Shown piece by piece: positions 1 to 64,000 of a stretch of 64,000 nt of DNA (position 1 is its first letter; every line of letters starts with the position of its first letter). A program made the position numbers and the translations under genes. Source of the stretch: Bacteroidaceae bacterium (lineage in GTDB: Bacteria; Bacteroidota; Bacteroidia; Bacteroidales; Bacteroidaceae); NCBI GenBank assembly GCA_017940185.1, contig JAGAZE010000038.1, forward strand, positions 1 to 64,000, given 5' to 3'. The notes beneath the pieces are model-generated. The model searched no databases. It saw nothing but the letters and a program-made list of their open reading frames with translations, and was not told where the DNA came from.

Positions 1-71
1 GGAATCCTCGGATACCAAATGCAAATAACAGAAAGCTGGAACTAATCATATCATTTATAGTTTGGTCGCTA

Positions 72-79
72 CAAAGATA
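72..79 (-). promoter_or_regulatory. Possible -7 box for a gene left of the window
   Basis: The minus strand reads TATCTTTG, a match to the Bacteroidetes -7 consensus TAnnTTTG. I could not find a well-spaced -33 TTG, and the gene it would drive lies outside the window, so this is weak. Confidence 0.3.
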
Positions 80-163
80 AGATTTTTCCAGCAATTTCTT
101 TATCTACCAGCTCCACATCACGTCATTTCTCGGATGAACCAGTTGAATTTGCGTTTTTGGCAT

Positions 164-325
164 TTGCTTACACCAATCGGCTGTTTGTCGCTGAGTGTCA
201 GTGTGTTGATGAGGTGTAAGCAGTTTTTTGCCGCTTACACTGCTTACACTAAGCGTTTGTTTTCGTGCTGTCAGTCAGTGCGTTGCAAGGTGTAGGCAAT
301 TTTCGTCGCTTACACCGCCTACACC
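164..325. repeat. GGTGTAAGC hairpin repeats, cluster 1
   Basis: TTGCTTACACC occurs at 164-174. GTGTAAGC at 214-221 pairs with GCTTACAC at 233-240, and a further GCTTACAC lies at 242-249. GGTGTAGGC at 289-297 faces GCTTACACC at 308-316 and GCCTACACC at 317-325. The result is a series of potential stem-loops. The same motif recurs at 781-863 and at 59.2-59.6 kb. Confidence 0.75.
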
Positions 326-468
326 AAAATGAGGAGAGGGGGGGAGAGTGTTCTTATGCCTGCTTGCGAAGGGGGATCGCAATATCGACTTCAGTGCAAT
401 CAATATCAGTGCAGACAGGAACATCTGCGCTCTCGAAACAGGACGGAAAAACGCGGATTTTGCAACTG

Positions 469-644
469 TTGCCCAATTGCATTGCAAGTATTGCCTAATT
501 GCACTCCAACTGTTGCCCAATTGCATTGCAAGTATTGCCCGATTGCACTCCAACTGTTGCCCAATTGCATTGCAAGTATTGCCTGATTGCAGTGCAATCG
601 GGGCCCAATCACATGCCAACTGTTGCCTGATTGGAATCTGTATT
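469..644 (-). repeat. 22-bp tandem repeat array A, eight units
   Basis: TTGCCC/TTGCCT-type unit starts fall at 469, 491, 513, 535, 557, 579, 601 (degenerate, gggccc) and 623, exactly 22 bases apart. On the minus strand each unit reads as TTGGGCAA followed by CAnnACTTG or CAACAGTTG variants. Alternate units resemble each other more than their neighbours, so the true repeat may be a 44-bp dimer. The units are contiguous, with no spacers, so this is not a CRISPR array. Arrays of the same family occur at 26909-27084 and 59322-59431. Confidence 0.9.
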
Positions 645-780
645 CTACAAGGTTGAGAATCAGTCGCTTAGTACTGTCTGTTGGTGCTTGTGGTGCAGAC
701 GGTGTGTAGGCAATGCAAATGGCTTGTACCTGACATCTGGCTTGTTTTCAGGCTGTTATGCCAGTCGGTGCAGACTGTTG

Positions 781-863
781 GTGTAAGCAAGGTGTAAGCA
801 AAAAAAATTGCTTACACCTGCTATCTGTCTTTTTGTCAGACGGTTATAGCTATTGGTGTAAGC
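781..863. repeat. GGTGTAAGC hairpin repeats, cluster 2
   Basis: GTGTAAGC lies at 781-788. GGTGTAAGCAA at 791-801 forms a perfect 11-bp inverted repeat with TTGCTTACACC at 808-818, with six A residues between. A further GGTGTAAGC lies at 855-863. It lies downstream of rsgA, which is transcribed towards it, so a terminator role is possible. Confidence 0.7.
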
Positions 864-937
864 GTGTAGGCAAATTTCAAAAAACGGTTGCGCGCAGCAG
901 GTCGTCTTGCCTTGTGTGTGTATGCGGATGTGGCGTG

Positions 938-1870
938 TCAGTAGGCTTCGCGGTATTTTCCTTCTTCCTTATCGTCGAGCATGGAGAGGTAGGAGGCATA
1001 GCGTGAGAGTGCTATCTGTCCTTGCTCTACGGCTTGCAGTACGGCGCATCCCGGTTCGTGCGTGTGTGTGCAGTTGGCAAAGCGGCACTGCTTTGCGGTG
1101 GCAAACAGTTCGGGAAAATAGCCTGTGAGTTCTTCGCGTTCCATGTCGAAGGTGCCGAATCCTTTTATGCCTGGAGTGTCGATGACCCATCCTCCGCCTT
1201 CGAGCGGCAGCATTTCCGAGAATGTGGTGGTGTGCATGCCCTTGTTGTGTGCCTCGGAGAGCGGTGCCGTGCGCAGGTTGGCATGGGGCAGCAGTGTGTT
1301 GAGCAGTGTCGACTTTCCCACGCCGCTGTTGCCGCTCAGCAGCGACACCTTGTCGTGGAGCAGGGGCATAAGCTGTTGGCATGTGTCGGGTGCTGTGGCG
1401 ACGGTGGTGAGGCAGCGGTAGCCTATGTTTTCGTAGAGCTGGATGAGTTGCTGCTGTCGTTGCTGTTCGTCGTCGGTGAGCAGGTCGGCCTTGTTGAAGG
1501 CCAAAATCACCGGCACGCGATAGGCTTCGGCCGATGCCAGAAAGCGGTCTACGAAGATGGTGCTCGTCTCGGGATGGTTGACAGTGACGACGAGCAGCGC
1601 CTGGTCGACATTGGCGGCGAGGATGTGGCTCTGCTTCGAGAGGTTGGCCGCCCGGCGTATGATGTAGTTGCGTCGGTCGGCAATCTCTGTGATGAAGGCG
1701 CGTCCCTCGGCGTTGACGCTGATGGTGACGTGGTCGCCTACGGCTACGGGGTTGGTGCTGCGTATGCCGCGCAGGCGGAAGTTGCCCTTCACCTTGCATT
1801 CGAAGCGGGTGCCATCGGCAGTCTGCACAATATACCAGCTGCCCGTGTTTTTTACTACCAGACCGTGCAC
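938..1870 (-). CDS. rsgA: Ribosome small-subunit GTPase RsgA (YjeQ)
   Basis: A 310-residue circularly permuted GTPase that acts late in 30S maturation. It has an N-terminal OB-fold (about 1-65), then the permuted order of GTPase motifs: G4 (NKAD, about 126-129) precedes the P-loop GNSGVGKS (about 180-187), followed by DTPG (231-234). A C-terminal zinc knuckle has C262, C267, H269 and C275. Length is normal for the family. The start is GTG (1868-1870); no ATG lies nearby in frame. One base separates it from the frr stop, so the two are almost certainly co-transcribed and probably translationally coupled. RsgA and ribosome recycling factor both act on ribosomal subunits. Downstream is the repeat region 1-937. 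Confidence 0.96.
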
Positions 1871-1871
1871 G

Positions 1872-2432
1872 CTATACCGTCATTATCTCCTTGTTTTTCT
1901 CTTCAAGGAGCTCGTCGATGCGTTTGATGTGCTTGTCGTGCAGTTTCTGCAGTTCGTCTTCGGCGTCCTTTTCGTTGTCTTCCGACAATCCGTCCTTGAT
2001 GGCTTTCTTGAGCCGGTCTTTGATGTCGCCGCGCACGTTGCGCACTTCCACCTTTGCCTTTTCGCCCATCTTGTTGCACTGCTTCACCAGGTCGCGTCGC
2101 CGCTCTTCGGTGGGCTGTGGGATGTTGAGGCGTATCACCTCTCCGTTGTTTTCCGGTGTGATGCCCACGTCGCTGTCCATGATGGCCTTTTCTATGTCGC
2201 GTATCTGCTTCTTGTCCCATGGTTTGATGGCGATGGTTCGTGCGTCGGGCACGCTGACGGTCGACACCTGATTGAGCGGCACCATGGAACCGTAGCTGTT
2301 GACGCGCACGGCGTTGAGGATGGCTACGTTGGCTCGTCCGGCGCGCACGCGTGCCAGGGCGTCGTCGAGGTACATGCAAGCCATTTCCATGCGCTCGTCG
2401 GCCTCGTTGAGGGTTGCTTTAACGTCTATCAT
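1872..2432 (-). CDS. frr: Ribosome recycling factor
   Basis: A 186-residue protein that, with EF-G, splits post-termination ribosomes. The sequence is a typical RRF along its whole length: an N-terminal helix, the conserved [14 protein letters not shown]-type segment near residues 25-38, and a highly charged C-terminal helix pair ending in [12 protein letters not shown] start it at the ATG at 2430-2432 because that gives the family length; an upstream in-frame start at 2474 would add 14 non-conserved residues and overlap the promoter. No Shine-Dalgarno sequence is visible, which is usual here. It is first gene of an frr-rsgA pair with a -7 box about 40 bases upstream. Confidence 0.97.
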
Positions 2433-2472
2433 AGTAGTGTGGTTTTGGGTTGTTCGCTTTTGTTCAACATAC

Positions 2473-2480
2473 AAATGTAG
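2473..2480 (-). promoter_or_regulatory. Probable -7 box for frr-rsgA
   Basis: The minus strand reads TACATTTG, matching TAnnTTTG, 40 bases upstream of the frr ATG. The -33 element is not obvious. Confidence 0.55.
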
Positions 2481-2501
2481 CAGTTTTTCGTCTACTGTCG
2501 G

Positions 2502-3287
2502 CTATTTTGTGATATTTTCTTGCATAATGGCAGTAGCCAGCTGCTGCCACTGTTGCAGCGAGAGCTGCTCGGGGCGCAGGGTCTGGTAGGGTTCCGGCAG
2601 CGCGGTACCTGGCGGCAGGATGCCCTTGAGCGATCCGCGCAGCATCTTGCGGCGCTGGTTGAAGGCTGTCTTCACCACGCGGCGGAAGTGGGGCTCGGGG
2701 CAGGTGAGCTGCCGGCGGCTGTTGCGCTGCATGCTGATGACGGCACTCTGCACCTTGGGCGGCGGGTTGAACACCGAGGCATCGACGGTGAAGAGGTAGT
2801 CGATGTCGTACCACGCCTGCAGCAGCACGGAGAGCACACCATAGGCCTTTGACCCTGGCGCCGATGCCATGCGCAGCGCTACCTCGTGCTGTATCATGCC
2901 CGTGCAGCAGGGGATGAGTTCGCGATGCTCGGCTACGCGGAAGAATATCTGAGAGGAGATGTCGTAGGGATAGTTGCCGATGAGCAGGAAGGGCTGTCCG
3001 TCGAACACCTTGCTGAGGTCCATGCGCAGGAAGTCGTCGGAGAGGATGTTGCCCTCCAGTTGCGGGAAATGCTCGTGGAGGTAAGCCACCGACTCGCGGT
3101 CGATCTCCACCACCTTCAGCGGGCGCCCTTTCTGCATGAGATACTGTGTGAGCACGCCCATGCCGGGTCCCACTTCAAGGATAGGCAGGTCGGGGCGCAC
3201 GTCGACGGTGTCGGCAATGCGACGGGCAATGTCGAGGTCGATGAGGAAGTGCTGGCCGAGGTGCTTCTTGGGACGGACGCTGTGCAT
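2502..3287 (-). CDS. rsmA: 16S rRNA dimethyladenosine transferase RsmA (KsgA)
   Basis: A 261-residue SAM-dependent methyltransferase that dimethylates the two adjacent adenines near the 3' end of 16S rRNA. Visible features are the N-terminal KKHLGQHFL signature (about 7-15), the SAM-binding EVGPGMGVLT (38-47), the acidic VVEID of motif II (59-63), and catalytic NYPY (105-108), followed by a C-terminal helical domain. Length is standard. It lies upstream of frr on the same strand with a short gap, and frr appears to have its own promoter. Three ribosome-maturation or recycling genes (rsmA, frr, rsgA) are thus neighbours. Confidence 0.97.
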   Translation of the reverse strand: MHSVRPKKHLGQHFLIDLDIARRIADTVDVRPDLPILEVGPGMGVLTQYLMQKGRPLKVVEIDRESVAYLHEHFPQLEGNILSDDFLRMDLSKVFDGQPFLLIGNYPYDISSQIFFRVAEHRELIPCCTGMIQHEVALRMASAPGSKAYGVLSVLLQAWYDIDYLFTVDASVFNPPPKVQSAVISMQRNSRRQLTCPEPHFRRVVKTAFNQRRKMLRGSLKGILPPGTALPEPYQTLRPEQLSLQQWQQLATAIMQENITK

Positions 3288-3403
3288 GGTATAGGGGAGA
3301 GAGGACAGGGTAGTGTTTGAGGGTGTTTGGGGATGTCGCTTATGCTAAAGCACTAAAGGGTAAATCTATAAATAGTAATCAGACAATTGTCAGATCGTAA
3401 ATA

Positions 3404-4684
3404 TTAAGCTTCTTCTTTCTTTCCGAAGGCGGGGTCGATTTTTACGAATGCGGTCACGATGAAAGTGATAGCGCAGAGGAACATCACCACGATGAAGAAG
3501 GCGCGGTAGCCCATAGAGTCCTTCAACCATCCCGACACCATGCCTGGTAGCATCAGTCCCAGATAGCTTATGCCGGTGCAGATGGCGTAGTGTGAGGTTT
3601 TGAACTCGCCTTGGCAGATGTAGAGCATGTAGAGTGTGAGTGCTGTGAATCCCAGTCCGTAGCCGAACTGTTCCACGAAGAGGCATGAGCTGATGATCCA
3701 CAGGTTGTCGGGCATGGCATAGCTGAGGTACACATACACCAGGTCGGGCAGTGTGAGGGCTATGACGAAAGGCCAGAGCCAGCGCTTCAGTCCGTCGCGG
3801 CTGGCGAGCATGCCGCCGATGATTCCGCCGAGAAGCAGTCCGATGAGTCCCACCGTGCCGTAGGCCAGACCAAACTCTTGCGGTGCCAGTGCCAGTCCGC
3901 CCTCAGTGCTCGGACGTTGCAGGAAAGTGGTGGTCATCTTGGTGAGCATCGCCTCGGGAAAACGGTAGAACATGAGGAAGAGAATGACAAACACCATTTG
4001 TTTGACGGGAAACTTGCTGAAGAAAGTGGCGAACGACTTGCCTATGCCCACCATGATGTCGTGGGCATTGACTTTTTGTTTTCTGTCGGCCATGGGATGT
4101 GGCAGGATGAAGTTGTGGTAGAGCCATAGGGCGAGAAAGAGTCCTGCCAGACCGTAGAACACCAGGCTCCATGTGTATGCCACTTTGGTGCGTAGCAATA
4201 CTTGCAACATGCCTGCTGCGGCGATGAGCGGTCCGGTGCCAACGATGACGGCAATGCGGTAGAAAGTGTTGCGTATGCCGACGAAGAGTGCCTGCTGATG
4301 GCTGTCGAGCTCAAGCATGTAGTAGCCGTCGGCGGCAATGTCGTGCGTGGCACTGCTGAAAGCCATCAGGAAGAAGAAGAACATGGTGCCCTGAAACCAG
4401 AAACTGGCGTTGAGCGTGAAGGCGACGCCGCCCAGAGAGGCACCGAGTAACACCTGCATGGCAAGCACCCACCAACGCTTGGTCTTGAACAGGTCGACGA
4501 AAGGACTCCAAAGGGGTTTGATGACCCAAGGCAGTCCGAGCCAACTGGTGTACAGTGCTATTTCGGTATCACTCATGCCCAGCTGCATATACATGGTGAC
4601 AGCAACCGTCATGACGATGACGTTGGGGAAACCTTCTGAGAGGTAGAGCGTAGGTATCCACGCCCAAGGATTGCGTTTCTTCAT
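3404..4684 (-). CDS. MFS transporter, AmpG-like
   Basis: A 426-residue integral membrane protein with about 12 hydrophobic segments. The N-terminus (WIPTLYLSEGFPNVIV, then LGLPWVIKPLWSPFVD) is characteristic of the AmpG/acetyl-CoA transporter branch of the major facilitator superfamily, which imports muropeptides or amino sugars across the inner membrane. The open frame continues upstream to 5371, but that part is a shadow of the next gene. I start at the ATG at 4682-4684, which overlaps the stop of the SpoIID gene as ATGA, implying translational coupling. Its partner, a SpoIID-type cell-wall protein, supports a role in peptidoglycan salvage. The substrate is not determined by sequence. Confidence 0.85.
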   Translation of the reverse strand: MKKRNPWAWIPTLYLSEGFPNVIVMTVAVTMYMQLGMSDTEIALYTSWLGLPWVIKPLWSPFVDLFKTKRWWVLAMQVLLGASLGGVAFTLNASFWFQGTMFFFFLMAFSSATHDIAADGYYMLELDSHQQALFVGIRNTFYRIAVIVGTGPLIAAAGMLQVLLRTKVAYTWSLVFYGLAGLFLALWLYHNFILPHPMADRKQKVNAHDIMVGIGKSFATFFSKFPVKQMVFVILFLMFYRFPEAMLTKMTTTFLQRPSTEGGLALAPQEFGLAYGTVGLIGLLLGGIIGGMLASRDGLKRWLWPFVIALTLPDLVYVYLSYAMPDNLWIISSCLFVEQFGYGLGFTALTLYMLYICQGEFKTSHYAICTGISYLGLMLPGMVSGWLKDSMGYRAFFIVVMFLCAITFIVTAFVKIDPAFGKKEEA

Positions 4685-6885
4685 CGGAAGTATGTTTTTA
4701 TTGTCGTGTCTATATAATAGTGGTGTAGTATCTCTTCGTATGTGAACCCTTTGCTTGCCATGTTGGCGGCGCCTATCTGGCATAGTCCCACGCCGTGTCC
4801 CCATCCGCGTCCGCGGAGGGTGAAACGTGTGGTTGCCGGGGTGTCGCCCTCGGTGCGTTGCACGGTGAAGTTGCTGCTTAGCAGGTGGCTGCGGCTCAGT
4901 GTGCGGCGTATCTCCAGCTCCTTGCCGACGACGATGCTCTGCTTGCTGCCTACAATCTTCAGCAGCGATATCCTGCCGCTCTCTCCGCGGCGCAGCGGGA
5001 TGAGGTCGGTAATAAGTCCCAGGTCGGCATGCAGGTTGTCGTCGACCAGTTGCGACAGCTCTTCCTGCGAGTAGCCCACCTCCCAGCGGTAGAAGTCCGT
5101 CGTCTCCTGGTCGTAGGCATTGAGCATGGAGACGGTGTCGGCGGTGTTGCAGTAGGGGCAGAGCACAGAGGTGAGGTAGGGCACGGGCATGTCTTCCCAG
5201 CAGGTGTCGAAGGTCTCTGTCGTTCCGCCGCAGCATTTGGCGTAGCGTGCGTCGCACAGCTCCCCGTTGTAGGTGAGTACCATGCTGCGGGTGGCTGCCA
5301 CAGCCTTCTCGGCATTGGCGTTGGTGGCCCGGCGCATGCCCTGATAGCGTTGGCAGTGGTCGTCGGCGCATACGTCGAAGCTATTGTGTCCCTCGGCATC
5401 GTACCAGCGCAACAGACAGCGTGTGCCGTCGGCCATGACGCTGCGCTCCTCATGGCATGCTGCGGGGTGTACGCTCTGCCGGCGCCGTTGCATCATGCGC
5501 AGCACCCATGAGCGGGAGATGACGGCATGCGCCTTGAGCAACTCGAGGGGAGCGTCGGCGCTCATCTCACTGCTGATGACGCTCACCAGATAACGCTCGA
5601 CTGGCAGGCGGTTGACCACCTCCATCTCGCCCCGGGTGTTGACGGAGAGCAACAACTCGCCCTCAAAGGTCTGCGCCTCGTTGCGCTGCCAGTGAAAGTG
5701 CACGCCTATGGTGACATCGTCGAGGGTGAAGGTGCCCTTGGCGGTAGTTGGAGAGAAGCACAGTTGTCGCCAGTTCTGCCCGTTGCACCACAGCTGTCCG
5801 TCCTTCACTTCTATGGTGTGTTGTCCTTGCAGCGTGCCGTCGGCATAGCAGTAGGGGTTGTGGAAGCATACGGTGAGGCGCTGTGCAGTCATCAGTCCTA
5901 CGCTGACGACGGGTTGCAGCAGGGCAGACAGCGTCTCGGCAATGCGCTGCATGGCGTTGTCGTCGACGCACACATCGTCGTAGATGCGTGCCACCTCGTC
6001 GTCGGTCAGCTTCATGTAGTCTTCGTGGCGCGGCACCGTCATCTGTCCTGCCATGTCGAGGGCTCCCGGACTGATGAGGCGCTGGCTCTCGTCGGTGGCA
6101 AAGAAGCATGCGGGGCGGTGCGCCTTGCGCGGGAAGATGCACACCCATCGCTCGTCGCCGTGCCATGCCACGATGTTCATGGGCGGTTCGTCCTGTGTGG
6201 CAAGTGTATGCTGCATGGCGTGGCACAGTGTGCGGAACACATGCTGTGCCTCCTGCTCGTCGCAGTAGGTCATGGCAAAGGCATTGGCACAGTGTCCGTG
6301 CAGGCGATACAGGGCCGTGCCCTGCGGCATGGTGGCAATGTGTTGCAACTGTCGTTGCAGTGTGTCCCACCGTGTGCGCAGGGGCAGTGCGTCGCCGTTG
6401 CCCGCTTGCAGGTGGAGGTGGTCGGGTGCCGAGGCTCCAGCGCGTGCGCCATTATATATAATGGTGTAGTCGGGATATGTGTCAATCCACTGCAGCAGTG
6501 CCGCGAAGGCACTGTCGTTGTGTGGCAGGGGTGCGAGTATGCGCTGCGGAGCATGCGTGCGCAGGGCGATGGTGTAGTGCTCGGGCAGAATGGGGTAGGG
6601 GTTGACAAGTATTTCGAAGTCGGTGGCGAAGTCTTCTCCTATCTGTATGTCGGGACGGTTGTGACTGCACAGGAAGCACGGGCGCTCACCACGCAGTGCC
6701 TTCGCCATGTCGGCATTGGTGGATAGCATGCGCCCCGGGTTGTGCTGCAAGACGGCGACGGCATCGCCGAAGCGTGCCTCGCGTGTCTGCACCTGTTGCA
6801 GGTCGTCGAAGCGCTTGCGTGCGTCGGGCCAAGCATTGAGCTGGCGGTGGAAGAAGTCGTGGAGAGGTGTGTGCGGAAGTGTCAT
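4681..6885 (-). CDS. DUF4922/HIT-like domain fused to SpoIID/LytB domain
   Basis: A 734-residue two-part protein. Residues about 1-310 resemble HIT-superfamily nucleotide phosphorylases (the DUF4922 type): a CFLC pair near 71-74, a conserved NPYPILPEHYTI segment, and a DHLHLQAG motif with the HxH triad. Residues about 330-734 match SpoIID/LytB: LPVERYLVSVISSEM and LLKAHAVISRSWVL near the domain start, a YAKCCGGTT motif, and the terminal RGWGHGVGLCQIGA signature. SpoIID proteins cleave or stimulate cleavage of denuded peptidoglycan glycan strands. No signal peptide is visible, which is odd for a wall-acting domain. It lies between a glycosyltransferase (5-base gap) and an AmpG-like permease (4-base overlap). 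Domain calls are by motif; the biological role of the fusion is inference. Confidence 0.82.
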   Translation of the reverse strand: MTLPHTPLHDFFHRQLNAWPDARKRFDDLQQVQTREARFGDAVAVLQHNPGRMLSTNADMAKALRGERPCFLCSHNRPDIQIGEDFATDFEILVNPYPILPEHYTIALRTHAPQRILAPLPHNDSAFAALLQWIDTYPDYTIIYNGARAGASAPDHLHLQAGNGDALPLRTRWDTLQRQLQHIATMPQGTALYRLHGHCANAFAMTYCDEQEAQHVFRTLCHAMQHTLATQDEPPMNIVAWHGDERWVCIFPRKAHRPACFFATDESQRLISPGALDMAGQMTVPRHEDYMKLTDDEVARIYDDVCVDDNAMQRIAETLSALLQPVVSVGLMTAQRLTVCFHNPYCYADGTLQGQHTIEVKDGQLWCNGQNWRQLCFSPTTAKGTFTLDDVTIGVHFHWQRNEAQTFEGELLLSVNTRGEMEVVNRLPVERYLVSVISSEMSADAPLELLKAHAVISRSWVLRMMQRRRQSVHPAACHEERSVMADGTRCLLRWYDAEGHNSFDVCADDHCQRYQGMRRATNANAEKAVAATRSMVLTYNGELCDARYAKCCGGTTETFDTCWEDMPVPYLTSVLCPYCNTADTVSMLNAYDQETTDFYRWEVGYSQEELSQLVDDNLHADLGLITDLIPLRRGESGRISLLKIVGSKQSIVVGKELEIRRTLSRSHLLSSNFTVQRTEGDTPATTRFTLRGRGWGHGVGLCQIGAANMASKGFTYEEILHHYYIDTTIKTYFR

Positions 6886-6890
6886 CGGAG

Positions 6891-8396
6891 TCAGTTTGCA
6901 GCATTCTGAGTCTGTCGCTTATGCATCTCGATGGTGCGCAGCATGTCTTTATAGCTGTTGTTGGCGTTGATTTTTTCCTGCGAGAGATTGGCATCGCTGT
7001 TGCCTGCCCATCGTCGGCACTGATAGAGTTCGTCGTAGATGCGTGCTATGCGGTAGCAGCGCGAGCAGGCCAGCGCCATGGCATAGTCTTCGCCGTAGCT
7101 GGTATTGGGAAAGAGAATCTGCCGTGCTATGGGTGTGAAGAAGGCGCGCGGTGCACCCAGTCCGTTGATACGCAGGGCGTTGTTGGGCCCGTTCTGCGGT
7201 GTCCACTCGCGGTGGTCGATGAGTCCTGGTGGCAGCGGGTTGAGCTGGAAGTCGTACATGCCGTAGGAACCTATCACGATGGCTGCATTCTCCTTGCGGA
7301 ACGTGTCGACGATGCGTTGCAGTGTCAGTGGCGAGGAGTAGAGGTCGTCGCTGTCGAGCTGCACGGCAAAGCGTCCGCACTGCGGGTGCAGCAGGGCATG
7401 GTTCCAGCATCCGCCGATGCCGAGGTCGAGGCGTTCGGGGATGAGGTGAAGCAGCGCCGGGGCATCGGCGTGCTGCAACAGCTCGTCGCCGAGGCTGCGA
7501 ATGATGTCTGTGGTATCGTCGGTGGAATGGTTGTCGACGACGATGATATTGAACTTGAAGTCGGTGTGTTGTGTTGCTGCCGACCGTATGGCATCGGCGA
7601 TGGTCTTCTCGCGGTTGAACACGGGGATGATTACCGATGCCTCAGCGTCGAAACTCCCGGCGGCAAGGTCGGGTTCGGCATAGCGTGAAGTGTCTACCAG
7701 TGCGCCAATCTGCTGCAAGTGGTGCGTGGCAGCCTGCTCCATCTCCACCTGCACCTCGCGGTTGCGGGGATTGACGTAGTCGAATTGTCGCTCGCCGCTG
7801 GTGCGCCGGTCGGTAGGTTGCGTGGTATAGAGCATCTCGCGTATGTGGTGTGGCAATGCCTGTCGGCTGAGGAAGAGACGCAGGTCGTACCAGGCGGCAT
7901 AGCGGTAGACATGCAGGTGTGGCTGATTTGCCCACCGCTTCAGCGTCGTCGTGTGGATGAGCACCAGCGGCCCGAAGTCGAAGTCGTCGCGGATGCTTCC
8001 TGCCTGGCAGTCGATGACGGGATGCGGCGTGCACCTGTTTTCGGCCTCATCCCCTTGCTGTTCGCGGTAGTCGGCATACGTCATGGTGGCTTCCATGCCC
8101 TCGGCGCAGTATGCCATGCGCTTGAGTGCGTGTTGGCCGAGCAGCAGGCGCTGTGTGGTGAGCGCCAGGGCGATGTAGGGCGTGGAGGCCTGCTGAGCTA
8201 TGTGCTGCAGCGTGGGCGTGTCCCAAAGCATGTGTCCCGACATGTAGCAGCATCCCTCCGGACAGGGGTGCGCCTTGCTGAATGCCTCGCTGACGATGAA
8301 GCAGAGCGTGCCGGCACCGTCCTGACGCTGCCATTGCGCTGCCAGAGAAGTCATGGTCGCCACATCGTCGCAGGGGAAGTATCCATTGATAAGCAT
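6891..8396 (-). CDS. Family 2 glycosyltransferase (GT-A fold)
   Basis: A 501-residue protein. The C-terminal half is a GT2 domain: SVIIPVFNRE at about 254-263, VVDNHSTDDT for nucleotide-sugar binding, and the metal-binding DSDD at about 347-350. The N-terminal ~240 residues have no motif I recognise but contain two Cys-rich patches and could be a degenerate second transferase-like domain. The long open frame starts at 8477, but I choose the ATG at 8394-8396 because the upstream residues would overlap the divergent promoter region. It heads a three-gene cluster with the SpoIID fusion and the AmpG-like transporter. The acceptor is unknown; a cell-wall or surface-glycan role is inferred from context. 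Confidence 0.78.
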   Translation of the reverse strand: MLINGYFPCDDVATMTSLAAQWQRQDGAGTLCFIVSEAFSKAHPCPEGCCYMSGHMLWDTPTLQHIAQQASTPYIALALTTQRLLLGQHALKRMAYCAEGMEATMTYADYREQQGDEAENRCTPHPVIDCQAGSIRDDFDFGPLVLIHTTTLKRWANQPHLHVYRYAAWYDLRLFLSRQALPHHIREMLYTTQPTDRRTSGERQFDYVNPRNREVQVEMEQAATHHLQQIGALVDTSRYAEPDLAAGSFDAEASVIIPVFNREKTIADAIRSAATQHTDFKFNIIVVDNHSTDDTTDIIRSLGDELLQHADAPALLHLIPERLDLGIGGCWNHALLHPQCGRFAVQLDSDDLYSSPLTLQRIVDTFRKENAAIVIGSYGMYDFQLNPLPPGLIDHREWTPQNGPNNALRINGLGAPRAFFTPIARQILFPNTSYGEDYAMALACSRCYRIARIYDELYQCRRWAGNSDANLSQEKINANNSYKDMLRTIEMHKRQTQNAAN

Positions 8397-8501
8397 AGTG
8401 TGTGAAGCGTGTGTTAGAGGGTGGTAGGTGAAAGGGTTGAGACCAAGCTGTGGAGCGCCCTGCAGAGAGGCTGCCACAGTCGCTAATGCATAAAGTCAGC
8501 G

Positions 8502-8509
8502 CAAAGTTA
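8502..8509 (-). promoter_or_regulatory. Possible -7 box for the glycosyltransferase cluster
   Basis: The minus strand reads TAACTTTG, matching TAnnTTTG, about 105 bases upstream of the glycosyltransferase start. It lies back to back with the rlmN promoter. No clear -33 element is seen. Confidence 0.4.
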
Positions 8510-8532
8510 ACCACAATCCGCAGAATATTTGC

Positions 8533-8540
8533 TATCTTTG
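8533..8540 (+). promoter_or_regulatory. -7 box for the rlmN operon
   Basis: TATCTTTG matches TAnnTTTG and lies 23 bases before the rlmN ATG, so the leader would be about 15-20 bases. The -33 region is weak. Confidence 0.6.
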
Positions 8541-8563
8541 CCCGCAAAATACGACACCCACCG

Positions 8564-9625
8564 ATGTCAACACCATATCTCCCCCTTTTCGGCATGACGC
8601 TCGACGACCTTCAGCGCGTGGCCTCCGAGGTGGGCATGCCTTCGTTTGCTGCCCGCCAGATGGCGGAGTGGCTCTACCACCGTCATGCTGACAGCATAGA
8701 GCAGATGACCAATCTCTCGAAGCGGCATCGCGCCCTGCTCGGCGAGCGCTATATGGTGGGGCGTCGTGCACCGATGGCTACGCAGACCTCGGCCGACGGC
8801 ACGGCAAAGAGCCTCTTCGCAGTCGACACGCTGACACCCGACGACAGCCGACAGCGCTATGTGGAGACGGTGTACATCCCCGACGGCGACCGCGCCACGG
8901 TGTGTGTGTCGTGTCAGGTGGGATGCCGAATGAACTGCCGCTTCTGCCAGACAGGAAAGCAAGGCTTTGACGGTCAGCTCACCGCCGGCGATATTCTCAA
9001 CCAGATAGCGTCGCTGCCCGAGCGCGAACAGCTCACCAATATCGTCTTCATGGGACAGGGCGAGCCCGCCGACAATGCCGACAGCGTGGTGCAGGCCGCC
9101 ACCATACTCACCGCACCCTGGGGCTATGGCTGGAGTCCGCGACGCATCACCATCAGCACCGTGGGCGTGAGAGAGAAGAGTGAACGGCTGCTGCGCGACA
9201 CCGACTGCCACATTGCCGTGAGCCTGCACAGCGCCATCGCCACCGAACGCCGCACACTGGTGCCGGCAGAGGGTGCCATGCCCATAGCCGACATGGTGGC
9301 ACTGCTGCGACACTACGACTGGAGCCATCAGCGCCGACTGTCGTTTGAGTATACCGTGTTCGGACACCTCAATGACACACGCGCCCATGGCAGAGCGTTG
9401 GTGAACCTGCTCGAAGGACTCGATTGCCGCATCAACCTCATACGCTATCACCGCATACCCGATGTCGACCTGCCCGACACCGACGAACAGCGCCTGATGC
9501 AGCTGCGCGACTACCTCACACAGCACGGACTCTTTGCCACCATACGCGCCAGCAGAGGACAAGACATCGACGCCGCCTGCGGCATGCTGAGCACAAAGGA
9601 AAAGAAAAAGAAGGAGAAAGAATAG
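8564..9625 (+). CDS. rlmN: 23S rRNA (adenine2503-C2)-methyltransferase RlmN
   Basis: A 353-residue radical-SAM enzyme that methylates A2503 of 23S rRNA and A37 of some tRNAs. The radical-SAM cluster motif CRMNCRFC gives C121, C125 and C128; GQGEP follows in the glycine-rich region; and a conserved cysteine near the C-terminus (DAACGM) is the expected methyl-carrying residue. The start ATG at 8564 gives the usual length; an in-frame upstream extension to 8450 lies across the promoter and is rejected. The lysine-rich tail (about nine of the last eleven residues are K or E) is unusual but harmless. First gene of a plus-strand run through secG. Confidence 0.96.
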   Translation: MSTPYLPLFGMTLDDLQRVASEVGMPSFAARQMAEWLYHRHADSIEQMTNLSKRHRALLGERYMVGRRAPMATQTSADGTAKSLFAVDTLTPDDSRQRYVETVYIPDGDRATVCVSCQVGCRMNCRFCQTGKQGFDGQLTAGDILNQIASLPEREQLTNIVFMGQGEPADNADSVVQAATILTAPWGYGWSPRRITISTVGVREKSERLLRDTDCHIAVSLHSAIATERRTLVPAEGAMPIADMVALLRHYDWSHQRRLSFEYTVFGHLNDTRAHGRALVNLLEGLDCRINLIRYHRIPDVDLPDTDEQRLMQLRDYLTQHGLFATIRASRGQDIDAACGMLSTKEKKKKEKE

Positions 9626-9668
9626 ACCTTGAATCGACAACAACAATACACACATCAAACCACAGAGA

Positions 9669-10901
9669 ATGAATACCAACAATCCCACCATCGCCATCAC
9701 ACACGGCGATACCAATGGCATAGGCTATGAATTGATACTCAAGTCGTTTGCCGACAATAGCCTGCTCGAACTGTTCACCCCCATCGTCTACGGCTCGCCC
9801 AAGGTGGCAGCCTATCATCGCAAGGCCATCGATGTGCCTGCCAACTTCACCATCATCACTGAGGCCGAAGAGGCCCGCCACAACCGCTTCAATCTGCTGA
9901 CAACCTTTGCCGAAGAGGTGCGCGTAGAGCTCGGCACACCCACGCCCGAGGCAGGCAATGCCGCCTTCCGCGCCATGCGCACAGCCGTCGATGACACAAA
10001 AAATCAGAAAGTGGATGCCCTAGTGCTCGCACCCGCCGATAACGCTACCATGCAGGGACCCGACTATCAGTTTGGCAGTGAGAAGAGCTATGTGGAGATG
10101 ATGCTCGACAACAAAGACAAGGGGCTGCTGCTCTATGTGGTCGACACAGTGCGCATCGCCTCGTTGGCCGACCACAAGGCATTGCGTGAGGTGCCTGCCG
10201 CCGTCAGCGCAGCACATCTTGAGGAGAAGCTGCGCCTGCTGCACACCACGCTGCGACGCGACTACGGTATCGATGACCCGCGCATAGCCGTGATGGCACT
10301 CAACGATGTAGACCGCAACGGGCGTTTCTACGGCGACGAAGAGCAAGACATCATGGTGCCTACGCAGCAAAAACTTGCTGAAGAGGGGATGAAGGTGTAC
10401 GGCCCATGCTCCTTCAATGAGCTGCTGTCGGCTTATGGCGACGGTGCCTACGATGCCGTGCTCGCCATGCACGATGGGCAGGCAGCCATGCTAATGCAGC
10501 AACTCACCGACCATGTGGGCTACGAATATATTGCCGGTCTGCCCGCCGTGGTGACCCTCGTCGCAGCAGGTGCCGACTATGCGAAGGCGGGAAGCAACAC
10601 CGCCAATACCGCCCTGCTGCGACAAGCCATCTATGCGTGCATCGACATCTGCCGACAGCGCGAGGCATACGACGAGGCGCACGCCAACCCCCTGCCCAAA
10701 CTCTATCATGAGCGTCGCGACGAGGGCGAGAAAGTGCGCTTTGCCGTGTCGAACAACCGCAAACGCTATCCCCAGAACGACAACGAGAGAGTTGCTGACG
10801 AAGCACCTGATACAGAGACACTACCGACAGTGCCTGCCGATATGTCCGAGGCAAACGACAACGACGCACCCAGCAACGACACACCACCCGCGAACGAATG
10901 A
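9669..10901 (+). CDS. pdxA: 4-Hydroxythreonine-4-phosphate dehydrogenase PdxA
   Basis: A 410-residue member of the PdxA family, which oxidises 4-phosphohydroxy-L-threonine in pyridoxal 5'-phosphate synthesis. The N-terminus AITHGDTNGIGYELI and the APADNATMQGP and MALNDVDRNGRFYGDEE segments fit the Bacteroidetes branch. Metal-ligand histidines expected in the family are less evident here: the internal AMHDGQAAML segment supplies one. The last ~45 residues form an acidic, proline- and threonine-rich tail absent from most homologues. The stop overlaps the next gene's start as ATGA. Assignment to the family is confident; strict functional equivalence is less so. Confidence 0.87.
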   Translation: MNTNNPTIAITHGDTNGIGYELILKSFADNSLLELFTPIVYGSPKVAAYHRKAIDVPANFTIITEAEEARHNRFNLLTTFAEEVRVELGTPTPEAGNAAFRAMRTAVDDTKNQKVDALVLAPADNATMQGPDYQFGSEKSYVEMMLDNKDKGLLLYVVDTVRIASLADHKALREVPAAVSAAHLEEKLRLLHTTLRRDYGIDDPRIAVMALNDVDRNGRFYGDEEQDIMVPTQQKLAEEGMKVYGPCSFNELLSAYGDGAYDAVLAMHDGQAAMLMQQLTDHVGYEYIAGLPAVVTLVAAGADYAKAGSNTANTALLRQAIYACIDICRQREAYDEAHANPLPKLYHERRDEGEKVRFAVSNNRKRYPQNDNERVADEAPDTETLPTVPADMSEANDNDAPSNDTPPANE

Positions 10902-11917
10902 AGAAGAAGTATCAGAACGGATTTTTCCTCTTCGGCGCCGTGCTGCTCGGCCTCATGCTATGGCAGCTCGACTACCGCGAAGTGTGGGAGGGACTGCAAA
11001 GAGCCGGCTATTGGTTCTTCGCCGTCGTGGCACTGTGGGCAGCCCTCTATCTGTTCAATACCTTCACCTGGCTCATTATCCTGCGCGCAGAGACCAAGCA
11101 CCCGGTGCCCTTCTGGTGGCTGTACAAGATTACCATCTCTGGTTTTGCCCTCAACTATGCCACCCCTGGCGGACTGATGGGCGGCGAGCCCTACCGCATC
11201 ATGGCACTCTCGCCACGCGTAGGAGCCGAGTGCGCATCAGCATCGGTCATTCTCTTCGTGATGACTCACATATTCAGCCACTTCTGGTTCTGGATAATTA
11301 GTGTGGTGCTGTTCCTGCTCACGCAGACCATCACCCTGCCCCTCGCCATTATGCTCGCCGCTGCCACCGCCTTCTGTCTGCTCGGCATATGGTTTTTTAT
11401 GAAAGGCTATCGCAAGGGCTTGGCCGTGCGTGCCATGAACGTGCTGAAACACATACCCTTCGTGAAACGGTGGGCCACACGCTACATAGCCAACAACCGC
11501 CAACAGCTGGACAATATCGACAGGCAGATAGCAGCACTGCACCAACAGAGTCCGCGCACCTTTGCCATGGCACTGGCCAGTGAGCTGACATGCCGCATAC
11601 TGTCGGCACTGGAGATATACTTCATCCTGCTGGTGCTCTATCCCTCGGCCAACTACCTGCACTGCATACTCATACTGGCCTTCACCACGCTCTTTGCCAA
11701 TCTGCTCTTCTTCCTCCCCCTGCAGATGGGCGGACGCGAAGGCGGTTTCTACATGTCGGTGAAAGGCATGGGGCTCACTGCCAGCGACGGTATCTTCGTG
11801 GCACTCATCGTGCGCTTCCGCGAACTGATATGGACGGCCATAGGATTGCTGCTCATCAAATTTGAAAAAACACATCATGAACCCAAGTCAACTGCAACAG
11901 ATAAAACAACGCTATAA
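10898..11917 (+). CDS. YbhN/LPG-synthase-type membrane protein
   Basis: A 339-residue integral membrane protein with about seven to eight hydrophobic segments. It belongs to the lysylphosphatidylglycerol-synthase TM family (UPF0104/PF03706): an N-terminal helix followed by a conserved small-residue segment (ATPGGLMGGEPYRI) near residue 88-101 and a PLQMGGREGGFY motif near 274-285. Without the catalytic domain of MprF, such proteins are usually of unknown function, with flippase-like roles suggested. It starts inside the pdxA stop (ATGA) and its last 41 bases overlap the next gene, so expression is tightly coupled. A role in envelope lipid handling fits the neighbouring lptE but is inference. 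Confidence 0.82.
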   Translation: MKKKYQNGFFLFGAVLLGLMLWQLDYREVWEGLQRAGYWFFAVVALWAALYLFNTFTWLIILRAETKHPVPFWWLYKITISGFALNYATPGGLMGGEPYRIMALSPRVGAECASASVILFVMTHIFSHFWFWIISVVLFLLTQTITLPLAIMLAAATAFCLLGIWFFMKGYRKGLAVRAMNVLKHIPFVKRWATRYIANNRQQLDNIDRQIAALHQQSPRTFAMALASELTCRILSALEIYFILLVLYPSANYLHCILILAFTTLFANLLFFLPLQMGGREGGFYMSVKGMGLTASDGIFVALIVRFRELIWTAIGLLLIKFEKTHHEPKSTATDKTTL

Positions 11918-13118
11918 CATCGTGGGCAACTGCGAGGCGCTCAACCATGCCCTCGACGTGGCCCTGCAGGTGGCACCTACCGACCTCAGCGTGCTGATAG
12001 TGGGTGAGAGCGGAGTGGGAAAAGAAATCATACCCCGCCTCATCCACGACAATTCGCCACGCAGCCGGGGACGATACTTCGCTATTAACTGCGGATCCAT
12101 ACCCGAAGGTACCATCGACAGCGAACTCTTCGGACACGAGAAAGGATCGTTCACCGGTGCCATAGGCGAGAGCGAAGGCTACTTCGGCGTGGCAAACAAG
12201 GGTACCATCTTCCTCGACGAGGTGGGCGAACTGCCACTCGCTACACAGGCACGCCTGCTGCGAGTGCTTGAAACAGGAGAATACATCCGCGTGGGAGGAC
12301 AAGAAATAAGGAAGACCAATGTGCGCATCGTGGCTGCCACCAATGTCAACGTGCGCAAGGCAGTGAGCGAAGGACGATTCCGCGAAGACCTCTACTACCG
12401 ACTCAATACCATACCCATACAGATGCCGCCGCTGCGCGACAGAGGAGAAGACATACTGCTGCTGTTCCGACTCTTCGCCATGCAGATGGCTGAGAAGTAC
12501 AACATACCCCGCGTGACGCTCTCCGACGAAGCCAAGATAGTGATGATGCGCTATAAGTGGCCTGGCAACGTGCGACAGCTGAAAAATATCACCGAACAGC
12601 TGTCAATACTCACCAAGGAGCGCGAGATAAGCGCTGAGACCATAAAGCAATACATCCCCACCGACCCTGAGAGCACACAGCTGGCCACCATACCCACCGC
12701 CGGCGGACAACACTCCTACGAGAACGAGCGCGAGATGCTCTACCAGATACTCTACGAACTGCGTGCCAACGTAGGCGAACTGCGGGCAGAGATGAACAGC
12801 CTGCGCAAACAACTTGACGACGGCACACATCACAACACCGCCGTGATGGCCGACAGCGGAAACCACCAGCTGTCGACAACACAACTCGTACCCACGCATC
12901 ACGCTGCTGATAGAACATCACGACCCACCGAAGAGGCAGAGGCTGAAGAAATAGAAGACGAAGAGACGCTCAATCTCAGTGAGGTGAGCCGCTCAACGAT
13001 AGAAAAAGCACTCGAACGCAACCAGGGCAACCGACGGAAAACAGCCGACGAACTGGGAATATCCGACCGTACACTCTACCGCAAACTAAAACAGTATGGA
13101 CTGGATCATTCCTACTGA
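11877..13118 (+). CDS. Sigma-54-dependent transcriptional activator, no receiver domain
   Basis: A 413-residue AAA+ enhancer-binding protein. Order of parts: a short N-terminus, Walker A GESGVGKE (about 44-51), the sigma-54 contact loop GSFTGA (a variant of GAFTGA), Walker B IFLDEVGELP, the sensor-type FREDLYYRLN and WPGNVRQLKN motifs, a ~40-residue probable coiled coil (about 275-315), and a C-terminal Fis-type helix-turn-helix with TADELGISDRTLYRKLKQ. There is no response-receiver domain, so control is not by a cognate kinase. ATG at 11877 is chosen over an earlier in-frame one at 11862. It overlaps the upstream membrane-protein gene by 41 bases. Its targets are not evident here. Confidence 0.92.
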   Translation: MNPSQLQQIKQRYNIVGNCEALNHALDVALQVAPTDLSVLIVGESGVGKEIIPRLIHDNSPRSRGRYFAINCGSIPEGTIDSELFGHEKGSFTGAIGESEGYFGVANKGTIFLDEVGELPLATQARLLRVLETGEYIRVGGQEIRKTNVRIVAATNVNVRKAVSEGRFREDLYYRLNTIPIQMPPLRDRGEDILLLFRLFAMQMAEKYNIPRVTLSDEAKIVMMRYKWPGNVRQLKNITEQLSILTKEREISAETIKQYIPTDPESTQLATIPTAGGQHSYENEREMLYQILYELRANVGELRAEMNSLRKQLDDGTHHNTAVMADSGNHQLSTTQLVPTHHAADRTSRPTEEAEAEEIEDEETLNLSEVSRSTIEKALERNQGNRRKTADELGISDRTLYRKLKQYGLDHSY

Positions 13119-13146
13119 CCAGTCAATACCATAATATAAGCAACCC

Positions 13147-13668
13147 ATGAGAACTTTCCTACGCCACACACTGCTGCTGACTGTCGCAGCAACCATGCTG
13201 TGCCTCACCGCATGCAAGGTGTCGTATTCCTTCAATGGCGCCAGCATAGACTACAACAAGACAAAAACCATACAGATAGCTGACTTTCCCATACGCTCGG
13301 CTTATGTGTGGGGACCCATGCAAGGCATCTTCAACAACGAATTGAAGGATATCTACGCCAACCACACACGGCTCGAACAGGTGAAACGCAACGGCGACCT
13401 GCAGATAGAAGGCGAGATAACCAACTATCAGCAACGCAACCGCAGTGTGAGCAGTGAAGGATATTCCGCACAGACCGAACTTATCATGACCGTCAACGTG
13501 CGATTCACAAACAACGCCAACCATCAGGAAGACTTCGAAAGGCAGTTCTCAGCATCGGCCACCTATGAGACAACACAGTCGCTCAACAGCGTGCAGGAAG
13601 AACTCGTGACACAAATGGTGAAAGAAATCACCGAACAGATATTCAACGCCACCGTGGCCAACTGGTAA
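13147..13668 (+). CDS. lptE: LPS-assembly lipoprotein LptE
   Basis: A 173-residue lipoprotein. The signal peptide ends in a lipobox LTAC (C24), after which the sequence KVSYSFNGASI and a small alpha/beta domain match the Bacteroidetes LptE family. LptE plugs the LptD barrel and helps place lipopolysaccharide in the outer leaflet of the outer membrane. It follows the sigma-54 activator by 28 bases and precedes a TPR protein and secG, the usual Bacteroidales order. Confidence 0.88.
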   Translation: MRTFLRHTLLLTVAATMLCLTACKVSYSFNGASIDYNKTKTIQIADFPIRSAYVWGPMQGIFNNELKDIYANHTRLEQVKRNGDLQIEGEITNYQQRNRSVSSEGYSAQTELIMTVNVRFTNNANHQEDFERQFSASATYETTQSLNSVQEELVTQMVKEITEQIFNATVANW

Positions 13669-13688
13669 ACACATAGTACGACAATAAT

Positions 13689-14378
13689 ATGAATCTGGCA
13701 TATCTCACCCAACACCCCGAACAACTCAACAAAGACACACTGCACGAACTGCGTGCCGCCGTAGCAGCACAACCCACACATCAGGTAGCACGACTGCTCA
13801 TGCTGCAAAACCTCTACCTGCTGCACGACCCCACCTTCGACGAAGAGATGCGCCGCGCATCGGTGTTCATCACAGACCGCAACGTGATATTCAACATGGT
13901 GGAAGCCGTACACCATACCGTAGGCAAAGCCAAGAAGAAGTCACCGACAGCTACAACATCGGCACCTACACCACAGCAGCCCTCCACAGCAGCCCTCGCC
14001 ACAACTGACTATACCGCCTACATGTTGGCGCAACAGGCGGAGAGCAATCCTGTCACTGCCAACGAGCACACCACACGACAACAACAACTCATCGACAGCT
14101 TCATCAGCAGCACCGAGCAAGGGCAGCCTGTCACCACACCTACAGCAACACAAACGGAGAAGACCCCCGACACGCATACAACACCCACCGAAGACAACGC
14201 CGAACAGGGCGGATTCTTCACCGAGACACTCGCACGCATCTACCTGCAACAAGGAAGATACGACAAGGCACTGCAAATAATTAAGCAACTAAATTTGAAT
14301 TATCCGGAAAAAAGCCGTTACTTTGCAGACCAAATCCGATTTCTTGAAAAAGCAATCCTCTCACAACAAACGAAATAA
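13689..14378 (+). CDS. TPR-containing protein of unknown function
   Basis: A 229-residue protein without a signal peptide. The N-terminal ~80 residues are helical (LNKDTLHELRAAVAAQPTHQ and following) and the C-terminal ~45 residues form one tetratricopeptide repeat (TLARIYLQQGRYDKALQIIK). Between them lies a low-complexity Thr/Pro/Gln/Ala linker of about 100 residues, rich in ACA and ACC codons. The arrangement suggests a scaffold with two small helical ends. It sits 20 bases after lptE and before secG in a conserved Bacteroidales cluster. I know of no assigned function. Confidence 0.75.
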   Translation: MNLAYLTQHPEQLNKDTLHELRAAVAAQPTHQVARLLMLQNLYLLHDPTFDEEMRRASVFITDRNVIFNMVEAVHHTVGKAKKKSPTATTSAPTPQQPSTAALATTDYTAYMLAQQAESNPVTANEHTTRQQQLIDSFISSTEQGQPVTTPTATQTEKTPDTHTTPTEDNAEQGGFFTETLARIYLQQGRYDKALQIIKQLNLNYPEKSRYFADQIRFLEKAILSQQTK

Positions 14379-14455
14379 TCCCTGTCTGTCGCTGCGCAAC
14401 GCATGCGAAGCAAGCAGGACAAAACATCAACAATAACACAAAACCGACAGATAAC

Positions 14456-14881
14456 ATGTACACATTGTTCGTCATCCTCATCGTCATTGCAGCCTTCCTC
14501 ATGATTTTCATCGTGCTCATTCAGGAGTCGAAAGGTGGAGGCCTGTCGTCCAACTTCGCCGGAGGCAATGCCCTCGTCGGCGTACGCAAGACCACCGACC
14601 TGATAGAGAAAATCACGTGGGGACTGGCCTGTGCCATGGTAGTGCTCAGCGTGATATGCGCCTATGTGGCACCTCATGCCACCGCAGCACAGAGTGCCGT
14701 GGAAAAGCAAGCCATAGAAAATCCGCTGGCCAACCCGCAGCAGAAGCAGAACTTCGGCACCACCCAGCAGCAGGCTCCAGCAGCCGCTGAGGGAGCACAG
14801 CAAGCAGCTCCTGCCGCCGAAGGCGCAGCGCAGCAGGCACCCGCACAGCCCGCACCAGCACCCGCACAGCCCGCACAATAG
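14456..14881 (+). CDS. secG: Protein-export membrane protein SecG
   Basis: A 141-residue SecG, the small non-essential subunit of the SecYEG translocon. Two transmembrane segments (about 2-22 and 53-75) flank the conserved cytoplasmic loop QESKGGGLSSNFAGGNALVGVRKTTD. The C-terminal 60 residues are an Ala/Pro/Gln-rich extension (repeats of APA and AQQ), longer than in E. coli but common in Bacteroidetes. Last gene of the rlmN-secG run; the tRNA-His promoter follows. Confidence 0.95.
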   Translation: MYTLFVILIVIAAFLMIFIVLIQESKGGGLSSNFAGGNALVGVRKTTDLIEKITWGLACAMVVLSVICAYVAPHATAAQSAVEKQAIENPLANPQQKQNFGTTQQQAPAAAEGAQQAAPAAEGAAQQAPAQPAPAPAQPAQ

Positions 14882-14933
14882 GCTGAAAAGGGCAACAGCA
14901 ACGGCAAGGGAGTGCAAACAAACAAGCGAAATG

Positions 14934-14965
14934 TTTGGACGTTTGCAGACTAATACATACCTTTG
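14934..14965 (+). promoter_or_regulatory. Promoter for tRNA-His
   Basis: TTTG at 14934-14937 and TACCTTTG at 14958-14965, with a 20-base spacer, form a full Bacteroidetes promoter. Transcription would start near 14972, about 47 bases before the tRNA. Confidence 0.8.
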
Positions 14966-15018
14966 CAGTCGCTAACAGAAAAAGCTGTCGACAGAGCACA
15001 GCGCTACGGCAGCAACAT

Positions 15019-15093
15019 GGTGGATATAGTTCAGTTGGTTAGAGCGTCAGATTGTGGTTCTGAATGTCGTCGGTTCGAGTCCGACTATCCACC
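15019..15093 (+). tRNA. tRNA-His(GTG)
   Basis: A complete cloverleaf. The acceptor stem GTGGATA (15020-15026) pairs with TATCCAC (15086-15092). The extra G-1 (15019) expected of tRNA-His faces C73 (15093). The anticodon loop TTGTGGT gives anticodon GTG, and the T-loop is GGTTCGAGTCC. CCA is not encoded directly after position 73. It has its own promoter and a terminator at 15103-15140. Confidence 0.97.
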
Positions 15094-15102
15094 CACCAAC
15101 AC

Positions 15103-15140
15103 AACGAGGTCGTATCCGGAGTAACGGACACGACCTCGTT
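15103..15140 (+). terminator. Terminator after tRNA-His
   Basis: AACGAGGTCGTATCCG pairs with CGGACACGACCTCGTT with a single internal mismatch, leaving a six-base loop, and is followed by cgtcttt. Confidence 0.8.
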
Positions 15141-15386
15141 CGTCTTTACAAATCAACTTGTCAACGCGCTAACTTGCATGTATTGCCGATACAATTCTGT
15201 CACGGTAAAGTCGATGCGCAGCAGAATGTTGAAATCAGGTGTGCTTCGTGCTACTTCATCACGGGGAACTCTGCACTCCCGGCTATAAAGTACGGGCACT
15301 ACAAGAATGGCCCAATCACATTGCAAGGCGGGCTTAATGCTTTGTGATTGGGCAACACTTTGATGAGTTGACAACACGTCGGCTTG
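15141..15386. repeat. Intergenic region with a degenerate 22-bp repeat hairpin
   Basis: No gene is seen. CCCAATCACA near 15310 is the reverse complement of TGTGATTGGG near 15344; this flips two copies of the GATTGGGC core of the dispersed 22-bp repeat into a hairpin. GTTGAC (about 15367) and GTCAAC (about 15386) form another inverted repeat that overlaps the stop of the aminopeptidase gene. Confidence 0.5.
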
Positions 15387-16679
15387 TCAACTGAAGAAAT
15401 GTGTGAAGACTTTCACGCAGTAGTGGTGGTCGGCAACGCTGCCTGTTTCGCGTATGCTGTGCATGGCGAGTATGGCGTTGCCCATGTCGACACCTTTCAC
15501 GGGTAGCGATGATGCCAGGATGTTGCCCAGCGTGCTGCCGCCAGCCACATCGCTGTGGTTGACAAAGCGTTGGCACGGCACACCTGCCTCGCGGCACAGC
15601 TCAGCGAAGACGCTTGCCGAGTAGGCATCGCTGGCATACTTCTGTGCGGCATTGATTTTGATGACGGGTCCGCCGCCCAGCATGGGATGGTTGGTGGGGT
15701 CGTACTTCTCGCTATAGTTGGGATGCCAAGCATGAGCGTTGTCGGCACTGATCATGAAGGCGCGTTCCACGGCCTGATAGAAGGCTTCTTGGGTGCCACT
15801 CTGTGCTATGCAGAGTCGCTGCAGCATGGTGGCGAGGAAGGGACTGCCTGCACCCTGTTTGGTCTGCGAACCCGTCTCCTCGTTGTCGAAGATGGCCAGT
15901 ACCTTCGTGGCTCCCTTGGTGCTCGAGGCAAGCATGGCCTCTAGGCCGGCAAAGCACATCGACAAGTCGTCGAGGCGGCCTGACGACAGGAACTCATTGT
16001 GCAGGCCGAAAGTGCACGCCGGCGTGGTGTCGGCCAGATAGAGGTCGAAGTCGAGAATATCGGAGGCTTTTACCTTTTCTTGCTTACTGAGTTCCTCGCA
16101 GATGAGGTTGACGAGCATGTTGTCCTTCTCCATCTCGTCGGTGATGAGTGCGAGGATGGGGAGCATGTCTTTCTGCTTGGAGAGTTTCACACCATCGTTC
16201 ACCTGTCGGTTGAAGTGAATGGCGAGGTTGCTTATCTGCAGCAGTGGGCGCTTGATGTGCAACAGCATGGTGCGTGGATGAAGAGCATCGGCGCCTTTCA
16301 GTAGCACGCGGCCAGCGAGGGTGAGGGGACGGTCGAACCATGTCGACATGATGGGACCACCATACACCTCGGTGTTGAGCTTCACCATGCCTTCGCAGCA
16401 CATCTCAGCCATGGGCTTGATGCGGAAGGTGGGCGAGTCGCAGTGGGCGCATATCATGCGAAAGCCCGCGTCGGCCATGCTCTTGCGTCCTATGTGGAAG
16501 GCATAGATGGACGAATCGTTCTTTGTGACGTAGAGTTTGTCGCCCGCTTTCACTTTGCCGAGGGGCGCTGTGGGGTCGATGCGGCGGAAACCGGCCTGCT
16601 CCAGCTCTGCCGCAATGTTGCGCACGGCAAGAAAATTGACAGGAGAGGCATCGAGAAAATCTAATAATCGTTTGGTCAT
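15387..16679 (-). CDS. apeB: M18 family aspartyl aminopeptidase
   Basis: A 430-residue dinuclear zinc aminopeptidase of family M18, which removes acidic N-terminal residues from peptides in the cytoplasm. Metal-ligand and catalytic motifs are visible: AHCDSP near residue 79, LDDL near 237, FDNEETGS near 265-272, SADNAHAWHPNY near 310-321, and a late AMHSIRE. Length is normal. I start at the ATG at 16677-16679; the open frame upstream runs across the promoter. It is a single-gene unit with a good minus-strand promoter. The symbol apeB is by family similarity. Confidence 0.92.
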   Translation of the reverse strand: MTKRLLDFLDASPVNFLAVRNIAAELEQAGFRRIDPTAPLGKVKAGDKLYVTKNDSSIYAFHIGRKSMADAGFRMICAHCDSPTFRIKPMAEMCCEGMVKLNTEVYGGPIMSTWFDRPLTLAGRVLLKGADALHPRTMLLHIKRPLLQISNLAIHFNRQVNDGVKLSKQKDMLPILALITDEMEKDNMLVNLICEELSKQEKVKASDILDFDLYLADTTPACTFGLHNEFLSSGRLDDLSMCFAGLEAMLASSTKGATKVLAIFDNEETGSQTKQGAGSPFLATMLQRLCIAQSGTQEAFYQAVERAFMISADNAHAWHPNYSEKYDPTNHPMLGGGPVIKINAAQKYASDAYSASVFAELCREAGVPCQRFVNHSDVAGGSTLGNILASSLPVKGVDMGNAILAMHSIRETGSVADHHYCVKVFTHFFS

Positions 16680-16715
16680 GATAATATATATATGGTGTGA
16701 GCGAGTAGTGCTCGG

Positions 16716-16746
16716 CAAAGATACGAAAAGCAAGTGAACATTCCAA
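16716..16746 (-). promoter_or_regulatory. Promoter for apeB
   Basis: On the minus strand, TTG (16744-16746) and TATCTTTG (16716-16723) are separated by 20 bases, 37 bases upstream of the ATG. Confidence 0.75.
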
Positions 16747-17065
16747 CAAAAGCGGGATGTTTGCCCGCAGTGCTTCTTTCGGTATCTTGTCATAGAGCGC
16801 ATCTCAATGTAGTCCGCGACGCCTACGTTGCTCTCTTTACCAATCTGCGCGAAATAAGCACTGCATTACATAAAGTATAATGACCGATTTGGCTTTAGCG
16901 GTGTGAGCGAATGCCAATGCAAGGTATATGCGCGGATAGGAAAGAAAATGGTGGAAAATTTGTACAGATGAGAAATTTTCGTTAACATTGCAAGTGATTA
17001 TAGATTACTATCTTAACCGTAAAATCCGTATTTGAAATCCGACACACCAATACCACTGCTAATAT
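16747..17065 (+). promoter_or_regulatory. Upstream region of the BspA-like gene, weak promoter
   Basis: No gene is seen. TTG at 16988-16990 and TATCTTAA at 17009-17016, 18 bases apart, make an imperfect promoter about 50 bases before the ATG at 17066. Otherwise the stretch is AT-rich and featureless. Confidence 0.35.
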
Positions 17066-19324
17066 ATGAAAAAGATTTACACCCAACTATTGCTGCTTGC
17101 ATTCCTGTGCATAGGCAGCAGTACTGTGAAGGCTCAGGCAATCACAGTCGACAATCTTACCTACACCATTGATGCCAATGGCAAGGCCTTGCTCAGCGGT
17201 GTGGCCGATGCCACACTGACAGAGCTCAATGTGCCCGCCACCATCACATACAACGATGGCACAGAAGACAAGACCGCCAAAGTGGGCGGTGTGGCAGCCG
17301 AGGCCTTTAAGAACAACACCACACTGCAGAAGGTGACATTTGCAGCGACAGATGCGGCCGATTACCTGTATTTCTATGCCAGCTGCTTCGAAGGATGCGC
17401 CAACCTGACCGCTATCGTACTAGGTTCCAACACCCAAAGAAAGGTGTTCTACAGCCGCGCTTTCAAGAATTGCACCAGTCTTACCCAGATAGGAGCCACG
17501 GCAAACAGAGTGCAGCTTGGCAGCAACCTTGCCAATCAAGAGGAAGTGTTCATGGGATGCACGTCGATAACCTACCTTTCCTATCACTTCGCTTCCACCG
17601 ATATCGGGGTGCGTTGGTTCAAGAACTGTACCAGTCTCGTCACGATAAACCTTGCCAATGCGCGCAACATCGGCGAGAGTGCTTTCGAAGGATGTACTGC
17701 CATCACAACGCTCAACCTTCTGACCTATGCATCGACGACAGTAACCCTCACCTTCGGCAAGAATGCCTTCAAAGGCTGCACAGGCATGACAGCCGCACAG
17801 CTTTGCCAAGATAAACGACCTTTGACAGCCATTCCAGTAGGAATGTTCTCGGGATGCACGAAGCTACAATACATGATGAACTATGCCTACAACGGTACCA
17901 ACTATACCGCCACCGGCACGCTGCCAGGCATCACATCGATAGGCGACAGCGCATTCTACAACTGCCAGAGCTTCCGTCGCACAGTGATATCCCAATCGGA
18001 AGAACCCGAAAATCTGCTCGACCTGCCAGAGGTGACAACGATAGGTGCCTACGCTTTCTACGGATGCTACCAGGTCACAAGAGTAAATCTGCCCGTAGCC
18101 ACCACACTCGGCAACTTTGCCTTCAAGTGCAACTTCTCAAATGTGCTGTCGGGCATCAAAACCGTTTCGGGCGGGACGCAGCTCACATCATTAGGTCAGT
18201 ACACCTTCGACAATTGCCAGAACCTGAAGACAATAGGCGACACCGAAGGGCTCGTATACCTGCCCAAGGTGACGACACTCTCCTATGGCGTATTCCGCAA
18301 CTGTAAGGCCATCGAAGCCATCAAGATGAACCAGGAAGGCAACTACTACAGCAACTACTACAGTCAGGCCTTGTACGGATGCTCCAGTCTGACGAAGGTG
18401 ACGACGAAATATGTGCGCAAAATATTGGCAAGCGCATTTGAGGGATGCGAACTCTTGGTTGGCGTAGCCAATACCGACGATCCAACATACGTTGACCTCA
18501 CCTATTGTGAAGAAGTAAATGAAAATGCTTTCAAGAATTGTGCGCAGCTCAGCTTGTTCACTCTCCCGAATACCGCACCCTCCCTCGGCGATGACGCTTT
18601 TGCCAATGTGAAGGAGACAGCCATCTTCAGATACAACTACAGTGATAGCTATAAGAAAGCCGGCACCTATGCAGGCGATGCCAATTGGAAACAAATCTTT
18701 GACGGCACCAGAAGCGCTTACGACCTTGAGGTGGCTGTCAACAAGACCAATCTATACGGCACCGTGTCGTGCGCCTATCCGCTTCACTTTAAGTATACCT
18801 CTGCTGCCAACCTTTATAAGGTGAGCACCACTACCGACGCATCGGCAACGCTGGAACCCGTAAGCTCACGTAAGTTGCCCGCCAACACTGGCGCCGTGCT
18901 CGAGATGGGAGCAAATGGTGAGAGCAGCACCTATTCCTACACGCTGGTGAAAGTGCTCTTCGACAACACTGAGAGTGCCGACGATTTTGCAGGCAATCTG
19001 CTCGTGGCCAATGTGGACGAGAATACCAACTTCGTCGGCAACGAAGGCAACACCTGGAACCTGATAATGAACGATGGCAAGTTTGTGAAAGCCAACAGCG
19101 GCACCCTGGCAGCCGGTCTGGCCTATCTGCCACACACCTTCACCAATGGCAGCGAAGGAAAGGAACTCAGCATAGCCATAGGCGGAGCAACGGGCATCAA
19201 TACGCTCAACAACAATGCCAACACCCATGCAACATGGTACACCCTCAATGGCGTGAAGCTCAACGGCACACCTACTCAGAAGGGTGTGTATATAAACAAT
19301 GGTAAAAAGGTTGTGATTAAGTGA
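17066..19324 (+). CDS. BspA-like leucine-rich repeat secreted protein
   Basis: A 752-residue secreted protein. The signal peptide (LLLLAFLCIGSSTVKA, cleavage near AQA at 23-25) is followed by about a dozen BspA/TpLRR-type repeats (LRR_5) of the form 'IGESAFEGCTAITTLNL', from about 75 to 540. A further beta-rich domain spans about 550-710. The C-terminus (ATWYTLNGVKLNG...KGVYINNGKKVVIK) is the short tail common to secreted Prevotella-type proteins, and may be a type IX secretion or surface-anchoring signal; that is inference, since no secretion genes are in the window. BspA proteins of oral Bacteroidales bind host matrix proteins. Downstream is a small acidic-tailed protein (19454-19657). Confidence 0.88.
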   Translation: MKKIYTQLLLLAFLCIGSSTVKAQAITVDNLTYTIDANGKALLSGVADATLTELNVPATITYNDGTEDKTAKVGGVAAEAFKNNTTLQKVTFAATDAADYLYFYASCFEGCANLTAIVLGSNTQRKVFYSRAFKNCTSLTQIGATANRVQLGSNLANQEEVFMGCTSITYLSYHFASTDIGVRWFKNCTSLVTINLANARNIGESAFEGCTAITTLNLLTYASTTVTLTFGKNAFKGCTGMTAAQLCQDKRPLTAIPVGMFSGCTKLQYMMNYAYNGTNYTATGTLPGITSIGDSAFYNCQSFRRTVISQSEEPENLLDLPEVTTIGAYAFYGCYQVTRVNLPVATTLGNFAFKCNFSNVLSGIKTVSGGTQLTSLGQYTFDNCQNLKTIGDTEGLVYLPKVTTLSYGVFRNCKAIEAIKMNQEGNYYSNYYSQALYGCSSLTKVTTKYVRKILASAFEGCELLVGVANTDDPTYVDLTYCEEVNENAFKNCAQLSLFTLPNTAPSLGDDAFANVKETAIFRYNYSDSYKKAGTYAGDANWKQIFDGTRSAYDLEVAVNKTNLYGTVSCAYPLHFKYTSAANLYKVSTTTDASATLEPVSSRKLPANTGAVLEMGANGESSTYSYTLVKVLFDNTESADDFAGNLLVANVDENTNFVGNEGNTWNLIMNDGKFVKANSGTLAAGLAYLPHTFTNGSEGKELSIAIGGATGINTLNNNANTHATWYTLNGVKLNGTPTQKGVYINNGKKVVIK

Positions 19325-19453
19325 GCAGAACACCAAATCACAATTTGAGTGTTTTCGAGCGTGAACAAACTCGAGCTAAGTTCCAGGTTGTGATTAAGTG
19401 AAAGAAACCGAGTGAAATCTCCCAATCGCCAACATATAAAAACAACGCAATAC

Positions 19454-19657
19454 ATGAAAGACAGCAAAAAAAAGAAGTACATCTTGCCATTCCTGAAGGT
19501 TCTGGCATTGAAGGCAGAGAGTGCTTTTGCATTGTCGATGCCCATTGACCCTGACGATCCACCAGTAGACCCTGGCACGGCAGAAATACCCGATGCACCA
19601 CAATGGAACAAAGAGCATGACCTGTGGGAGGAAGACGAAGTGGAAGACAACGAATAA
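19454..19657 (+). CDS. Small acidic-tailed protein, unknown function
   Basis: A 67-residue protein starting at ATG 19454. It begins with a lysine cluster (KDSKKKK), then a segment YILPFLKVLALKAESAFALS, and ends in a proline- and acid-rich tail (DPDDPPVDPG..., EEDEVEDNE). The pattern Y..P.(L)KV..L..E...A.S recalls the small proteins found after surface-protein genes in Bacteroidales, and the protein at 52156-52518 has a comparable layout (KPYASPEIVI...LMAS, then Asp/Gly-rich). Both are next to BspA-type genes. There is no classical signal peptide. Function unknown. A strong terminator follows 18 bases after the stop. It could alternatively be a non-coding 3' region, but the clean frame and start argue for coding. 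Confidence 0.6.
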   Translation: MKDSKKKKYILPFLKVLALKAESAFALSMPIDPDDPPVDPGTAEIPDAPQWNKEHDLWEEDEVEDNE

Positions 19658-19675
19658 TCTCATAGCACATTACAA

Positions 19676-19714
19676 TGCAGAAGGTTGAGCATCGCGGGTG
19701 CTCAACCTTCTGCA
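19676..19714. terminator. Strong stem-loop after the BspA unit
   Basis: TGCAGAAGGTTGAGCA (19676-19691) is perfectly complementary to TGCTCAACCTTCTGCA (19699-19714), with a seven-base loop. There is no U-tract, but a 16-bp perfect stem between convergent genes is best explained as a terminator. Confidence 0.7.
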
Positions 19715-19850
19715 TGTCTGGTCGTGTGTGCAGGGCTTGTATGCCACTTAGTACCGCTTTTCGCTACTTGCCGGTTGCGCAGGTAGTGCTGCCGTCAGTT
19801 GCAGTGTCCTCGCGCGCGCGTATACAATAAGTGGTGTAGGGTGGGGTAGA

Positions 19851-20630
19851 TTATAGTTTGCCCACGAGTCCTTTCTGCGATGCCTGCACAAAGGCTACGA
19901 TGTGTTGTATCTCCTCACTGTCGGGCACCTGCTCGCGCACCTGCATGATGGCATCGAAGAGCGATGTGCCTCCGTTGTAGATAAGTCGGTAGGCGTTGGC
20001 GATGTGTTTGAGCACGTTATCGGCAATGCCTTGCTGTTGGCCGATAATCCTGTTGACTCCTCCGTAGGTGGCATCAGGACTGATCACCACATAGGGAGGC
20101 ACGTCTTTGGAGAAGGTGGTGCCAGCCTGTATGAACGATGCTGTGCCGACGCGTGTGGCTGCATTCTCTATCACCGAAGAGGAGAAGATGGCGCGGTCTT
20201 CTATCTCGCAGTCGCCGGCAATCTTGGTGCCATAGCCGAATACGCAGTCGTTGCCCACGTGGGTGTCGTGGGAGATGTGTGCGCCTTCCATCAGCACATT
20301 GTTGTTGCCCAGCGAGGTGCGTCCGCCAGTGTGCGTGGCGCGGTTGATCACCACGTTTTCGCGGATGATGTTGTTGTTGCCCAGCACGCATTCCGACTTC
20401 TCACCACGGAAGTTGAAGTCCTGTGGCAGTGCTGCCACCACCGCCCCTTGGTGTATCTTGTTGTTGTTGCCTATGCGGCTGCCATTGAGTATGCTCACAA
20501 AGGGAAAGATGATACAGTTGTCGCCGATGACGACGTCGCCTTCGATGTAAGCGAAGGGGAATATCTTGCAGTTGTTGCCTATTTTTGCGCGAGGGTCAAT
20601 CTCTGAGCGCGGGCTGATGTCGTTTGCCAT
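19851..20630 (-). CDS. lpxA: Acyl-ACP--UDP-N-acetylglucosamine O-acyltransferase LpxA
   Basis: A 259-residue left-handed beta-helix acyltransferase; LpxA begins lipid A synthesis by acylating UDP-GlcNAc. Hexapeptide repeats run from about residue 10 to 185, the segment LMEGAHISHDTHVG carries the expected catalytic histidine, and the C-terminal ~60 residues are helical as in LpxA. Length is close to the E. coli enzyme. It stands apart from the other lipid A genes and lies 114 bases downstream of a TolC-type gene. In Bacteroidales lpxA is usually next to lpxD/lpxC-fabZ, so this might be a second, LpxA-like copy; the window cannot decide that. Confidence 0.85.
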   Translation of the reverse strand: MANDISPRSEIDPRAKIGNNCKIFPFAYIEGDVVIGDNCIIFPFVSILNGSRIGNNNKIHQGAVVAALPQDFNFRGEKSECVLGNNNIIRENVVINRATHTGGRTSLGNNNVLMEGAHISHDTHVGNDCVFGYGTKIAGDCEIEDRAIFSSSVIENAATRVGTASFIQAGTTFSKDVPPYVVISPDATYGGVNRIIGQQQGIADNVLKHIANAYRLIYNGGTSLFDAIMQVREQVPDSEEIQHIVAFVQASQKGLVGKL

Positions 20631-20744
20631 AGTCTTTGTAGGGTGTGCTGATAGTGGATGTGAGTATTTTCAGTCGGAGTGACGGTTGAATGGTAGTGGC
20701 GGCGTGTCGGAGGATGGATGTTTCGCCATTGTCGGATTGTCGCG

Positions 20745-22133
20745 TCATTGTGCGCCACCGCCCAAAGCCTGATAGAGGTTGACCACGGCTTGCATCTTGT
20801 AGAAGTCGTCGGCCACTTTCGACAGTTGCACGTTGAGCAGGCTCTGTTGTGCGGTGATTACTTCCAGATAGCTGCTGCCAGAACTGCGGAAGAGCAGCTT
20901 GGTGTGCTCCACGTTTTTCTGCAGCGTTTCTATCTGTTGTGTTTCAAGTCGGCTTTTCTTGTCGCTGCTGCTGTAGAGCACGAGTGCGTTCGACACTTCG
21001 CTGCCTGCCTTCAGTATGGCATTCTGCCAATTGTTGTAGGCCTGCTGGTATTGTGCTTCGGCTACGCGCAGACCCATGGTGAGTTGTCCCTTCATGAAGA
21101 TGGGTTGCACCAGTGAGCCTACTGCCGAGAGCAGCCATTTGCCTGGGTTGACCACGGCACCGCCAGCGCTATTGGTGAATATGCCCGACGGCGAGATGTT
21201 GAGGCTGGGATAGAAGCGTGAGCGTGCTGTCTGTATGTCGTGGAAGCAGCTGGCAAGTTGCATCTCGGCAGCATGCACGTCGGCTCGGTTGGCAAGCAGC
21301 TGTATGCCGATGCCTGCTGAGTAGGCTGCGGGCAGCTGCTGGTCTTCAAGTCGTCCGCGTGGTATGGCTTGTGCCGGCTGGCCGATAAGCAGCGAGAGGG
21401 CGTTTTCCACTTCGCGTATCTGTCGCTCCATGTCTACCGACTGCGCCTGCACGCTGTAGTAGTTGGCTTCTGCGCTCTGCACGCTGGTGCTGCGGGCACG
21501 TCCCAAGTCCATCTGCGCCTTCATCATCTCCCATGTGTCGTGGGTGAGGCTTGTCATCGACGTGAGCAACTCGCGCTGCTGGTCGAGCATGAGCAGGGTG
21601 TAGTACATGTTGGCGATGTTGCTGATGATGTTGCACTTCACCACCGTCTGGTAGTCCTTTGTGGCGAGCAGTGCCATCTGTGTGGAACGTTTCTGCGAGA
21701 GCAGGTTGCCGAAGAGGTCTACATTCCAGCTGGCACTGATGGGCAGTTGGTAGGTCTTGGTGGCTTTGCCTCCGTCCCACGAGGCGATGGTGCCCTGCGG
21801 CGAGAAGGTGAACTGCGGCAGGAATGCCAACTGCGCCGCCTTCAGCTGTGCCTCCACAATCTGCACGTTGAGGGCAGCGTTGAGCAGGTCGGTGTTGTGT
21901 GTGAGTGCCGTGTCGATGAGTGCTTGCAGCTGCGGGTCGGTAAACACGTGTCGCCAGGGCAGCTTGCCGAAGCTCATGGTGTCGGTCGACAGTAGGGTGT
22001 CGTACATCGACAGCGGGTCGCGTATCAGTCCGTCGGTGTTCACGTCGGGGCGCTCGTAGGGGGCGTAGAGGCTTTTGCAACCTGTGAGCGTCAGCACAAC
22101 AAGGACGAAGAGGGTGAATATGGGTTTCTTCAT
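20745..22133 (-). CDS. TolC-like outer-membrane efflux lipoprotein (NodT family)
   Basis: A 462-residue outer-membrane channel protein of a tripartite efflux pump. A lipobox (LTGC, C19) follows the signal peptide. Two repeated helical halves contain the typical PQFTFSP / YPSLNISPSGIF segments and long coiled coils. The start is 3 bases after the stop of the RND gene, so the pair is co-transcribed with the adaptor as a three-gene pump. Confidence 0.93.
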   Translation of the reverse strand: MKKPIFTLFVLVVLTLTGCKSLYAPYERPDVNTDGLIRDPLSMYDTLLSTDTMSFGKLPWRHVFTDPQLQALIDTALTHNTDLLNAALNVQIVEAQLKAAQLAFLPQFTFSPQGTIASWDGGKATKTYQLPISASWNVDLFGNLLSQKRSTQMALLATKDYQTVVKCNIISNIANMYYTLLMLDQQRELLTSMTSLTHDTWEMMKAQMDLGRARSTSVQSAEANYYSVQAQSVDMERQIREVENALSLLIGQPAQAIPRGRLEDQQLPAAYSAGIGIQLLANRADVHAAEMQLASCFHDIQTARSRFYPSLNISPSGIFTNSAGGAVVNPGKWLLSAVGSLVQPIFMKGQLTMGLRVAEAQYQQAYNNWQNAILKAGSEVSNALVLYSSSDKKSRLETQQIETLQKNVEHTKLLFRSSGSSYLEVITAQQSLLNVQLSKVADDFYKMQAVVNLYQALGGGAQ

Positions 22134-22136
22134 GGC

Positions 22137-25100
22137 TTATTCTTCTACTTTATATTCTTCTATGGAGTGAGCATATTGGTCGAGTTCGGCAGCGAGTTCT
22201 TCGTTGTCTTCCTTCTCAAAGCGCATGGGCTTGTAGCGCTCTTGCAGGCTTTGGAAAATGACGAAGAGCGCAGGAACGAAGAATATCTGGCACAGCGTGC
22301 CCACGAGCATGCCTCCTATGGCTGCGTAGCCGAGGGTGTTGTTGCCGTTGGCACCTACGCCGAAGGGCCACAGCATGGGCAGCAGACCGATAATCATGGC
22401 GAGCGATGTCATGAGGATGGGGCGCAGACGTGCTGCGGCGCCGTTGATGGCTGCCCAAGTGATAGACATACCCGTCTCGCGGCGCTCTACGGCATACTGC
22501 ACAATAAGGATGGCGTTCTTGGCCAGCAGACCGATGAGCATGATGAGCGATATCTGCATGTAGATGTCGTTGTTGTGTCCGGAGAACTTTGTGGCCAAGA
22601 AGGCGCCTGCCAATCCGAAAGGTACTGAGAGCACTACGGCCAGCGGCAGCAGGTAGCTCTCATACTGTGCAGAGAGGATGAGGTAGATGAAGATGAAGCA
22701 CAGTATGAAGATCATGGCCGTTGAGCTGCTCGACTCGCGCTCGCTACGCGTCAGTCCAGAGTATTCGTAAGTATAGCCTTGCGGTAGGTTTTCGGCTGCC
22801 ACCTCTTCCACCGCCTGGATGGCTTCACCGGTGGAGTAGCCTTCAGCGATGTTCACCGTCACATTGATGGAGGTGAAGAGGTTGAAGCGGTTGATGGTGG
22901 CAGGTCCGTAGGTACGCCGTACGGAGCAGAACTCGTTGACGGGTGCCATGCCGTTGGGTGTGCGCAGGAAGATGCTGTTCATGCCTTCGAGGTTTTTGCG
23001 GCTTTCCACATCGCCCTGTATCATCACGCGGTAGAGTTTGCCGTAGGCGTTGAAGTTGGAGGCATAGAGTCCGCCGTAGTAACCTTGCAGGGTGGAGAGC
23101 ACGAGGGCGGGCGAAATGCCGGCTTGCTTACACTTTGCCACATTGACGTCTACCATATACTGCGGGTAGTTGGGGTTGTAGGAAGTCATGGCCATTTGTA
23201 TCTCCGGTCGCTTGTTGAGTTCGGCCAAATAGCCTTGCGTCACTTCGAAGAAGTGGTTGAGCGAACCGCCGGTGCGGTCTTGCATGACGAGCGACACACC
23301 GTTGCTGAGTGAGAATCCTGATACCATAGGCGGAGCGAAGGCCAAGATCTGTGCATCTTTTATCTCTGCCGTCTGCTTGTATATCATGCCCAGCACTGCC
23401 ATGGCGCCTTCAGTGAGTCCGCGCTCTTCGAAGGGTTTGAGCTTAATGATGAAGGTGGCCTGGTCGGAGCCCGCTCCCGCGATGAAGTTGTAGCCCAGCA
23501 GTTGCTCGCGGCTTTGTATGGCGGGGTTGCTTGCCAACATGGCATCGACGCGGTCGACTACCTCTTGTGTGCGTGCCTGGCTGGTGGCTGGTGGCATGGA
23601 GATGGTGCAGAACAATGCGCCGGTGTCTTCGTCGGGCACCAGACCCGTCTTCGTGGCCTTCATGGCCCATGCCAGTGCGCCGATGCCTATCACCACAAAG
23701 AGTCCGATGAGCATCGGACGCCTCACCAGTCGCTCCACGCGTCGGCGGTATTTGCCTTGTATCTTCTCGTAGGCAGTGTTGAAGGATGCGTGGAAGCGGT
23801 CGATGCGCGACATCTTGCGCTCCTTGCCCTCTTCGTCCTTAGGCTTGAGGAAGATGGCACACAATGCCGGCGACAGGGTGAGGGCGTTGAGGGCGGAGAT
23901 GAAGATGGCGATGGCCATGGTGAGACCAAACTCACGGTAGAAGGTGCCGGTGATGCCTCCCATGAACGAAACAGGGATGAACACCGATGCCATCACCAGT
24001 GTTACGGAGATGATGGCGCTTGTTATCTCGCTCATGGCGTCGATGCTCGCCTGCATGGCACTCTTGTAGCCCAGGTCGAGCTTGGCGTGGACGGCCTCCA
24101 CCACGATGATGGCATCATCGACCACGATGGCGATGGCCAAGAGCAACGCCGAGAGGGTGAGCAGGTTGATGGAGAAACCAAAGAGGTTGAGAAAGAAGAA
24201 CGTACCGATGAGCGATACTGGCACCGCTATCATGGGGATGAGCGTGGAGCGGAAGTCTTGCAAGAAGATGTACACCACGAGGAACACCAGCAAAAGGGTG
24301 ATGATGAGTGTCTTCACCACTTCGTGGATAGAGGCGTAGAGGTATTCGGTGACGTCGAAGTTGAGCTTATACTCCATTCCAGGCGGGAAGTTCTTGGATT
24401 GCTCTTCCAGTGTCTTTCTCACGTCTTCGGCTATCTGTGTGGCGTTGGATCCTGCCGTCTGCTGCACCATACCCATCACTGAGGGGTGTCCGTTGTCGCG
24501 CATCGACACGCTGTACATCAGTCCGCCAAGTTCTATCTTCGCCACGTCCTTCAGTTTCAGCGTCTGACCAGTCTGGTCTGAGCTGATGATGATGTTGCCA
24601 AACTCCTCTGCCGTCTTCAGTCGGCCAGTGTAGCGCATGGAGTATTCGTATGCCATGTTGCTCTGTTCTCCGAAGGAACCAGGTGCAGCTTCCACATTCT
24701 GCTCTGCCAGGGCGGCAGAGATGTCGGAAGGCATGAGGTTGTATTGCTTCATCACATCGGGCTTGAGCCATATGCGCATGGCATAGGTCTTCATACCCGG
24801 ACTCATCACGTCGCCCACGCCCCTGATACGTTTCAGTGCGGGCACGATGTTGATGTTGGCGTAGTTGGTGAGGAATTCGTCGTCGAAGCGCCCGTCTTCT
24901 GAGGTGAGTGCATACATAATCACCTGCGATGTCTGTCGCTTTGTTACTGTCACGCCCACACGTGTCACCTCGGCGGGGAGCAGTCCTTGCGCTTGCGACA
25001 CACGGTTTTGCACGTTGACGGCGCACATGTCGGCGTTGATGCCTTGGCGGAAGGTGATGGTAATGCTGGCCGAGCCTGAGTTGTCGGCCGACGAGGTCAT

Positions 25101-25334
25101 GTAGTCCATGCCTTCCACACCATTGATGCTTTCTTCGAGCGGAGCCAGCACAGAGTTCATCACGGTCTCGGCGTCGGCACCCTGATAGGTGGTGCGTACA
25201 GATATGGTAGGCGGCGCAATGTCGGGATATTGCTCAATGGGGAGTGAGAATAGTCCGATGATACCCAGTATCACTATCACAACGGAGATGACTGTGGAGA
25301 GCACCGGGCGCTGTATGAAGTTGGTTACGTTCAT
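22137..25334 (-). CDS. RND efflux pump inner-membrane subunit (HAE1/AcrB type)
   Basis: A 1065-residue resistance-nodulation-division transporter exporting hydrophobic or amphiphilic compounds by proton exchange. Visible are the N-terminal NFIQRPVLSTVISVVIVILG helix, twelve transmembrane segments with two large periplasmic loops, and the proton-relay DD in IAIVVDDAIIVVEAVH of TM4. The C-terminus has an acidic cytoplasmic tail. Size matches the family. It follows the adaptor gene by 132 bases and precedes the TolC-type gene by 3. Substrates cannot be inferred. Confidence 0.96.
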   Translation of the reverse strand: MNVTNFIQRPVLSTVISVVIVILGIIGLFSLPIEQYPDIAPPTISVRTTYQGADAETVMNSVLAPLEESINGVEGMDYMTSSADNSGSASITITFRQGINADMCAVNVQNRVSQAQGLLPAEVTRVGVTVTKRQTSQVIMYALTSEDGRFDDEFLTNYANINIVPALKRIRGVGDVMSPGMKTYAMRIWLKPDVMKQYNLMPSDISAALAEQNVEAAPGSFGEQSNMAYEYSMRYTGRLKTAEEFGNIIISSDQTGQTLKLKDVAKIELGGLMYSVSMRDNGHPSVMGMVQQTAGSNATQIAEDVRKTLEEQSKNFPPGMEYKLNFDVTEYLYASIHEVVKTLIITLLLVFLVVYIFLQDFRSTLIPMIAVPVSLIGTFFFLNLFGFSINLLTLSALLLAIAIVVDDAIIVVEAVHAKLDLGYKSAMQASIDAMSEITSAIISVTLVMASVFIPVSFMGGITGTFYREFGLTMAIAIFISALNALTLSPALCAIFLKPKDEEGKERKMSRIDRFHASFNTAYEKIQGKYRRRVERLVRRPMLIGLFVVIGIGALAWAMKATKTGLVPDEDTGALFCTISMPPATSQARTQEVVDRVDAMLASNPAIQSREQLLGYNFIAGAGSDQATFIIKLKPFEERGLTEGAMAVLGMIYKQTAEIKDAQILAFAPPMVSGFSLSNGVSLVMQDRTGGSLNHFFEVTQGYLAELNKRPEIQMAMTSYNPNYPQYMVDVNVAKCKQAGISPALVLSTLQGYYGGLYASNFNAYGKLYRVMIQGDVESRKNLEGMNSIFLRTPNGMAPVNEFCSVRRTYGPATINRFNLFTSINVTVNIAEGYSTGEAIQAVEEVAAENLPQGYTYEYSGLTRSERESSSSTAMIFILCFIFIYLILSAQYESYLLPLAVVLSVPFGLAGAFLATKFSGHNNDIYMQISLIMLIGLLAKNAILIVQYAVERRETGMSITWAAINGAAARLRPILMTSLAMIIGLLPMLWPFGVGANGNNTLGYAAIGGMLVGTLCQIFFVPALFVIFQSLQERYKPMRFEKEDNEELAAELDQYAHSIEEYKVEE

Positions 25335-25466
25335 TTGGGTGGTATTAAAGTTCGGGAACGGGGTGTGGGATAGTTCGGCGATGGGGAAGAGGGTAGAGTG
25401 GCTGCAATGGTGAGATAGCGTCGCAACGCCCCACTCTCTTTGCCGCTCTTTACTTTTACCTCTTCA

Positions 25467-26699
25467 TTATTTGAAGATTTCTTTTAGCTTCTTTGCGTTG
25501 TCTTGGTTTTTGCCAAGCTGTTCGGCTTCGTCCATCTTCTTCTTATATTGTTCGGGTGTGATGGGCTTTATCTCCATGCCGTCTTGCAGCTTGGTGATGC
25601 CGTTGGTCACATATCTGTCGCCCATGCGCAGTCCGGAGGTGATGACAAAGTTCTTGCCGTCATCGTGCGGCTGCACCGTCACTTCTGTGTACTTCACCTT
25701 GTTGTCTTTGCCCACCACATACATGAAGTGCTTGTCTTGCACTTCTGTGACGCACTGCTGCGGCACGATAATGGCATTGGTGCTCACGCGCGGGATGATG
25801 ATGGTGCCCGTGGAGCCGCTCTTCAACAGGTGTTGCGGGTTTTGGAAGTGGGCTATCATCTGCACCGTTCCTGTTGCGGCATCTACCACACCGCTGGCTT
25901 TTGTCACGGTGCCGCTCTGGTTGAAGATGCTGCCGTCGGCCAGGCGCAGCTGCACGGGAGGAATGGCATCAAGGGCATTGTTCATGCTTCCCGAGGCCTT
26001 GGTCATCTCCAGCAGGTCTTTCTCCGTCATGGAGAAGTAGGCATCGATGCCATTGATGTTCGATACGGTGGTAAGCGGTTCAACGCTCTGTCCGCTCACC
26101 AGTGCGCCCACCTTGAAGGGCAGCTTGCCTACCACACCGTTGGTGGGGCTCTTCACGTAGCAGAAGCTGAGTGTCTCCTGTGCTGCGGAGACGGAGGCCT
26201 GTGCCTGTCCCTGTGAGGCTTGTGCCTGATTGAGCTGTGCTTTGGCACTCTCGTAGTTGTTGCGTGCCGTCTGGAGTTCGTAGGCGCCGATGACACCTTG
26301 GTTGTAGAGCTGCTGACTGTTGTCGTAGGTGAGCTTGGCGGTATTCACCTGTGCGCGGGCCGTGTTGATGGCAGCCTGTGCCTGTCGCACGCCAGCCTGT
26401 GCCTGCCGCACCTGTGCCTGATATGTGCCGTTGTCGATGACGAAGAGCAGTTGCCCGGCACCGACGCTCTGTCCTTCCTGCACGCAGATGCGTGTGATGA
26501 GTCCGGCAATCTTCGGCCGTATCTCCACGTCTTGCTGTCCCTTGATGGTGGCGGGATAGGTGGACTGCATCTCAGCACTGGAGGGCTGTACGGTGACTAC
26601 AGGAAATTCGTTGTCGCCAAACTGCATGTTGCCTCTTCCTCCGCAAGCGGTGAGCAGTGTTGCCAGTGCGGCATAGAATGTGGTTCTCAATGCTTTCAT
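25467..26699 (-). CDS. RND efflux periplasmic adaptor (membrane fusion protein)
   Basis: A 410-residue adaptor subunit. The signal peptide ends in a lipobox LTAC, so it is probably anchored by lipid. Then come the lipoyl-like half-motif (EIRPKIAGLITRICVQEGQSV), an Ala/Gln-rich coiled-coil hairpin (about 85-165), the second lipoyl half, and a beta-barrel domain. I start at the ATG at 26697-26699, since the 25 upstream residues lack the hydrophobic signal and overlap the promoter. First gene of the adaptor-RND-TolC operon. A 22-bp repeat array lies just upstream. Confidence 0.94.
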   Translation of the reverse strand: MKALRTTFYAALATLLTACGGRGNMQFGDNEFPVVTVQPSSAEMQSTYPATIKGQQDVEIRPKIAGLITRICVQEGQSVGAGQLLFVIDNGTYQAQVRQAQAGVRQAQAAINTARAQVNTAKLTYDNSQQLYNQGVIGAYELQTARNNYESAKAQLNQAQASQGQAQASVSAAQETLSFCYVKSPTNGVVGKLPFKVGALVSGQSVEPLTTVSNINGIDAYFSMTEKDLLEMTKASGSMNNALDAIPPVQLRLADGSIFNQSGTVTKASGVVDAATGTVQMIAHFQNPQHLLKSGSTGTIIIPRVSTNAIIVPQQCVTEVQDKHFMYVVGKDNKVKYTEVTVQPHDDGKNFVITSGLRMGDRYVTNGITKLQDGMEIKPITPEQYKKKMDEAEQLGKNQDNAKKLKEIFK

Positions 26700-26771
26700 T
26701 TTTCTATTTCTTTTGTGTGTCGTTTTCTTATCAATGTGCGCTGTTGTTTTGTCGTTCGCGCTTTCAGCGCG

Positions 26772-26779
26772 CAAAGGTA
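26772..26779 (-). promoter_or_regulatory. -7 box for the efflux operon
   Basis: The minus strand reads TACCTTTG, 72 bases before the adaptor ATG. No well-placed -33 TTG is visible, so activation by a regulator is possible. Confidence 0.55.
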
Positions 26780-26908
26780 GTGATAATTAGAAGAAAACGA
26801 CAGAAAACCCGCTGCTTTTAATATATATTAAGAAAAACGCCTGTGCCGCCCCGCGCAAAACCTGCTGAAGCGCTGCGGTTGGATAGTGAGATAACTGTAG
26901 TTTTACAG

Positions 26909-27084
26909 TTGGGCAACAGTTGGCGTGTGATTGGGCAACAGTTGGCGTGTGATTGGGCAACAGTTGGCGCGTGATTGGGCAACAGTTGGCGTGCGATTGG
27001 GCAACAGTTGCGGTGTGATTGGGCAACAGTTGGCGTGTGATTGGGCAACAGTTGGCGTGTGATTGGGCAACAGTTGGCGTGAGG
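26909..27084 (+). repeat. 22-bp tandem repeat array B, eight units
   Basis: Units of TTGGGCAACAGTTGGCGTGT plus two bases start at 26909, 26931, 26953, 26975, 26997, 27019, 27041 and 27063. They are nearly identical, differing at one or two positions. Each unit contains the palindrome CAACAGTTG. The array lies between the tRNA terminator (27095-27129) and the efflux promoter (26772). Confidence 0.95.
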
Positions 27085-27094
27085 GTCAACTCTC

Positions 27095-27129
27095 AAAAAA
27101 AAACAAGAGTGCCGTTGTCGGTACTCTTG
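27095..27129 (-). terminator. Rho-independent terminator of the tRNA-Ser/tRNA-Glu unit
   Basis: On the minus strand, CAAGAGTACCG pairs with CGGCACTCTTG around a four-base loop (27104-27129), followed directly by nine T residues (27095-27103). Confidence 0.9.
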
Positions 27130-27134
27130 CTTTG

Positions 27135-27206
27135 TAGTCGATAGGGGAATCGAACCCCTATGCCAAGATTGAGAATCTTGTATCCTAACCATTAGATGAA
27201 TCGACC
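27135..27206 (-). tRNA. tRNA-Glu(CTC)
   Basis: Minus strand. The acceptor GGTCGAT pairs with ATCGACT (a G-U at 1-72). The anticodon stem CAAGA/TCTTG encloses loop TTCTCAA, so the anticodon is CTC (Glu). The T-arm is GGGGTTCGATTCCCC. CCA is not encoded. It is the second tRNA of a two-gene unit. Confidence 0.93.
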
Positions 27207-27231
27207 ATTTGCGTTGGCAGGCTCACGGTGG

Positions 27232-27318
27232 CGGAAGCTGGGGGATTCGAACCCCCGGTACGGGAACCCGTACGGCAGTTTAGCAAACTGCTGGTTTCAG
27301 CCACTCACCCAAACTTCC
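27232..27318 (-). tRNA. tRNA-Ser(GCT)
   Basis: Minus strand. The acceptor GGAAGTT pairs with AGCTTCC. Loop TTGCTAA gives anticodon GCT. The long variable arm (GTACGGG...CCCGTAC) is the mark of a serine tRNA. It lies 25 bases upstream of tRNA-Glu and shares its promoter and terminator. Confidence 0.96.
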
Positions 27319-27365
27319 ATTCACATGGCTGTCCGGACTGTCCGAAACGCCTACTAATTGCGGTG

Positions 27366-27396
27366 CAAAGGTAAGGCATTATTTTGTTCTGCCAAA
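27366..27396 (-). promoter_or_regulatory. Promoter of the tRNA-Ser/tRNA-Glu unit
   Basis: On the minus strand, TTTG (27393-27396), a 19-base spacer and TACCTTTG (27366-27373) form a full consensus promoter, 47 bases upstream of tRNA-Ser. Confidence 0.85.
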
Positions 27397-27534
27397 TAGT
27401 TTGGCGTTTTTTTTCATTCTTAGTCCTCGCATCCTTGCTCTTCCGTGGCGGAGATATGACAATGGCGCAAAGCCGCAAGCGTGTGACAGGCAACCTTGCA
27501 CCATGAGTTTGCGACTACTTGTGGATGGTGTGTG

Positions 27535-28194
27535 CTACTTTGACGGGGTGAAGCCGTTGCCGTTCCACTTCAGCACCACGCTTGCAGACGGCTTGGACTG
27601 GTGGGTGAGCACAATGTCGTTGCCTTGGCGCGGCAGTTGGATATGGTAGGTGCTCAGTTTATAGTTTTTGCCGCATATCTCCTTCATGGGATAAGGTGTC
27701 CAGAGTGCGATGTCTGTCGTTGTGCGGTAGAACTGCATGGCGTTGACGTTCACTGTGGAGCGGTCATCGCAGTCGCCATCGGTATATTCGTCGCCTTCCA
27801 CTGCCACACCGATGAGTATGCTGCCATCGTTGCAGCGCCAGTAGCGCATCTGCACGGCGATGCTGAGTTCTGTCATGGCTTCGGCGCCGATGTATCCGTG
27901 CTGCAGGTCGCATACGTAGGTGTCGCCGAAATTGATTTCACCGCCGAGCCCTACCATTACATCTACCATGCGTTGCACGATGTCGTTGGGGTAGGTGTGT
28001 GAGAAACCAAGGAAGTAGGCGCGAATGTCGGGCGAGTCTTGGTCACCTGCTGAGTACACATGTTGCTCTCCCCATTCTTTTTCTATTTGGACGAAACTGA
28101 CGTGGTGGTTGGCAAACGTGTATTCTTTCTGTTGTGCTTGTGCTCCGACGGCTATGAGCAGTGCCGGGAGGAGCATTCGGAATAGGTGTTTCAT
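27535..28194 (-). CDS. Secreted protein of unknown function
   Basis: A 219-residue protein with a signal peptide (LLPALLIAVGAQA, cleavage near AQAQ at about 18-21). The mature part is acidic and rich in aromatic residues, with several Cys (about five) and no motif I recognise. It ends with a beta-rich segment SASVVLKWNGNGF. It follows a secreted phosphodiesterase-type protein by 31 bases and may be co-transcribed with it. Function unknown. Confidence 0.7.
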   Translation of the reverse strand: MKHLFRMLLPALLIAVGAQAQQKEYTFANHHVSFVQIEKEWGEQHVYSAGDQDSPDIRAYFLGFSHTYPNDIVQRMVDVMVGLGGEINFGDTYVCDLQHGYIGAEAMTELSIAVQMRYWRCNDGSILIGVAVEGDEYTDGDCDDRSTVNVNAMQFYRTTTDIALWTPYPMKEICGKNYKLSTYHIQLPRQGNDIVLTHQSKPSASVVLKWNGNGFTPSK

Positions 28195-28225
28195 GGCTGT
28201 TGTGGTGTTATGTGGTGTTGTCGTT

Positions 28226-29167
28226 TCAGAAAATCTGCATCACGGGGCGTCCTACCCATGCCTGCGGGGGTGTGAGTCCAAGGATGTATGCAACGGTGGC
28301 AGGAACATCGTATTGCATGACGGCATCAGTAATTTCATATCCTTTGCGAACACCTTTTCCGTAGACAATCATTGGAGAGAGCATCTCCTCCAGCGTAGGA
28401 CCTCCGTGCCCTTTGCCAATGCCGCCATGGTCAGAGGTGAGCACGAAGATGGTGTCGTCGAAGATGCCTGCATCTTTTACTGCCTGTATCACATGTGCAA
28501 TACAGTTGTCGAGGATGGTCTCGAAGGCGTAGTAGTCATCGGTATACCATCCTTTCTCATGTCCCTGCATGTCCAGTCCTCCAAAGTAGAGGAAGAAGAG
28601 TGTGGGTTTCTCAGCCTTGATGTAGTCGACGGCTTTCTGTGTGTACTCGTACGTCGATCCGCAGTCTTTACAACTGTCGGCACCATAACCGCCGCGATAG
28701 TAGAACATCACATCGTCGACAGCTAAGGTGTCGATGACATACTTGATGCCAATCCAGTCAAACTGTGCCGCTGTCTTGGCATTGGGACGCTGTTCCTTCA
28801 GTATGGAGAAGATAGTGGGAAAGATGCCGTGGCTGTTGACCACCGACGACGGGAAGTCGGGCTTCTCGCTGTTCCACTTGGTGTAGCCGTGGCTCTCTGT
28901 CCCTGCTCCCATCATGTTGGATGCCCAGTTGATGGCCGATGCCGAGGGGAGCACCGAGCGTTTCTGCAGTGTCCAACAGCCCTCTGCCATCATCTTTCTC
29001 ACGGTGGGCATGTCGGCGCGCGCCATGCTCTTTGAGGCCCATCCGTCAATGCCTATCATGATGACGTGTTTGGCTTTGGGCTTGACCTTGGCTTGCAGGG
29101 TGATGGCTCCGGAGAGGAACAATGACAGCAGGGCAATGGCTGTCTTGAAGGAGAGAGTCTGCTTCAT
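28226..29167 (-). CDS. Secreted alkaline-phosphatase-superfamily phosphodiesterase
   Basis: A 313-residue enzyme with a signal peptide (ALLSLFLSGAITLQA). It belongs to the type I nucleotide pyrophosphatase/phosphodiesterase branch: IMIGIDGW carries the first metal Asp (about residue 40), PSASAINWASNM holds the likely nucleophile (Ser), GLDMQGHEKGW and TSDHGG supply the other metal ligands, and GKGHGGPT follows. Such enzymes cleave phosphodiester or phosphomonoester substrates in the periplasm or outside. The start ATG (29165-29167) is chosen because it begins the signal peptide. Substrate unknown. Confidence 0.85.
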   Translation of the reverse strand: MKQTLSFKTAIALLSLFLSGAITLQAKVKPKAKHVIMIGIDGWASKSMARADMPTVRKMMAEGCWTLQKRSVLPSASAINWASNMMGAGTESHGYTKWNSEKPDFPSSVVNSHGIFPTIFSILKEQRPNAKTAAQFDWIGIKYVIDTLAVDDVMFYYRGGYGADSCKDCGSTYEYTQKAVDYIKAEKPTLFFLYFGGLDMQGHEKGWYTDDYYAFETILDNCIAHVIQAVKDAGIFDDTIFVLTSDHGGIGKGHGGPTLEEMLSPMIVYGKGVRKGYEITDAVMQYDVPATVAYILGLTPPQAWVGRPVMQIF

Positions 29168-29316
29168 GGTAGATGAATTGTTGGAGTTAAATTGCTTGTT
29201 TGATGTCCTCATGTGTGATTTCTGTCAAGTCATGGGCAGTGGTATGCATATTACAACAAGCAGCACGATACTGACAGCGGTCTTGATACGATTATTCTGT
29301 ATCTGTGTTGCAGAGG

Positions 29317-30180
29317 TCATCTACGTCTCTTGTTTCTGGAAGCTTTTTCCACAAGCAACTCAAAGAAACGCAGCATCAACCGGTCATTGTTGCGTGCTGT
29401 AAATATCTCAGGATGCGACTGCATGGCAAAGACGGGAATTTGCGGATAACCTTCCATCATCTCGGGCACACCGTCGGGACTCCATGCCGTGATGCGCAGA
29501 CCGGGGGCAATATCCTTCACACACTGATGGTGTATGCTGTTGACTCCAATCTCGTCAGTGCCGAAGATCTGGGCTGCCAAGGTGTTGGGTGCAATGCGGA
29601 TGGTGTGTATCTCTGATGTTCTGTTAACCCTGTCGCGATGTGTCAGCTCGCTTTCGGGGAAGTCGGATGGAATGTCTTGGTACAAAGTACCGCCCAGTGC
29701 GATGTTGATTATCTGCATGCCACGGCAAATGCCGAAGACGGGGAGGTTGTGTTCCAGCGCTTTCCTGATGAGCATCAGTTCGAACTTATCGCGCGCTTCG
29801 TTTACCTCTCCAAGCATTTCATGAGCTTCGGAACCGTAATACGCGGGGTCAACGTCGGTGCCGCCTCCCACGAGCACACCATCAAGATGGGGGAGCATTG
29901 CTTCAATCAGGTAGGGATCATCGGTAGAGGGAATGAGGATAGGTATTCCGCCTGCCATTCTTACCGCCTGCGGGCTGTCGTATCCGACGGTAAGGGCATT
30001 GTTTTTCAGTGTCGTGGTGATGCCAATGACGGGCTTTGCCGACTTCTTCACGGGCTTTGCCTGCGCTGCCTGGTCGTAGAGCTCCTGCAACTTTGGTGCA
30101 AAAATAGACGTGCTCTGTGCCAACGTAGAGAGGGCAAAGACATGGAGGATAGTGACGGTAATAAGCAGTGATTTTCTCAT
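29317..30180 (-). CDS. Secreted class I glutamine-amidotransferase-like hydrolase (peptidase C26)
   Basis: A 287-residue protein with an N-terminal signal peptide (SLLITVTILHVFALSTLAQS). The rest is a C26-type gamma-glutamyl hydrolase fold: GVLVGGGTDVDPAYYG, the nucleophile elbow VFGICRGMQ, and the catalytic His-Glu in AMQSHPE near the end. Cytoplasmic relatives (PuuD) hydrolyse gamma-glutamyl-GABA; here a secreted form may act on gamma-glutamyl peptides or folate polyglutamates. It lies 19 bases downstream of the fumarase gene. The C-terminus ends in a run of basic residues. Confidence 0.85.
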   Translation of the reverse strand: MRKSLLITVTILHVFALSTLAQSTSIFAPKLQELYDQAAQAKPVKKSAKPVIGITTTLKNNALTVGYDSPQAVRMAGGIPILIPSTDDPYLIEAMLPHLDGVLVGGGTDVDPAYYGSEAHEMLGEVNEARDKFELMLIRKALEHNLPVFGICRGMQIINIALGGTLYQDIPSDFPESELTHRDRVNRTSEIHTIRIAPNTLAAQIFGTDEIGVNSIHHQCVKDIAPGLRITAWSPDGVPEMMEGYPQIPVFAMQSHPEIFTARNNDRLMLRFFELLVEKASRNKRRR

Positions 30181-30199
30181 AGAGGGCTTTCGCAGGGTG

Positions 30200-31843
30200 T
30201 TATGCTTTACAACAGAGGGGCTTGAGCTGTTTGAAGAAGTCGTTGCCCTTGTCATCGACGAGGATGAATGCGGGGAAGTCTTCTACAGTGATTTTCCAGA
30301 TGGCTTCCATGCCCAGTTCGGGATATTCCACGCATTCGATGCTCTTGATATTGTTTTGTGCAAGCACTGCTGCCGGTCCGCCGATGGAGCCGAGGTAGAA
30401 TCCACCGTGCTTTTGGCATGCATCGGTTACCTGTTGTGTGCGGTTGCCCTTGGCTATCATCACCATGGAGCCTCCGTGGGCCTGGAATTCGTCTACATAG
30501 GGGTCCATGCGCTGTGCCGTAGTGGGTCCCATGGAGCCGCAGGGCAGTCCTTCAGGAGTCTTGGCGGGTCCGGCGTAGTAGACTGGATAGCGCTTGAAGT
30601 AGTCGGGCAGGTCTTCGCCGGCGTCAAGACGTGCCTTGAGCTTGGCGTGAGCGATGTCGCGTGCCACGATGATGGTACCGTTGAGCGATAGGCGTGTGGC
30701 CACGGGATACTTGCTCAGTGTGGCGCAGATATCCTTCATGGGCTGGTTGAGGTCGATGCGTACGGCATCGCCTTCGCCGGCTTGGCGCAGCTCTTCGGGG
30801 ATGAGTGAGGAGGGGTTGTCATCCATCTTCTCTATCCACAGTCCGTCTTTATTGATCTTGGCTTTGATGTTACGGTCTGCCGAGCAGCTCACGCCTAGTC
30901 CGATGGGGCAGGAGGCTCCGTGGCGCGGCAGGCGGATAACGCGTATGTCGTGGGCAATGTATTTTCCGCCAAACTGTGCGCCGAGACCTATGTTGTGCGC
31001 TTCACGCAGCAGGATGGCTTCCAGCTCGGTGTCGCGGAAGGCGCGTCCTGTCTCATCGCCAGTGGTGGGCAGTGTGTCGTAGTAGTGTGTGGATGCCAGC
31101 TTCACGGTGAGCAGGTTGCGTTCAGCACTGGTGCCGCCGATGACGAAGGCGATGTGATAAGGTGGACAGGCTGCTGTGCCGAGGGTCTTCATCTTCTCTA
31201 CGAGGAAGGGCACGAGGGTGTCGGGGTTCTGTATGCGTGCTTTGGTCTCCTGATAGAGGTACGACTTGTTGGCGCTGCCGCCGCCCTTGGTGACACACAG
31301 GAAATGATACTCGCCGCCTTCGGAGGCGTGGATGTCTATCTGTGCAGGCAGGTTGCACTTGGTGTTCACCTCGTCATACATGTTGAGGGGTGCATTCTGC
31401 GAGTAGCGCAGGTTGTCGGTGGTATACACGTTGTACACACCGCGCGAGATAGCTTCCTCATCGCAGGCATCGGTCCACACGCACTGACCTTTTTCGGCGT
31501 GTATGATGGCTGTGCCGGTGTCTTGGCAGAGGGGCAGTTGACCCTTGGCCGACACTTCGGCGTTGCGCAGCATGGTGAGTGCCACGTATTTGTCGTTGTC
31601 GGTAGCTTCAGGGTCGTGTAGGATGCTTGCCACTTGCTCGTTGTGGGCGCGACGCAGGAAGAACGATACGTCGTGGAAAGCTGCCTCGATGAGGCGTGTG
31701 ATGGCCTCGGGAGACACTACGAGTATCTCTTTGCCCTGAAAGGTGGTGGTGCTGATGCCTTCTTTGCCCAGCAGATAGTACTCTGTGTTGTCTTTGCCCA
31801 ATTGGAACATGGGTGCATAACGGAATTCAGGTGTTGTTGACAT
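30200..31843 (-). CDS. fumA: Fumarate hydratase class I
   Basis: A 547-residue iron-sulphur fumarase converting fumarate and malate, as expected for the fumarate-respiring, succinate-producing metabolism of this group. The three Fe-S cysteines fit: C106 in PLCQDTGT, C226 in AACPP and C320 in [20 protein letters not shown] and the C-terminal [12 protein letters not shown] swivelling domain are also typical. Length matches FumA/FumB. The symbol is by similarity (fumA and fumB cannot be told apart). Confidence 0.95.
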
Positions 31844-31880
31844 AATGTTGTTGGTGTGTGATATCTGGAAAAAGGATATT

Positions 31881-33392
31881 TTATCTTGTTGATATGAGTG
31901 CTGCGATGTTGTTGTGTCGGCGTTGGTAGAAGCGGCGGTAGAGTCGGTTGAGCCACCAGTGGTGTGTCAGTATGGTGGTCAGTCCGATAACGATGAGTAC
32001 GATGTATGTGGCATTGAGGCCGATGAGCACACGTCCGATGGCAATAAACGCAACGGGCAGGAAGAAGATGAGCAGTTGTGCCACCACTTGTGTCCAGTTG
32101 TTTTCCATCGAGCCCTTGCCTAGGAAGCGTGTGTTGAGCGGCATGGTCTGCTTATTGTAGAGGCACAAGTGGAGCAGGCAGGCATTGACGGTGCCGCCGG
32201 AGAACACCATTACTGCCACTACCTGCAGCACGCTGCATTTGCCGGTGATGATGGTGGGCAGCATCAGTAGCAGCGGTACCAACATCATGGCCATGCAGAA
32301 GAAGTATTTGGCTGTGAGCAGTGAGGCAAAGGTGTGGCGGTGGGTGGCCAGACACTCAATGTAGTTGCCCTCATAGCTCATCGTCTTGGTGAGCAGCATC
32401 GAGCCGTAGATGGCAAAGTTGTAGATACACCAGAAGTAGTTCATCAGCGGTGTGTCGTAAATGTCGGTAAGGGCTATCAACAGACTGATGCCCAGTACGA
32501 TGGCATTGGCAAAGATGAAGGTCTTCTTCACATTCTTGTTGCGCATGATGCTTTTGGCCTCAAGTTTGAGAAATTCGCCCGTGATGCCGTAGCGGTTGAA
32601 GAATGCCATGCGGCTCACATGGCGCAGGTGTGTCTGTTCTGTGCGGCTCAGTTCTCTCTTTATGCACCGTTGCTGCACGCGGCGGTTTGCCTCAATTGCC
32701 ACGCCGAGCATGAGCAGCAGCACACTCCATGCCAGCACATTGCCGCTGCTGAGTTTGTCGCCACAGAAGGCAAAGGCATCGCACAGCGTGGAAAGCCCGT
32801 CGCCACCACTATATATATATAATGGTGAGAAGACGATAGCGTAGACCCCCAGTGGCAGTGCCCACCACCGTAGGCTCACGTTGATGAGAGTGCGCACAAG
32901 CAGATACCATTGGCTGTTGAGCAGCAGACAGAGGTAGAATGCGATCAGGAAGAGCAGGGTGGTGCCGATGCCATAGCTGAACACCACTGCCATGATAGCA
33001 TAGGGCACGAGCATTGCCATCCATGTGAGGTTGCCTGTGGAGAGCAGCGACTGCAGCACGAAGGCGTCGGTGCAGGCGTTGCGCGGCAGAGGCAGCAGCA
33101 CATAGGGCTTTATCATCTGCGTAGGGGTCTGTTGCAGCATGAAGCGCAGCAGAAAGTCGAGGGTGAGGATGAAGGGCGCAATGCCGAACATCAGTTCGGG
33201 TGCGGTGTAGGTGTCGCTTTCGTTGGCGGCGAGGGCAAAAGTGATGCCGAAGAAGATGAGATACAATGCCACCATGGCTCCCACGATGCCTACCACCACC
33301 TTCATCACGCGGTTTTGCTCCCACATGGGATGACGCCGGTTGTAGAGTCGATGGTGGTGGCGCAGGATGCGAAAGAGCTCAAGACGCTTCAT
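31881..33392 (-). CDS. DUF5687 family polytopic membrane protein
   Basis: A 503-residue membrane protein with about ten to twelve hydrophobic segments, resembling ABC-2-type permease subunits and matching what I know of the Bacteroidetes DUF5687 family. The N-terminus is basic ([18 protein letters not shown]), and a central cytoplasmic stretch (about 240-285) is highly charged. No ATPase gene is adjacent, so its partner, if any, is elsewhere. It sits between lolA and fumA on the same strand with gaps of 33 and 37 bases. Confidence 0.75.
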
Positions 33393-33425
33393 GGCACATT
33401 GTCGATGGAATGGGGGAGGGAGTGA

Positions 33426-34034
33426 CTATCTCAGGTCGATGACCTCGGCCGTGGGATACTTCTTGGCGGGGAATACAAAGGTGGCGTCGGACTGATTGAC
33501 GGCGCGGAAGTTGCGAATGGTGATGGTGAGCCATTTGCCTTGCTGCTTCATGCGCACCATAGTGGGCTGATAGGTATTGGGGTTCAGTGTGATGAATGCT
33601 TCCCGTATGGGCTGCTTGGTGCCCAGCGCTACGAGTCGCACCTCGTGCATGCCTTTCACCGTGCGTGCAGAGAGTCCGTACCCTTTCTTATATAGTGAGA
33701 GAAAGGTATAGGGGTTGAGTTGCGTCTGCTGTGCCTTGGTAGGCTGACTGATGTTCACCTCGTCGGTGTCGGTCACATAGGTCCATTGCGTCTTACCATC
33801 GTACCACGTGGTGGTCTGTTGCGTCTTGGCGTAGAACTTACTTCCCTTGATAGCAATGGTTCCGCTCATGGTATGCTTGTCGGCGGTGATGGTAAACTGT
33901 GCTGTGGCTCCTCCTTTGCGTCCCACTACCGCTGCCGCCTTGTCAAGCAGCTGGCGAGGGGTGAGGGCTGCATGTGCCGTGGCGGCAAGGAGCAGGAAGC
34001 TGACGAGAAGAAGGGATGAGAGATGATGTCGCAT
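33426..34034 (-). CDS. LolA-like outer-membrane lipoprotein carrier protein
   Basis: A 202-residue periplasmic protein with a signal peptide (LLLVSFLLLAATAHA, cleavage after AHA). The mature part matches the LolA/LolB half-barrel: alternating beta strands, KGSKFYAKTQQTTTWYDGKTQWTYV near the middle, and the aromatic- and hydrophobic-lined pattern. LolA carries lipoproteins across the periplasm. It directly follows ftsK (35-base gap), an arrangement common in both Bacteroidales and proteobacteria. Confidence 0.87.
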   Translation of the reverse strand: MRHHLSSLLLVSFLLLAATAHAALTPRQLLDKAAAVVGRKGGATAQFTITADKHTMSGTIAIKGSKFYAKTQQTTTWYDGKTQWTYVTDTDEVNISQPTKAQQTQLNPYTFLSLYKKGYGLSARTVKGMHEVRLVALGTKQPIREAFITLNPNTYQPTMVRMKQQGKWLTITIRNFRAVNQSDATFVFPAKKYPTAEVIDLR

Positions 34035-34069
34035 GATGATGTTGTAGTGGGGTGGTGGGGGAGTAGGTA

Positions 34070-36481
34070 TTACTTTTTCCGTATCTGATTGAGTATCACT
34101 TGCAGGCTTCCTTCATCCTGCACGAGCACTTCTCTGGGTTTTGACCCGCGCGGCGGTCCTACGATGCCTGCCTTTTGCAGTTCGTCCATAAGGCGGCCGG
34201 CACGGTTGAAGCCGATGGTCATCTTACGCTGGAGCATGGAGGTGGAACCCACGTTCTCGTTGATTACCAGGCGTGCCGCCTCTTCGAAGAGTGGGTCTAC
34301 GCCTTCCATCTCGTCGCCGCTGGCAATGCCGCCCACCATGCTGTCTTCCATCACGGGTTCGGGCAACTCCAGCGGACGGATGGGGCCGTTTTGCTCTGCT
34401 ATGAACTGCGAGATGCGCTCCACTTCTGGTGTGTCGACGAAGGCACACTGCACACGCACTGGTTCGTCGCCCTTGGAGTAGAGCATGTCGCCACGACCTA
34501 TCAGCTGGTTGGCACCAGTGCGGTCGAGGATAATTTGTGAGTCGATGCGCTGTGCCACCTTGAAAGCGATGCGGCCGGGGAAGTTGGCCTTGATGCCGCC
34601 GGTGATGACGCGTGCCGATGGGCGCTGCGTGGCGATAATCATATGAATGCCCACGGCGCGGGCCAGCTGTGCTATGCGTGTGATGGGGGTTTCTATCTCC
34701 TTGCCTGCGGTGAGGATAAGGTCGCCAAACTCGTCGATAATCACCACGATATAGGGCATATACTCGTGCCCGTCGTCGCGATTGAGCTTGTGGTTGAGGA
34801 ACTTCTCGTTGTATTCCTTCACGTTGCGTGCTCCGGCGGCCTTGAGCATGTCGTAGCGGTTGTCCATCAGGGCGCAGAGGCCGTTGAGCGTGCGTACCAC
34901 CTTTTGCGTGTCGGTGATAATGGCGTTGTCTTCGTTCTCTATGAGTGCCGCCATGAAGGGTTTGGTGATGGGTGCATAGACGCTGAACTCCACCTTCTTC
35001 GGATCGACGAGCACAAACTTCAACTCGTTGGGATGCTTCTTGTAGAGCAGCGAGGTGATGATGGCATTCATGCCCACCGACTTACCTTGTCCCGTGGCAC
35101 CCGCTACGAGCAGGTGAGGTATCTTGGTGAGGTCGGCCATGAATATCTCGTTGGTGATGGTCTTTCCCAGTGCCATGGGCAGTTCCATCTTCGTCTCTTG
35201 GAAGGCCTTGCTGTCGAGTATGCTGCGCATCGACACCACGGCGGGCTTAGCGTTGGGCACCTCAATGCCGATGGTTCCCTTGCCGGGGATGGGGGCTATG
35301 ATACGTATGCCCAGTGCATAGAGACTCATGGCGATGTCGTCTTCCAGGTTTTTTATTTTGCTGATGCGTATGCCTGGTGCGGGTGTTATCTCATAGAGCG
35401 TGATGGTGGGACCCACTGTTGCCGATATGTGTGTGATGTCCACGCCGAAGTTGTGCAGCACGTCAATGATGCGGTTTTTGTTGCGCTCTTGTTCGTTGAG
35501 ATCGATGACGGGTCGGCTGTCGTTTTCGTAGGTCTTGAGCAGGTCGAGGGTGGGATAGCGGTAGTTGATGAATGGTTCGCGGTGGTCGATGGGCTTGTTG
35601 CCGCTCGTGTTGCTGGCAAGTGTCGACTTGGTGGCACGCTCTGTTTCCTTGCCCTCAATGATTTCCATTTCCGTTGTGTTACCATCAACGATGCTGCCTT
35701 CAGTGCTTATCACGGTGGGCTGACCACTGCTGTAGTCTATACGCTGGACTTCCGGGTTGTCATATTCGCCTCCTTCGTTGGGATCGAAGGCGGTGTCGGT
35801 ATCGGGTGCTGTCTTGTAGTCCCACTTCACCTTTTGCAGATAGCGCATGGGGTTGAGTTTGCGGCTCACGATGTGCACCACCTCTACGCCGAGCAGTGAG
35901 AGGAACACCACTGCCACGATGATGAGCAGTGCGAAGAGTCCTGGTGCTCCCGCCACATTTTCTATTGCTTGGCAGATGGCTTGGCCGTGGTCGCCGCCTG
36001 GGTTGAAGATGCGGTCGCCGAGCAGCGGGGTGAGCAGTTTGGCAAAGGCCACGCTGCACCAGATGGTGACCACTGCCAGCGCGCAAAACCACTTCGTCAG
36101 TGATAGGCGTCGCTTGTCGCTGATGAGTTTCACTCCACACAACCCGATGAAGAAGGGGATGGTGAAGGCAATGATGCCGAAGCCGCGTGCTATGCAGAAG
36201 TGTGAGAGCAGCGCGCCTGTGCTGCCGCATATGTTGCGGAATGTCTGTTGCGTGTTGGCCATGTCGCCCTCTTGCAGGTGGCGCACCAGGCTCTGGTCGG
36301 CGGCACCCGTAGAGAAATAGGAGATAAAGGCTACTGTGATATAGATAGCTACGAGCAGCAACAGGCATCCTATCACTGCCAGCAGGTTGTCGGTATGTCG
36401 AAAGCCCAGCACTTGTGCAAAAGGTTTGCGGGGCGTCGTGGTCTTCTTTTTCTTCGATTTATTAGTATTGCGTTTGGGCAT
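34070..36481 (-). CDS. ftsK: DNA translocase FtsK
   Basis: An 803-residue chromosome-segregation motor. Residues about 1-215 are the membrane part, with a basic N-terminus (KRNTNKSKKKK) and four hydrophobic segments; a short linker (~80 residues) follows. The motor domain has Walker A GATGQGKSVG and Walker B VVIIDEFGDLI, with Phe-Gly where many FtsK proteins have Leu-Ala. It ends in the gamma winged-helix domain (about 735-800) that reads polar sequences. The linker is much shorter than in E. coli, as usual for this group. Confidence 0.95.
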   Translation of the reverse strand: MPKRNTNKSKKKKTTTPRKPFAQVLGFRHTDNLLAVIGCLLLLVAIYITVAFISYFSTGAADQSLVRHLQEGDMANTQQTFRNICGSTGALLSHFCIARGFGIIAFTIPFFIGLCGVKLISDKRRLSLTKWFCALAVVTIWCSVAFAKLLTPLLGDRIFNPGGDHGQAICQAIENVAGAPGLFALLIIVAVVFLSLLGVEVVHIVSRKLNPMRYLQKVKWDYKTAPDTDTAFDPNEGGEYDNPEVQRIDYSSGQPTVISTEGSIVDGNTTEMEIIEGKETERATKSTLASNTSGNKPIDHREPFINYRYPTLDLLKTYENDSRPVIDLNEQERNKNRIIDVLHNFGVDITHISATVGPTITLYEITPAPGIRISKIKNLEDDIAMSLYALGIRIIAPIPGKGTIGIEVPNAKPAVVSMRSILDSKAFQETKMELPMALGKTITNEIFMADLTKIPHLLVAGATGQGKSVGMNAIITSLLYKKHPNELKFVLVDPKKVEFSVYAPITKPFMAALIENEDNAIITDTQKVVRTLNGLCALMDNRYDMLKAAGARNVKEYNEKFLNHKLNRDDGHEYMPYIVVIIDEFGDLILTAGKEIETPITRIAQLARAVGIHMIIATQRPSARVITGGIKANFPGRIAFKVAQRIDSQIILDRTGANQLIGRGDMLYSKGDEPVRVQCAFVDTPEVERISQFIAEQNGPIRPLELPEPVMEDSMVGGIASGDEMEGVDPLFEEAARLVINENVGSTSMLQRKMTIGFNRAGRLMDELQKAGIVGPPRGSKPREVLVQDEGSLQVILNQIRKK

Positions 36482-36519
36482 ATGTGTCGTGTAATATTAG
36501 GGGGGGGCAGAACATCGTG

Positions 36520-36527
36520 CAAAGGTA
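36520..36527 (-). promoter_or_regulatory. -7 box for ftsK-lolA
   Basis: The minus strand reads TACCTTTG, 38 bases upstream of the ftsK ATG and between the AI-2E gene stop and ftsK. A run of eight G (36500-36507) lies between box and start. The -33 is not clear. Confidence 0.55.
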
Positions 36528-36564
36528 AAGTTTTCCGCCAACTTACCAGTCTGCCTTGCTTTTT

Positions 36565-37704
36565 TTATTCCTCTTCTTTTTTCTCGCTCTTAGCGGGTGG
36601 TGTGTCGGTAGTGGCAGCTGCCGTTGCTGTCTCTGCTGTGTCCTTGGTGACGTAGCGTTGCCAGTAGGCCATGAGTATAGTGGTGAGCGGCAGGGCGATG
36701 ATGAGTCCGATAAATCCCAGCAGTGCGCCCCACACCGACAATGAGAGCAGCAGGATGGCGGGATTGAGGCGCATGGCTTTACCCATAATCTTTGGTGTGA
36801 CAATCATGTCGATAATCACCTGCACCACGCAGAACACCAGCACTGCAGCACCAAACACCCACCAGAAGTTCTGTCCTGTGTCGGCGGCCTTGAGCAATGC
36901 CAGTATGGCGGTGGGAATCAGCGCCAGTGTGTGGAGGTAGGGCACCAGGTCCATGATGCCGATGAGGATGCCCAGACCGATAGCCATGGGGAAGTCGATG
37001 ATGGTGAATCCGATGCAGAACAGGATGCCCATGGTGAGCGCCACGAGCGACTGTCCGCGGATATAGTTGTTGAGCTCGCGCTTCACGTCACCCGACAACT
37101 CGTTCCAGAAGGGACGGTTCTTCTTGGGGAATATCTTTATCCAGTTTTCGGTGAGGTATTCGTAATCCATCAGTATGAAAAACAGATACAAGATAGTGAT
37201 GGCGCTGGCCACGATGCTGATGATGATGCCTGCCGTCTGACTGATGAACGAGAAGAGATTGGGTACCACGGTGGTGCGCAGCGTCTCCATAAACTTATCG
37301 CTTTGGAAGAACTGCTCAATGTCCTGTCGGTGCTCGGCAATCCAGTTGCGCACCAAGTCGGGTATGTTTTTCAATGTCTCCGACTGCGACACATAGTTGC
37401 TTACCACCTTTCCAAGCCGTTCAAACTGCTCTATCATGGGTGGCACGATGAGGTATACCACCAGGGCCATGACTCCGATGACAAAGAGCAGGGTCACTAC
37501 TATCGACAGCACACGCGTGGGCACATGCAACTTATACTGCACAAAGGTCACGATGGGATAGAGCAGGTAGGCCAGCAGCCATGCTATGGCAAAGGGCAGC
37601 AGCACACTGCTCAGCTCGTTGATGAAATAGATGACGATGCCTACTACGGCAATAGCACCTATCCATCTGACGACGCGGTCGAAGGTGATGGGTTGTGATG
37701 TCAT
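36565..37704 (-). CDS. AI-2E (PerM/YdiK) family membrane permease
   Basis: A 379-residue polytopic protein. The hydrophobic pattern, the long extracytoplasmic region (about 75-150), GFTIIDFPMAIGLGILIGIMD-type pore helices and the QVIIDMIVTPKIMGK motif define the AI-2E transporter family, whose members export various small molecules or ions. The C-terminal 30 residues are Ala/Thr then Lys/Glu rich. The ATG at 37702-37704 is chosen; the upstream in-frame stretch is the tail of tdk in another frame. It lies 28 bases after tdk. Confidence 0.87.
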   Translation of the reverse strand: MTSQPITFDRVVRWIGAIAVVGIVIYFINELSSVLLPFAIAWLLAYLLYPIVTFVQYKLHVPTRVLSIVVTLLFVIGVMALVVYLIVPPMIEQFERLGKVVSNYVSQSETLKNIPDLVRNWIAEHRQDIEQFFQSDKFMETLRTTVVPNLFSFISQTAGIIISIVASAITILYLFFILMDYEYLTENWIKIFPKKNRPFWNELSGDVKRELNNYIRGQSLVALTMGILFCIGFTIIDFPMAIGLGILIGIMDLVPYLHTLALIPTAILALLKAADTGQNFWWVFGAAVLVFCVVQVIIDMIVTPKIMGKAMRLNPAILLLSLSVWGALLGFIGLIIALPLTTILMAYWQRYVTKDTAETATAAATTDTPPAKSEKKEEE

Positions 37705-37732
37705 GGGTAAAAGGGTGGGGGGATATCGGTAT

Positions 37733-38335
37733 CTACTTGTTGTCGTCGTTCTTGTTTTCGTTATTGTCGGCGATGGCTTTTTGGTAGCACTCGCGGCACA
37801 ACGGTTCATACTCGTTGACCTCTCCGAGCAGCACGCGCCGGTCGTTGTCCACCAGTCGGTGACTCACATAGGCCAAGGCTCCGCAGTGCACACAGATGGC
37901 GTGCACCTTGGTCACATCGTCGGCAATGGCGCACAGTGCCGGCATAGGACCGAAGGGGCGACCTTGGAAGTCCATGTCGAGCCCTGCGATGATGACGCGA
38001 ATGCCACGGTTGGCCAGCTCGTTGCATACTGCCGGCAGTTGGTCGTCGAGAAATTGCGCCTCGTCGATGCCCACCACGTCGATGTCTGAAGACAAGAGCA
38101 GGATGGCTGCCGACGAGTCGACAGGCGTGGAGGGAATGTGCTGTTGGTCGTGGCTCACCACATCCTCCTCGCTATAGCGCGTATCGATGGATGGCTTGAA
38201 TATCTCCACACGCTGTTTGGCAAACTTGGCGCGCTTCATGCGCCGAATCAATTCTTCTGTCTTGCCCGAAAACATCGAGCCGCACACCACCTCAATGCGC
38301 CCTGGGCGGCGTGCCTCACCGAAAATGTTGTTCAT
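37733..38335 (-). CDS. tdk: Thymidine kinase
   Basis: A 200-residue type II thymidine kinase phosphorylating thymidine for salvage. P-loop [14 protein letters not shown] (about 19-32), the Walker B-like [12 protein letters not shown], and four zinc cysteines (CVHCG and CREC) are visible. Length is typical. I start at the ATG at 38333-38335; the track upstream runs through the divergent promoter. First gene of a tdk-AI-2E pair. Confidence 0.95.
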
Positions 38336-38342
38336 ATCGCCA

Positions 38343-38373
38343 CAAAAGTAAGCAATCTGCCCGACCATTGCAA
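38343..38373 (-). promoter_or_regulatory. Promoter of tdk
   Basis: Minus strand TTG (38371-38373), 20-base spacer, TACTTTTG (38343-38350). The -7 box ends only seven bases from the tdk ATG, so the leader is nearly absent. Confidence 0.75.
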
Positions 38374-38403
38374 GCGCGAAAGTGAAAATTCTTTTCTTAA
38401 AAG

Positions 38404-38434
38404 TTGTGTTCACGGATTGCATTGTTTAATTTTG
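38404..38434 (+). promoter_or_regulatory. Promoter of rsmI
   Basis: TTG (38404-38406), 20-base spacer, TAATTTTG (38427-38434). The ATG at 38441 lies six bases after the -7 box, so the transcript should be leaderless or nearly so, as for tdk on the other strand. Confidence 0.75.
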
Positions 38435-38440
38435 CACGCA

Positions 38441-39157
38441 ATGGGAACACTATACATAGTACCCACGCCTATAGGCAACATGGAGGACATCACCCTCCGT
38501 GCGCTCCGGGTGTTGCGTGAGGCCGACCTCATCTTGGCAGAAGACACGCGCACCTCGGCACACCTCTTGCGTCATTACGACATTCACCGTCCCCTGCTCT
38601 CCCATCATAAATACAATGAGCACGGCACCTCGCAGACTGTGGTGGAGCGACTGCAGGGCGGACAGAATGTGGCACTCGTCAGCGATGCCGGCACTCCCGG
38701 TGTGAGCGACCCAGGCTTCTTTCTCGTGCGCGAAGCACTCGGAGGGGGCGTCCATGTGGAGTGCTTGCCTGGTGCCACAGCCTTTGTACCTGCTTTGGTG
38801 GCATCGGGATTGCCCTGCGACCGCTTTGTCTTCGAAGGATTCCTGCCGCAGAAGAAGGGGCGTCAGAGTCGGCTACAGGCACTCGCCGAGGAGACGCGCA
38901 CTATCGTGTGCTACGAGTCGCCCCACCGGCTGCTCAAACTCTTGCAGCAGGCAGCCGACATCATGGGCGAAGAGCGGAAGGCATGCGTAGCAAGAGAACT
39001 CACCAAGATTCATGAGACTTACGTGAGGGGCACATTGCGAGAACTCGCCACCCATTTTGCCGACAACCCGCCGAGAGGAGAGATAGTGGTGGTGATAGAG
39101 GGCAAGGGAAAACGCGACAAAGCCGCTGCCGGTCAAGACAACGACAGCAACGATTGA
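38441..39157 (+). CDS. rsmI: 16S rRNA (cytidine1402-2'-O)-methyltransferase RsmI
   Basis: A 238-residue SAM-dependent tetrapyrrole-methylase-fold enzyme that 2'-O-methylates C1402 of 16S rRNA. The opening GTLYIVPTPIGNMEDITLRAL, the ILAEDTRTS segment, SDAGTPGVSDPG and PGATAFVPALVASGLP are all family signatures. The C-terminal ~20 residues are a charged extension (GQDNDSND). ATG 38441 is supported by the promoter; an upstream extension to 38138 would overlap tdk. It precedes a coiled-coil lipoprotein by 24 bases. Confidence 0.96.
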   Translation: MGTLYIVPTPIGNMEDITLRALRVLREADLILAEDTRTSAHLLRHYDIHRPLLSHHKYNEHGTSQTVVERLQGGQNVALVSDAGTPGVSDPGFFLVREALGGGVHVECLPGATAFVPALVASGLPCDRFVFEGFLPQKKGRQSRLQALAEETRTIVCYESPHRLLKLLQQAADIMGEERKACVARELTKIHETYVRGTLRELATHFADNPPRGEIVVVIEGKGKRDKAAAGQDNDSND

Positions 39158-39181
39158 TGGAAGGAAAGGAACCAAAGTACG

Positions 39182-40075
39182 ATGGAAAACATAAACACAA
39201 AACACACTGACACCACTTATATATATATAGGGCGCAGTCTTACCCTGTTGCTCCTTGCCGTGCTGTTGGCAGCCTGCGGTGAAGATAAGACCAAGCCTCA
39301 GCCCATCAACACCACCGCCGAAGACTCGCTGCGCAAGGTGATAGAGCAGCGCGAGAACGAGGTGAACGACATGTTTGCCACCCTCAACGAGATACAGGAG
39401 GGTTTCCGCCTCATCAGCGAGGCCGAGGGGCGTGTGGCACTTGCCGACAACAGCGAAGGCGGTGACCCCACCGAGCACATGAAGCGCGACATACGCTTCA
39501 TACAGCGCCGCATGGAAGAAAACAAAAAGCTCATTGCCAAGCTACAGCAGCAGCAACGCGAGAGCTCCTTCCGCAGTGACGAACTGAAGCGCACCATCGA
39601 AAACATACAGGCACAGCTGGTAGAGAAAGACAAAGAACTCAACCGCCTGCGCACACAGCTGGCCGAAAAAGATGTGCACATCAACGAACTCGACAACGTG
39701 ATAGCCGACCTCAACACCAGTGTGGAAAATCTGACCGAGGAGAGCAAGCAGAAGACTCAGACCATTGCCCAGCAGGAGAAGCAGATGCATCAGGCATGGT
39801 ATGTGTTTGGCACAAAGAAGGAACTGCGAACACAGAATATACTTACCCGCGAAGGTGTGCTGCGGCAAAACTACAATAAAGGCTATTTCACGCAAATCGA
39901 CACACGCGTCGACCGCGAGATAAAGCTCTACTCAAAATACGCCAAGCTGCTCACCAACCACCCCGCAGGCAGTTACTCCTTGCAGAAAGATGCCAACGGA
40001 CAGTATGTCTTCCGCGTGGTCAACGCACAGCAATTCTGGCAGACGAGTCGTTACCTCGTCATCCTCGTGAAGTGA
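39182..40075 (+). CDS. Coiled-coil lipoprotein of unknown function
   Basis: A 297-residue protein. The signal peptide has a lipobox LLAAC (C32), preceded by a run of alternating Tyr-Ile codons (TATATATATATA). Residues about 50-205 are predicted, from heptad-like Leu/Ile spacing and charge, to be a long coiled coil (for example ELNRLRTQLAEKDVHINELD). A C-terminal ~90-residue beta-rich domain ends in SRYLVILVK. It probably shares the rsmI transcript. Similar lipoproteins occur in Bacteroidales, but I know of no function; tethering in the periplasm is a guess. Confidence 0.75.
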   Translation: MENINTKHTDTTYIYIGRSLTLLLLAVLLAACGEDKTKPQPINTTAEDSLRKVIEQRENEVNDMFATLNEIQEGFRLISEAEGRVALADNSEGGDPTEHMKRDIRFIQRRMEENKKLIAKLQQQQRESSFRSDELKRTIENIQAQLVEKDKELNRLRTQLAEKDVHINELDNVIADLNTSVENLTEESKQKTQTIAQQEKQMHQAWYVFGTKKELRTQNILTREGVLRQNYNKGYFTQIDTRVDREIKLYSKYAKLLTNHPAGSYSLQKDANGQYVFRVVNAQQFWQTSRYLVILVK

Positions 40076-40142
40076 AAGTGAATGAATCCGGAAAGGCATG
40101 CTCTCATAACCTTATACCAACAAAACTTTTTAACTTAATATT

Positions 40143-41939
40143 ATGAAACATTCGCTCATTCTCATGCCATTTCTGGCAGTCTTTATGCTGAGCACCCACG
40201 CTCAGGTGACAAGTCGGGAGAGCAACACCGTCATGCATCGGCAATACAGTGCTGCCTCGGAAACAGCCCTTGATGCACAGGTTGTCACAACGCAGGTTGC
40301 CAAAGCACCTGCTGCGACACCATGGTATACCTTTGCCAACAGCCACTTCTATCGCCGACCCTTAGGCTCCTTTTACCGTAGCAAAATAAACTACAGCACC
40401 TTCCTCGGCACGGTGATTATGATGCCGCCCTTCGTCGGTGGTACGCTCACCAATATGGCTCCCGATAAGACCGACACCAAATGGGTGAGCCACGACACGG
40501 GTGCCAACGATGGCCGCGATGTCACAATTGTAGACGATGAGGGCAAGCGCATCTTCGGCACCTATGCCAAACCCGATGGCGACCTCCACCTCTACGTGGG
40601 GCGCTCCGACGGCGGCGCGGCCTTCTTCGTGCCAGCCCTGAAGCAGAAAAGCACCAACGAGCTCTTTCATATAGGCTATGGTGCCAACTACACCATGGTG
40701 ATGGGTGTCGACAGCTTCAGTCTCATGTCGCTCATGGACACCGGCGACAGTTACACAGGCTTCACCGACGTGGTGTGGATGGGACTGTATGGCAAGGAAG
40801 GCGAGCGCACAGCCTCGCGCGGAGGCGGTGCACGCTATCCCTGCAAGAGCCACTCGCTGCATCAGTACTATCCGCGTCCCCTCCATCCGCTGTGCATAGA
40901 GAAGATAGTATTCCAGTTTGTCACCGAGCATGCTGAAGAAGAAGCCGACCTGCAGCCCTTCTCTGGCACCGGTTACCTCGATGTCTACGTTGTAGGTGCC
41001 ACTTCCGCCGACACGTTGGCACACATGATAATGGGCAACGAACATGTGACTGAACGCTACTACAATGCAGGCACACAGCAGTTTCTCGGCAGGATAGAAG
41101 CATTCAACATGGAGGAAGACATGTACTTCAATCAGTATGTCAAGCCCTTCGTGGTCGACGAAGACTTCTACGTGGTGGTATCAGGTTTTGAGAAGGATGA
41201 CGTACACATGGGTATCATGCAGTCGAGCCTGAAAAACATGCCCTGGGACCAGTACAAATACTTCAGCGACGGCGTGAGTCCCACCTATCAGCACTACTAT
41301 TTCCCTGAGACCGGCGATGTCTATCCGCCCGACGATATCTACAACATCAACAACGGCTACACCCAGAGCCGCGCTTATGGTGCCACTGAAGAAGACCGGC
41401 AGTACAACATGTTCCACTTCATCTCAGGATTCTTCGATGTGGTGACGCTCCACGACAGTCAATGCGACACCCTCACCGCCTCCGCCTCCGGACAGATGGT
41501 CTACGTGGGCAATGTCGACGGTAAGCACATCACGCTTGTCGGACCGCAGTGGAAGTCGTCGTGCCCCTATCAGTACGAAGGCAGCCGCGTGCCCAACTAC
41601 ACCTTTGAGGGCTTGCCCGACTGGGTCACCATCGAGAGCAACTACGACAACTTCTGGAACGGCGACAATCAGTGGGTGAATATTACCTTGCTGCGTGCCA
41701 CAACGATGCCTGCAGACATCAGCGGGCGCATGGCCACGATCTACATCACGAGTGAGTTTGGCGCGCGTTCCGAGCCCATCGTGCTCATACAGGGCGACGT
41801 GACGGGTATCGTGGAAGCCACCACCGAGACCAACACAGGCAGTGCCAACAAAGCACTCTACAATCTCGCCGGCCAACGTGTAGGCAACGACTACAAGGGT
41901 GTAGTCATCTGCAACGGAAAGAAGTATGTCAAGCAATAA
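40143..41939 (+). CDS. Secreted array paralogue 1 (class A)
   Basis: A 598-residue secreted protein with a signal peptide (LILMPFLAVFMLSTHAQ). It is the first of six tandem paralogues. Class A marks: an FYRSKINYSTFLGT motif near residue 80 (RSNLSWT in others), DSFSLMSLMDTGDSYTGF, a YYPRPLHPLC segment, YLDVYVVGATSADTLAHM, and VDEDFYVVVSGF. The end has an Ig/BACON-like unit (about 470-560; GLPDWVTIESNYD, then GRMATIYITSEFGARSEPIVLIQGD) and a C-terminal tail ALYNLAGQRVGNDYKGVVIC. It is the most diverged class A member and lacks a clear promoter. No enzymatic motif is visible. The tail may be a secretion or anchoring signal (inference). Confidence 0.75.
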   Translation: MKHSLILMPFLAVFMLSTHAQVTSRESNTVMHRQYSAASETALDAQVVTTQVAKAPAATPWYTFANSHFYRRPLGSFYRSKINYSTFLGTVIMMPPFVGGTLTNMAPDKTDTKWVSHDTGANDGRDVTIVDDEGKRIFGTYAKPDGDLHLYVGRSDGGAAFFVPALKQKSTNELFHIGYGANYTMVMGVDSFSLMSLMDTGDSYTGFTDVVWMGLYGKEGERTASRGGGARYPCKSHSLHQYYPRPLHPLCIEKIVFQFVTEHAEEEADLQPFSGTGYLDVYVVGATSADTLAHMIMGNEHVTERYYNAGTQQFLGRIEAFNMEEDMYFNQYVKPFVVDEDFYVVVSGFEKDDVHMGIMQSSLKNMPWDQYKYFSDGVSPTYQHYYFPETGDVYPPDDIYNINNGYTQSRAYGATEEDRQYNMFHFISGFFDVVTLHDSQCDTLTASASGQMVYVGNVDGKHITLVGPQWKSSCPYQYEGSRVPNYTFEGLPDWVTIESNYDNFWNGDNQWVNITLLRATTMPADISGRMATIYITSEFGARSEPIVLIQGDVTGIVEATTETNTGSANKALYNLAGQRVGNDYKGVVICNGKKYVKQ

Positions 41940-41955
41940 TCCGGCAGTACACTGA

Positions 41956-41998
41956 TATTCCGGCGGCCGGCATCATGGCTGACTGCCGGAATAATTTT
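41956..41998 (+). terminator. Terminator after array gene 1
   Basis: TATTCCGGC pairs with GCCGGAATA, with a long internal loop containing GGCCGGC, followed by ATTTTTC. Confidence 0.75.
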
Positions 41999-42071
41999 TC
42001 GCAAACAATTCAAAAGAGCATGCTGTAAAGAAAAAAGCGTGCAGACAGGGCGAAGAAAACCTCAAAAAAAC

Positions 42072-42102
42072 TTGTGCGTTTCCAACCAAAGATATACTTT
42101 TG
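42072..42102 (+). promoter_or_regulatory. Promoter of array gene 2
   Basis: TTG (42072-42074), 20-base spacer, TACTTTTG (42095-42102). The leader would be about 85 bases. Confidence 0.75.
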
Positions 42103-42195
42103 CGGGAGAAAATCCTAGAAGTTCCCGACAGCATGACAAAATATTGACGTTTACTATAGAAAATCACTCTTTTATTCATTAATCAATCAATTATT

Positions 42196-43893
42196 ATGAA
42201 AAAATCTCTACTTCTCATGACAGCTATTGTTGCTGGCGCAACGATGGCTACTGCTCAGGTGAAGGTCAACATGCCCGCCGTACAGAGCAGTCAGAACATG
42301 GACGTAGCCCTGAAGGCTGCCCCCGCCGTCAAGGCAGTGAGCACCGACGAAGTGGCCGACGCTCCTATGTACAACCAAAGCAATGGTAACTACTACCATC
42401 GCGAATGGGGTACCTACTACGTAAACGTGACCTACACTGACCAAGAGAAGAATCAGCACTCAGGTCTGTGGCTCGTTACCGCCCCGTTCACCCAGTTGAA
42501 GTTCCACAACATGGCTGCCGACAAGACCAAGACTGCCTGGATGTGCTGGAATCGCTCGGCAGGCCGCATGGTCGATTTCACTCCCGATGAGAACGGCGAC
42601 TATGTGCTCACTCCCTCCAAGGGGCTGAACGCCAGCGCCTACTACATGCCTATCACACGCATTGCCGACGACGCCAGCAGCGACACATTCTATCTGGGCC
42701 GTCTGATTGGCAATCCCGACTATTGCTACGTACAGGCTTACGACTCCATCGGCGGCCAGAACTATTCGCTCACCGACAACAATGTTGCCTATGGCTACTT
42801 CTCCAACTTCGGTGCTAATGTTAAAGGTAGCTTCTTTGGCTCCAACGCAGGCGAATCCTCCATCGGCAACTGCACGAAGGTGTATCAGTACTATCCGAAA
42901 CCCATCGCTCCCATGGTAGTGGAGAGAATACAGTTTGGTGGCTGGACCTTCAACCGTGCCAACGAGGAAGGCACCCTCAAGCCCTTCTCCGATGACGGCT
43001 ACCTGACCGTGAAGCTTGTTCGCGGACAAGACCCCAACGGCACCGATATCATCGCTGAGATGAAGGTGAACAACGACAACCTCACCGCCAACTCTGGCGA
43101 GTGGAATGCTACCGTGGAAGGTTGCTACAATACCATTGAAGCCTATCAGACTGAGGAAGATGCCTTCGGCAACCTCAACCTCAAGCCCATCGTTATCGAC
43201 GATGAGTTCACACTCGTTATCGACGGCTTCGATCCCGAAAAGGCCGACATAGGTATCGGCTGCACCGAACAGACGAATCTCTATTGGGAGGGTGCTCGCG
43301 CAGCCACCGACCCCATCCGTCCCACCTATGCTGTATATAGCAGCAACCCCAACTCCCCTTATCGTATTCAGTCCTGCAATGCCCGTTTCTACTTCGTGGG
43401 TATGTTCGACGTTGTCAACATCGTGAGCGGTGAGGAAGTAACTGCTCCTGTAGCCGGTGGTCGTTGCACCTTCGTAAGCGATGGTTCCACCTATGTAGGT
43501 CCTCAGTTCCAGTCCACACGTGAGTGGCTCCCTGAGGGAAGCCGCGTAGCCAACTACCAAGTTGAGGGTCTGCCCGACTGGCTGACCGTTTCGCAGTGCA
43601 TCGCTTCCAACTACAATGCCGATGCCGGTTGGGTCAACATCCTCGACCTCAACGCAGAAGCACTGCCCTCAAGCGAAACAGGCCGTATGGCTCAGTTCAC
43701 CATCACCAGCGAGTATGGTGCAAAGTCGCAGGTTGTCACTGTTATCCAAGGCGATGTCACCGGCATCACCACCATCGACAACAAGGCTGAGAACACCGGC
43801 AACGGTGCTGTCTACAACCTCGCCGGCCAGCGCGTCAACGACAGCTACACTGGCGTAGTGATTGAGAATGGCAAGAAAGTCATCAAGAAGTAA
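42196..43893 (+). CDS. Secreted array paralogue 2 (class B)
   Basis: A 565-residue secreted protein; signal peptide LLLMTAIVAGATMATAQ. Class B marks: YYHREWGTYYVNV (about 65-77), LVTAPFTQLKFHNMAADKTKTAW, YQYYPKPIAPMVVERIQFGG, VRGQDPNGTDIIAEMKV, and DIGIGCTEQTNLYWEG. It ends with the BACON-like unit (about 425-525; GLPDWLTVSQ, VTVIQGDVTGITTID) and tail VYNLAGQRVNDSYTGVVIEN. T-ending codons (gct, cgt, ggt) are commoner than in neighbours, suggesting high expression. It has its own promoter and terminator. Its last ~150 residues are almost the same as in paralogue 3, although the N-terminal parts are of different classes. Function unknown. Confidence 0.78.
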   Translation: MKKSLLLMTAIVAGATMATAQVKVNMPAVQSSQNMDVALKAAPAVKAVSTDEVADAPMYNQSNGNYYHREWGTYYVNVTYTDQEKNQHSGLWLVTAPFTQLKFHNMAADKTKTAWMCWNRSAGRMVDFTPDENGDYVLTPSKGLNASAYYMPITRIADDASSDTFYLGRLIGNPDYCYVQAYDSIGGQNYSLTDNNVAYGYFSNFGANVKGSFFGSNAGESSIGNCTKVYQYYPKPIAPMVVERIQFGGWTFNRANEEGTLKPFSDDGYLTVKLVRGQDPNGTDIIAEMKVNNDNLTANSGEWNATVEGCYNTIEAYQTEEDAFGNLNLKPIVIDDEFTLVIDGFDPEKADIGIGCTEQTNLYWEGARAATDPIRPTYAVYSSNPNSPYRIQSCNARFYFVGMFDVVNIVSGEEVTAPVAGGRCTFVSDGSTYVGPQFQSTREWLPEGSRVANYQVEGLPDWLTVSQCIASNYNADAGWVNILDLNAEALPSSETGRMAQFTITSEYGAKSQVVTVIQGDVTGITTIDNKAENTGNGAVYNLAGQRVNDSYTGVVIENGKKVIKK

Positions 43894-43926
43894 TACGCGC
43901 TGAAGCGCTTTTACATCGCGACACAG

Positions 43927-43959
43927 TAGTGCGGAGTCCTCAAACTCCGCACTATTTTT
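43927..43959 (+). terminator. Terminator after array gene 2
   Basis: TAGTGCGGAGT and ACTCCGCACTA form a perfect 11-bp stem with a six-base loop, followed by TTTTTG. A near-copy lies after gene 3. Confidence 0.92.
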
Positions 43960-44037
43960 GTTGTGTACCGGGGGGACGCCCTGTGGTGCTCCCCTTGGAT
44001 GAACAGACAGTGCTAAGTGATTTTTTCTTGTGAAACA

Positions 44038-44069
44038 TTTGTTAGTTGCGAAAACATTTCTTATATTTG
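44038..44069 (+). promoter_or_regulatory. Promoter of array gene 3
   Basis: TTTG (44038-44041), 20-base spacer, TATATTTG (44062-44069): a full-consensus promoter, leader about 130 bases. Confidence 0.85.
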
Positions 44070-44205
44070 CAACATTCACAGCGGGTAACATCAACTTTCA
44101 GTCACGTTGTATCTTGTGCTCGCACACCATATTCCGACACTTTTAACCACGGACACTTCCATTATCAGACACACCAAATTATTATTTAACCAAAACCACT
44201 GTTTT

Positions 44206-45912
44206 ATGAAGAAATCACTACTTCTTTTGGCCATGGTAGCCACCGCCACCGTTGCCACCGCTCAGGTGCAGAAGAGCACACAGGAGCAAGCGCTCTCTCA
44301 GATGGCTCTCCACACACCGCAGCTCAACATGGTTGCTCCCGAAGCAACATGCACCGACGACATCACCTTCAAGGCCTCAGGTCCCAAGAAGAGCGTGGCC
44401 GACAAGGTGTTCTTCACCCGTCCTTGGGGAACCTACTATCGCAGTAACCTCTCTTGGACCGATTGGACAGGTACTGTTCTGAAAGTGCCTGGCGCTACCG
44501 ACATCGTGCTCACCAACCGCTCCGCAGACAAGAGTGCCTCAACATGGGTTGCCAGCAAGCTGAGCACCAACGCCTACTCCAACGTTGACGAAAACGGCAA
44601 TGCCGTAGTGCGTCTCGCCCGTTCCAACGGTTATGTGTACTACCTGCCCGCCATGATGGCTGGCGATACCATGTCCTTCAGCCTTGGTCTGGATGTCGAC
44701 CGCATGTACTACGAGCCCACCGACAGCCTCTCGCTCATGACACTGCAAGATACACGCTATGTCTACACAGGCTTCTCCAACACCGGCTACTTCGGACTGA
44801 AGGGTAAGGACGACCCCTGGAACCTCACTGTTAACGGTGTCACACGTCCTGCCACCGTGGCTCGTCTCGTTCAGCCGTATCCCCAACCCCTGCGCCCCTA
44901 CTGCCTCTACAATCTGCAGTTCAATGCCGAGGGTATGCCTTGCACTGCTGAGGAGATGACCCCCATCTTCAAAGGCGATGCACACCTCGACATCTACTTC
45001 ATCGGCACACAAGACAAAGACACTCTCGGACACATGACTGCCGGAGCCGCCGACACCATTGGCTATACCTACAACGTGGGCGTAGAGCGTGCTACCTCCA
45101 CAGTGGTCGCTGCCCAGTATGAGGAAGACGCTTTCGGTAACCTGGTGGTGAAACCTATCATCCTCGACAAGCCCTTCACCCTCGTCATCGATGGTTTCGA
45201 CCGTGAAGGTGTGGAGTGCGGTATCTATATGACCGCTCAGACCAACGTGCGCTGGGAGCGCCACGACGTTGTGGCCGACGCTATCCGTCCCACTGTGGTA
45301 CAGCCTAAGTTCATCGATACTGAAGGTGGCTATCGCTATCCGCTCGACAATATCTCCAGCGGCTACTGGCAGTATAGTGCCACAGGCAACAGCTATTCAA
45401 TGGTTACCTATCTGAATGGTTTCTGGGATGTTGTCGACGTAATTGCCGGCGACCAGCTCACTGCTCCCGTAGCAGGCGGACGCTGCACCTTCGTAAGCGA
45501 TGGCTCCACCTTTGTAGGCCCGCAGTACCAGTCCACCCGTCCTTACATTGAGGAAGGCAGCCGCGTGCCCAACTACCAAGTAGAGGGCCTGCCCAGCTGG
45601 CTCAGCATCACACAGAACATCGATGCCAACTACAACGCCGACGCCGGATGGGTCAACATCCTCGACCTCAATGCCGAGGCTCTGCCCAATGGTGTTTCCG
45701 GTCGTGTGGCTCAGTTCACTATCACCAGCGAGTTTGGTGCCAAGTCGAATGTTGTCACTGTCGTTCAGGGTGATGCTACCGGCATCACCACCATCGACAA
45801 CAAGACTGGGAATACAGGCAACGGTGCCATCTACAACCTTGCAGGCCAGCGCGTCAACGACAGCTACAACGGCGTAGTGATCGAGAATGGCAAGAAAGTC
45901 ATCAAGAAGTAA
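44206..45912 (+). CDS. Secreted array paralogue 3 (class A)
   Basis: A 568-residue secreted protein; signal peptide LLLLAMVATATVATAQ. The start is the ATG at 44206, the one that begins the signal peptide. Class A marks: RPWGTYYRSNLSWTDWTGT, VPGATDIVLTNRSADK, LGLDVDRMYYEPTDS, MTLQDTRYVYTGF, VQPYPQPLRPYC, DTLGHMTAGA and DGFDREGVECGIYMTAQ. The last ~150 residues (BACON-like unit and tail) nearly match class B paralogue 2, and the 3' flank with its terminator is duplicated too, which points to gene conversion. Codon choice again suggests high expression. No catalytic motif is visible. Confidence 0.78.
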   Translation: MKKSLLLLAMVATATVATAQVQKSTQEQALSQMALHTPQLNMVAPEATCTDDITFKASGPKKSVADKVFFTRPWGTYYRSNLSWTDWTGTVLKVPGATDIVLTNRSADKSASTWVASKLSTNAYSNVDENGNAVVRLARSNGYVYYLPAMMAGDTMSFSLGLDVDRMYYEPTDSLSLMTLQDTRYVYTGFSNTGYFGLKGKDDPWNLTVNGVTRPATVARLVQPYPQPLRPYCLYNLQFNAEGMPCTAEEMTPIFKGDAHLDIYFIGTQDKDTLGHMTAGAADTIGYTYNVGVERATSTVVAAQYEEDAFGNLVVKPIILDKPFTLVIDGFDREGVECGIYMTAQTNVRWERHDVVADAIRPTVVQPKFIDTEGGYRYPLDNISSGYWQYSATGNSYSMVTYLNGFWDVVDVIAGDQLTAPVAGGRCTFVSDGSTFVGPQYQSTRPYIEEGSRVPNYQVEGLPSWLSITQNIDANYNADAGWVNILDLNAEALPNGVSGRVAQFTITSEFGAKSNVVTVVQGDATGITTIDNKTGNTGNGAIYNLAGQRVNDSYNGVVIENGKKVIKK

Positions 45913-45948
45913 GCATGCGCGCTGAAGCGTTTTCACATTGCTACATTG

Positions 45949-45978
45949 AAGTGCGGAGCCGTCAAGCTCCGCACTTTT
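45949..45978 (+). terminator. Terminator after array gene 3
   Basis: AAGTGCGGAGC and GCTCCGCACTT form a perfect 11-bp stem with a six-base loop, then TTCC. Stem and loop (cgtcaa versus cctcaa) closely match the terminator after gene 2. Confidence 0.9.
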
Positions 45979-46088
45979 CCTTTATACAAACTCCTGCTCA
46001 GCAGTCGCTGAGTCAGCGGCAGTATCCTGCAACACTTTTCCGATATCATGCAGAAGGGACACATAAGATGGGAAAAAGCGACGGAATG

Positions 46089-46119
46089 TTTGCGAAAACC
46101 TGAAAGTTTCGTACATTCG
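46089..46119 (+). promoter_or_regulatory. Promoter of array gene 4
   Basis: TTTG (46089-46092), 19-base spacer, TACATTCG (46112-46119), one mismatch from TAnnTTTG. Confidence 0.6.
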
Positions 46120-46147
46120 CTCGTCAATCCTAATAATCTCTACTATT

Positions 46148-47854
46148 ATGAAGAAAACACTACTTCTCAGCACTTTGCTCGTCAGTGTGCTAACAGTGTG
46201 CGCTCAGGTGTCGCAACGTGAAACAGATATGCCGCTTGTGCGCTATTCTCAGCACATCGGCGTGCTCGACATGCCCATGGCAGTCCCGCAATGCTCCGAC
46301 GATGCTACCGCCGCAGTGCCCGTGCGTCGCAAGAGCGTGGCCGACGGCGTGTATTTCACACGTCCGTGGGGTACTTTCTATCGCAGCAACCTCTCTTGGA
46401 CCGGCTTCACCGGCAGTATTCTGAAAGTGCCCGGCGCTACCGATGTGGTGCTCACCAACCATTCGGCACACAAGGATAATACACACTGGACCATCAGTAA
46501 AGACAGCACCACGCCCTTTACCAACACAGATGCCGAAGGCAATGCTGTCATTCGTGGCGTGCGCGCCAATGGCCTGGTCTACACACTTCCTGCCCTCCAT
46601 GCCGATGGAGCAGAAACGTTCTGTCTCGGGCTGGATGTCGACCGTATGTTCTACGAACCCACCGACACCTTCCAGCTCATGACACTGCAAGACACACGCT
46701 ACACCTACAGCGGATTCAACGATGGGTGTTTCTTCGGACTATATGGAAAGGAAACAACCTGGAACATCACTGTCAATGGTGTTACCCGTCCGGGAGAGAC
46801 GTTTCGCTTGATTCAGCAATATCCCGAGCCGCTGCGCCCTTTCTGCCTGCATAGTTTGCAGTTCACGGCTCAAAGTATGAAGTGCACCGCCGACGACCCG
46901 CATCCCATCTTTAAGGACGATGCTTGTCTCGACATCTACTTCATCGGCCGTGAGAGTGGCGATACGCTCGGCCACATGACAGCCTCTGCCTACGACACAC
47001 TGAGCTACACCTATAATGCCACACTCGAGCGTGGCGTGTCTGTGGTGCAGGTGGCGCAGACAGAAGAAGACTGGTTTGGCAATCAGACAGTGAAACCCAT
47101 TATCCTCGACGAAGCTTTCACGCTGGTGATGGAAGGCTTCGACCGCGAAGGCGTAGAGTGCGGCATCTACATGACGGCACAGGGCAACCTGCCCTGGGAA
47201 CGCCACGACATCGTCAGCGATGCCATCGTGCCCACGCGCGTACAGCCGAAATATACCGATGAAGAAGGAGGCTATCGCTATGCCTACGACAACATCACGA
47301 GCGGATATTATCAGTTTACCGCCGGCACGAGAAGTTATTCCATGGTCAACTATCTGAACGGCTTCTTCGATGTGGTGGATGTAGTGGCCGGCGACAGCCT
47401 GACGGCACCCGCCGCCGGAGGCAGGTGCACCTTCGAGAACGGAGGCACTGCCTATATAGGGCCGCAGTATCAGTCTACACGCCCCTACATCTTTCCCGAC
47501 AGCCGTACGCCCAAATACACCGTCGAAGGCCTGCCCGGCTGGCTGACCGTGGAAGGCAACTTCGACAACAACTACAACACCGACAACGCATGGATCAACA
47601 TCCTCTCCCTGCAGGCAGAGCCGCTGCCCGAGGGCGTGGCGGGACGCAAGGCCGAGCTCACCATTGTCAGCGAGTATGGAGCCAAGTCGGAGATTGTTAC
47701 AGTCGTACAGGGCGATGCCACAAGCATCACCACCATCGACAACAAGAGTGAGGGCACGGGCAATGGAACCGCCTACAACCTCGCAGGCCAGAGAGTCAAC
47801 AGTGCTTACACCGGCGTAGTGATAGACGGTGGAAAGAAAATCATCAGAAAGTAA
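46148..47854 (+). CDS. Secreted array paralogue 4 (class A)
   Basis: A 568-residue secreted protein; signal peptide LLLSTLLVSVLTVCAQ. It is the closest relative of paralogue 3 over the whole length: RPWGTFYRSNLSWTGFTGS, VPGATDVVLTNHSAHK, DVDRMFYEPTDTFQLMTLQD, DGFDREGVECGIYMTAQ-like motif, LNGFFDVVDVVAGDSLTAP, then the BACON-like unit with GLPGWLTVEGNFDNNYNTDN and tail AYNLAGQRVNSAYTGVVIDG. Its codon use is less biased than in paralogue 3. Independent promoter and terminator. Function unknown. Confidence 0.77.
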   Translation: MKKTLLLSTLLVSVLTVCAQVSQRETDMPLVRYSQHIGVLDMPMAVPQCSDDATAAVPVRRKSVADGVYFTRPWGTFYRSNLSWTGFTGSILKVPGATDVVLTNHSAHKDNTHWTISKDSTTPFTNTDAEGNAVIRGVRANGLVYTLPALHADGAETFCLGLDVDRMFYEPTDTFQLMTLQDTRYTYSGFNDGCFFGLYGKETTWNITVNGVTRPGETFRLIQQYPEPLRPFCLHSLQFTAQSMKCTADDPHPIFKDDACLDIYFIGRESGDTLGHMTASAYDTLSYTYNATLERGVSVVQVAQTEEDWFGNQTVKPIILDEAFTLVMEGFDREGVECGIYMTAQGNLPWERHDIVSDAIVPTRVQPKYTDEEGGYRYAYDNITSGYYQFTAGTRSYSMVNYLNGFFDVVDVVAGDSLTAPAAGGRCTFENGGTAYIGPQYQSTRPYIFPDSRTPKYTVEGLPGWLTVEGNFDNNYNTDNAWINILSLQAEPLPEGVAGRKAELTIVSEYGAKSEIVTVVQGDATSITTIDNKSEGTGNGTAYNLAGQRVNSAYTGVVIDGGKKIIRK

Positions 47855-47875
47855 ATCACAGGTGAAAACAGAAAG

Positions 47876-47907
47876 GTGTACCGGCCTCGGGTTAGTACAC
47901 TTTTTTT
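47876..47907 (+). terminator. Terminator after array gene 4
   Basis: GTGTAC (47876-47881) pairs with GTACAC (47895-47900), followed by seven T. Confidence 0.65.
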
Positions 47908-47917
47908 GCATAAAACC

Positions 47918-47947
47918 TTTGCGTCCACGAAATAAGCATTACCTTTG
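47918..47947 (+). promoter_or_regulatory. Promoter of array genes 5 and 6
   Basis: TTTG (47918-47921), 18-base spacer, TACCTTTG (47940-47947). The ~85-base leader contains a hairpin, GGTTGAGG...CCTCAGCC, near 47973-47995. Confidence 0.7.
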
Positions 47948-48038
47948 TTCGCACATCACAGGCAACACACAAGGTTGAGGTGCTTTCCCCTCAGCCGGTG
48001 TTTGTGGGTAGTGTGTAAGAAAAGATAAACAAAATAAT

Positions 48039-49724
48039 ATGAAAACACGCAAATTGTTATTGTTGGTCTGCTCGCTGTGTAGCCTGACAAGTTTCTCACA
48101 ACCTTCCATGTCAACTACTGCCGATGTTTCTTCTTCGGCTTCCAACTATCTGCCCCGCATCAGCGCAGCCACACGCGGCACCCTCAAAGCGCAGGGCTCC
48201 CCGCAGCAGGCTCCCGAACTGATGCGCGACCCCTACTACCACCGCGACTTCGGCACCTACTACATCAACTATCGCCGTGAAGTGTTCAGTGGCGGTGTGG
48301 GACAGTGGGTTGACGGCATGTACCTCATGACGGCACCTTTCACACAGCTGATGTTCACCAATATGGCTTCCGACAAGAGCAAAACCGTGTTCAAGTGCTA
48401 CAACAGCTTCTACAAGGTGTACATCGACTTTGCCAAAGACATCTTCGACAACTACTCCATGACACCCACCAAGGGCTCCAACTACTACATCCCCATGGTG
48501 ATGCCCAGCGAGGGTGAGCCTGGCGACACCTTCTATGTGGGCCGCAATATCGGCTACTCCGACTACGTATATACCACCACGCGCGACACCATGGGCGGCG
48601 AACTCTTCTCGCTCACCGACAACTACTACGCCTACGGCTACTTTGCCGACTTCGGCGTGGGCACCGAAGGCAGCTTCTATGGTTCCAACCGCGGCAACAC
48701 ACCCATCGGACACTGCACACGTGTATACCAATACTACCCTAAACCCATCAAGCCGCTGGCCATCAGTAAGATAAAGTTCTCCGGCTACAGCTTCAACCGC
48801 ACCGATGCAGCAGCAAGCATCCTTCCCTTCGACGGCGACGGATGCCTCACCATCAGCATCCTACGCGGCGACAACCCCAACGGCACCGACATCATAGCAC
48901 AGATGAAGGTCGACAACAGCAACATCGTGCTCAGCTACTACGACGACGTGGTGGGAGCCACCTACCATGAGATAGAGGCAACGCCCGCCGACGCAGACGG
49001 TGAAGGCAACATCGTGGCCAAACCCTTTGTCGTAGACGACGAATACACCCTCGTCATCGATGGATTCTCGCCCGATAAGGCCGACATCGGCATAGGCAAC
49101 ACCGACCAAAGCAAGGTGTACTGGGACGGCGACCGCAGCGACACAGCACCCGTACGCCCCACACATGCCGTCTACACCGATGGCACCGACTACACCATGC
49201 CCGCCAACAATGCACGCATCTACTTTGATGGCTGCTACGACGTGGCCAACGTAATAGGCAGCACCACGCTCACAGCACCCGCAGCAGGCGGAGCATGCAC
49301 CTTTGAGGCAAACGGCAACACCTACTATGGACCGCAGGTGCAGACTTCGCATGCATATATCAATAGTGTCAGCGGCGAACCCAACTATCGGTTGGAAAAC
49401 CTGCCCGAATGGCTCACCATCGAACGCTGCGCCACCAACAACTACAACTCCTCAGGCAGTTGGACACAGGTGTTCATCGTCAATGCCGAGGCATTGCCGG
49501 CAGGCCTCTCCGGCCGTACAGCACAGGTGAAGGTTGTGAGCGACCTCGGCGCATGCAGCCAGGTGATTACCTTCCTGCAAGGTGATGCCACGGGCATCAC
49601 CACCATCGACGACAAGGCCGACAACACTGGCAATGCTGCTGTCTACAACCTTGCCGGACAGCGCGTGGGAGCCGACTATCGCGGCATCGTGGTGCAGAAA
49701 GGGAAGAAAATACTCGTCAGATGA
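48039..49724 (+). CDS. Secreted array paralogue 5 (class B)
   Basis: A 561-residue secreted protein; signal peptide LLLLVCSLCSLTSFSQ. Class B marks: YYHRDFGTYYINYRR, MTAPFTQLMFTNMASDKSKTVF, LFSLTDNYYAYGYFADFG, YQYYPKPIKPLAISKIKFSG, LRGDNPNGTDIIAQMKV, DGFSPDKADIGIGNTDQSKVYWDG. Then the BACON-like unit (LENLPEWLTIERCATNNYN) and tail VYNLAGQRVGADYRGIVVQK. The next paralogue starts 22 bases after its stop, so 5 and 6 form one transcript. The tail DNA is nearly identical to that of paralogue 6. Confidence 0.77.
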   Translation: MKTRKLLLLVCSLCSLTSFSQPSMSTTADVSSSASNYLPRISAATRGTLKAQGSPQQAPELMRDPYYHRDFGTYYINYRREVFSGGVGQWVDGMYLMTAPFTQLMFTNMASDKSKTVFKCYNSFYKVYIDFAKDIFDNYSMTPTKGSNYYIPMVMPSEGEPGDTFYVGRNIGYSDYVYTTTRDTMGGELFSLTDNYYAYGYFADFGVGTEGSFYGSNRGNTPIGHCTRVYQYYPKPIKPLAISKIKFSGYSFNRTDAAASILPFDGDGCLTISILRGDNPNGTDIIAQMKVDNSNIVLSYYDDVVGATYHEIEATPADADGEGNIVAKPFVVDDEYTLVIDGFSPDKADIGIGNTDQSKVYWDGDRSDTAPVRPTHAVYTDGTDYTMPANNARIYFDGCYDVANVIGSTTLTAPAAGGACTFEANGNTYYGPQVQTSHAYINSVSGEPNYRLENLPEWLTIERCATNNYNSSGSWTQVFIVNAEALPAGLSGRTAQVKVVSDLGACSQVITFLQGDATGITTIDDKADNTGNAAVYNLAGQRVGADYRGIVVQKGKKILVR

Positions 49725-49746
49725 TACACCTACAGATTTTTGCCTC

Positions 49747-51468
49747 ATGACCACAATTCCCGGTTTCCGCCTTCTGATGGCCACACTCTTTGGCCTCACT
49801 GCCGTAGCCTCCTCCCTGTCGGCCCAATCAGTTGATGAGTCAACAGCCGTGGCAGTGGGCACTGGCGTTGCTCCGCGTTGTATCGTGTGCAACAGTGCCG
49901 ACATGCCAGTCCCCGAACTGCGAAAGAATAAAGCCAACGGCAACTACTACACCCGCCACTTCGGCACCTACTATCGCAATACGAGCTACGACGGCAACCT
50001 GAGCACCAATACCACCATTGTGTCGGCTCCCTTCACGCCACTCACCTTCACCAACAGAAATGCCGCAGGCGTGGCTGCTCAGTGGCAATGCTACGACCGT
50101 GGTGCTTCTGCATGGAATGATGCCACCCCCGATGCCGATGGCAACTACACCATGACACCCTCAAAGGGGTTCTTCACCACCAATAATCAGGTGCCTGCCC
50201 TCCTACTCAACGGCGAGCGATTCCATTTCGGACAATTCTCGGGCCTTGACGCATCGGGGCAGCCGTTATGGAGCGCCAATGCTGCCAATGCCAACATCGT
50301 CACTGCCGACAACCTTGGTGTGGGACTAATGTCACTCACCGACAATGTGTTGGTATATGGTGCCTTTGTCAACAGCCAGGGAAAGCGTGGTGCCTTCTAT
50401 GGCAGCAGCGAGCCAGGCTATGGCATGTCGGTGTGTAAGGCGGTATGGCAATACTATCCGCAACCCATCCGCCCCATGGCGCTGAAGAGCATACGATGGA
50501 TGGGCAACTCTTTCAACCTCGACGGCCCCGGGAGTGGTGGCGACACCATCCCTATCAAAGATGGCTATGCCTTGCACGCCTACATCATCGCCGGCAACGA
50601 CCGGGCCGGCACCGACACGCTGGCAAAGGCCGACATCACCAATCAGCAAGTGCTAAGCCGATGGTGGAATACAGGAATGAATACCTGGTACTTCACCTAC
50701 GAGGTGTCTCTCAGCGTGCGCAATGCCCAGGGACAGTGGGAAGAAAAACCCGTGGTAATCAATCAACCCTTCACCCTCGTGCTTGAAGGGTTCGACGACG
50801 ACAACGTCGATGTCGGTATCGACAATGTGCATCAGCAGAGCCTCTACTACGAGTCCGACCGCAGTGCCGACCTCGCCACGGCACAGTCGTGGGGCATACC
50901 GCCCACGCTCATCACCTATGGAGGTACATCCATATTCTGGGTGCTCGGCAACAATGCGCGCATCTTCTTCGATGCCATGTTCGATGTAGTCAACGTGGTA
51001 AGTGGCGACAGCCTGTATGTGGGTAGTGACGGCGGACGCTGCTGGACCCTCTCAGAGGCACAGCGCGTAGAGGGACTTCGCTACCAGTCGAGCCGTGCTT
51101 ACAAGACGTCGGGCGTGCCCACCCCAAACTATAGTGTGCAGGGCTTGCCCGAGTGGTTGCGCATAGAGAGCAACGACAAAAGCAAGTATTTCTCTTCCAG
51201 TAACTGGGTCAACACCCTTCACCTCGTTGCCGGCCCACTCCCCGAAGGACTTAGCACGCGTCATGCCGACATACGCATAACAAGCGAGCTGGGTGCCGAG
51301 TCGCAAATGGTGCGCGTTGTGCAAGGCGATGCCACGGGCATCACCACACCCGAGGCAAGCACCGGCGGCACCACCCCGTCGCCAGCCTACAACCTTGCCG
51401 GACAGCGCGTGGGAGCCGACTATCGCGGCATCGTGGTGCAAGATGGTAAGAAACACATCGTGCGGTAA
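49747..51468 (+). CDS. Secreted array paralogue 6 (class B, diverged)
   Basis: A 573-residue secreted protein. ATG 49747 gives a signal peptide (LLMATLFGLTAVASSLSAQ); the in-frame stretch back to 49582 lies inside paralogue 5 and is rejected. Class B marks are present but diverged: YYTRHFGTYYRNTSYDG, VSAPFTPLTFTNRN, WQYYPQPIRPMALKSIRWMG, LEGFDDDNVDVGIDNVHQQSLYYES. It has a CIVC pair near residue 39-42 that other members lack. The BACON-like unit (GLPEWLRIESNDKSKYFSS) and tail YNLAGQRVGADYRGIVVQD follow. Last gene of the array. Confidence 0.75.
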   Translation: MTTIPGFRLLMATLFGLTAVASSLSAQSVDESTAVAVGTGVAPRCIVCNSADMPVPELRKNKANGNYYTRHFGTYYRNTSYDGNLSTNTTIVSAPFTPLTFTNRNAAGVAAQWQCYDRGASAWNDATPDADGNYTMTPSKGFFTTNNQVPALLLNGERFHFGQFSGLDASGQPLWSANAANANIVTADNLGVGLMSLTDNVLVYGAFVNSQGKRGAFYGSSEPGYGMSVCKAVWQYYPQPIRPMALKSIRWMGNSFNLDGPGSGGDTIPIKDGYALHAYIIAGNDRAGTDTLAKADITNQQVLSRWWNTGMNTWYFTYEVSLSVRNAQGQWEEKPVVINQPFTLVLEGFDDDNVDVGIDNVHQQSLYYESDRSADLATAQSWGIPPTLITYGGTSIFWVLGNNARIFFDAMFDVVNVVSGDSLYVGSDGGRCWTLSEAQRVEGLRYQSSRAYKTSGVPTPNYSVQGLPEWLRIESNDKSKYFSSSNWVNTLHLVAGPLPEGLSTRHADIRITSELGAESQMVRVVQGDATGITTPEASTGGTTPSPAYNLAGQRVGADYRGIVVQDGKKHIVR

Positions 51469-51491
51469 ACCCGTAGGAGCGCAGGATAATA

Positions 51492-51511
51492 GGAGGGGCT
51501 TCAACCCCTCC
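51492..51511 (+). terminator. Possible terminator after the array
   Basis: GGAGGGG and CCCCTCC, perfect 7-bp stem with a six-base loop (cttcaa). A U-tract is lacking. Confidence 0.55.
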
Positions 51512-51575
51512 CGTTCTCCATACCCCTATACACTCTGTAATGTAAAGGCTGAATTAAAATTTTTAATTCTTTTTA

Positions 51576-51606
51576 TTTGCAGTTTTCCGCAATGTCCTTA
51601 TCTTTG
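51576..51606 (+). promoter_or_regulatory. Promoter for the leader / BspA-lipoprotein unit
   Basis: TTTG (51576-51579), 19-base spacer, TATCTTTG (51599-51606). The first clear gene starts 549 bases downstream, so the transcript would have a very long leader. Confidence 0.75.
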
Positions 51607-52155
51607 CAGTGCATTATTCGCCCCCCCCCCATTTATAAAATAGAAAAAAAATAATCTGGAAAAACACACCAAGAATACACCTGTAGCTCCGACTGCTCCA
51701 CGATAGCACCGTTTATTCCGTTACCATGAAACAGCCCTGCCATATCTGCCTTCTTCCTGTACCTGCTGAGCAGCATTGCGCCCGTGCTGTTTTAACATTT
51801 ATTTACCCCCCCCCCCGAATTTAAGAAATCTTAACGCAAAAACAGCCCTTTGGAGTGAGCCTATTGCTCCGAAAGGGCAGCATTGTGTCCGCATGGCAAC
51901 GCCTGCCGTGCGGGCTTTTCTGTGTGGACGTATTCGGAAAACTCTGAAAACTCCGAAAACTCCGAATACTCTGAAAACTCTGAATACTCCGAAAACTCTG
52001 AATACTCCGAAAACTCTGAATACTCCGAAAACTCTGAATACTCCGAAAACTCTGAATACTCCGAATACTCCGAATACCCCACCAACCCTTTCTTCAACCA
52101 AAGAAAGATTATATCACACAATATATATAACATATAAATCATAACTGAATATACA
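51607..52155 (+). other. Long leader with C10 and C11 tracts, hairpins and a minisatellite
   Basis: Contains C10 (51621-51630), C11 (51806-51816), a hairpin GCCCTTTGGAG/CTCCgAAAGGGC (51845-51878), a second hairpin CCGCATGGCA/TGCCGTGCGG (51889-51913) followed by GCTTTTC like an attenuator, and a 9-bp minisatellite (51938-52077). An ATG at 51726 opens a frame that at C11 stops soon after the tract (near 51821). One extra C would join it to the frame running through the minisatellite to 52144 (KTLNTP-type repeats). Whether any of this is translated is unknown. Confidence 0.6.
51938..52077 (+). repeat. 9-bp minisatellite (18-bp higher-order unit)
   Basis: About fifteen copies of aa(a/t)actc(t/c)g, mostly alternating as the 18-mer AACTCTGAATACTCCGAA. 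Frame is kept in all readings since the unit is a multiple of three; both strands stay open through it. Confidence 0.93.
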
Positions 52156-52518
52156 ATGAGCAAGTTAAGCACAATGCTGTCTTTTAGCGAATTGCACGAT
52201 TTGAAGTTGCCCGCCGACTCACGTCCCGTCTCACCGGCCGACGCTCCCGATGGCAGGAAACCATACGCTTCGCCCGAGATAGTGATACACAGGCATCACT
52301 CGCCCGTGCTACCCCTGATGGCATCGAATGCGCATATCGGCGACGGCTTCGACCAGAACGACGACATCAGTGGCGGCAACACCTCCGGAGACGGTTTCGT
52401 GGGTGAAGACATCGGCACGGGAGGCGGAGGAAATCCCGGCGGCGGCTTCGATGGCGAAGACATCATCTGGGGAGTACCGGCAAGGAGCAACAGTATGTTC
52501 AACGACCATGCCGATTAG
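52156..52518 (+). CDS. Small Asp/Gly-rich protein, unknown function
   Basis: A 120-residue protein. No signal peptide. The middle has KPYASPEIVIHRHHSPVLPLMAS, comparable in layout to the segment in the 67-residue protein at 19454-19657 (Y..P.., aliphatic stretch, A.S), followed by a Gly/Asp/Asn-rich tail with repeated DGF(D/V)xE/GEDI units (for example GDGFVGEDIGTGGGG and GGGFDGEDIIWG). It lies 42 bases before the BspA-type lipoprotein gene and is probably co-transcribed. Function unknown; a small surface-associated or exported peptide is a guess from context. Confidence 0.65.
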   Translation: MSKLSTMLSFSELHDLKLPADSRPVSPADAPDGRKPYASPEIVIHRHHSPVLPLMASNAHIGDGFDQNDDISGGNTSGDGFVGEDIGTGGGGNPGGGFDGEDIIWGVPARSNSMFNDHAD

Positions 52519-52560
52519 CATGCAACAGTAAGTACAACAACATAAACCATACCATTCGTT

Positions 52561-54711
52561 ATGAAAAAACAGACAATCCCTCACATTTCCGGCATGTTGC
52601 TTCTTGCATGTGCCACCCTGCTGACAGGCAGCGCGCTGGTGTCGTGCTCGAGCGATGAGTTCCCGGAGCAGACTCCCGTTGAAGACTTCAGCTTCACTAT
52701 CACCGCCCGCGGCACGCAAGGGGCTGGCGGCAGCTCGGCCAAGGCCGCTGACTTCGACGATGAAGACAGCGACAATGAGGCGGCATCCCCGCTGGCACTG
52801 CTCGTGCATGGCGAAGAAGACATCAATCCCGAAGGATGGAACGACCCGCAGGCCGAGTCGCTTACGGCAAAGATGACAGACTTCGCCACGCGCATGAAGA
52901 CACTCTATCGCTACGACGGCAACAACAACTACCTCAGCGTGACCTGGAAGGCCGGCGACAAAATCGGTATCAAGACCGTTGCCAATGCCGCCAACAACAC
53001 AAAGGAGTGGACCATGCTCACCCTCGATGCGGGTGCCGGCAACACGGTGGCCACCTTCGAAGGTCTGGCCTACTCGCGCAACGACCTGCTGCCCGAGGGG
53101 TCGCAGAACATCGTGGCGGTGTATCCCTACTCGGCAGACGGCTCCTACGACTTCAACGTGCAGCCGGGCACCATCGCCGGACTGGGCGACTTCGACGTGC
53201 GTGCCGACAACGGCGAACTGAACAATGCCAACGTGGCTGACCTCTATTTCAAGACGAAGATTTCCGTACTGCGCATCGCCAAGGAGTTCTTCGACCTGGG
53301 TGAGGACACCAAGACCAAGGGCAAGAGTGAGCTGACCGTCACCGTCAGCGGTGCCGGACTGGGTAACCACCTCGCCGACGTGTGCTCCGACGACGAGACG
53401 GCCACGGCAGGCTCCATCACAGCCACCGTGACTGTCGATGCCACATCGGGCAAGCCCCTGGAAGATGTCTTCCTCGCCTTCGTGCCCATCGACACCGATG
53501 TGTCGCTCTTCAACGTCGAGATACAGTCGGGCAACGACGTCAACACCTACAGCATGTACAATTTCCATAAGAGCCATTTCGAGACGGGCAAGATGTACAA
53601 CCTCAAGCATCCGGGCACCGATGTGTCGGAACAGTGCATCGACTTCAAGGACGCGGTGGCCGAAGCCATCTGCCTGCAGAATTTCGACACCGACGACAAC
53701 GGCTGCATCTCCTACCGCGAGGCACGCTCGGTGACCTACCTCGGCACCGCCTTCCGAGGATCAGACATGCGCTACTTCCCCGAACTGCAATACTTCAACG
53801 CCCTCACAATGATATCGGCCAACGCATTCAACGGATGCACAAAGTTGGAGGAAATAGGTATACATGACGGAATAAAAATAATAAGTAATAGTGCGTTCTT
53901 CAGTTGCACATCGCTTGCCACTCTCCCCTCGCTGGCAAATGTCACCGAGATAGGTGCGGACGCGTTCCAAGGTTGCACGTCGCTTGCCAATATCCCTTCA
54001 CTTGCAAATGTTACAACGATAGGTAATCAAGCGTTCTACGATTGCACATCGCTTGCTACTCTCCCCTCCCTGGCAAATGTTACAACGATAGGTGATCGAG
54101 CGTTCGAAAATTGCAAGTCGCTTGACAATCTTCCCGAATTGACAGCTTGTACAACGATAGGTGAGAGAGCATTCTTCGGTTGCCAATCATTAACATCTGT
54201 ATCCGCTCCACTACTGACGGAAATCCCCGCTTACGCATTCTGGTACTGTTTCAATTTGTCAAATGTTTCCGGTCCTAATGTAAAAAGAATTTCTTATTAT
54301 GCATTCTGCAATCTCTTTAATATGAGTAATCCTACACGACTCTATCCAACATTAAATTTCCCAGTGTTAGAGGAATTGGCTACCGAAGCCATCGGTTTTA
54401 ACTCGTATTTTGGTGATTATAGTGGCACACTAATATTGCCTAGTACTTTAAAAAGAGTTCAATATGATACCGGTGAAGTTCTGTCAGCATTTATGACAGA
54501 GAATTTATCAATATATTGTTATGCGACAACACCACCGACGGTGATAGATGGTGATGGAAATATCAATACTAAAAATGATGCAAATTACGTAGGAGACGTA
54601 CCATTCATACCCAGTTCATGCACGCTATACGTCCCTGCTGCCAGTGTAAACGCTTATAAAACAGCCTTATGGTGGAGAACGATTGCTTCCCAAATTCAAG
54701 CAATCCCATAG
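52561..54711 (+). CDS. BspA-like surface lipoprotein with fimbrillin-like N-terminus
   Basis: A 716-residue lipoprotein; lipobox LVSC with C29, followed by SSDEFPE. Residues about 40-350 resemble the FimB/Mfa2-like or fimbrillin-type beta domains of Bacteroidales (ITARGTQ start, VTWKAGDKIGI, NIVAVYPYSADGSY). An EF-hand/dockerin-like motif follows (FDTDDNGCISYREA, about 377-390). Residues about 410-610 are BspA-type LRR_5 repeats (IGDRAFENCKSLDNLP). DNA composition shifts from GC-rich to clearly AT-richer from about 53.85 kb, matching the start of the LRR region, which suggests a mosaic gene. It lacks the NGKK tail, consistent with lipid anchoring instead. Likely surface adhesin (inference). 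Confidence 0.82.
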   Translation: MKKQTIPHISGMLLLACATLLTGSALVSCSSDEFPEQTPVEDFSFTITARGTQGAGGSSAKAADFDDEDSDNEAASPLALLVHGEEDINPEGWNDPQAESLTAKMTDFATRMKTLYRYDGNNNYLSVTWKAGDKIGIKTVANAANNTKEWTMLTLDAGAGNTVATFEGLAYSRNDLLPEGSQNIVAVYPYSADGSYDFNVQPGTIAGLGDFDVRADNGELNNANVADLYFKTKISVLRIAKEFFDLGEDTKTKGKSELTVTVSGAGLGNHLADVCSDDETATAGSITATVTVDATSGKPLEDVFLAFVPIDTDVSLFNVEIQSGNDVNTYSMYNFHKSHFETGKMYNLKHPGTDVSEQCIDFKDAVAEAICLQNFDTDDNGCISYREARSVTYLGTAFRGSDMRYFPELQYFNALTMISANAFNGCTKLEEIGIHDGIKIISNSAFFSCTSLATLPSLANVTEIGADAFQGCTSLANIPSLANVTTIGNQAFYDCTSLATLPSLANVTTIGDRAFENCKSLDNLPELTACTTIGERAFFGCQSLTSVSAPLLTEIPAYAFWYCFNLSNVSGPNVKRISYYAFCNLFNMSNPTRLYPTLNFPVLEELATEAIGFNSYFGDYSGTLILPSTLKRVQYDTGEVLSAFMTENLSIYCYATTPPTVIDGDGNINTKNDANYVGDVPFIPSSCTLYVPAASVNAYKTALWWRTIASQIQAIP

Positions 54712-54789
54712 CGTTTGCCTGCTTGCCTGACACACGTCGGAGCCACAACATTTATCATTATAGTTTTTTTATTAGTTTCTTAGCATCGT

Positions 54790-54825
54790 CCCTCCTTCGT
54801 GAGAAGGGGGGCGGTGTGTTTTTTG
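54790..54825 (+). terminator. Terminator after the BspA-type lipoprotein gene
   Basis: CCCTCCTT pairs with AAGGGGGG (one G-T pair) across a six-base loop; ggtgtgTTTTTTG follows shortly. Confidence 0.55.
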
Positions 54826-54880
54826 CGGGTAGGATAGCTAACGAATGGCTTGTGTCCGATTGTCTGCTTTCTTCATATTG

Positions 54881-54925
54881 TCCGTGCTCTCTGTGCTTTC
54901 CGTGCTTTCCGTGCTTTCCGTGTGC
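54881..54925. repeat. 9-bp repeat, five units
   Basis: Units tccgtgctc, tctgtgctt, tccgtgctt, tccgtgctt and tccgtgtgc follow each other without gaps, between the lipoprotein gene and tadA. Same period as the minisatellite at 51938-52077 but a different sequence. Confidence 0.8.
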
Positions 54926-54949
54926 CACTATCACCGCCATGGTGTGGTA

Positions 54950-55408
54950 TCAGGCTTTGCTGCGGCGCACTTGGAAAAACTGCTGCATCAGCGCAGCACA
55001 TTCGTCGTGGAGCACGCCTGCCGTCACCTGTGTCTTCGGATGCAGCACGCCGTGGGTGCAGGTGGTGTAGCCCCGCTTGGGGTCGGGAGCACCATAGACG
55101 ATGCGTTTCAGCTGTGCCCATCCCAGCGCGCCGGCACACATCGGACACGGTTCCACGGTGACATATAGTGTGCAGTCGGTGAGGTATTTCCCTCCCAAAG
55201 CGCTGGCGGCTGCCGTCAGTGCCAGCATCTCGGCATGGGCAGTGACATCGCCCAGACGCTCTGTCATGTTATGCGCACGCGCAAGGATACGACCGCCGGC
55301 CACCACTATGGCACCGATGGGCACCTCGCCTTCGGCATAGGCTGCCTCGGCCTCGGCCAATGCCTTGCGCATCATGGCTTCGTCGGTCTGTCGTTGTTCT
55401 TCTGTCAT
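54950..55408 (-). CDS. tadA: tRNA-specific adenosine deaminase TadA
   Basis: A 152-residue zinc deaminase that makes inosine at the wobble base of tRNA-Arg(ACG). Zinc motifs are HAE (about 59-61) and PCPMC (about 87-91), with the catalytic Glu in HAE. Length fits the family. The ATG at 55406-55408 is chosen; an upstream extension crosses the promoter and the 46-bp repeat. Single gene, transcribed away from birA. Confidence 0.94.
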   Translation of the reverse strand: MTEEQRQTDEAMMRKALAEAEAAYAEGEVPIGAIVVAGGRILARAHNMTERLGDVTAHAEMLALTAAASALGGKYLTDCTLYVTVEPCPMCAGALGWAQLKRIVYGAPDPKRGYTTCTHGVLHPKTQVTAGVLHDECAALMQQFFQVRRSKA

Positions 55409-55464
55409 CGTATTCCCCGTTGTCGGCTGCCCATCTGTGAAAAGCGCAGCGTGGTTATGCCCTG

Positions 55465-55510
55465 CAAATATAAGCGCAATTATTGGAAGTGCCGGCAAAA
55501 GTGCCTATTT
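55465..55510. repeat. 46-bp direct repeat, left copy
   Basis: Identical to 57067-57112 (begins CAAATATAAGCGCAATTATT, ends AAGTGCCTATTT). It holds the tadA -7 box on the minus strand (TATATTTG, 55465-55472). The pair brackets the AAA ATPase gene. Confidence 0.95.
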
Positions 55511-55540
55511 AAATAAACAATGTAGATTTTCGATAAATAG

Positions 55541-55571
55541 TTTGTTGTATAAAAGATTTCGTTTAATTTTG
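55541..55571 (+). promoter_or_regulatory. Promoter of the ATPase gene
   Basis: TTTG (55541-55544), 19-base spacer, TAATTTTG (55564-55571), 43 bases before the ATG; it lies inside the inserted segment. Confidence 0.75.
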
Positions 55572-55614
55572 CAACGAAACGTTATTGCTGTAAAATTTAC
55601 AAGCGTAAAATTCT

Positions 55615-56973
55615 ATGAAAAAGTTCTATGACAGAGTGCTCGAAATGGCCGAGCTTAGGGAAATGCAACGTCAGGCGTACCACGATTATTCACGATTTGT
55701 CGTGCTTACAGGCCGTAGACGTGTGGGTAAGACAAGCCTTGTATATAGACTTATCAGTGAGACGCAGAAAGATGCCTCTGGTCTCTACTTCTTTGTTAGC
55801 AGAAAGACGGAGGCCATGCTCGTAAGAGCTTTTGCACAGGAGGTTCGCGAAAAGCTCGGGGAGTTCGTTCCTGATGGAATAAATTCGTTTCGTGAACTCT
55901 TTCAGATGATACTGGAGATTGGAAAACGTAAGAAGTTCACCCTCTTTATTGATGAGTTTCAGGAGTTTGATAATATCGATGTTGGCATCTTTAGTGACAT
56001 ACAGGAGCTATGGGACAAATACAAGAAGCTGACCAACGTTTGTCTGATAGTATCAGGCTCTATATTCCGCATGATGGAAAAGATTTTCAAAGAAGAAGAA
56101 CAACCCCTCTTTGGCAGGGATGACTGCACAATTAAGCTGAAGCCTTTCACAACGGAGACCATAAAGGAAATACTCGGTGACTACAAGCCCCAATATACTT
56201 CAGAAGATCTTCTTGCTCTTTGGACTATTACCGGTGGGGTGGCCCGATACATCGAACTCCTCATGAACAACAGATGTACAGACGTAAAAAAGATGATCCG
56301 CTACGTCTGTTCAAGCGGCGAAAGCTACTTCGTGGACGAAGGGAAAAAGATACTCATCCAGGAGTTTGGCAAGCAGTATGGCACGTATTTCAGCATTCTT
56401 GATCAGATAGCCCACGGTGATGTTACGCAAAGCGAGATAGAAGGGGCCTTGGGAATGAAAAGTCTCGGCGGACAAATGAAGTTGTTGGAAGAGAAATACG
56501 GCATTATCAAGAAGAAACGTCCGATTGGTGCTAAAGAAGGTAGCCAGACAGTGCGATATGAAATACAAGACAACTTCTTTCGTTTCTGGTTTCGCTACAT
56601 TCACAGATACGCTGCTCTTATCGAACTACAGAATATGCCTGCATTGGAGAAAATCATGACCGACGACTACACCACATTCTCTGGTATAGCCTTGGAAAGT
56701 TGGTTTCGTCAGAAGATGATGGAGAGCTGTCAATACAAGCAGATTGGCGGCTGGTGGCAACCGAATGGTGTAAACGCAAAGGGCAACAAAGATGATTTTG
56801 AGATTGATATTGTAGCCGAAACGCTTGAAGGCAACGTGGAAGTGTATGAGGTGAAGCGCAATCCCCAGAAGTACTCACCTGCCCGACTGGAAGAAAAAGT
56901 AGCAGAAATGAAGCGACGCATATTTCGTGGCAAAGAAGTAAAACAGAGGGGGCTGTCTATGGAAGATATGTAG
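55615..56973 (+). CDS. AAA ATPase with C-terminal DUF234-type domain
   Basis: A 452-residue protein of the archaeal-type ATPase_2/DUF234 family, common as accessory genes in Bacteroidetes. Walker A GRRRVGKTS (33-41), Walker B LFIDEFQEF (about 110-118), arginine-rich sensor region GSIFRMM, then a winged-helix (about 260-310) and a C-terminal region with EIDIVAE...EVYEVKR, a pattern like the PD-(D/E)xK nuclease core (Asp, then E-x-K). Composition is AT-richer than its neighbours. It has its own promoter and is bracketed by a perfect 46-bp direct repeat, so it was inserted between tadA and birA. Biological role is unknown; defence or mobile-element functions have been suggested for relatives. 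Confidence 0.85.
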   Translation: MKKFYDRVLEMAELREMQRQAYHDYSRFVVLTGRRRVGKTSLVYRLISETQKDASGLYFFVSRKTEAMLVRAFAQEVREKLGEFVPDGINSFRELFQMILEIGKRKKFTLFIDEFQEFDNIDVGIFSDIQELWDKYKKLTNVCLIVSGSIFRMMEKIFKEEEQPLFGRDDCTIKLKPFTTETIKEILGDYKPQYTSEDLLALWTITGGVARYIELLMNNRCTDVKKMIRYVCSSGESYFVDEGKKILIQEFGKQYGTYFSILDQIAHGDVTQSEIEGALGMKSLGGQMKLLEEKYGIIKKKRPIGAKEGSQTVRYEIQDNFFRFWFRYIHRYAALIELQNMPALEKIMTDDYTTFSGIALESWFRQKMMESCQYKQIGGWWQPNGVNAKGNKDDFEIDIVAETLEGNVEVYEVKRNPQKYSPARLEEKVAEMKRRIFRGKEVKQRGLSMEDM

Positions 56974-57066
56974 GAATGGGGCTTTTGGAGAGGTGCAAAG
57001 CCATATTGGTCGTGTCATTTGAAGTATGGGCTTAATCGAAGAAATAGCACACCTTGTATTTGTTGC

Positions 57067-57112
57067 CAAATATAAGCGCAATTATTGGAAGTGCCGGCAA
57101 AAGTGCCTATTT
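57067..57112. repeat. 46-bp direct repeat, right copy
   Basis: Identical to 55465-55510. This copy retains the birA promoter (-33 TTG inside it, -7 at its right edge). Confidence 0.95.
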
Positions 57113-57115
57113 TTG
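57085..57115 (+). promoter_or_regulatory. Promoter of birA-pyrH
   Basis: TTG (57085-57087), 20-base spacer, TATTTTTG (57108-57115). The -7 box spans the right edge of the 46-bp repeat; the left copy ends CTATTTAAA and has lost it. Confidence 0.75.
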
Positions 57116-57148
57116 CAATGACAACTTGTGCCCGACACTTCTGCTTTC

Positions 57149-57904
57149 ATGCCCGACGTATATTCCATACACCTTGCGGAGACCGACTCCACCAACCGCT
57201 ATCTGCTCGATGCCTATCGTGCAGCGGCTGATGATGCCCCTCTGCGAAAAGCGGAGGTTGTGGTGGTGCGTGCCGACTTCCAGACGGCCGGACGCGGACA
57301 GGGCAGCAATCGTTGGGCGAGCGAACAGGGGAAAAACCTGCTCTGCTCCATCCTCATGCAGCCAAGGGGAGTGATGGCTGCGCAGCAGTACATCCTCTCT
57401 ATGGCAGGTGCGCTCGCTCTCTTCGATGTGCTCAAACCGCTCGGCGAGGGTTTCACCCTGAAATGGCCCAACGATGTCTACTGGCACGACAGCAAACTCA
57501 GCGGCACGCTCATTGAGACGACGCTGAAGGGTAGCTGCATAGAGGCGTGCATCTTCGGCATCGGGCTCAACGTCAACCAGCAGCACTTCCCTGCCGACGT
57601 ACCCAACCCCGTCAGTCTGCGCCATATCGTAGGCGTCGATACCGATGTGTGCCACTGGCTCGACAGCATCGTGACAGCATTCCGTCAACGTATGGATGCT
57701 GTCAACAGTGGGGCTTACGCCGCCCTGCGCGCCGACTACCATGCAGCACTCTACCGCCGCACGGGCACGCATGCCTATCGCGACAGCCAAGGCATATTCC
57801 GCGCCACCATGCAGGGCGTGGCAGACGACGGACATCTGCTCCTGCGCGACACAGAAGGCACGCTGCGACGCTATGCCGTGAAAGAGGTGGAGTACATACT
57901 GTGA
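57149..57904 (+). CDS. birA: Biotin--[acetyl-CoA-carboxylase] ligase BirA
   Basis: A 251-residue enzyme that activates biotin to biotinyl-AMP and attaches it to carboxylase carrier proteins. TDSTNRYLL near the start, the nucleotide loop TAGRGQGSNRW (about 47-57), KWPNDVYW (about 109-116), and the GIGLNVN segment are family marks. The N-terminal DNA-binding domain of E. coli BirA is absent, so it is a monofunctional (class I) ligase. An in-frame GTG at 57128 could add seven residues; I prefer the ATG at 57149. It precedes pyrH by 31 bases. Confidence 0.93.
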   Translation: MPDVYSIHLAETDSTNRYLLDAYRAAADDAPLRKAEVVVVRADFQTAGRGQGSNRWASEQGKNLLCSILMQPRGVMAAQQYILSMAGALALFDVLKPLGEGFTLKWPNDVYWHDSKLSGTLIETTLKGSCIEACIFGIGLNVNQQHFPADVPNPVSLRHIVGVDTDVCHWLDSIVTAFRQRMDAVNSGAYAALRADYHAALYRRTGTHAYRDSQGIFRATMQGVADDGHLLLRDTEGTLRRYAVKEVEYIL

Positions 57905-57935
57905 TAGAGTAATCAACAACAAACACACAATACTC

Positions 57936-58646
57936 ATGAAACGTTTCAACCGAATACTTCTCAAGCTCAGCGGCGAGAGCCTGATGGGCGCTCAGGGCTA
58001 CGGCATCGACAGCGGACGGCTGGCCGATTATGCCCGACAGATAAAAGACATTCACACCATGGGCGTGCAGATAGGCATCGTCATCGGCGGCGGCAACATC
58101 TTCCGCGGCATGAGCGGCGCAGCCAAAGGCTTCGACCGCGTGAAGGGCGACCAGATGGGCATGCTCGCCACCGTTATCAACTCCCTCGCATTATGTTCAG
58201 CCCTCAAGGCTGAGGGCGTGCCCAGTCAGGTGCTCACCGCCATACGCATGGAGCCCATAGGTGAGTTCTACAGCAAGGACCGCGCCCTCGAGGCCCTCGA
58301 GGCCGGCAAGGTGTGCATCTTCTCCGGTGGCACGGGCTCACCCTATTTCACCACCGACACGGGCTCCTCGCTGCGCGGCATCGAGATAGAGGCCGACGTG
58401 ATGCTGAAAGGCACACGCGTCGACGGCATCTACACTGCCGACCCGGAGAAAGACCCCACGGCGGTGAAGTTCGACGAGATAAGCTACGACGAAGTGCTCG
58501 CACGCGGACTCAAGGTGATGGATCTCACCGCCGTGGTGATGTGCAAGGAAAACGGCTTGCCCATCTATGTCTTCAACATGGATCGGTTCGGCAACCTCCG
58601 CCGTGTGATGGAAGGCGACAACATCGGCACCCTCGTGCATCCGTAA
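57936..58646 (+). CDS. pyrH: Uridylate kinase PyrH (UMP kinase)
   Basis: A 236-residue amino-acid-kinase-fold UMP kinase making UDP. Signatures: RILLKLSGESLMG (5-17), VIGGGNIFRG (about 50-59), GTGSPYFTTDTGSSLR (about 130-145), and KGTRVDGIYTADPEKDP (about 153-169), all typical of bacterial PyrH. Length is standard. Second gene of the birA-pyrH unit. No terminator is obvious before the convergent restriction-gene remnant 36 bases on. Confidence 0.97.
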   Translation: MKRFNRILLKLSGESLMGAQGYGIDSGRLADYARQIKDIHTMGVQIGIVIGGGNIFRGMSGAAKGFDRVKGDQMGMLATVINSLALCSALKAEGVPSQVLTAIRMEPIGEFYSKDRALEALEAGKVCIFSGGTGSPYFTTDTGSSLRGIEIEADVMLKGTRVDGIYTADPEKDPTAVKFDEISYDEVLARGLKVMDLTAVVMCKENGLPIYVFNMDRFGNLRRVMEGDNIGTLVHP

Positions 58647-58681
58647 ATACACGCCTCGCCTACCATTTCCCACCAAGCGCG

Positions 58682-59125
58682 CTACACAAACAACTGTCCT
58701 GTGGCTGCGGATAGTGACACTTTGCAATATCGGGCAATATCGGCGAGGGTGGCACCATTGCCCGCCAAGCCATAGAAGTTGTCCTCGCTCACGAGCACGT
58801 ACTCCCATTCGCGTCCCATTCGCTGTATGGGCTTCAGTTCGTTGACCTTACTCGTCCATTCCACCGCCGCGGTCTGCTTCTGCCGCACATTCCTGTCTTG
58901 TATTTTGTCGTTGCCTTTCGTCTCTATCAGATACACTTTCTCCTTGGTTGCGACAATAAAGTCGGGATGATAGGTGGCCATGAGTCCGTCGCTGCGCATG
59001 TAGTAGATGACAGCAAACGGGTGCATATTCTCGCTGATTTTCAAGAAGCGTTCCACCGCTCCGTCTTTGTCCAGAAATTCTATGAACGCCCTTTCCAATC
59101 CTCCGCCCTGCGTGGGATAGCCTCC
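58682..59125 (-). pseudogene. C-terminal remnant of a type III restriction enzyme (Res) subunit
   Basis: About 148 codons without an ATG start: the frame begins after an in-frame TGA at 59126-59128, inside the inverted-repeat element. The sequence (GGGLERAFIEFLDKDGAVERF, then SDGLMATYHPDFIV, VYLIETKGNDK and ...NVRQKQTAAVEW) matches the C-terminal nuclease part of type III restriction/helicase (Res) subunits; PD...IETKG is the PD-(D/E)xK active site. The helicase part and the modification gene are missing. The 5' break coincides with the inverted-repeat arm at 59112, so the element's insertion or an associated rearrangement probably truncated it. The stop codon and the 3' end look intact. Confidence 0.75.
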
Positions 59126-59252
59126 TCACTCTTCTATCAGAATTGCCATTTTGCCTGCACGCTTGCACCAAACGCGATAACGACCTGACCTTCAGTGCGC
59201 TGCGAGGTGTAAGCGTTTTTTTTTGCTTACACTCGCCTGCACTCGCCTGCAA
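59112..59252. repeat. Inverted-repeat arm, left
   Basis: Begins GTGGGATAGCC. The first ~70 bases are identical to the reverse complement of 59640-59709; similarity continues with a few mismatches through a GGTGTAAGC...GCTTACAC hairpin to about 59252. Confidence 0.9.
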
Positions 59253-59321
59253 CATCTACGACAAACGATGGGGTCTTGGCAGGAAACAGCGCAGCGCAAG
59301 TGTAGCCCAATTGCAGTGTGA

Positions 59322-59431
59322 TTGGGCTTTACTTGCATTGCAATTGGGCTTTACTTGGGTTGTGATTGGGCAACACTTGCATTGCAATCGGGCAATACTT
59401 GGAGCGTGATCAGGCAATACTTGCCAAGAAG
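59322..59431 (+). repeat. 22-bp tandem repeat array C, five units
   Basis: Unit starts at 59322, 59344, 59366, 59388 and 59410 (TTGGGCTTTACTTGCATTGC and variants TTGGGCAACACTTGC, TCGGGCAATACTTGG). It lies in the interior of the inverted-repeat element. Units are more diverged than in array B. Confidence 0.88.
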
Positions 59432-59569
59432 GCCCTCAACACTGGGAGCGCAGACGCCCTCGATAGCACTCGTATCACTATTGCGCCATCTGCTTCGCAA
59501 GCCGATGAACGTATCCTCTTCGCCTTTCTCTTCGGCTGGTGTCCTTCGGTTCCTCTCTTCCCTTATTGG

Positions 59570-59709
59570 TGCAGGCAGTGTAAGCGGGTGTAAGCAAAAA
59601 AAACTCGCTTACACCTCGCAGCAACTTGAAGGTCAGGCCGTTATCGCGTTTGGTGCAAGCGTGCAGGCAAAATGGCAATTCTGATAGAAGAGTGAGGAGG
59701 CTATCCCAC
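59570..59709. repeat. Inverted-repeat arm, right
   Basis: Reverse complement of the left arm. It ends in CTATCCCAC, which is also the last nine bases (stop included) of the adjoining DUF4834 fragment. It includes the hairpin TGTAAGCAAAAAAAACTCGCTTACA. Confidence 0.9.
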
Positions 59710-59786
59710 CTCTTCGAAGTCGACATATTCCCCCTCGTCGGTCACGTCGTCGGTCTGCTGCGCTGTGGAAGTGGTGTCTGTGCGTG
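59701..59786 (-). pseudogene. Duplicated 3' end of the DUF4834 gene
   Basis: Reading on the minus strand, it ends in ...AQQTDDVTDEGEYVDFEEVG-stop, versus ...AQQTDDVANEGEYVDFEEVG-stop in the intact gene at 60716-60970. The first ~65 bases have three mismatches to the intact gene; similarity then fades. No upstream part remains. It is a diverged allele fragment on the far side of the HEPN-nucleotidyltransferase pair. Confidence 0.85.
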
Positions 59787-59796
59787 TGTTGTGTTG

Positions 59797-60222
59797 CTAT
59801 GGTTTTAAGGGGGTATACATCCCTTTGTTTTTTATATATCGTTTGATTTTCTCAATAAGTTGTCGGGCTGGTTCTATACGCGAGCGGATTTCTTCTTCCG
59901 AAACGTCATAAGAACAATTGTAGTCAGCGTTCTCGCGCATGGTTTGCATCTGCGCATAGAAGCGTCCATCCTCCACTGGAAACAGTTCCGTTTTCACGAA
60001 ATACTGTTGAAAACGTATAACTGCACCTTTGTGGGTTCCTACTTCATGTCCCTCGCTGATAAGCAAAGCACTCACTGCATGGAAAAGAGCATAGTAAAGA
60101 CGATTGGCCAACGTGTTCCACAAACCGGCCTTGCACAACACGGACTGTTCGGCAAAGGTATGTTCTGCCTTTTCCATTTCCATCTCTATGATAATCCGTC
60201 TATCCTCTTCCTTAAGACTCAT
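59797..60222 (-). CDS. HEPN-domain protein (probable HepT-type toxin)
   Basis: A 141-residue helical protein of the HEPN family (PF05168 type): ANRLYYALFHAVSALLISEG (about 36-55), HKGAVIRFQQYFVK (about 64-77) and a RENADYNCSY segment (about 95-104) where HEPN RNases carry Arg-x4-6-His. Here the expected His is replaced (Arg...Tyr), so RNase activity is uncertain. It overlaps the nucleotidyltransferase gene by 11 bases. Such pairs act as toxin-antitoxin modules in which the nucleotidyltransferase modifies the HEPN protein. AT-rich compared with neighbours. Confidence 0.83.
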   Translation of the reverse strand: MSLKEEDRRIIIEMEMEKAEHTFAEQSVLCKAGLWNTLANRLYYALFHAVSALLISEGHEVGTHKGAVIRFQQYFVKTELFPVEDGRFYAQMQTMRENADYNCSYDVSEEEIRSRIEPARQLIEKIKRYIKNKGMYTPLKP

Positions 60223-60535
60223 AAATCAATTTCTTGTCTTTTTCAACATTAAAGTAAAACATCGAATGAGGAGTGTTATACCACTCTTCCTTGGTGTAGG
60301 TATGAATGCTGAAGTATTGCCACAAATCAAATCCCCGTTCCATAATTGGATAGGCATAGTTGGCAAAATCTGATACTTCTCTTCTTGGCTTGTCAAGGAG
60401 CAATAGCAAATCCCAGTCGGAGTCTTCATGATGGTCGCCACGTGCCCGAGAGCCATAGAGATAAAGACTACTTCCCTTTGGCAGCACGTTGTGTGCCGCT
60501 TGCCTGATGCTGTCTATAATCTTACCCACTTCCAT
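60212..60535 (-). CDS. Minimal nucleotidyltransferase (MntA-type antitoxin)
   Basis: A 107-residue protein with the nucleotidyltransferase signature YGSRARGDHHEDSDWDLL (about 27-44), giving GSR and the two metal-binding Asp residues. Minimal nucleotidyltransferases paired with HEPN proteins transfer AMP to the toxin and neutralise it. First gene of the pair (antitoxin first), overlapping the next by 11 bases. I see no good consensus promoter in the 180 AT-rich bases upstream. Confidence 0.87.
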   Translation of the reverse strand: MEVGKIIDSIRQAAHNVLPKGSSLYLYGSRARGDHHEDSDWDLLLLLDKPRREVSDFANYAYPIMERGFDLWQYFSIHTYTKEEWYNTPHSMFYFNVEKDKKLIYES

Positions 60536-60715
60536 AAGCGTTGTTTGTTGTATTTACCTTTGCTCCCTATTATATAAACACGATGCAAGTATACTCAATT
60601 ATTTTCAAACTATGAGCAAAATTCGGTAAAAAAGTGCCCCTTCCGGAATTTGGAGTGATGGCTGTGAAATACCTATCACACTAAATTTTGGATGAGCCAA
60701 TTATATGTAGAGTGT

Positions 60716-60970
60716 CTATCCCACCTCTTCGAAGTCGACATATTCCCCCTCGTTGGCCACGTCGTCGGTCTGCTGTGCTGAAGTCGTTGTGCTTGTTCGT
60801 GATGTGCGTTGCTGTCGGCGTTGCTGTTGAGGCGAGGCTTCGCTACGGCGACCGAGGCGTTCGAGTTGCTGCTTTGTGCGCCGCACCCACCACAACGCTG
60901 CCGCTGCCAAGAGGAAGACAAGCAGGATGATGAAGAAGACGATGCTGGCTAAAAATTTGAGGATGAACAT
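60716..60970 (-). CDS. DUF4834 family small membrane protein
   Basis: An 84-residue protein: one transmembrane segment (about 5-28, FLASIVFFIILLVFLLAAAALWW), a basic stretch (about 29-62) with many Gln/Arg/Ser/Thr residues, and an acidic C-terminus NEGEYVDFEEVG. It is a conserved Bacteroidales small protein of unknown function, here following pssA by 21 bases. Its 3' end exists a second time at 59701-59786. Confidence 0.8.
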   Translation of the reverse strand: MFILKFLASIVFFIILLVFLLAAAALWWVRRTKQQLERLGRRSEASPQQQRRQQRTSRTSTTTSAQQTDDVANEGEYVDFEEVG

Positions 60971-60991
60971 GATGTGGGATTCTTGTCGTGA

Positions 60992-61714
60992 TCAGTGTGT
61001 GTCGGTGGTGGCTGTGCGTTGTGTGCAGAGTGAGAGGATGACGTAGAGCACCACGATGATGGCCAGTGCCACGATGCCGAGTGTGAGCAGCAGTGCTGCG
61101 CTGACGAGCAGGAAGGCATAGCGCACCTCGTTGCCATGCCATCCCCAGTGCTTGAACTTCAGGGCAAACAGCGGTACCTCGGCCACGAGCATCCAGCAGC
61201 TGAGCGCTATGAGCGCCAGCGTGATGAGGCATGCGTAGGGCAGGGTGACAGCCTGCTCTGCCGTGCCGATGATGAGCGCACCCCAGAAGAGGGCGTTGGC
61301 AGGCGTCGGCAGGCCGATGAAAGAGGTGGCCTGCCGCTCGTCGAGGTTGAACTTGGCCAGCCGGTAAGCCGAAAATCCCGCCATGAGGAAGGCCGTGTAG
61401 GGCAGCAGTGTGCCGACGATGGGCACGTCGGAGGTCGCCCATGCAGGGTAGGGCAGGAGCTGCAACACCACAAACACCATCATGGCCGGTGCCACACCGA
61501 AGGTAACCACATCGGCCAGCGAGTCGAGCTCCTTGCCGATGGGCGACGACACGCCGAGCAGGCGCGCCACCATGCCGTCGAAGAAGTCGAACACGGCACC
61601 GGCGATGATACACAGAAAGGCAAGGTCGATATCACCCTGCAAGGCAAAGGTGACGGCTATGCAGCCCGAGATGAGGTTGCAGCAGGTGATGATGTTGGGC
61701 AGTTGGCGTAGCAC
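60992..61714 (-). CDS. pssA: CDP-diacylglycerol--serine O-phosphatidyltransferase
   Basis: A 240-residue membrane enzyme making phosphatidylserine. The CDP-alcohol phosphatidyltransferase motif is complete: [20 protein letters not shown] then LAD (D-G-x2-A-R-x8-G-x3-D-x3-D). About seven hydrophobic segments follow. The start appears to be GTG (61712-61714), directly before [12 protein letters not shown]; no ATG lies in a sensible position, and the long upstream open frame overlaps psd. It works with psd next door to make phosphatidylethanolamine. Confidence 0.93.
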
Positions 61715-61797
61715 GTGGTGAGTGGTGGTTGTTGCTGTGGTACAGCGATATACGGGACGGGAGGGGCGGGTGTTTGAGGGGTGGTGTTTTTGGGGAG

Positions 61798-62514
61798 TCA
61801 CTCCATGGTGAGCGTGAGTCCTGACGGCATTTTGGCTATCACTGTCATGTCGCCGGTGGTAGACTGTCCCATGCTCACGCACGGTGTGGAGCCTGCGGGC
61901 AGGTAGACATCGACGCGCGAGCCAAACTTGATGAATCCCATGTGGTCGTCGATGTAGCAGTCTTCCCCCTCCTTGGCGTAGGTGACGATGCGTCGCGCCA
62001 TGGCTCCGGCAATCTGCCGGCACAGCACGGTGTGTCCGTCGGGTGTGTCGATGAGCACGTCGGCATGCTCGTTCTCCTCGCTGGCCTTGGGCAGCCAGGC
62101 CTTGTGGTAGTTGCCTTTGTGGTGGCTCACCTGCTTCACTCTTCCCTCGACGGGAAACCAGTTGGCGTGCACATTGAGCGGACTCATGAAGATGCTTATC
62201 ATGAGCCGTCGGTCGTGGAAGTAGGTGTTCTCGTCCACCTCTTCGAGCACTACTATCTTTCCGTCGGCCGGTGCCACTACGATGCCTTCGGCCTCCTGCC
62301 CCGGGAAGCGCCGGCGCGGACAGCGGAAGAAGTTGAGCACGGCAATGTAGAGCACGGCCGACAAGACGATGAAAATCCAGAAGGGCCACTTGGCATCTAT
62401 CAGCCGCCACAACACCACGGCCACAGCCACGATGAGGAAGAGGCTGTAGAAGAGCGTTGCCGTGCCCTCGCTATGTATGCGGATGTCTTTGAGCTGGCGT
62501 ATTTTGCGTCCCAT
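61798..62514 (-). CDS. psd: Phosphatidylserine decarboxylase
   Basis: A 238-residue pyruvoyl-dependent decarboxylase of the short type. Two N-terminal membrane segments (about 20-60), then [24 protein letters not shown], and the self-cleavage region with [14 protein letters not shown]: the Ser of GSR would become the pyruvoyl group, as in the short archaeal-type Psd, in place of the LGST of E. coli. First gene of psd-pssA-DUF4834. Confidence 0.94.
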
Positions 62515-62545
62515 AGTAGAGAATAAGTATCGAGTTTATAATCTA

Positions 62546-62576
62546 CAAAGGTATGACAATTCCTGAAACTGACAAA
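62546..62576 (-). promoter_or_regulatory. Promoter of psd-pssA-DUF4834
   Basis: Minus strand TTTG (62573-62576), 19-base spacer, TACCTTTG (62546-62553), 31 bases before the psd ATG. Confidence 0.8.
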
Positions 62577-62673
62577 ATATGGGGGGTAAAGTTGGGGGAG
62601 GTACGAGTGCTTAGGCGTAGCTGTGCCCAAAATAAGGGGGAAGACAAGATGAAAATAAATAGCGCGGCACCTA

Positions 62674-62704
62674 TTGCGGGCACGGCAAAAGATACGTACC
62701 TTTG
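62674..62704 (+). promoter_or_regulatory. Promoter of dnaE
   Basis: TTG (62674-62676), 20-base spacer, TACCTTTG (62697-62704), 53 bases before the dnaE ATG. Confidence 0.78.
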
Positions 62705-62757
62705 AACCTTGTCACGACCATCCGTTTTTCACACCATTATATATATAGTAACTTGTT

Positions 62758-64000
62758 ATGCACGACTTTATCCACCTGCATGTTCACACCCACTACAGCA
62801 TTCTCGACGGTCAGGCCAGCATCTCCCGCCTGGTGAAGAAGGCCGTGGCCGACGGCATGCGCGGCATGGCCATCACCGACCACGGCGTGATGTATGGCAT
62901 CAAAGAGTATTTCGATGCTGTGAGCAAAATCAACAAAGAGCGTAAGGCGCAGAACCTGCCCCTCTTCAAGCCCATCTTCGGCTGCGAGATGTATGTGGCA
63001 GCGAGGCACAAAGAAGACATGGACAAGACGCAGGGCGACGACCGGCGCTACCACCTCATCGTGCTGGCCAAGAACGAGCAGGGCTATCACAACCTCATCC
63101 GTCTGGTGAGCCGCTCGTGGACAGACGGCTTCTACTACCGGCCGCGCACCGACCGTGCCGACCTGGAGAAATACAAGGAAGGCCTCATCGTGTGCTCGGC
63201 GTGCATAGCAGGCGAAGTGCCCCGCAAGATACTGGCCGACGACATTGCCGGCGCACGCGAAGCCATAGAGTGGTACCACCGCACCTTTGGCGGCGATTAC
63301 TATCTGGAGATACAGCGCCATCAGGTGACTGACCCTACACTGCAGGCCAACCGTGACACCTACCCGCTGCAGCAGAAAGCCAACAAGGTGATACTCGAGC
63401 TGGCAAAGGAATATGGCATCAAGGTGGTGTGTACCAACGACAGCCACTTCGTAGACCGGGAAGATGCCGAAGCCCACGACCACCTGCTCTGCATAGCCAC
63501 GGCACAGAACGTTGACGAGCCCGACCGCATGCGCTACAGCAAGCAGGAGTGGCTGAAGACGCGCGAGGAGATGAACCGCCTCTTTGAGGACGTGCCCGAA
63601 GCACTCGACAACACCATAGAGATACTCGACAAGGTGGAGCTCTATACGCTCAACCACGACCCCATCATGCCCTTCTTCCCCATTCCCGAAGACTTTGGCA
63701 GCGAGGCCGACGTGCGCGCCAAGTATACGGAGGAAGACCTCTACCGCGAGTTTACCAGCGACGAGAACGGACATAATCCCATGAGTGCCGAAGACGGAAA
63801 GAAACGCATAGAACATCTGGGAGGTTACGACAAGATATACCGCATCAAGTTTGAGGCCACCTATCTGGCCAAACTCACCTACGACGGTGCCGCCAAGCGC
63901 TATGGCATGCCGCTGCCAAAAGAGGTGGACGACCGCATACGCTTCGAGCTGCATGTGATGAAGACCATGGGCTTCCCGGGCTACTTCCTCATAGTGCAAG
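62758..64000 (+). CDS. dnaE: DNA polymerase III alpha subunit (partial, 5' end)
   Basis: The first 414 residues of the replicative polymerase; the gene runs off the window. The N-terminal PHP domain is clear (FIHLHVHTHYSILDG, then AITDHGVMYG and KPIFGCEMYV), followed by NDSHFV and the region leading into the palm (GYDKIYRIKFE, MGFPGYFLIVQ at the edge). The PHP metal-binding His/Asp residues appear retained. Start ATG 62758 fits the family N-terminus and a good promoter. A TA-rich run (ATTATATATATAG) lies just before the start. Confidence 0.95.
   Translation, partial: MHDFIHLHVHTHYSILDGQASISRLVKKAVADGMRGMAITDHGVMYGIKEYFDAVSKINKERKAQNLPLFKPIFGCEMYVAARHKEDMDKTQGDDRRYHLIVLAKNEQGYHNLIRLVSRSWTDGFYYRPRTDRADLEKYKEGLIVCSACIAGEVPRKILADDIAGAREAIEWYHRTFGGDYYLEIQRHQVTDPTLQANRDTYPLQQKANKVILELAKEYGIKVVCTNDSHFVDREDAEAHDHLLCIATAQNVDEPDRMRYSKQEWLKTREEMNRLFEDVPEALDNTIEILDKVELYTLNHDPIMPFFPIPEDFGSEADVRAKYTEEDLYREFTSDENGHNPMSAEDGKKRIEHLGGYDKIYRIKFEATYLAKLTYDGAAKRYGMPLPKEVDDRIRFELHVMKTMGFPGYFLIVQ

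Follow-up and report, generated by a model that had tools for sequence, protein, structure and literature searches.

In the window, i.e., the whole 64,000-nt stretch of Bacteroidaceae DNA analyzed here, a gene for an ATPase_2/DUF234 protein together with its own promoter has, at a probability we put at about 0.8, been inserted between tadA and birA with a duplication of 46 bp of the target, making the locus an example of "insertion with long target duplication". This event type was reportedly described for restriction–modification (R–M) genes by Nobusato, Uchiyama, Ohashi and Kobayashi in 2000 (Gene 259:99). The features by which it is recognized were found here: a host-derived repeat on both sides, a one-copy empty site, a duplication of variable length (39–282 bp), and an insert free of transposase. 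R–M cargo, associated with such events in print without defining them, is absent, the cargo being ATPase_2/DUF234.

The direct repeat (46/46 nt, 100% identical) occupies positions 55465–55510 and 57067–57112 at a spacing of 1602 nt; its outer limits are exactly those given in the earlier note on this DNA, which had also described it as perfect. No further copy with up to three mismatches was detected window-wide (shuffles expect 0), and in the parent genome (52 contigs, 89% completeness) the segment 55440–57140 matches one place only, the ATPase protein likewise being found once. The 1556 nt between the copies (55511–57066, plus strand) are absent from the syntenic stretch of the related genome G005 and contain a single ORF of note, the 452-aa ATPase_2/DUF234 gene (55615–56973, plus strand). 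It is preceded by a −7 promoter box TAATTTTG (55564–55571, plus strand), read from the sequence by the familiar −7 consensus, TAnnTTTG, and by two partial 15-nt-period, operator-like repeat units (55588–55613, plus strand; GTAAAAT at 55590 and 55605). Among close homologs, this upstream region is alignable to about −100. Downstream, 93 nt of filler (56974–57066) separate the stop codon from the right copy and have nothing in common with the other close-clade loci past the stop (best match 11 nt).

The insert is flanked by tadA (tRNA adenosine deaminase, 54950–55408, minus strand) and birA (biotin ligase, 57128–57904, plus strand). The −7 box of tadA, TATATTTG, was read on the minus strand at 55465–55472, inside the left copy, and that of birA, TATTTTTG, at 57108–57115, where the right copy and the three bases next to it complete the box. 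The claim that neither flanking promoter was lost is upheld by this reading. The last three bases of the birA box lie outside the repeat, and the right copy alone completes it. The tadA ORF as listed from the TTG at 55498 overlaps the left copy; the ATG at 55408 (our own reading) is the likelier start, which makes the 46-bp repeat intergenic.

The empty site was found in G005, the genome nearest by BirA (77%) among the matches listed. There, tadA adjoins birA, and only one stretch is homologous to the 46 bp. The window aligns to G005 on the tadA side through the left copy and on the birA side through the right copy, the two BLAST blocks (54970–55510 and 57067–58645) overlapping on G005 by exactly 46 nt. 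Since G005 keeps one copy and the aligned blocks overlap by exactly this length, the repeat is confirmed as a target duplication around one inserted gene, as proposed initially. The duplication therefore arrived together with the inserted gene, and both promoters stayed usable; neither neighboring gene was harmed, because the insertion duplicated 46 bases of the host DNA that it entered. BirA is present in 59 of 60 genomes, and the matches listed comprise 30 loci, 29 of them beyond that of the window; the ATPase was found at none of these 29 birA loci (58 other genomes have BirA), and tadA was present in 21 of the 29 stretches. One-copy sites are in hand for the two cases of the window only (the ATPase and the HEPN/MNT pair described below). 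For the locus in G091, a search for the empty site through the right neighbor (protein in 26/60 genomes) returned distant homologs only, the best foreign match being 68% over partial length.

The second case in the window is a toxin–antitoxin-like HEPN/MNT pair (59797–60535, minus strand; HEPN at 59797–60222, nucleotidyltransferase at 60212–60535) located between two copies of the 3′ end of a DUF4834 gene (98 nt, 85% identity). The left copy lies at 59701–59798, and the right one (60716–60813, minus strand) coincides with the 3′ end of the gene itself, which is intact (60716–60970). Between the aligned blocks at this site, there are 453 nt in G005 vs. 2371 nt in the window, and no HEPN match was found in the G005 genome. 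The earlier suggestion of a common way of insertion at the two sites is borne out by this arrangement. As separate observations, a short ORF by pyrH (58682–59098, minus strand), perhaps a restriction-gene remnant, has a weak RE_endonuc/TnsA-like match (E 8e-4, below the cut-off) and is unmatched in the syntenic part of G005. The window also harbors 22-nt repeats arrayed at three places (26865–27125, 419–660, and 59300–59450), their units being TTGGGCAACAGTTG-like or complementary, and an array of 9-nt repeats (AACTCCGAA/TACTCTGAA) of about 200 nt at 51904–52110.

The 452-aa protein matches the Pfam families PF01637 (ATPase_2; 6.7e-18, 65.8 bits vs. a gathering threshold of 33.2) and PF03008 (DUF234; 1.6e-7, 32.1 bits vs. 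22.5), and the PADLOC profile PDC-S27 spans its residues 3–433 at 6.1e-47. It possesses a Walker A motif (GRRRVGKT), a Walker B motif (FIDEFQ), and a C-terminal PD-(D/E)XK-like motif (EIDIVA...EVKR), in which the pattern D...(E/D)-x-K is represented by D398, E412, and K414; K39, D113, E114, D398, and K414 are invariant across 23 sequences, and E412 is replaced by D in one. DUF234 is presumably of the PD-(D/E)XK nuclease fold. The dN/dS ratio is 0.04–0.06 in 15 of 16 gene pairs, the pair with L138 being saturated. Because the motifs are near-invariant and the dN/dS ratio is this low, the protein is, to judge by its sequence, a working ATPase with a nuclease-like part under strong selection. Its most likely role would be that of a nuclease gated by ATP, serving either in defence against phage or as a toxin-like addiction module. 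The solved relatives 2fna and 2qen resemble it in the profile-matched ATPase part, their chains matching only the profile positions 87–210 and 4–184, respectively; the C-terminal nuclease-like part had no solved match at E 0.01. The profile of PDC-S27, itself only a candidate phage-defence system, is common with the window ATPase. The protein of the window and that of locus L123 are 92% identical at a dS of about 1; the identity reflects constraint, given this dS, and is weakened as a sign of recent transfer.

A further observation concerns the leader of DUF234 genes, where tandem repeats with a period of exactly 15 nt occur between the −7 box and the ATG (window, 55588–55613; L062–L200). At a lag of 15, a score of 10/12 matches or better was found in 23/54 close and 36/68 distant genes as compared with 7/548 control ORFs, other lags yielding at most three in either DUF234 set; the sets contain related sequences, so these counts are not independent. 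Under a stricter rule, 9/54 close and 22/68 distant genes were retained, all with period 15, along with 11/548 controls of mixed period. The level of 10/12 at lag 15 was also reached by two of five plasmid homologs. Often palindromic and different from one subfamily to the next, the repeat units suggest a putative operator changing together with the protein.

Homologs of the ATPase are widespread: they were found in 120/398 genomes of the genus (E up to 1e-20) and in 71/301 genomes of the family, representing 16 of 30 genera (E up to 1e-60). From the genome-collection scan, the best 80 of 101 matches were kept, giving 79 loci in records titled Prevotella, Xylanibacter, Muribaculaceae, Paludibacteraceae, Salinivirgaceae, and others. 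Flanking repeats were sought within 700 nt on either side of the gene at a score of at least 20. The added families were represented by 30 loci each among the matches listed, the main ORF being found in 29 DUF4143, 29 PDDEXK_9, 23 HEPN, 25 Fic, 28 BirA, and 29 C5-methylase loci. The same-site loci L142, L147, L162, and L163 were dropped before counting, as were loci with a flank shorter than 250 nt (3/52 close DUF234, 3/68 distant DUF234, 25/29 PDDEXK_9, and 1/25 Fic). In the genus searches, PDDEXK_9 matches numbered up to 44 in the genome G096, and DUF4143 matches numbered 35 in G069.

Local direct repeats of 39–282 bp flanked the gene at 16 of the 49 testable loci of the close DUF234 clade (15/48 without the window), so repeats of local sequence also flank other DUF234 ATPase genes, a point that the earlier note had proposed to check; at the other 33, no repeat reached the threshold. 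The cross-locus null gave 1/392 in this clade and 0 in the other families. Flanking repeats were also recorded for distant DUF234 (10/65), HEPN (4/23, the DUF4834 case included), Fic (5/24), DUF4143 (2/29), and PDDEXK_9 (1/4 testable; 3/19 under a looser test), BirA yielding 0/28. Among control ORFs of at least 150 aa beside DUF234 genes, 21/466 were positive. One-sided Fisher tests against this control (six comparisons, uncorrected) gave p = 1.2e-8 for close DUF234, 0.0021 for distant DUF234, 0.006 for Fic, 0.024 for HEPN, 0.4 for DUF4143, and 1 for BirA. Earlier, looser runs had given 6/169 and 13/479 for neighboring ORFs and 10/60 for the fetched DUF234 loci (score of at least 19). A second run at 700 nt returned 0/29 for C5-methylases, 0/25 for the flavodoxin-like neighbors taken from the G091 search, and 1/184 for the HEPN null; at 1400 nt, the counts were 2/29 for C5-methylase, 5/23 for HEPN, 6/24 for Fic, and 1/28 for BirA. 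An excess of repeats at R–M genes was not seen among the C5-methylase loci of the genus at either distance, because their 2/29 at 1400 nt stands beside the 1/28 of BirA.

Many of the repeat-positive control ORFs are themselves of defence, toxin, or mobile type (repeat-positive ORFs alone were annotated). Seventeen of the 21 were submitted to Pfam with their first 220 aa or less; the matches comprised two HipA N-terminal domains, one DUF3990, one DUF1016, one AAA_14 with a weak DUF4143, one further AAA_14, two ATPase_2 (one being the second gene of L157), one DUF6922, one IS110, one Y1 transposase, one protein kinase, one amidase_2, one AAT, and one HATPase_c_2 below the cut-off, two ORFs being unmatched. 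None of the 16 close-clade repeat sequences recurred in an unrelated locus of the data set (at 60% of length and 75% identity), which disposes of a dispersed repeat family as far as these loci go. Hairpins as a general cause were likewise rejected, 3/15 duplicated sequences folding at z below −2 vs. 9% of 33 controls. Searches of other kinds of records led no further: eight phage records matched (best rows about 25% identity), as did 153 plasmid records (all below 60%, best row 46.9%), and none were confirmed in IMG/VR. In the five plasmid records that were read out of the 153, no flanking repeat was present.

The duplicated sequences may comprise pieces of host genes, e.g., the first 44 nt of the next ORF in L180, the end of the next ORF in L186, and the start of a polysaccharide deacetylase ORF in L161; by our own reading, the L114 repeat reads like a gene end with its terminator. 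The repeat unit of L148 has a short motif in common with the sequence upstream of the L127 gene. At L157 (3830–7064), a single target received two different DUF234-family ATPase genes, one after the other; their duplications, of 122 and 101 bp, overlap without being the same. L130/L132, the pair that moved most recently (99.7% nt identity), occupies different sites and has a common stretch only from about −54 to +46, the L132 gene being flanked by a 19-bp repeat and the L130 gene lacking one; in L129/L131 (95.6% nt, dS 0.21), the common sequence extends only from −93 to +4. Overall, in pairs at different sites, the common sequence runs from about −100, or less, up to the stop codon, and no conserved sequence was found past the stop codon among the moved genes. 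The ends of the moved piece vary: the left copy stops 49–320 nt before the ATG, and the right copy begins 6–500 nt past the stop. At the window locus, L123, L153, L157, and L158, the common upstream sequence stops within 0–1 nt of the left copy, hence the left junction is clean there. These junctions speak against variable ends, as do a left limit near −100 that recurs at several sites and the short common span of L129/L131. At a dS of about 1, however, this limit may equally be the end of functional conservation, and a defined left end at this position is weakened as a candidate.

One same-site pair calls for caution. The genes of L141 and L142 are 98.7% identical at the nt level and occupy the same site, where L141 has two copies and L142 one; the sequence concerned, a 47-nt hairpin-forming one, occurs twice around the L141 ATPase and once at L142. 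L141 is doubtful as a target duplication, and some repeats may be of other origin, because L142 lacks the second copy at the same site. A relative with the ATPase in place and no repeats, named in the earlier note as evidence against its reading, was thus encountered in part at this other locus, and no gene-bearing tadA–birA relative was found among the 29 other birA loci listed.

For the window, the preferred course of events, insertion with long target duplication, may be pictured as follows. A short DNA fragment carrying the ATPase gene and its promoter entered between tadA and birA, and 46 bp of the target were duplicated along with it, as the one-copy empty site shows; the ends of the fragment were presumably not set by the gene. 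They could have been joined to the target through a pair of breaks lying far apart, or through a template switch during replication or repair, which would leave the stretch of target between the joints on both sides. Insertions leaving both neighbors intact would survive. In this manner, small defence- or toxin-type modules without a transposase may enter compact genomes with long, variable duplications, and sites without a repeat may represent deletions, very short duplications, or old decayed events. The pattern fits variable breakpoints and the survival of harmless insertions. The target duplication, the intact promoters, and the DUF4834 parallel of the initial interpretation are retained, and its special device for placing cargo so as to spare host genes is not, the repeat being missing at 33/49 sites and the event being of a published kind.

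An alternative, which we hold to be unlikely, is a self-mobilizing single-gene element, whose ATPase–nuclease would nick the target at two distant points and insert its own gene. The (near-)invariant ATPase and PD-(D/E)XK-like motifs speak for it, as do the recurring left limit, the double insertion of L157, the repeat rate of the close DUF234 clade, which is the highest among the tested families, and the positives among related AAA–nuclease genes (DUF4143 and PDDEXK_9). Against it, HEPN and Fic show the pattern without such a protein, DUF4143 is not above the neighbor control, and conserved sequence beyond the stop codon is lacking. The like behavior of the HEPN and Fic modules also speaks against an ATPase that drives its own movement. 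Joining by the repair or replication machinery of the host is likelier. An extended version, in which the DUF234 ATPase–nuclease would bind the 15-nt-period operator, cut the target twice tens to hundreds of bp apart, copy its own gene in, and move HEPN/MNT and Fic in trans as a transposase-free mobile class, seems quite improbable.

Just as improbable in our estimate is a Campbell-type integration, by homologous or site-specific recombination, of a circle already carrying the 46 bp of tadA–birA sequence. Direct repeats around the gene are what a single crossover leaves, and the copies at some loci have diverged as if derived from a donor (8/105 nt in L114, about 10% in L122, and 15% in the HEPN case), but the repeat sequence changes from site to site, the copies are 100% identical in the window, L123, L127, and L141, and the segment is free of recombinase. 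An integrase-dependent island, characterized by a recombinase and an att core common across sites, is not what was observed. Also very unlikely is a conventional transposon insertion, driven by an enzyme acting in trans, whose target duplication happened to be unusually long: the duplication is real and some neighbors are transposase genes, but the ends of the insert bear no terminal inverted repeats (the sole inverted pair detected lies elsewhere), and a length of 39–282 bp among close homologs is unlike a single transposase. By the ORF list and Pfam profiles, the insert encodes no transposase, integrase, or other recombinase, and the hallmarks of a DDE or other insertion sequence (transposase, terminal inverted repeats, and short fixed duplication) were not found. 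An artefact of metagenome assembly is scarcely credible, even if the window comes from a fragmented genome and the record titles of most homologs say MAG or uncultured, given the 58-bp perfect case (L127) in the Xylanibacter ruminicola Ga6B6 record, which is not titled MAG, the L161–L163 case in three genomes, each keeping both slightly diverged copies, and the agreement of both window flanks with G005.

According to passages of two papers, it was from R–M genes of Helicobacter that insertion with long target duplication was first put forward, in 2000 (PMC3031569, PMC1643837), the pattern being frequently associated with such genes in H. pylori (PMC1643837). As far as described in these passages, the Helicobacter insertions resemble the present ones in being small transposase-free modules with long, variable duplications and nuclease- or addiction-type cargo, found by comparing related genomes; here, by contrast, the cargo is a single ATPase–nuclease gene without a methylase, the host belongs to Bacteroidales, and many sites of one family are involved. 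A partial eukaryotic parallel is given by the transposed genes of Arabidopsis: in the portion of the report drawn on here, non-transposon genes at new sites lie between direct repeats more commonly than unmoved genes, and a relative often has the repeat sequence at its orthologous site (PMC2869330). The likeness lies in non-transposon genes occupying new sites with flanking direct repeats, whereas the repeats in Arabidopsis, a eukaryote, are often genic or derived from tandem arrays (PMC2869330, same portion). In the open-licence literature, no description of long target duplication in Prevotella and none of DUF234 mobility was found. Overall, the event type is already known, and the cargo and the phylum are new.

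The many sites with local repeats of 39–282 bp, the nested double insertion of L157, and the recent mover L130/L132 make the mechanism testable by comparison. The findings suggest that, in gut Bacteroidales, some of the cargo of defence or toxin type spreads gene by gene without a transposase. If the self-mobilizing reading were true, these genes would represent a class of transposase-free mobile elements spreading defence genes.
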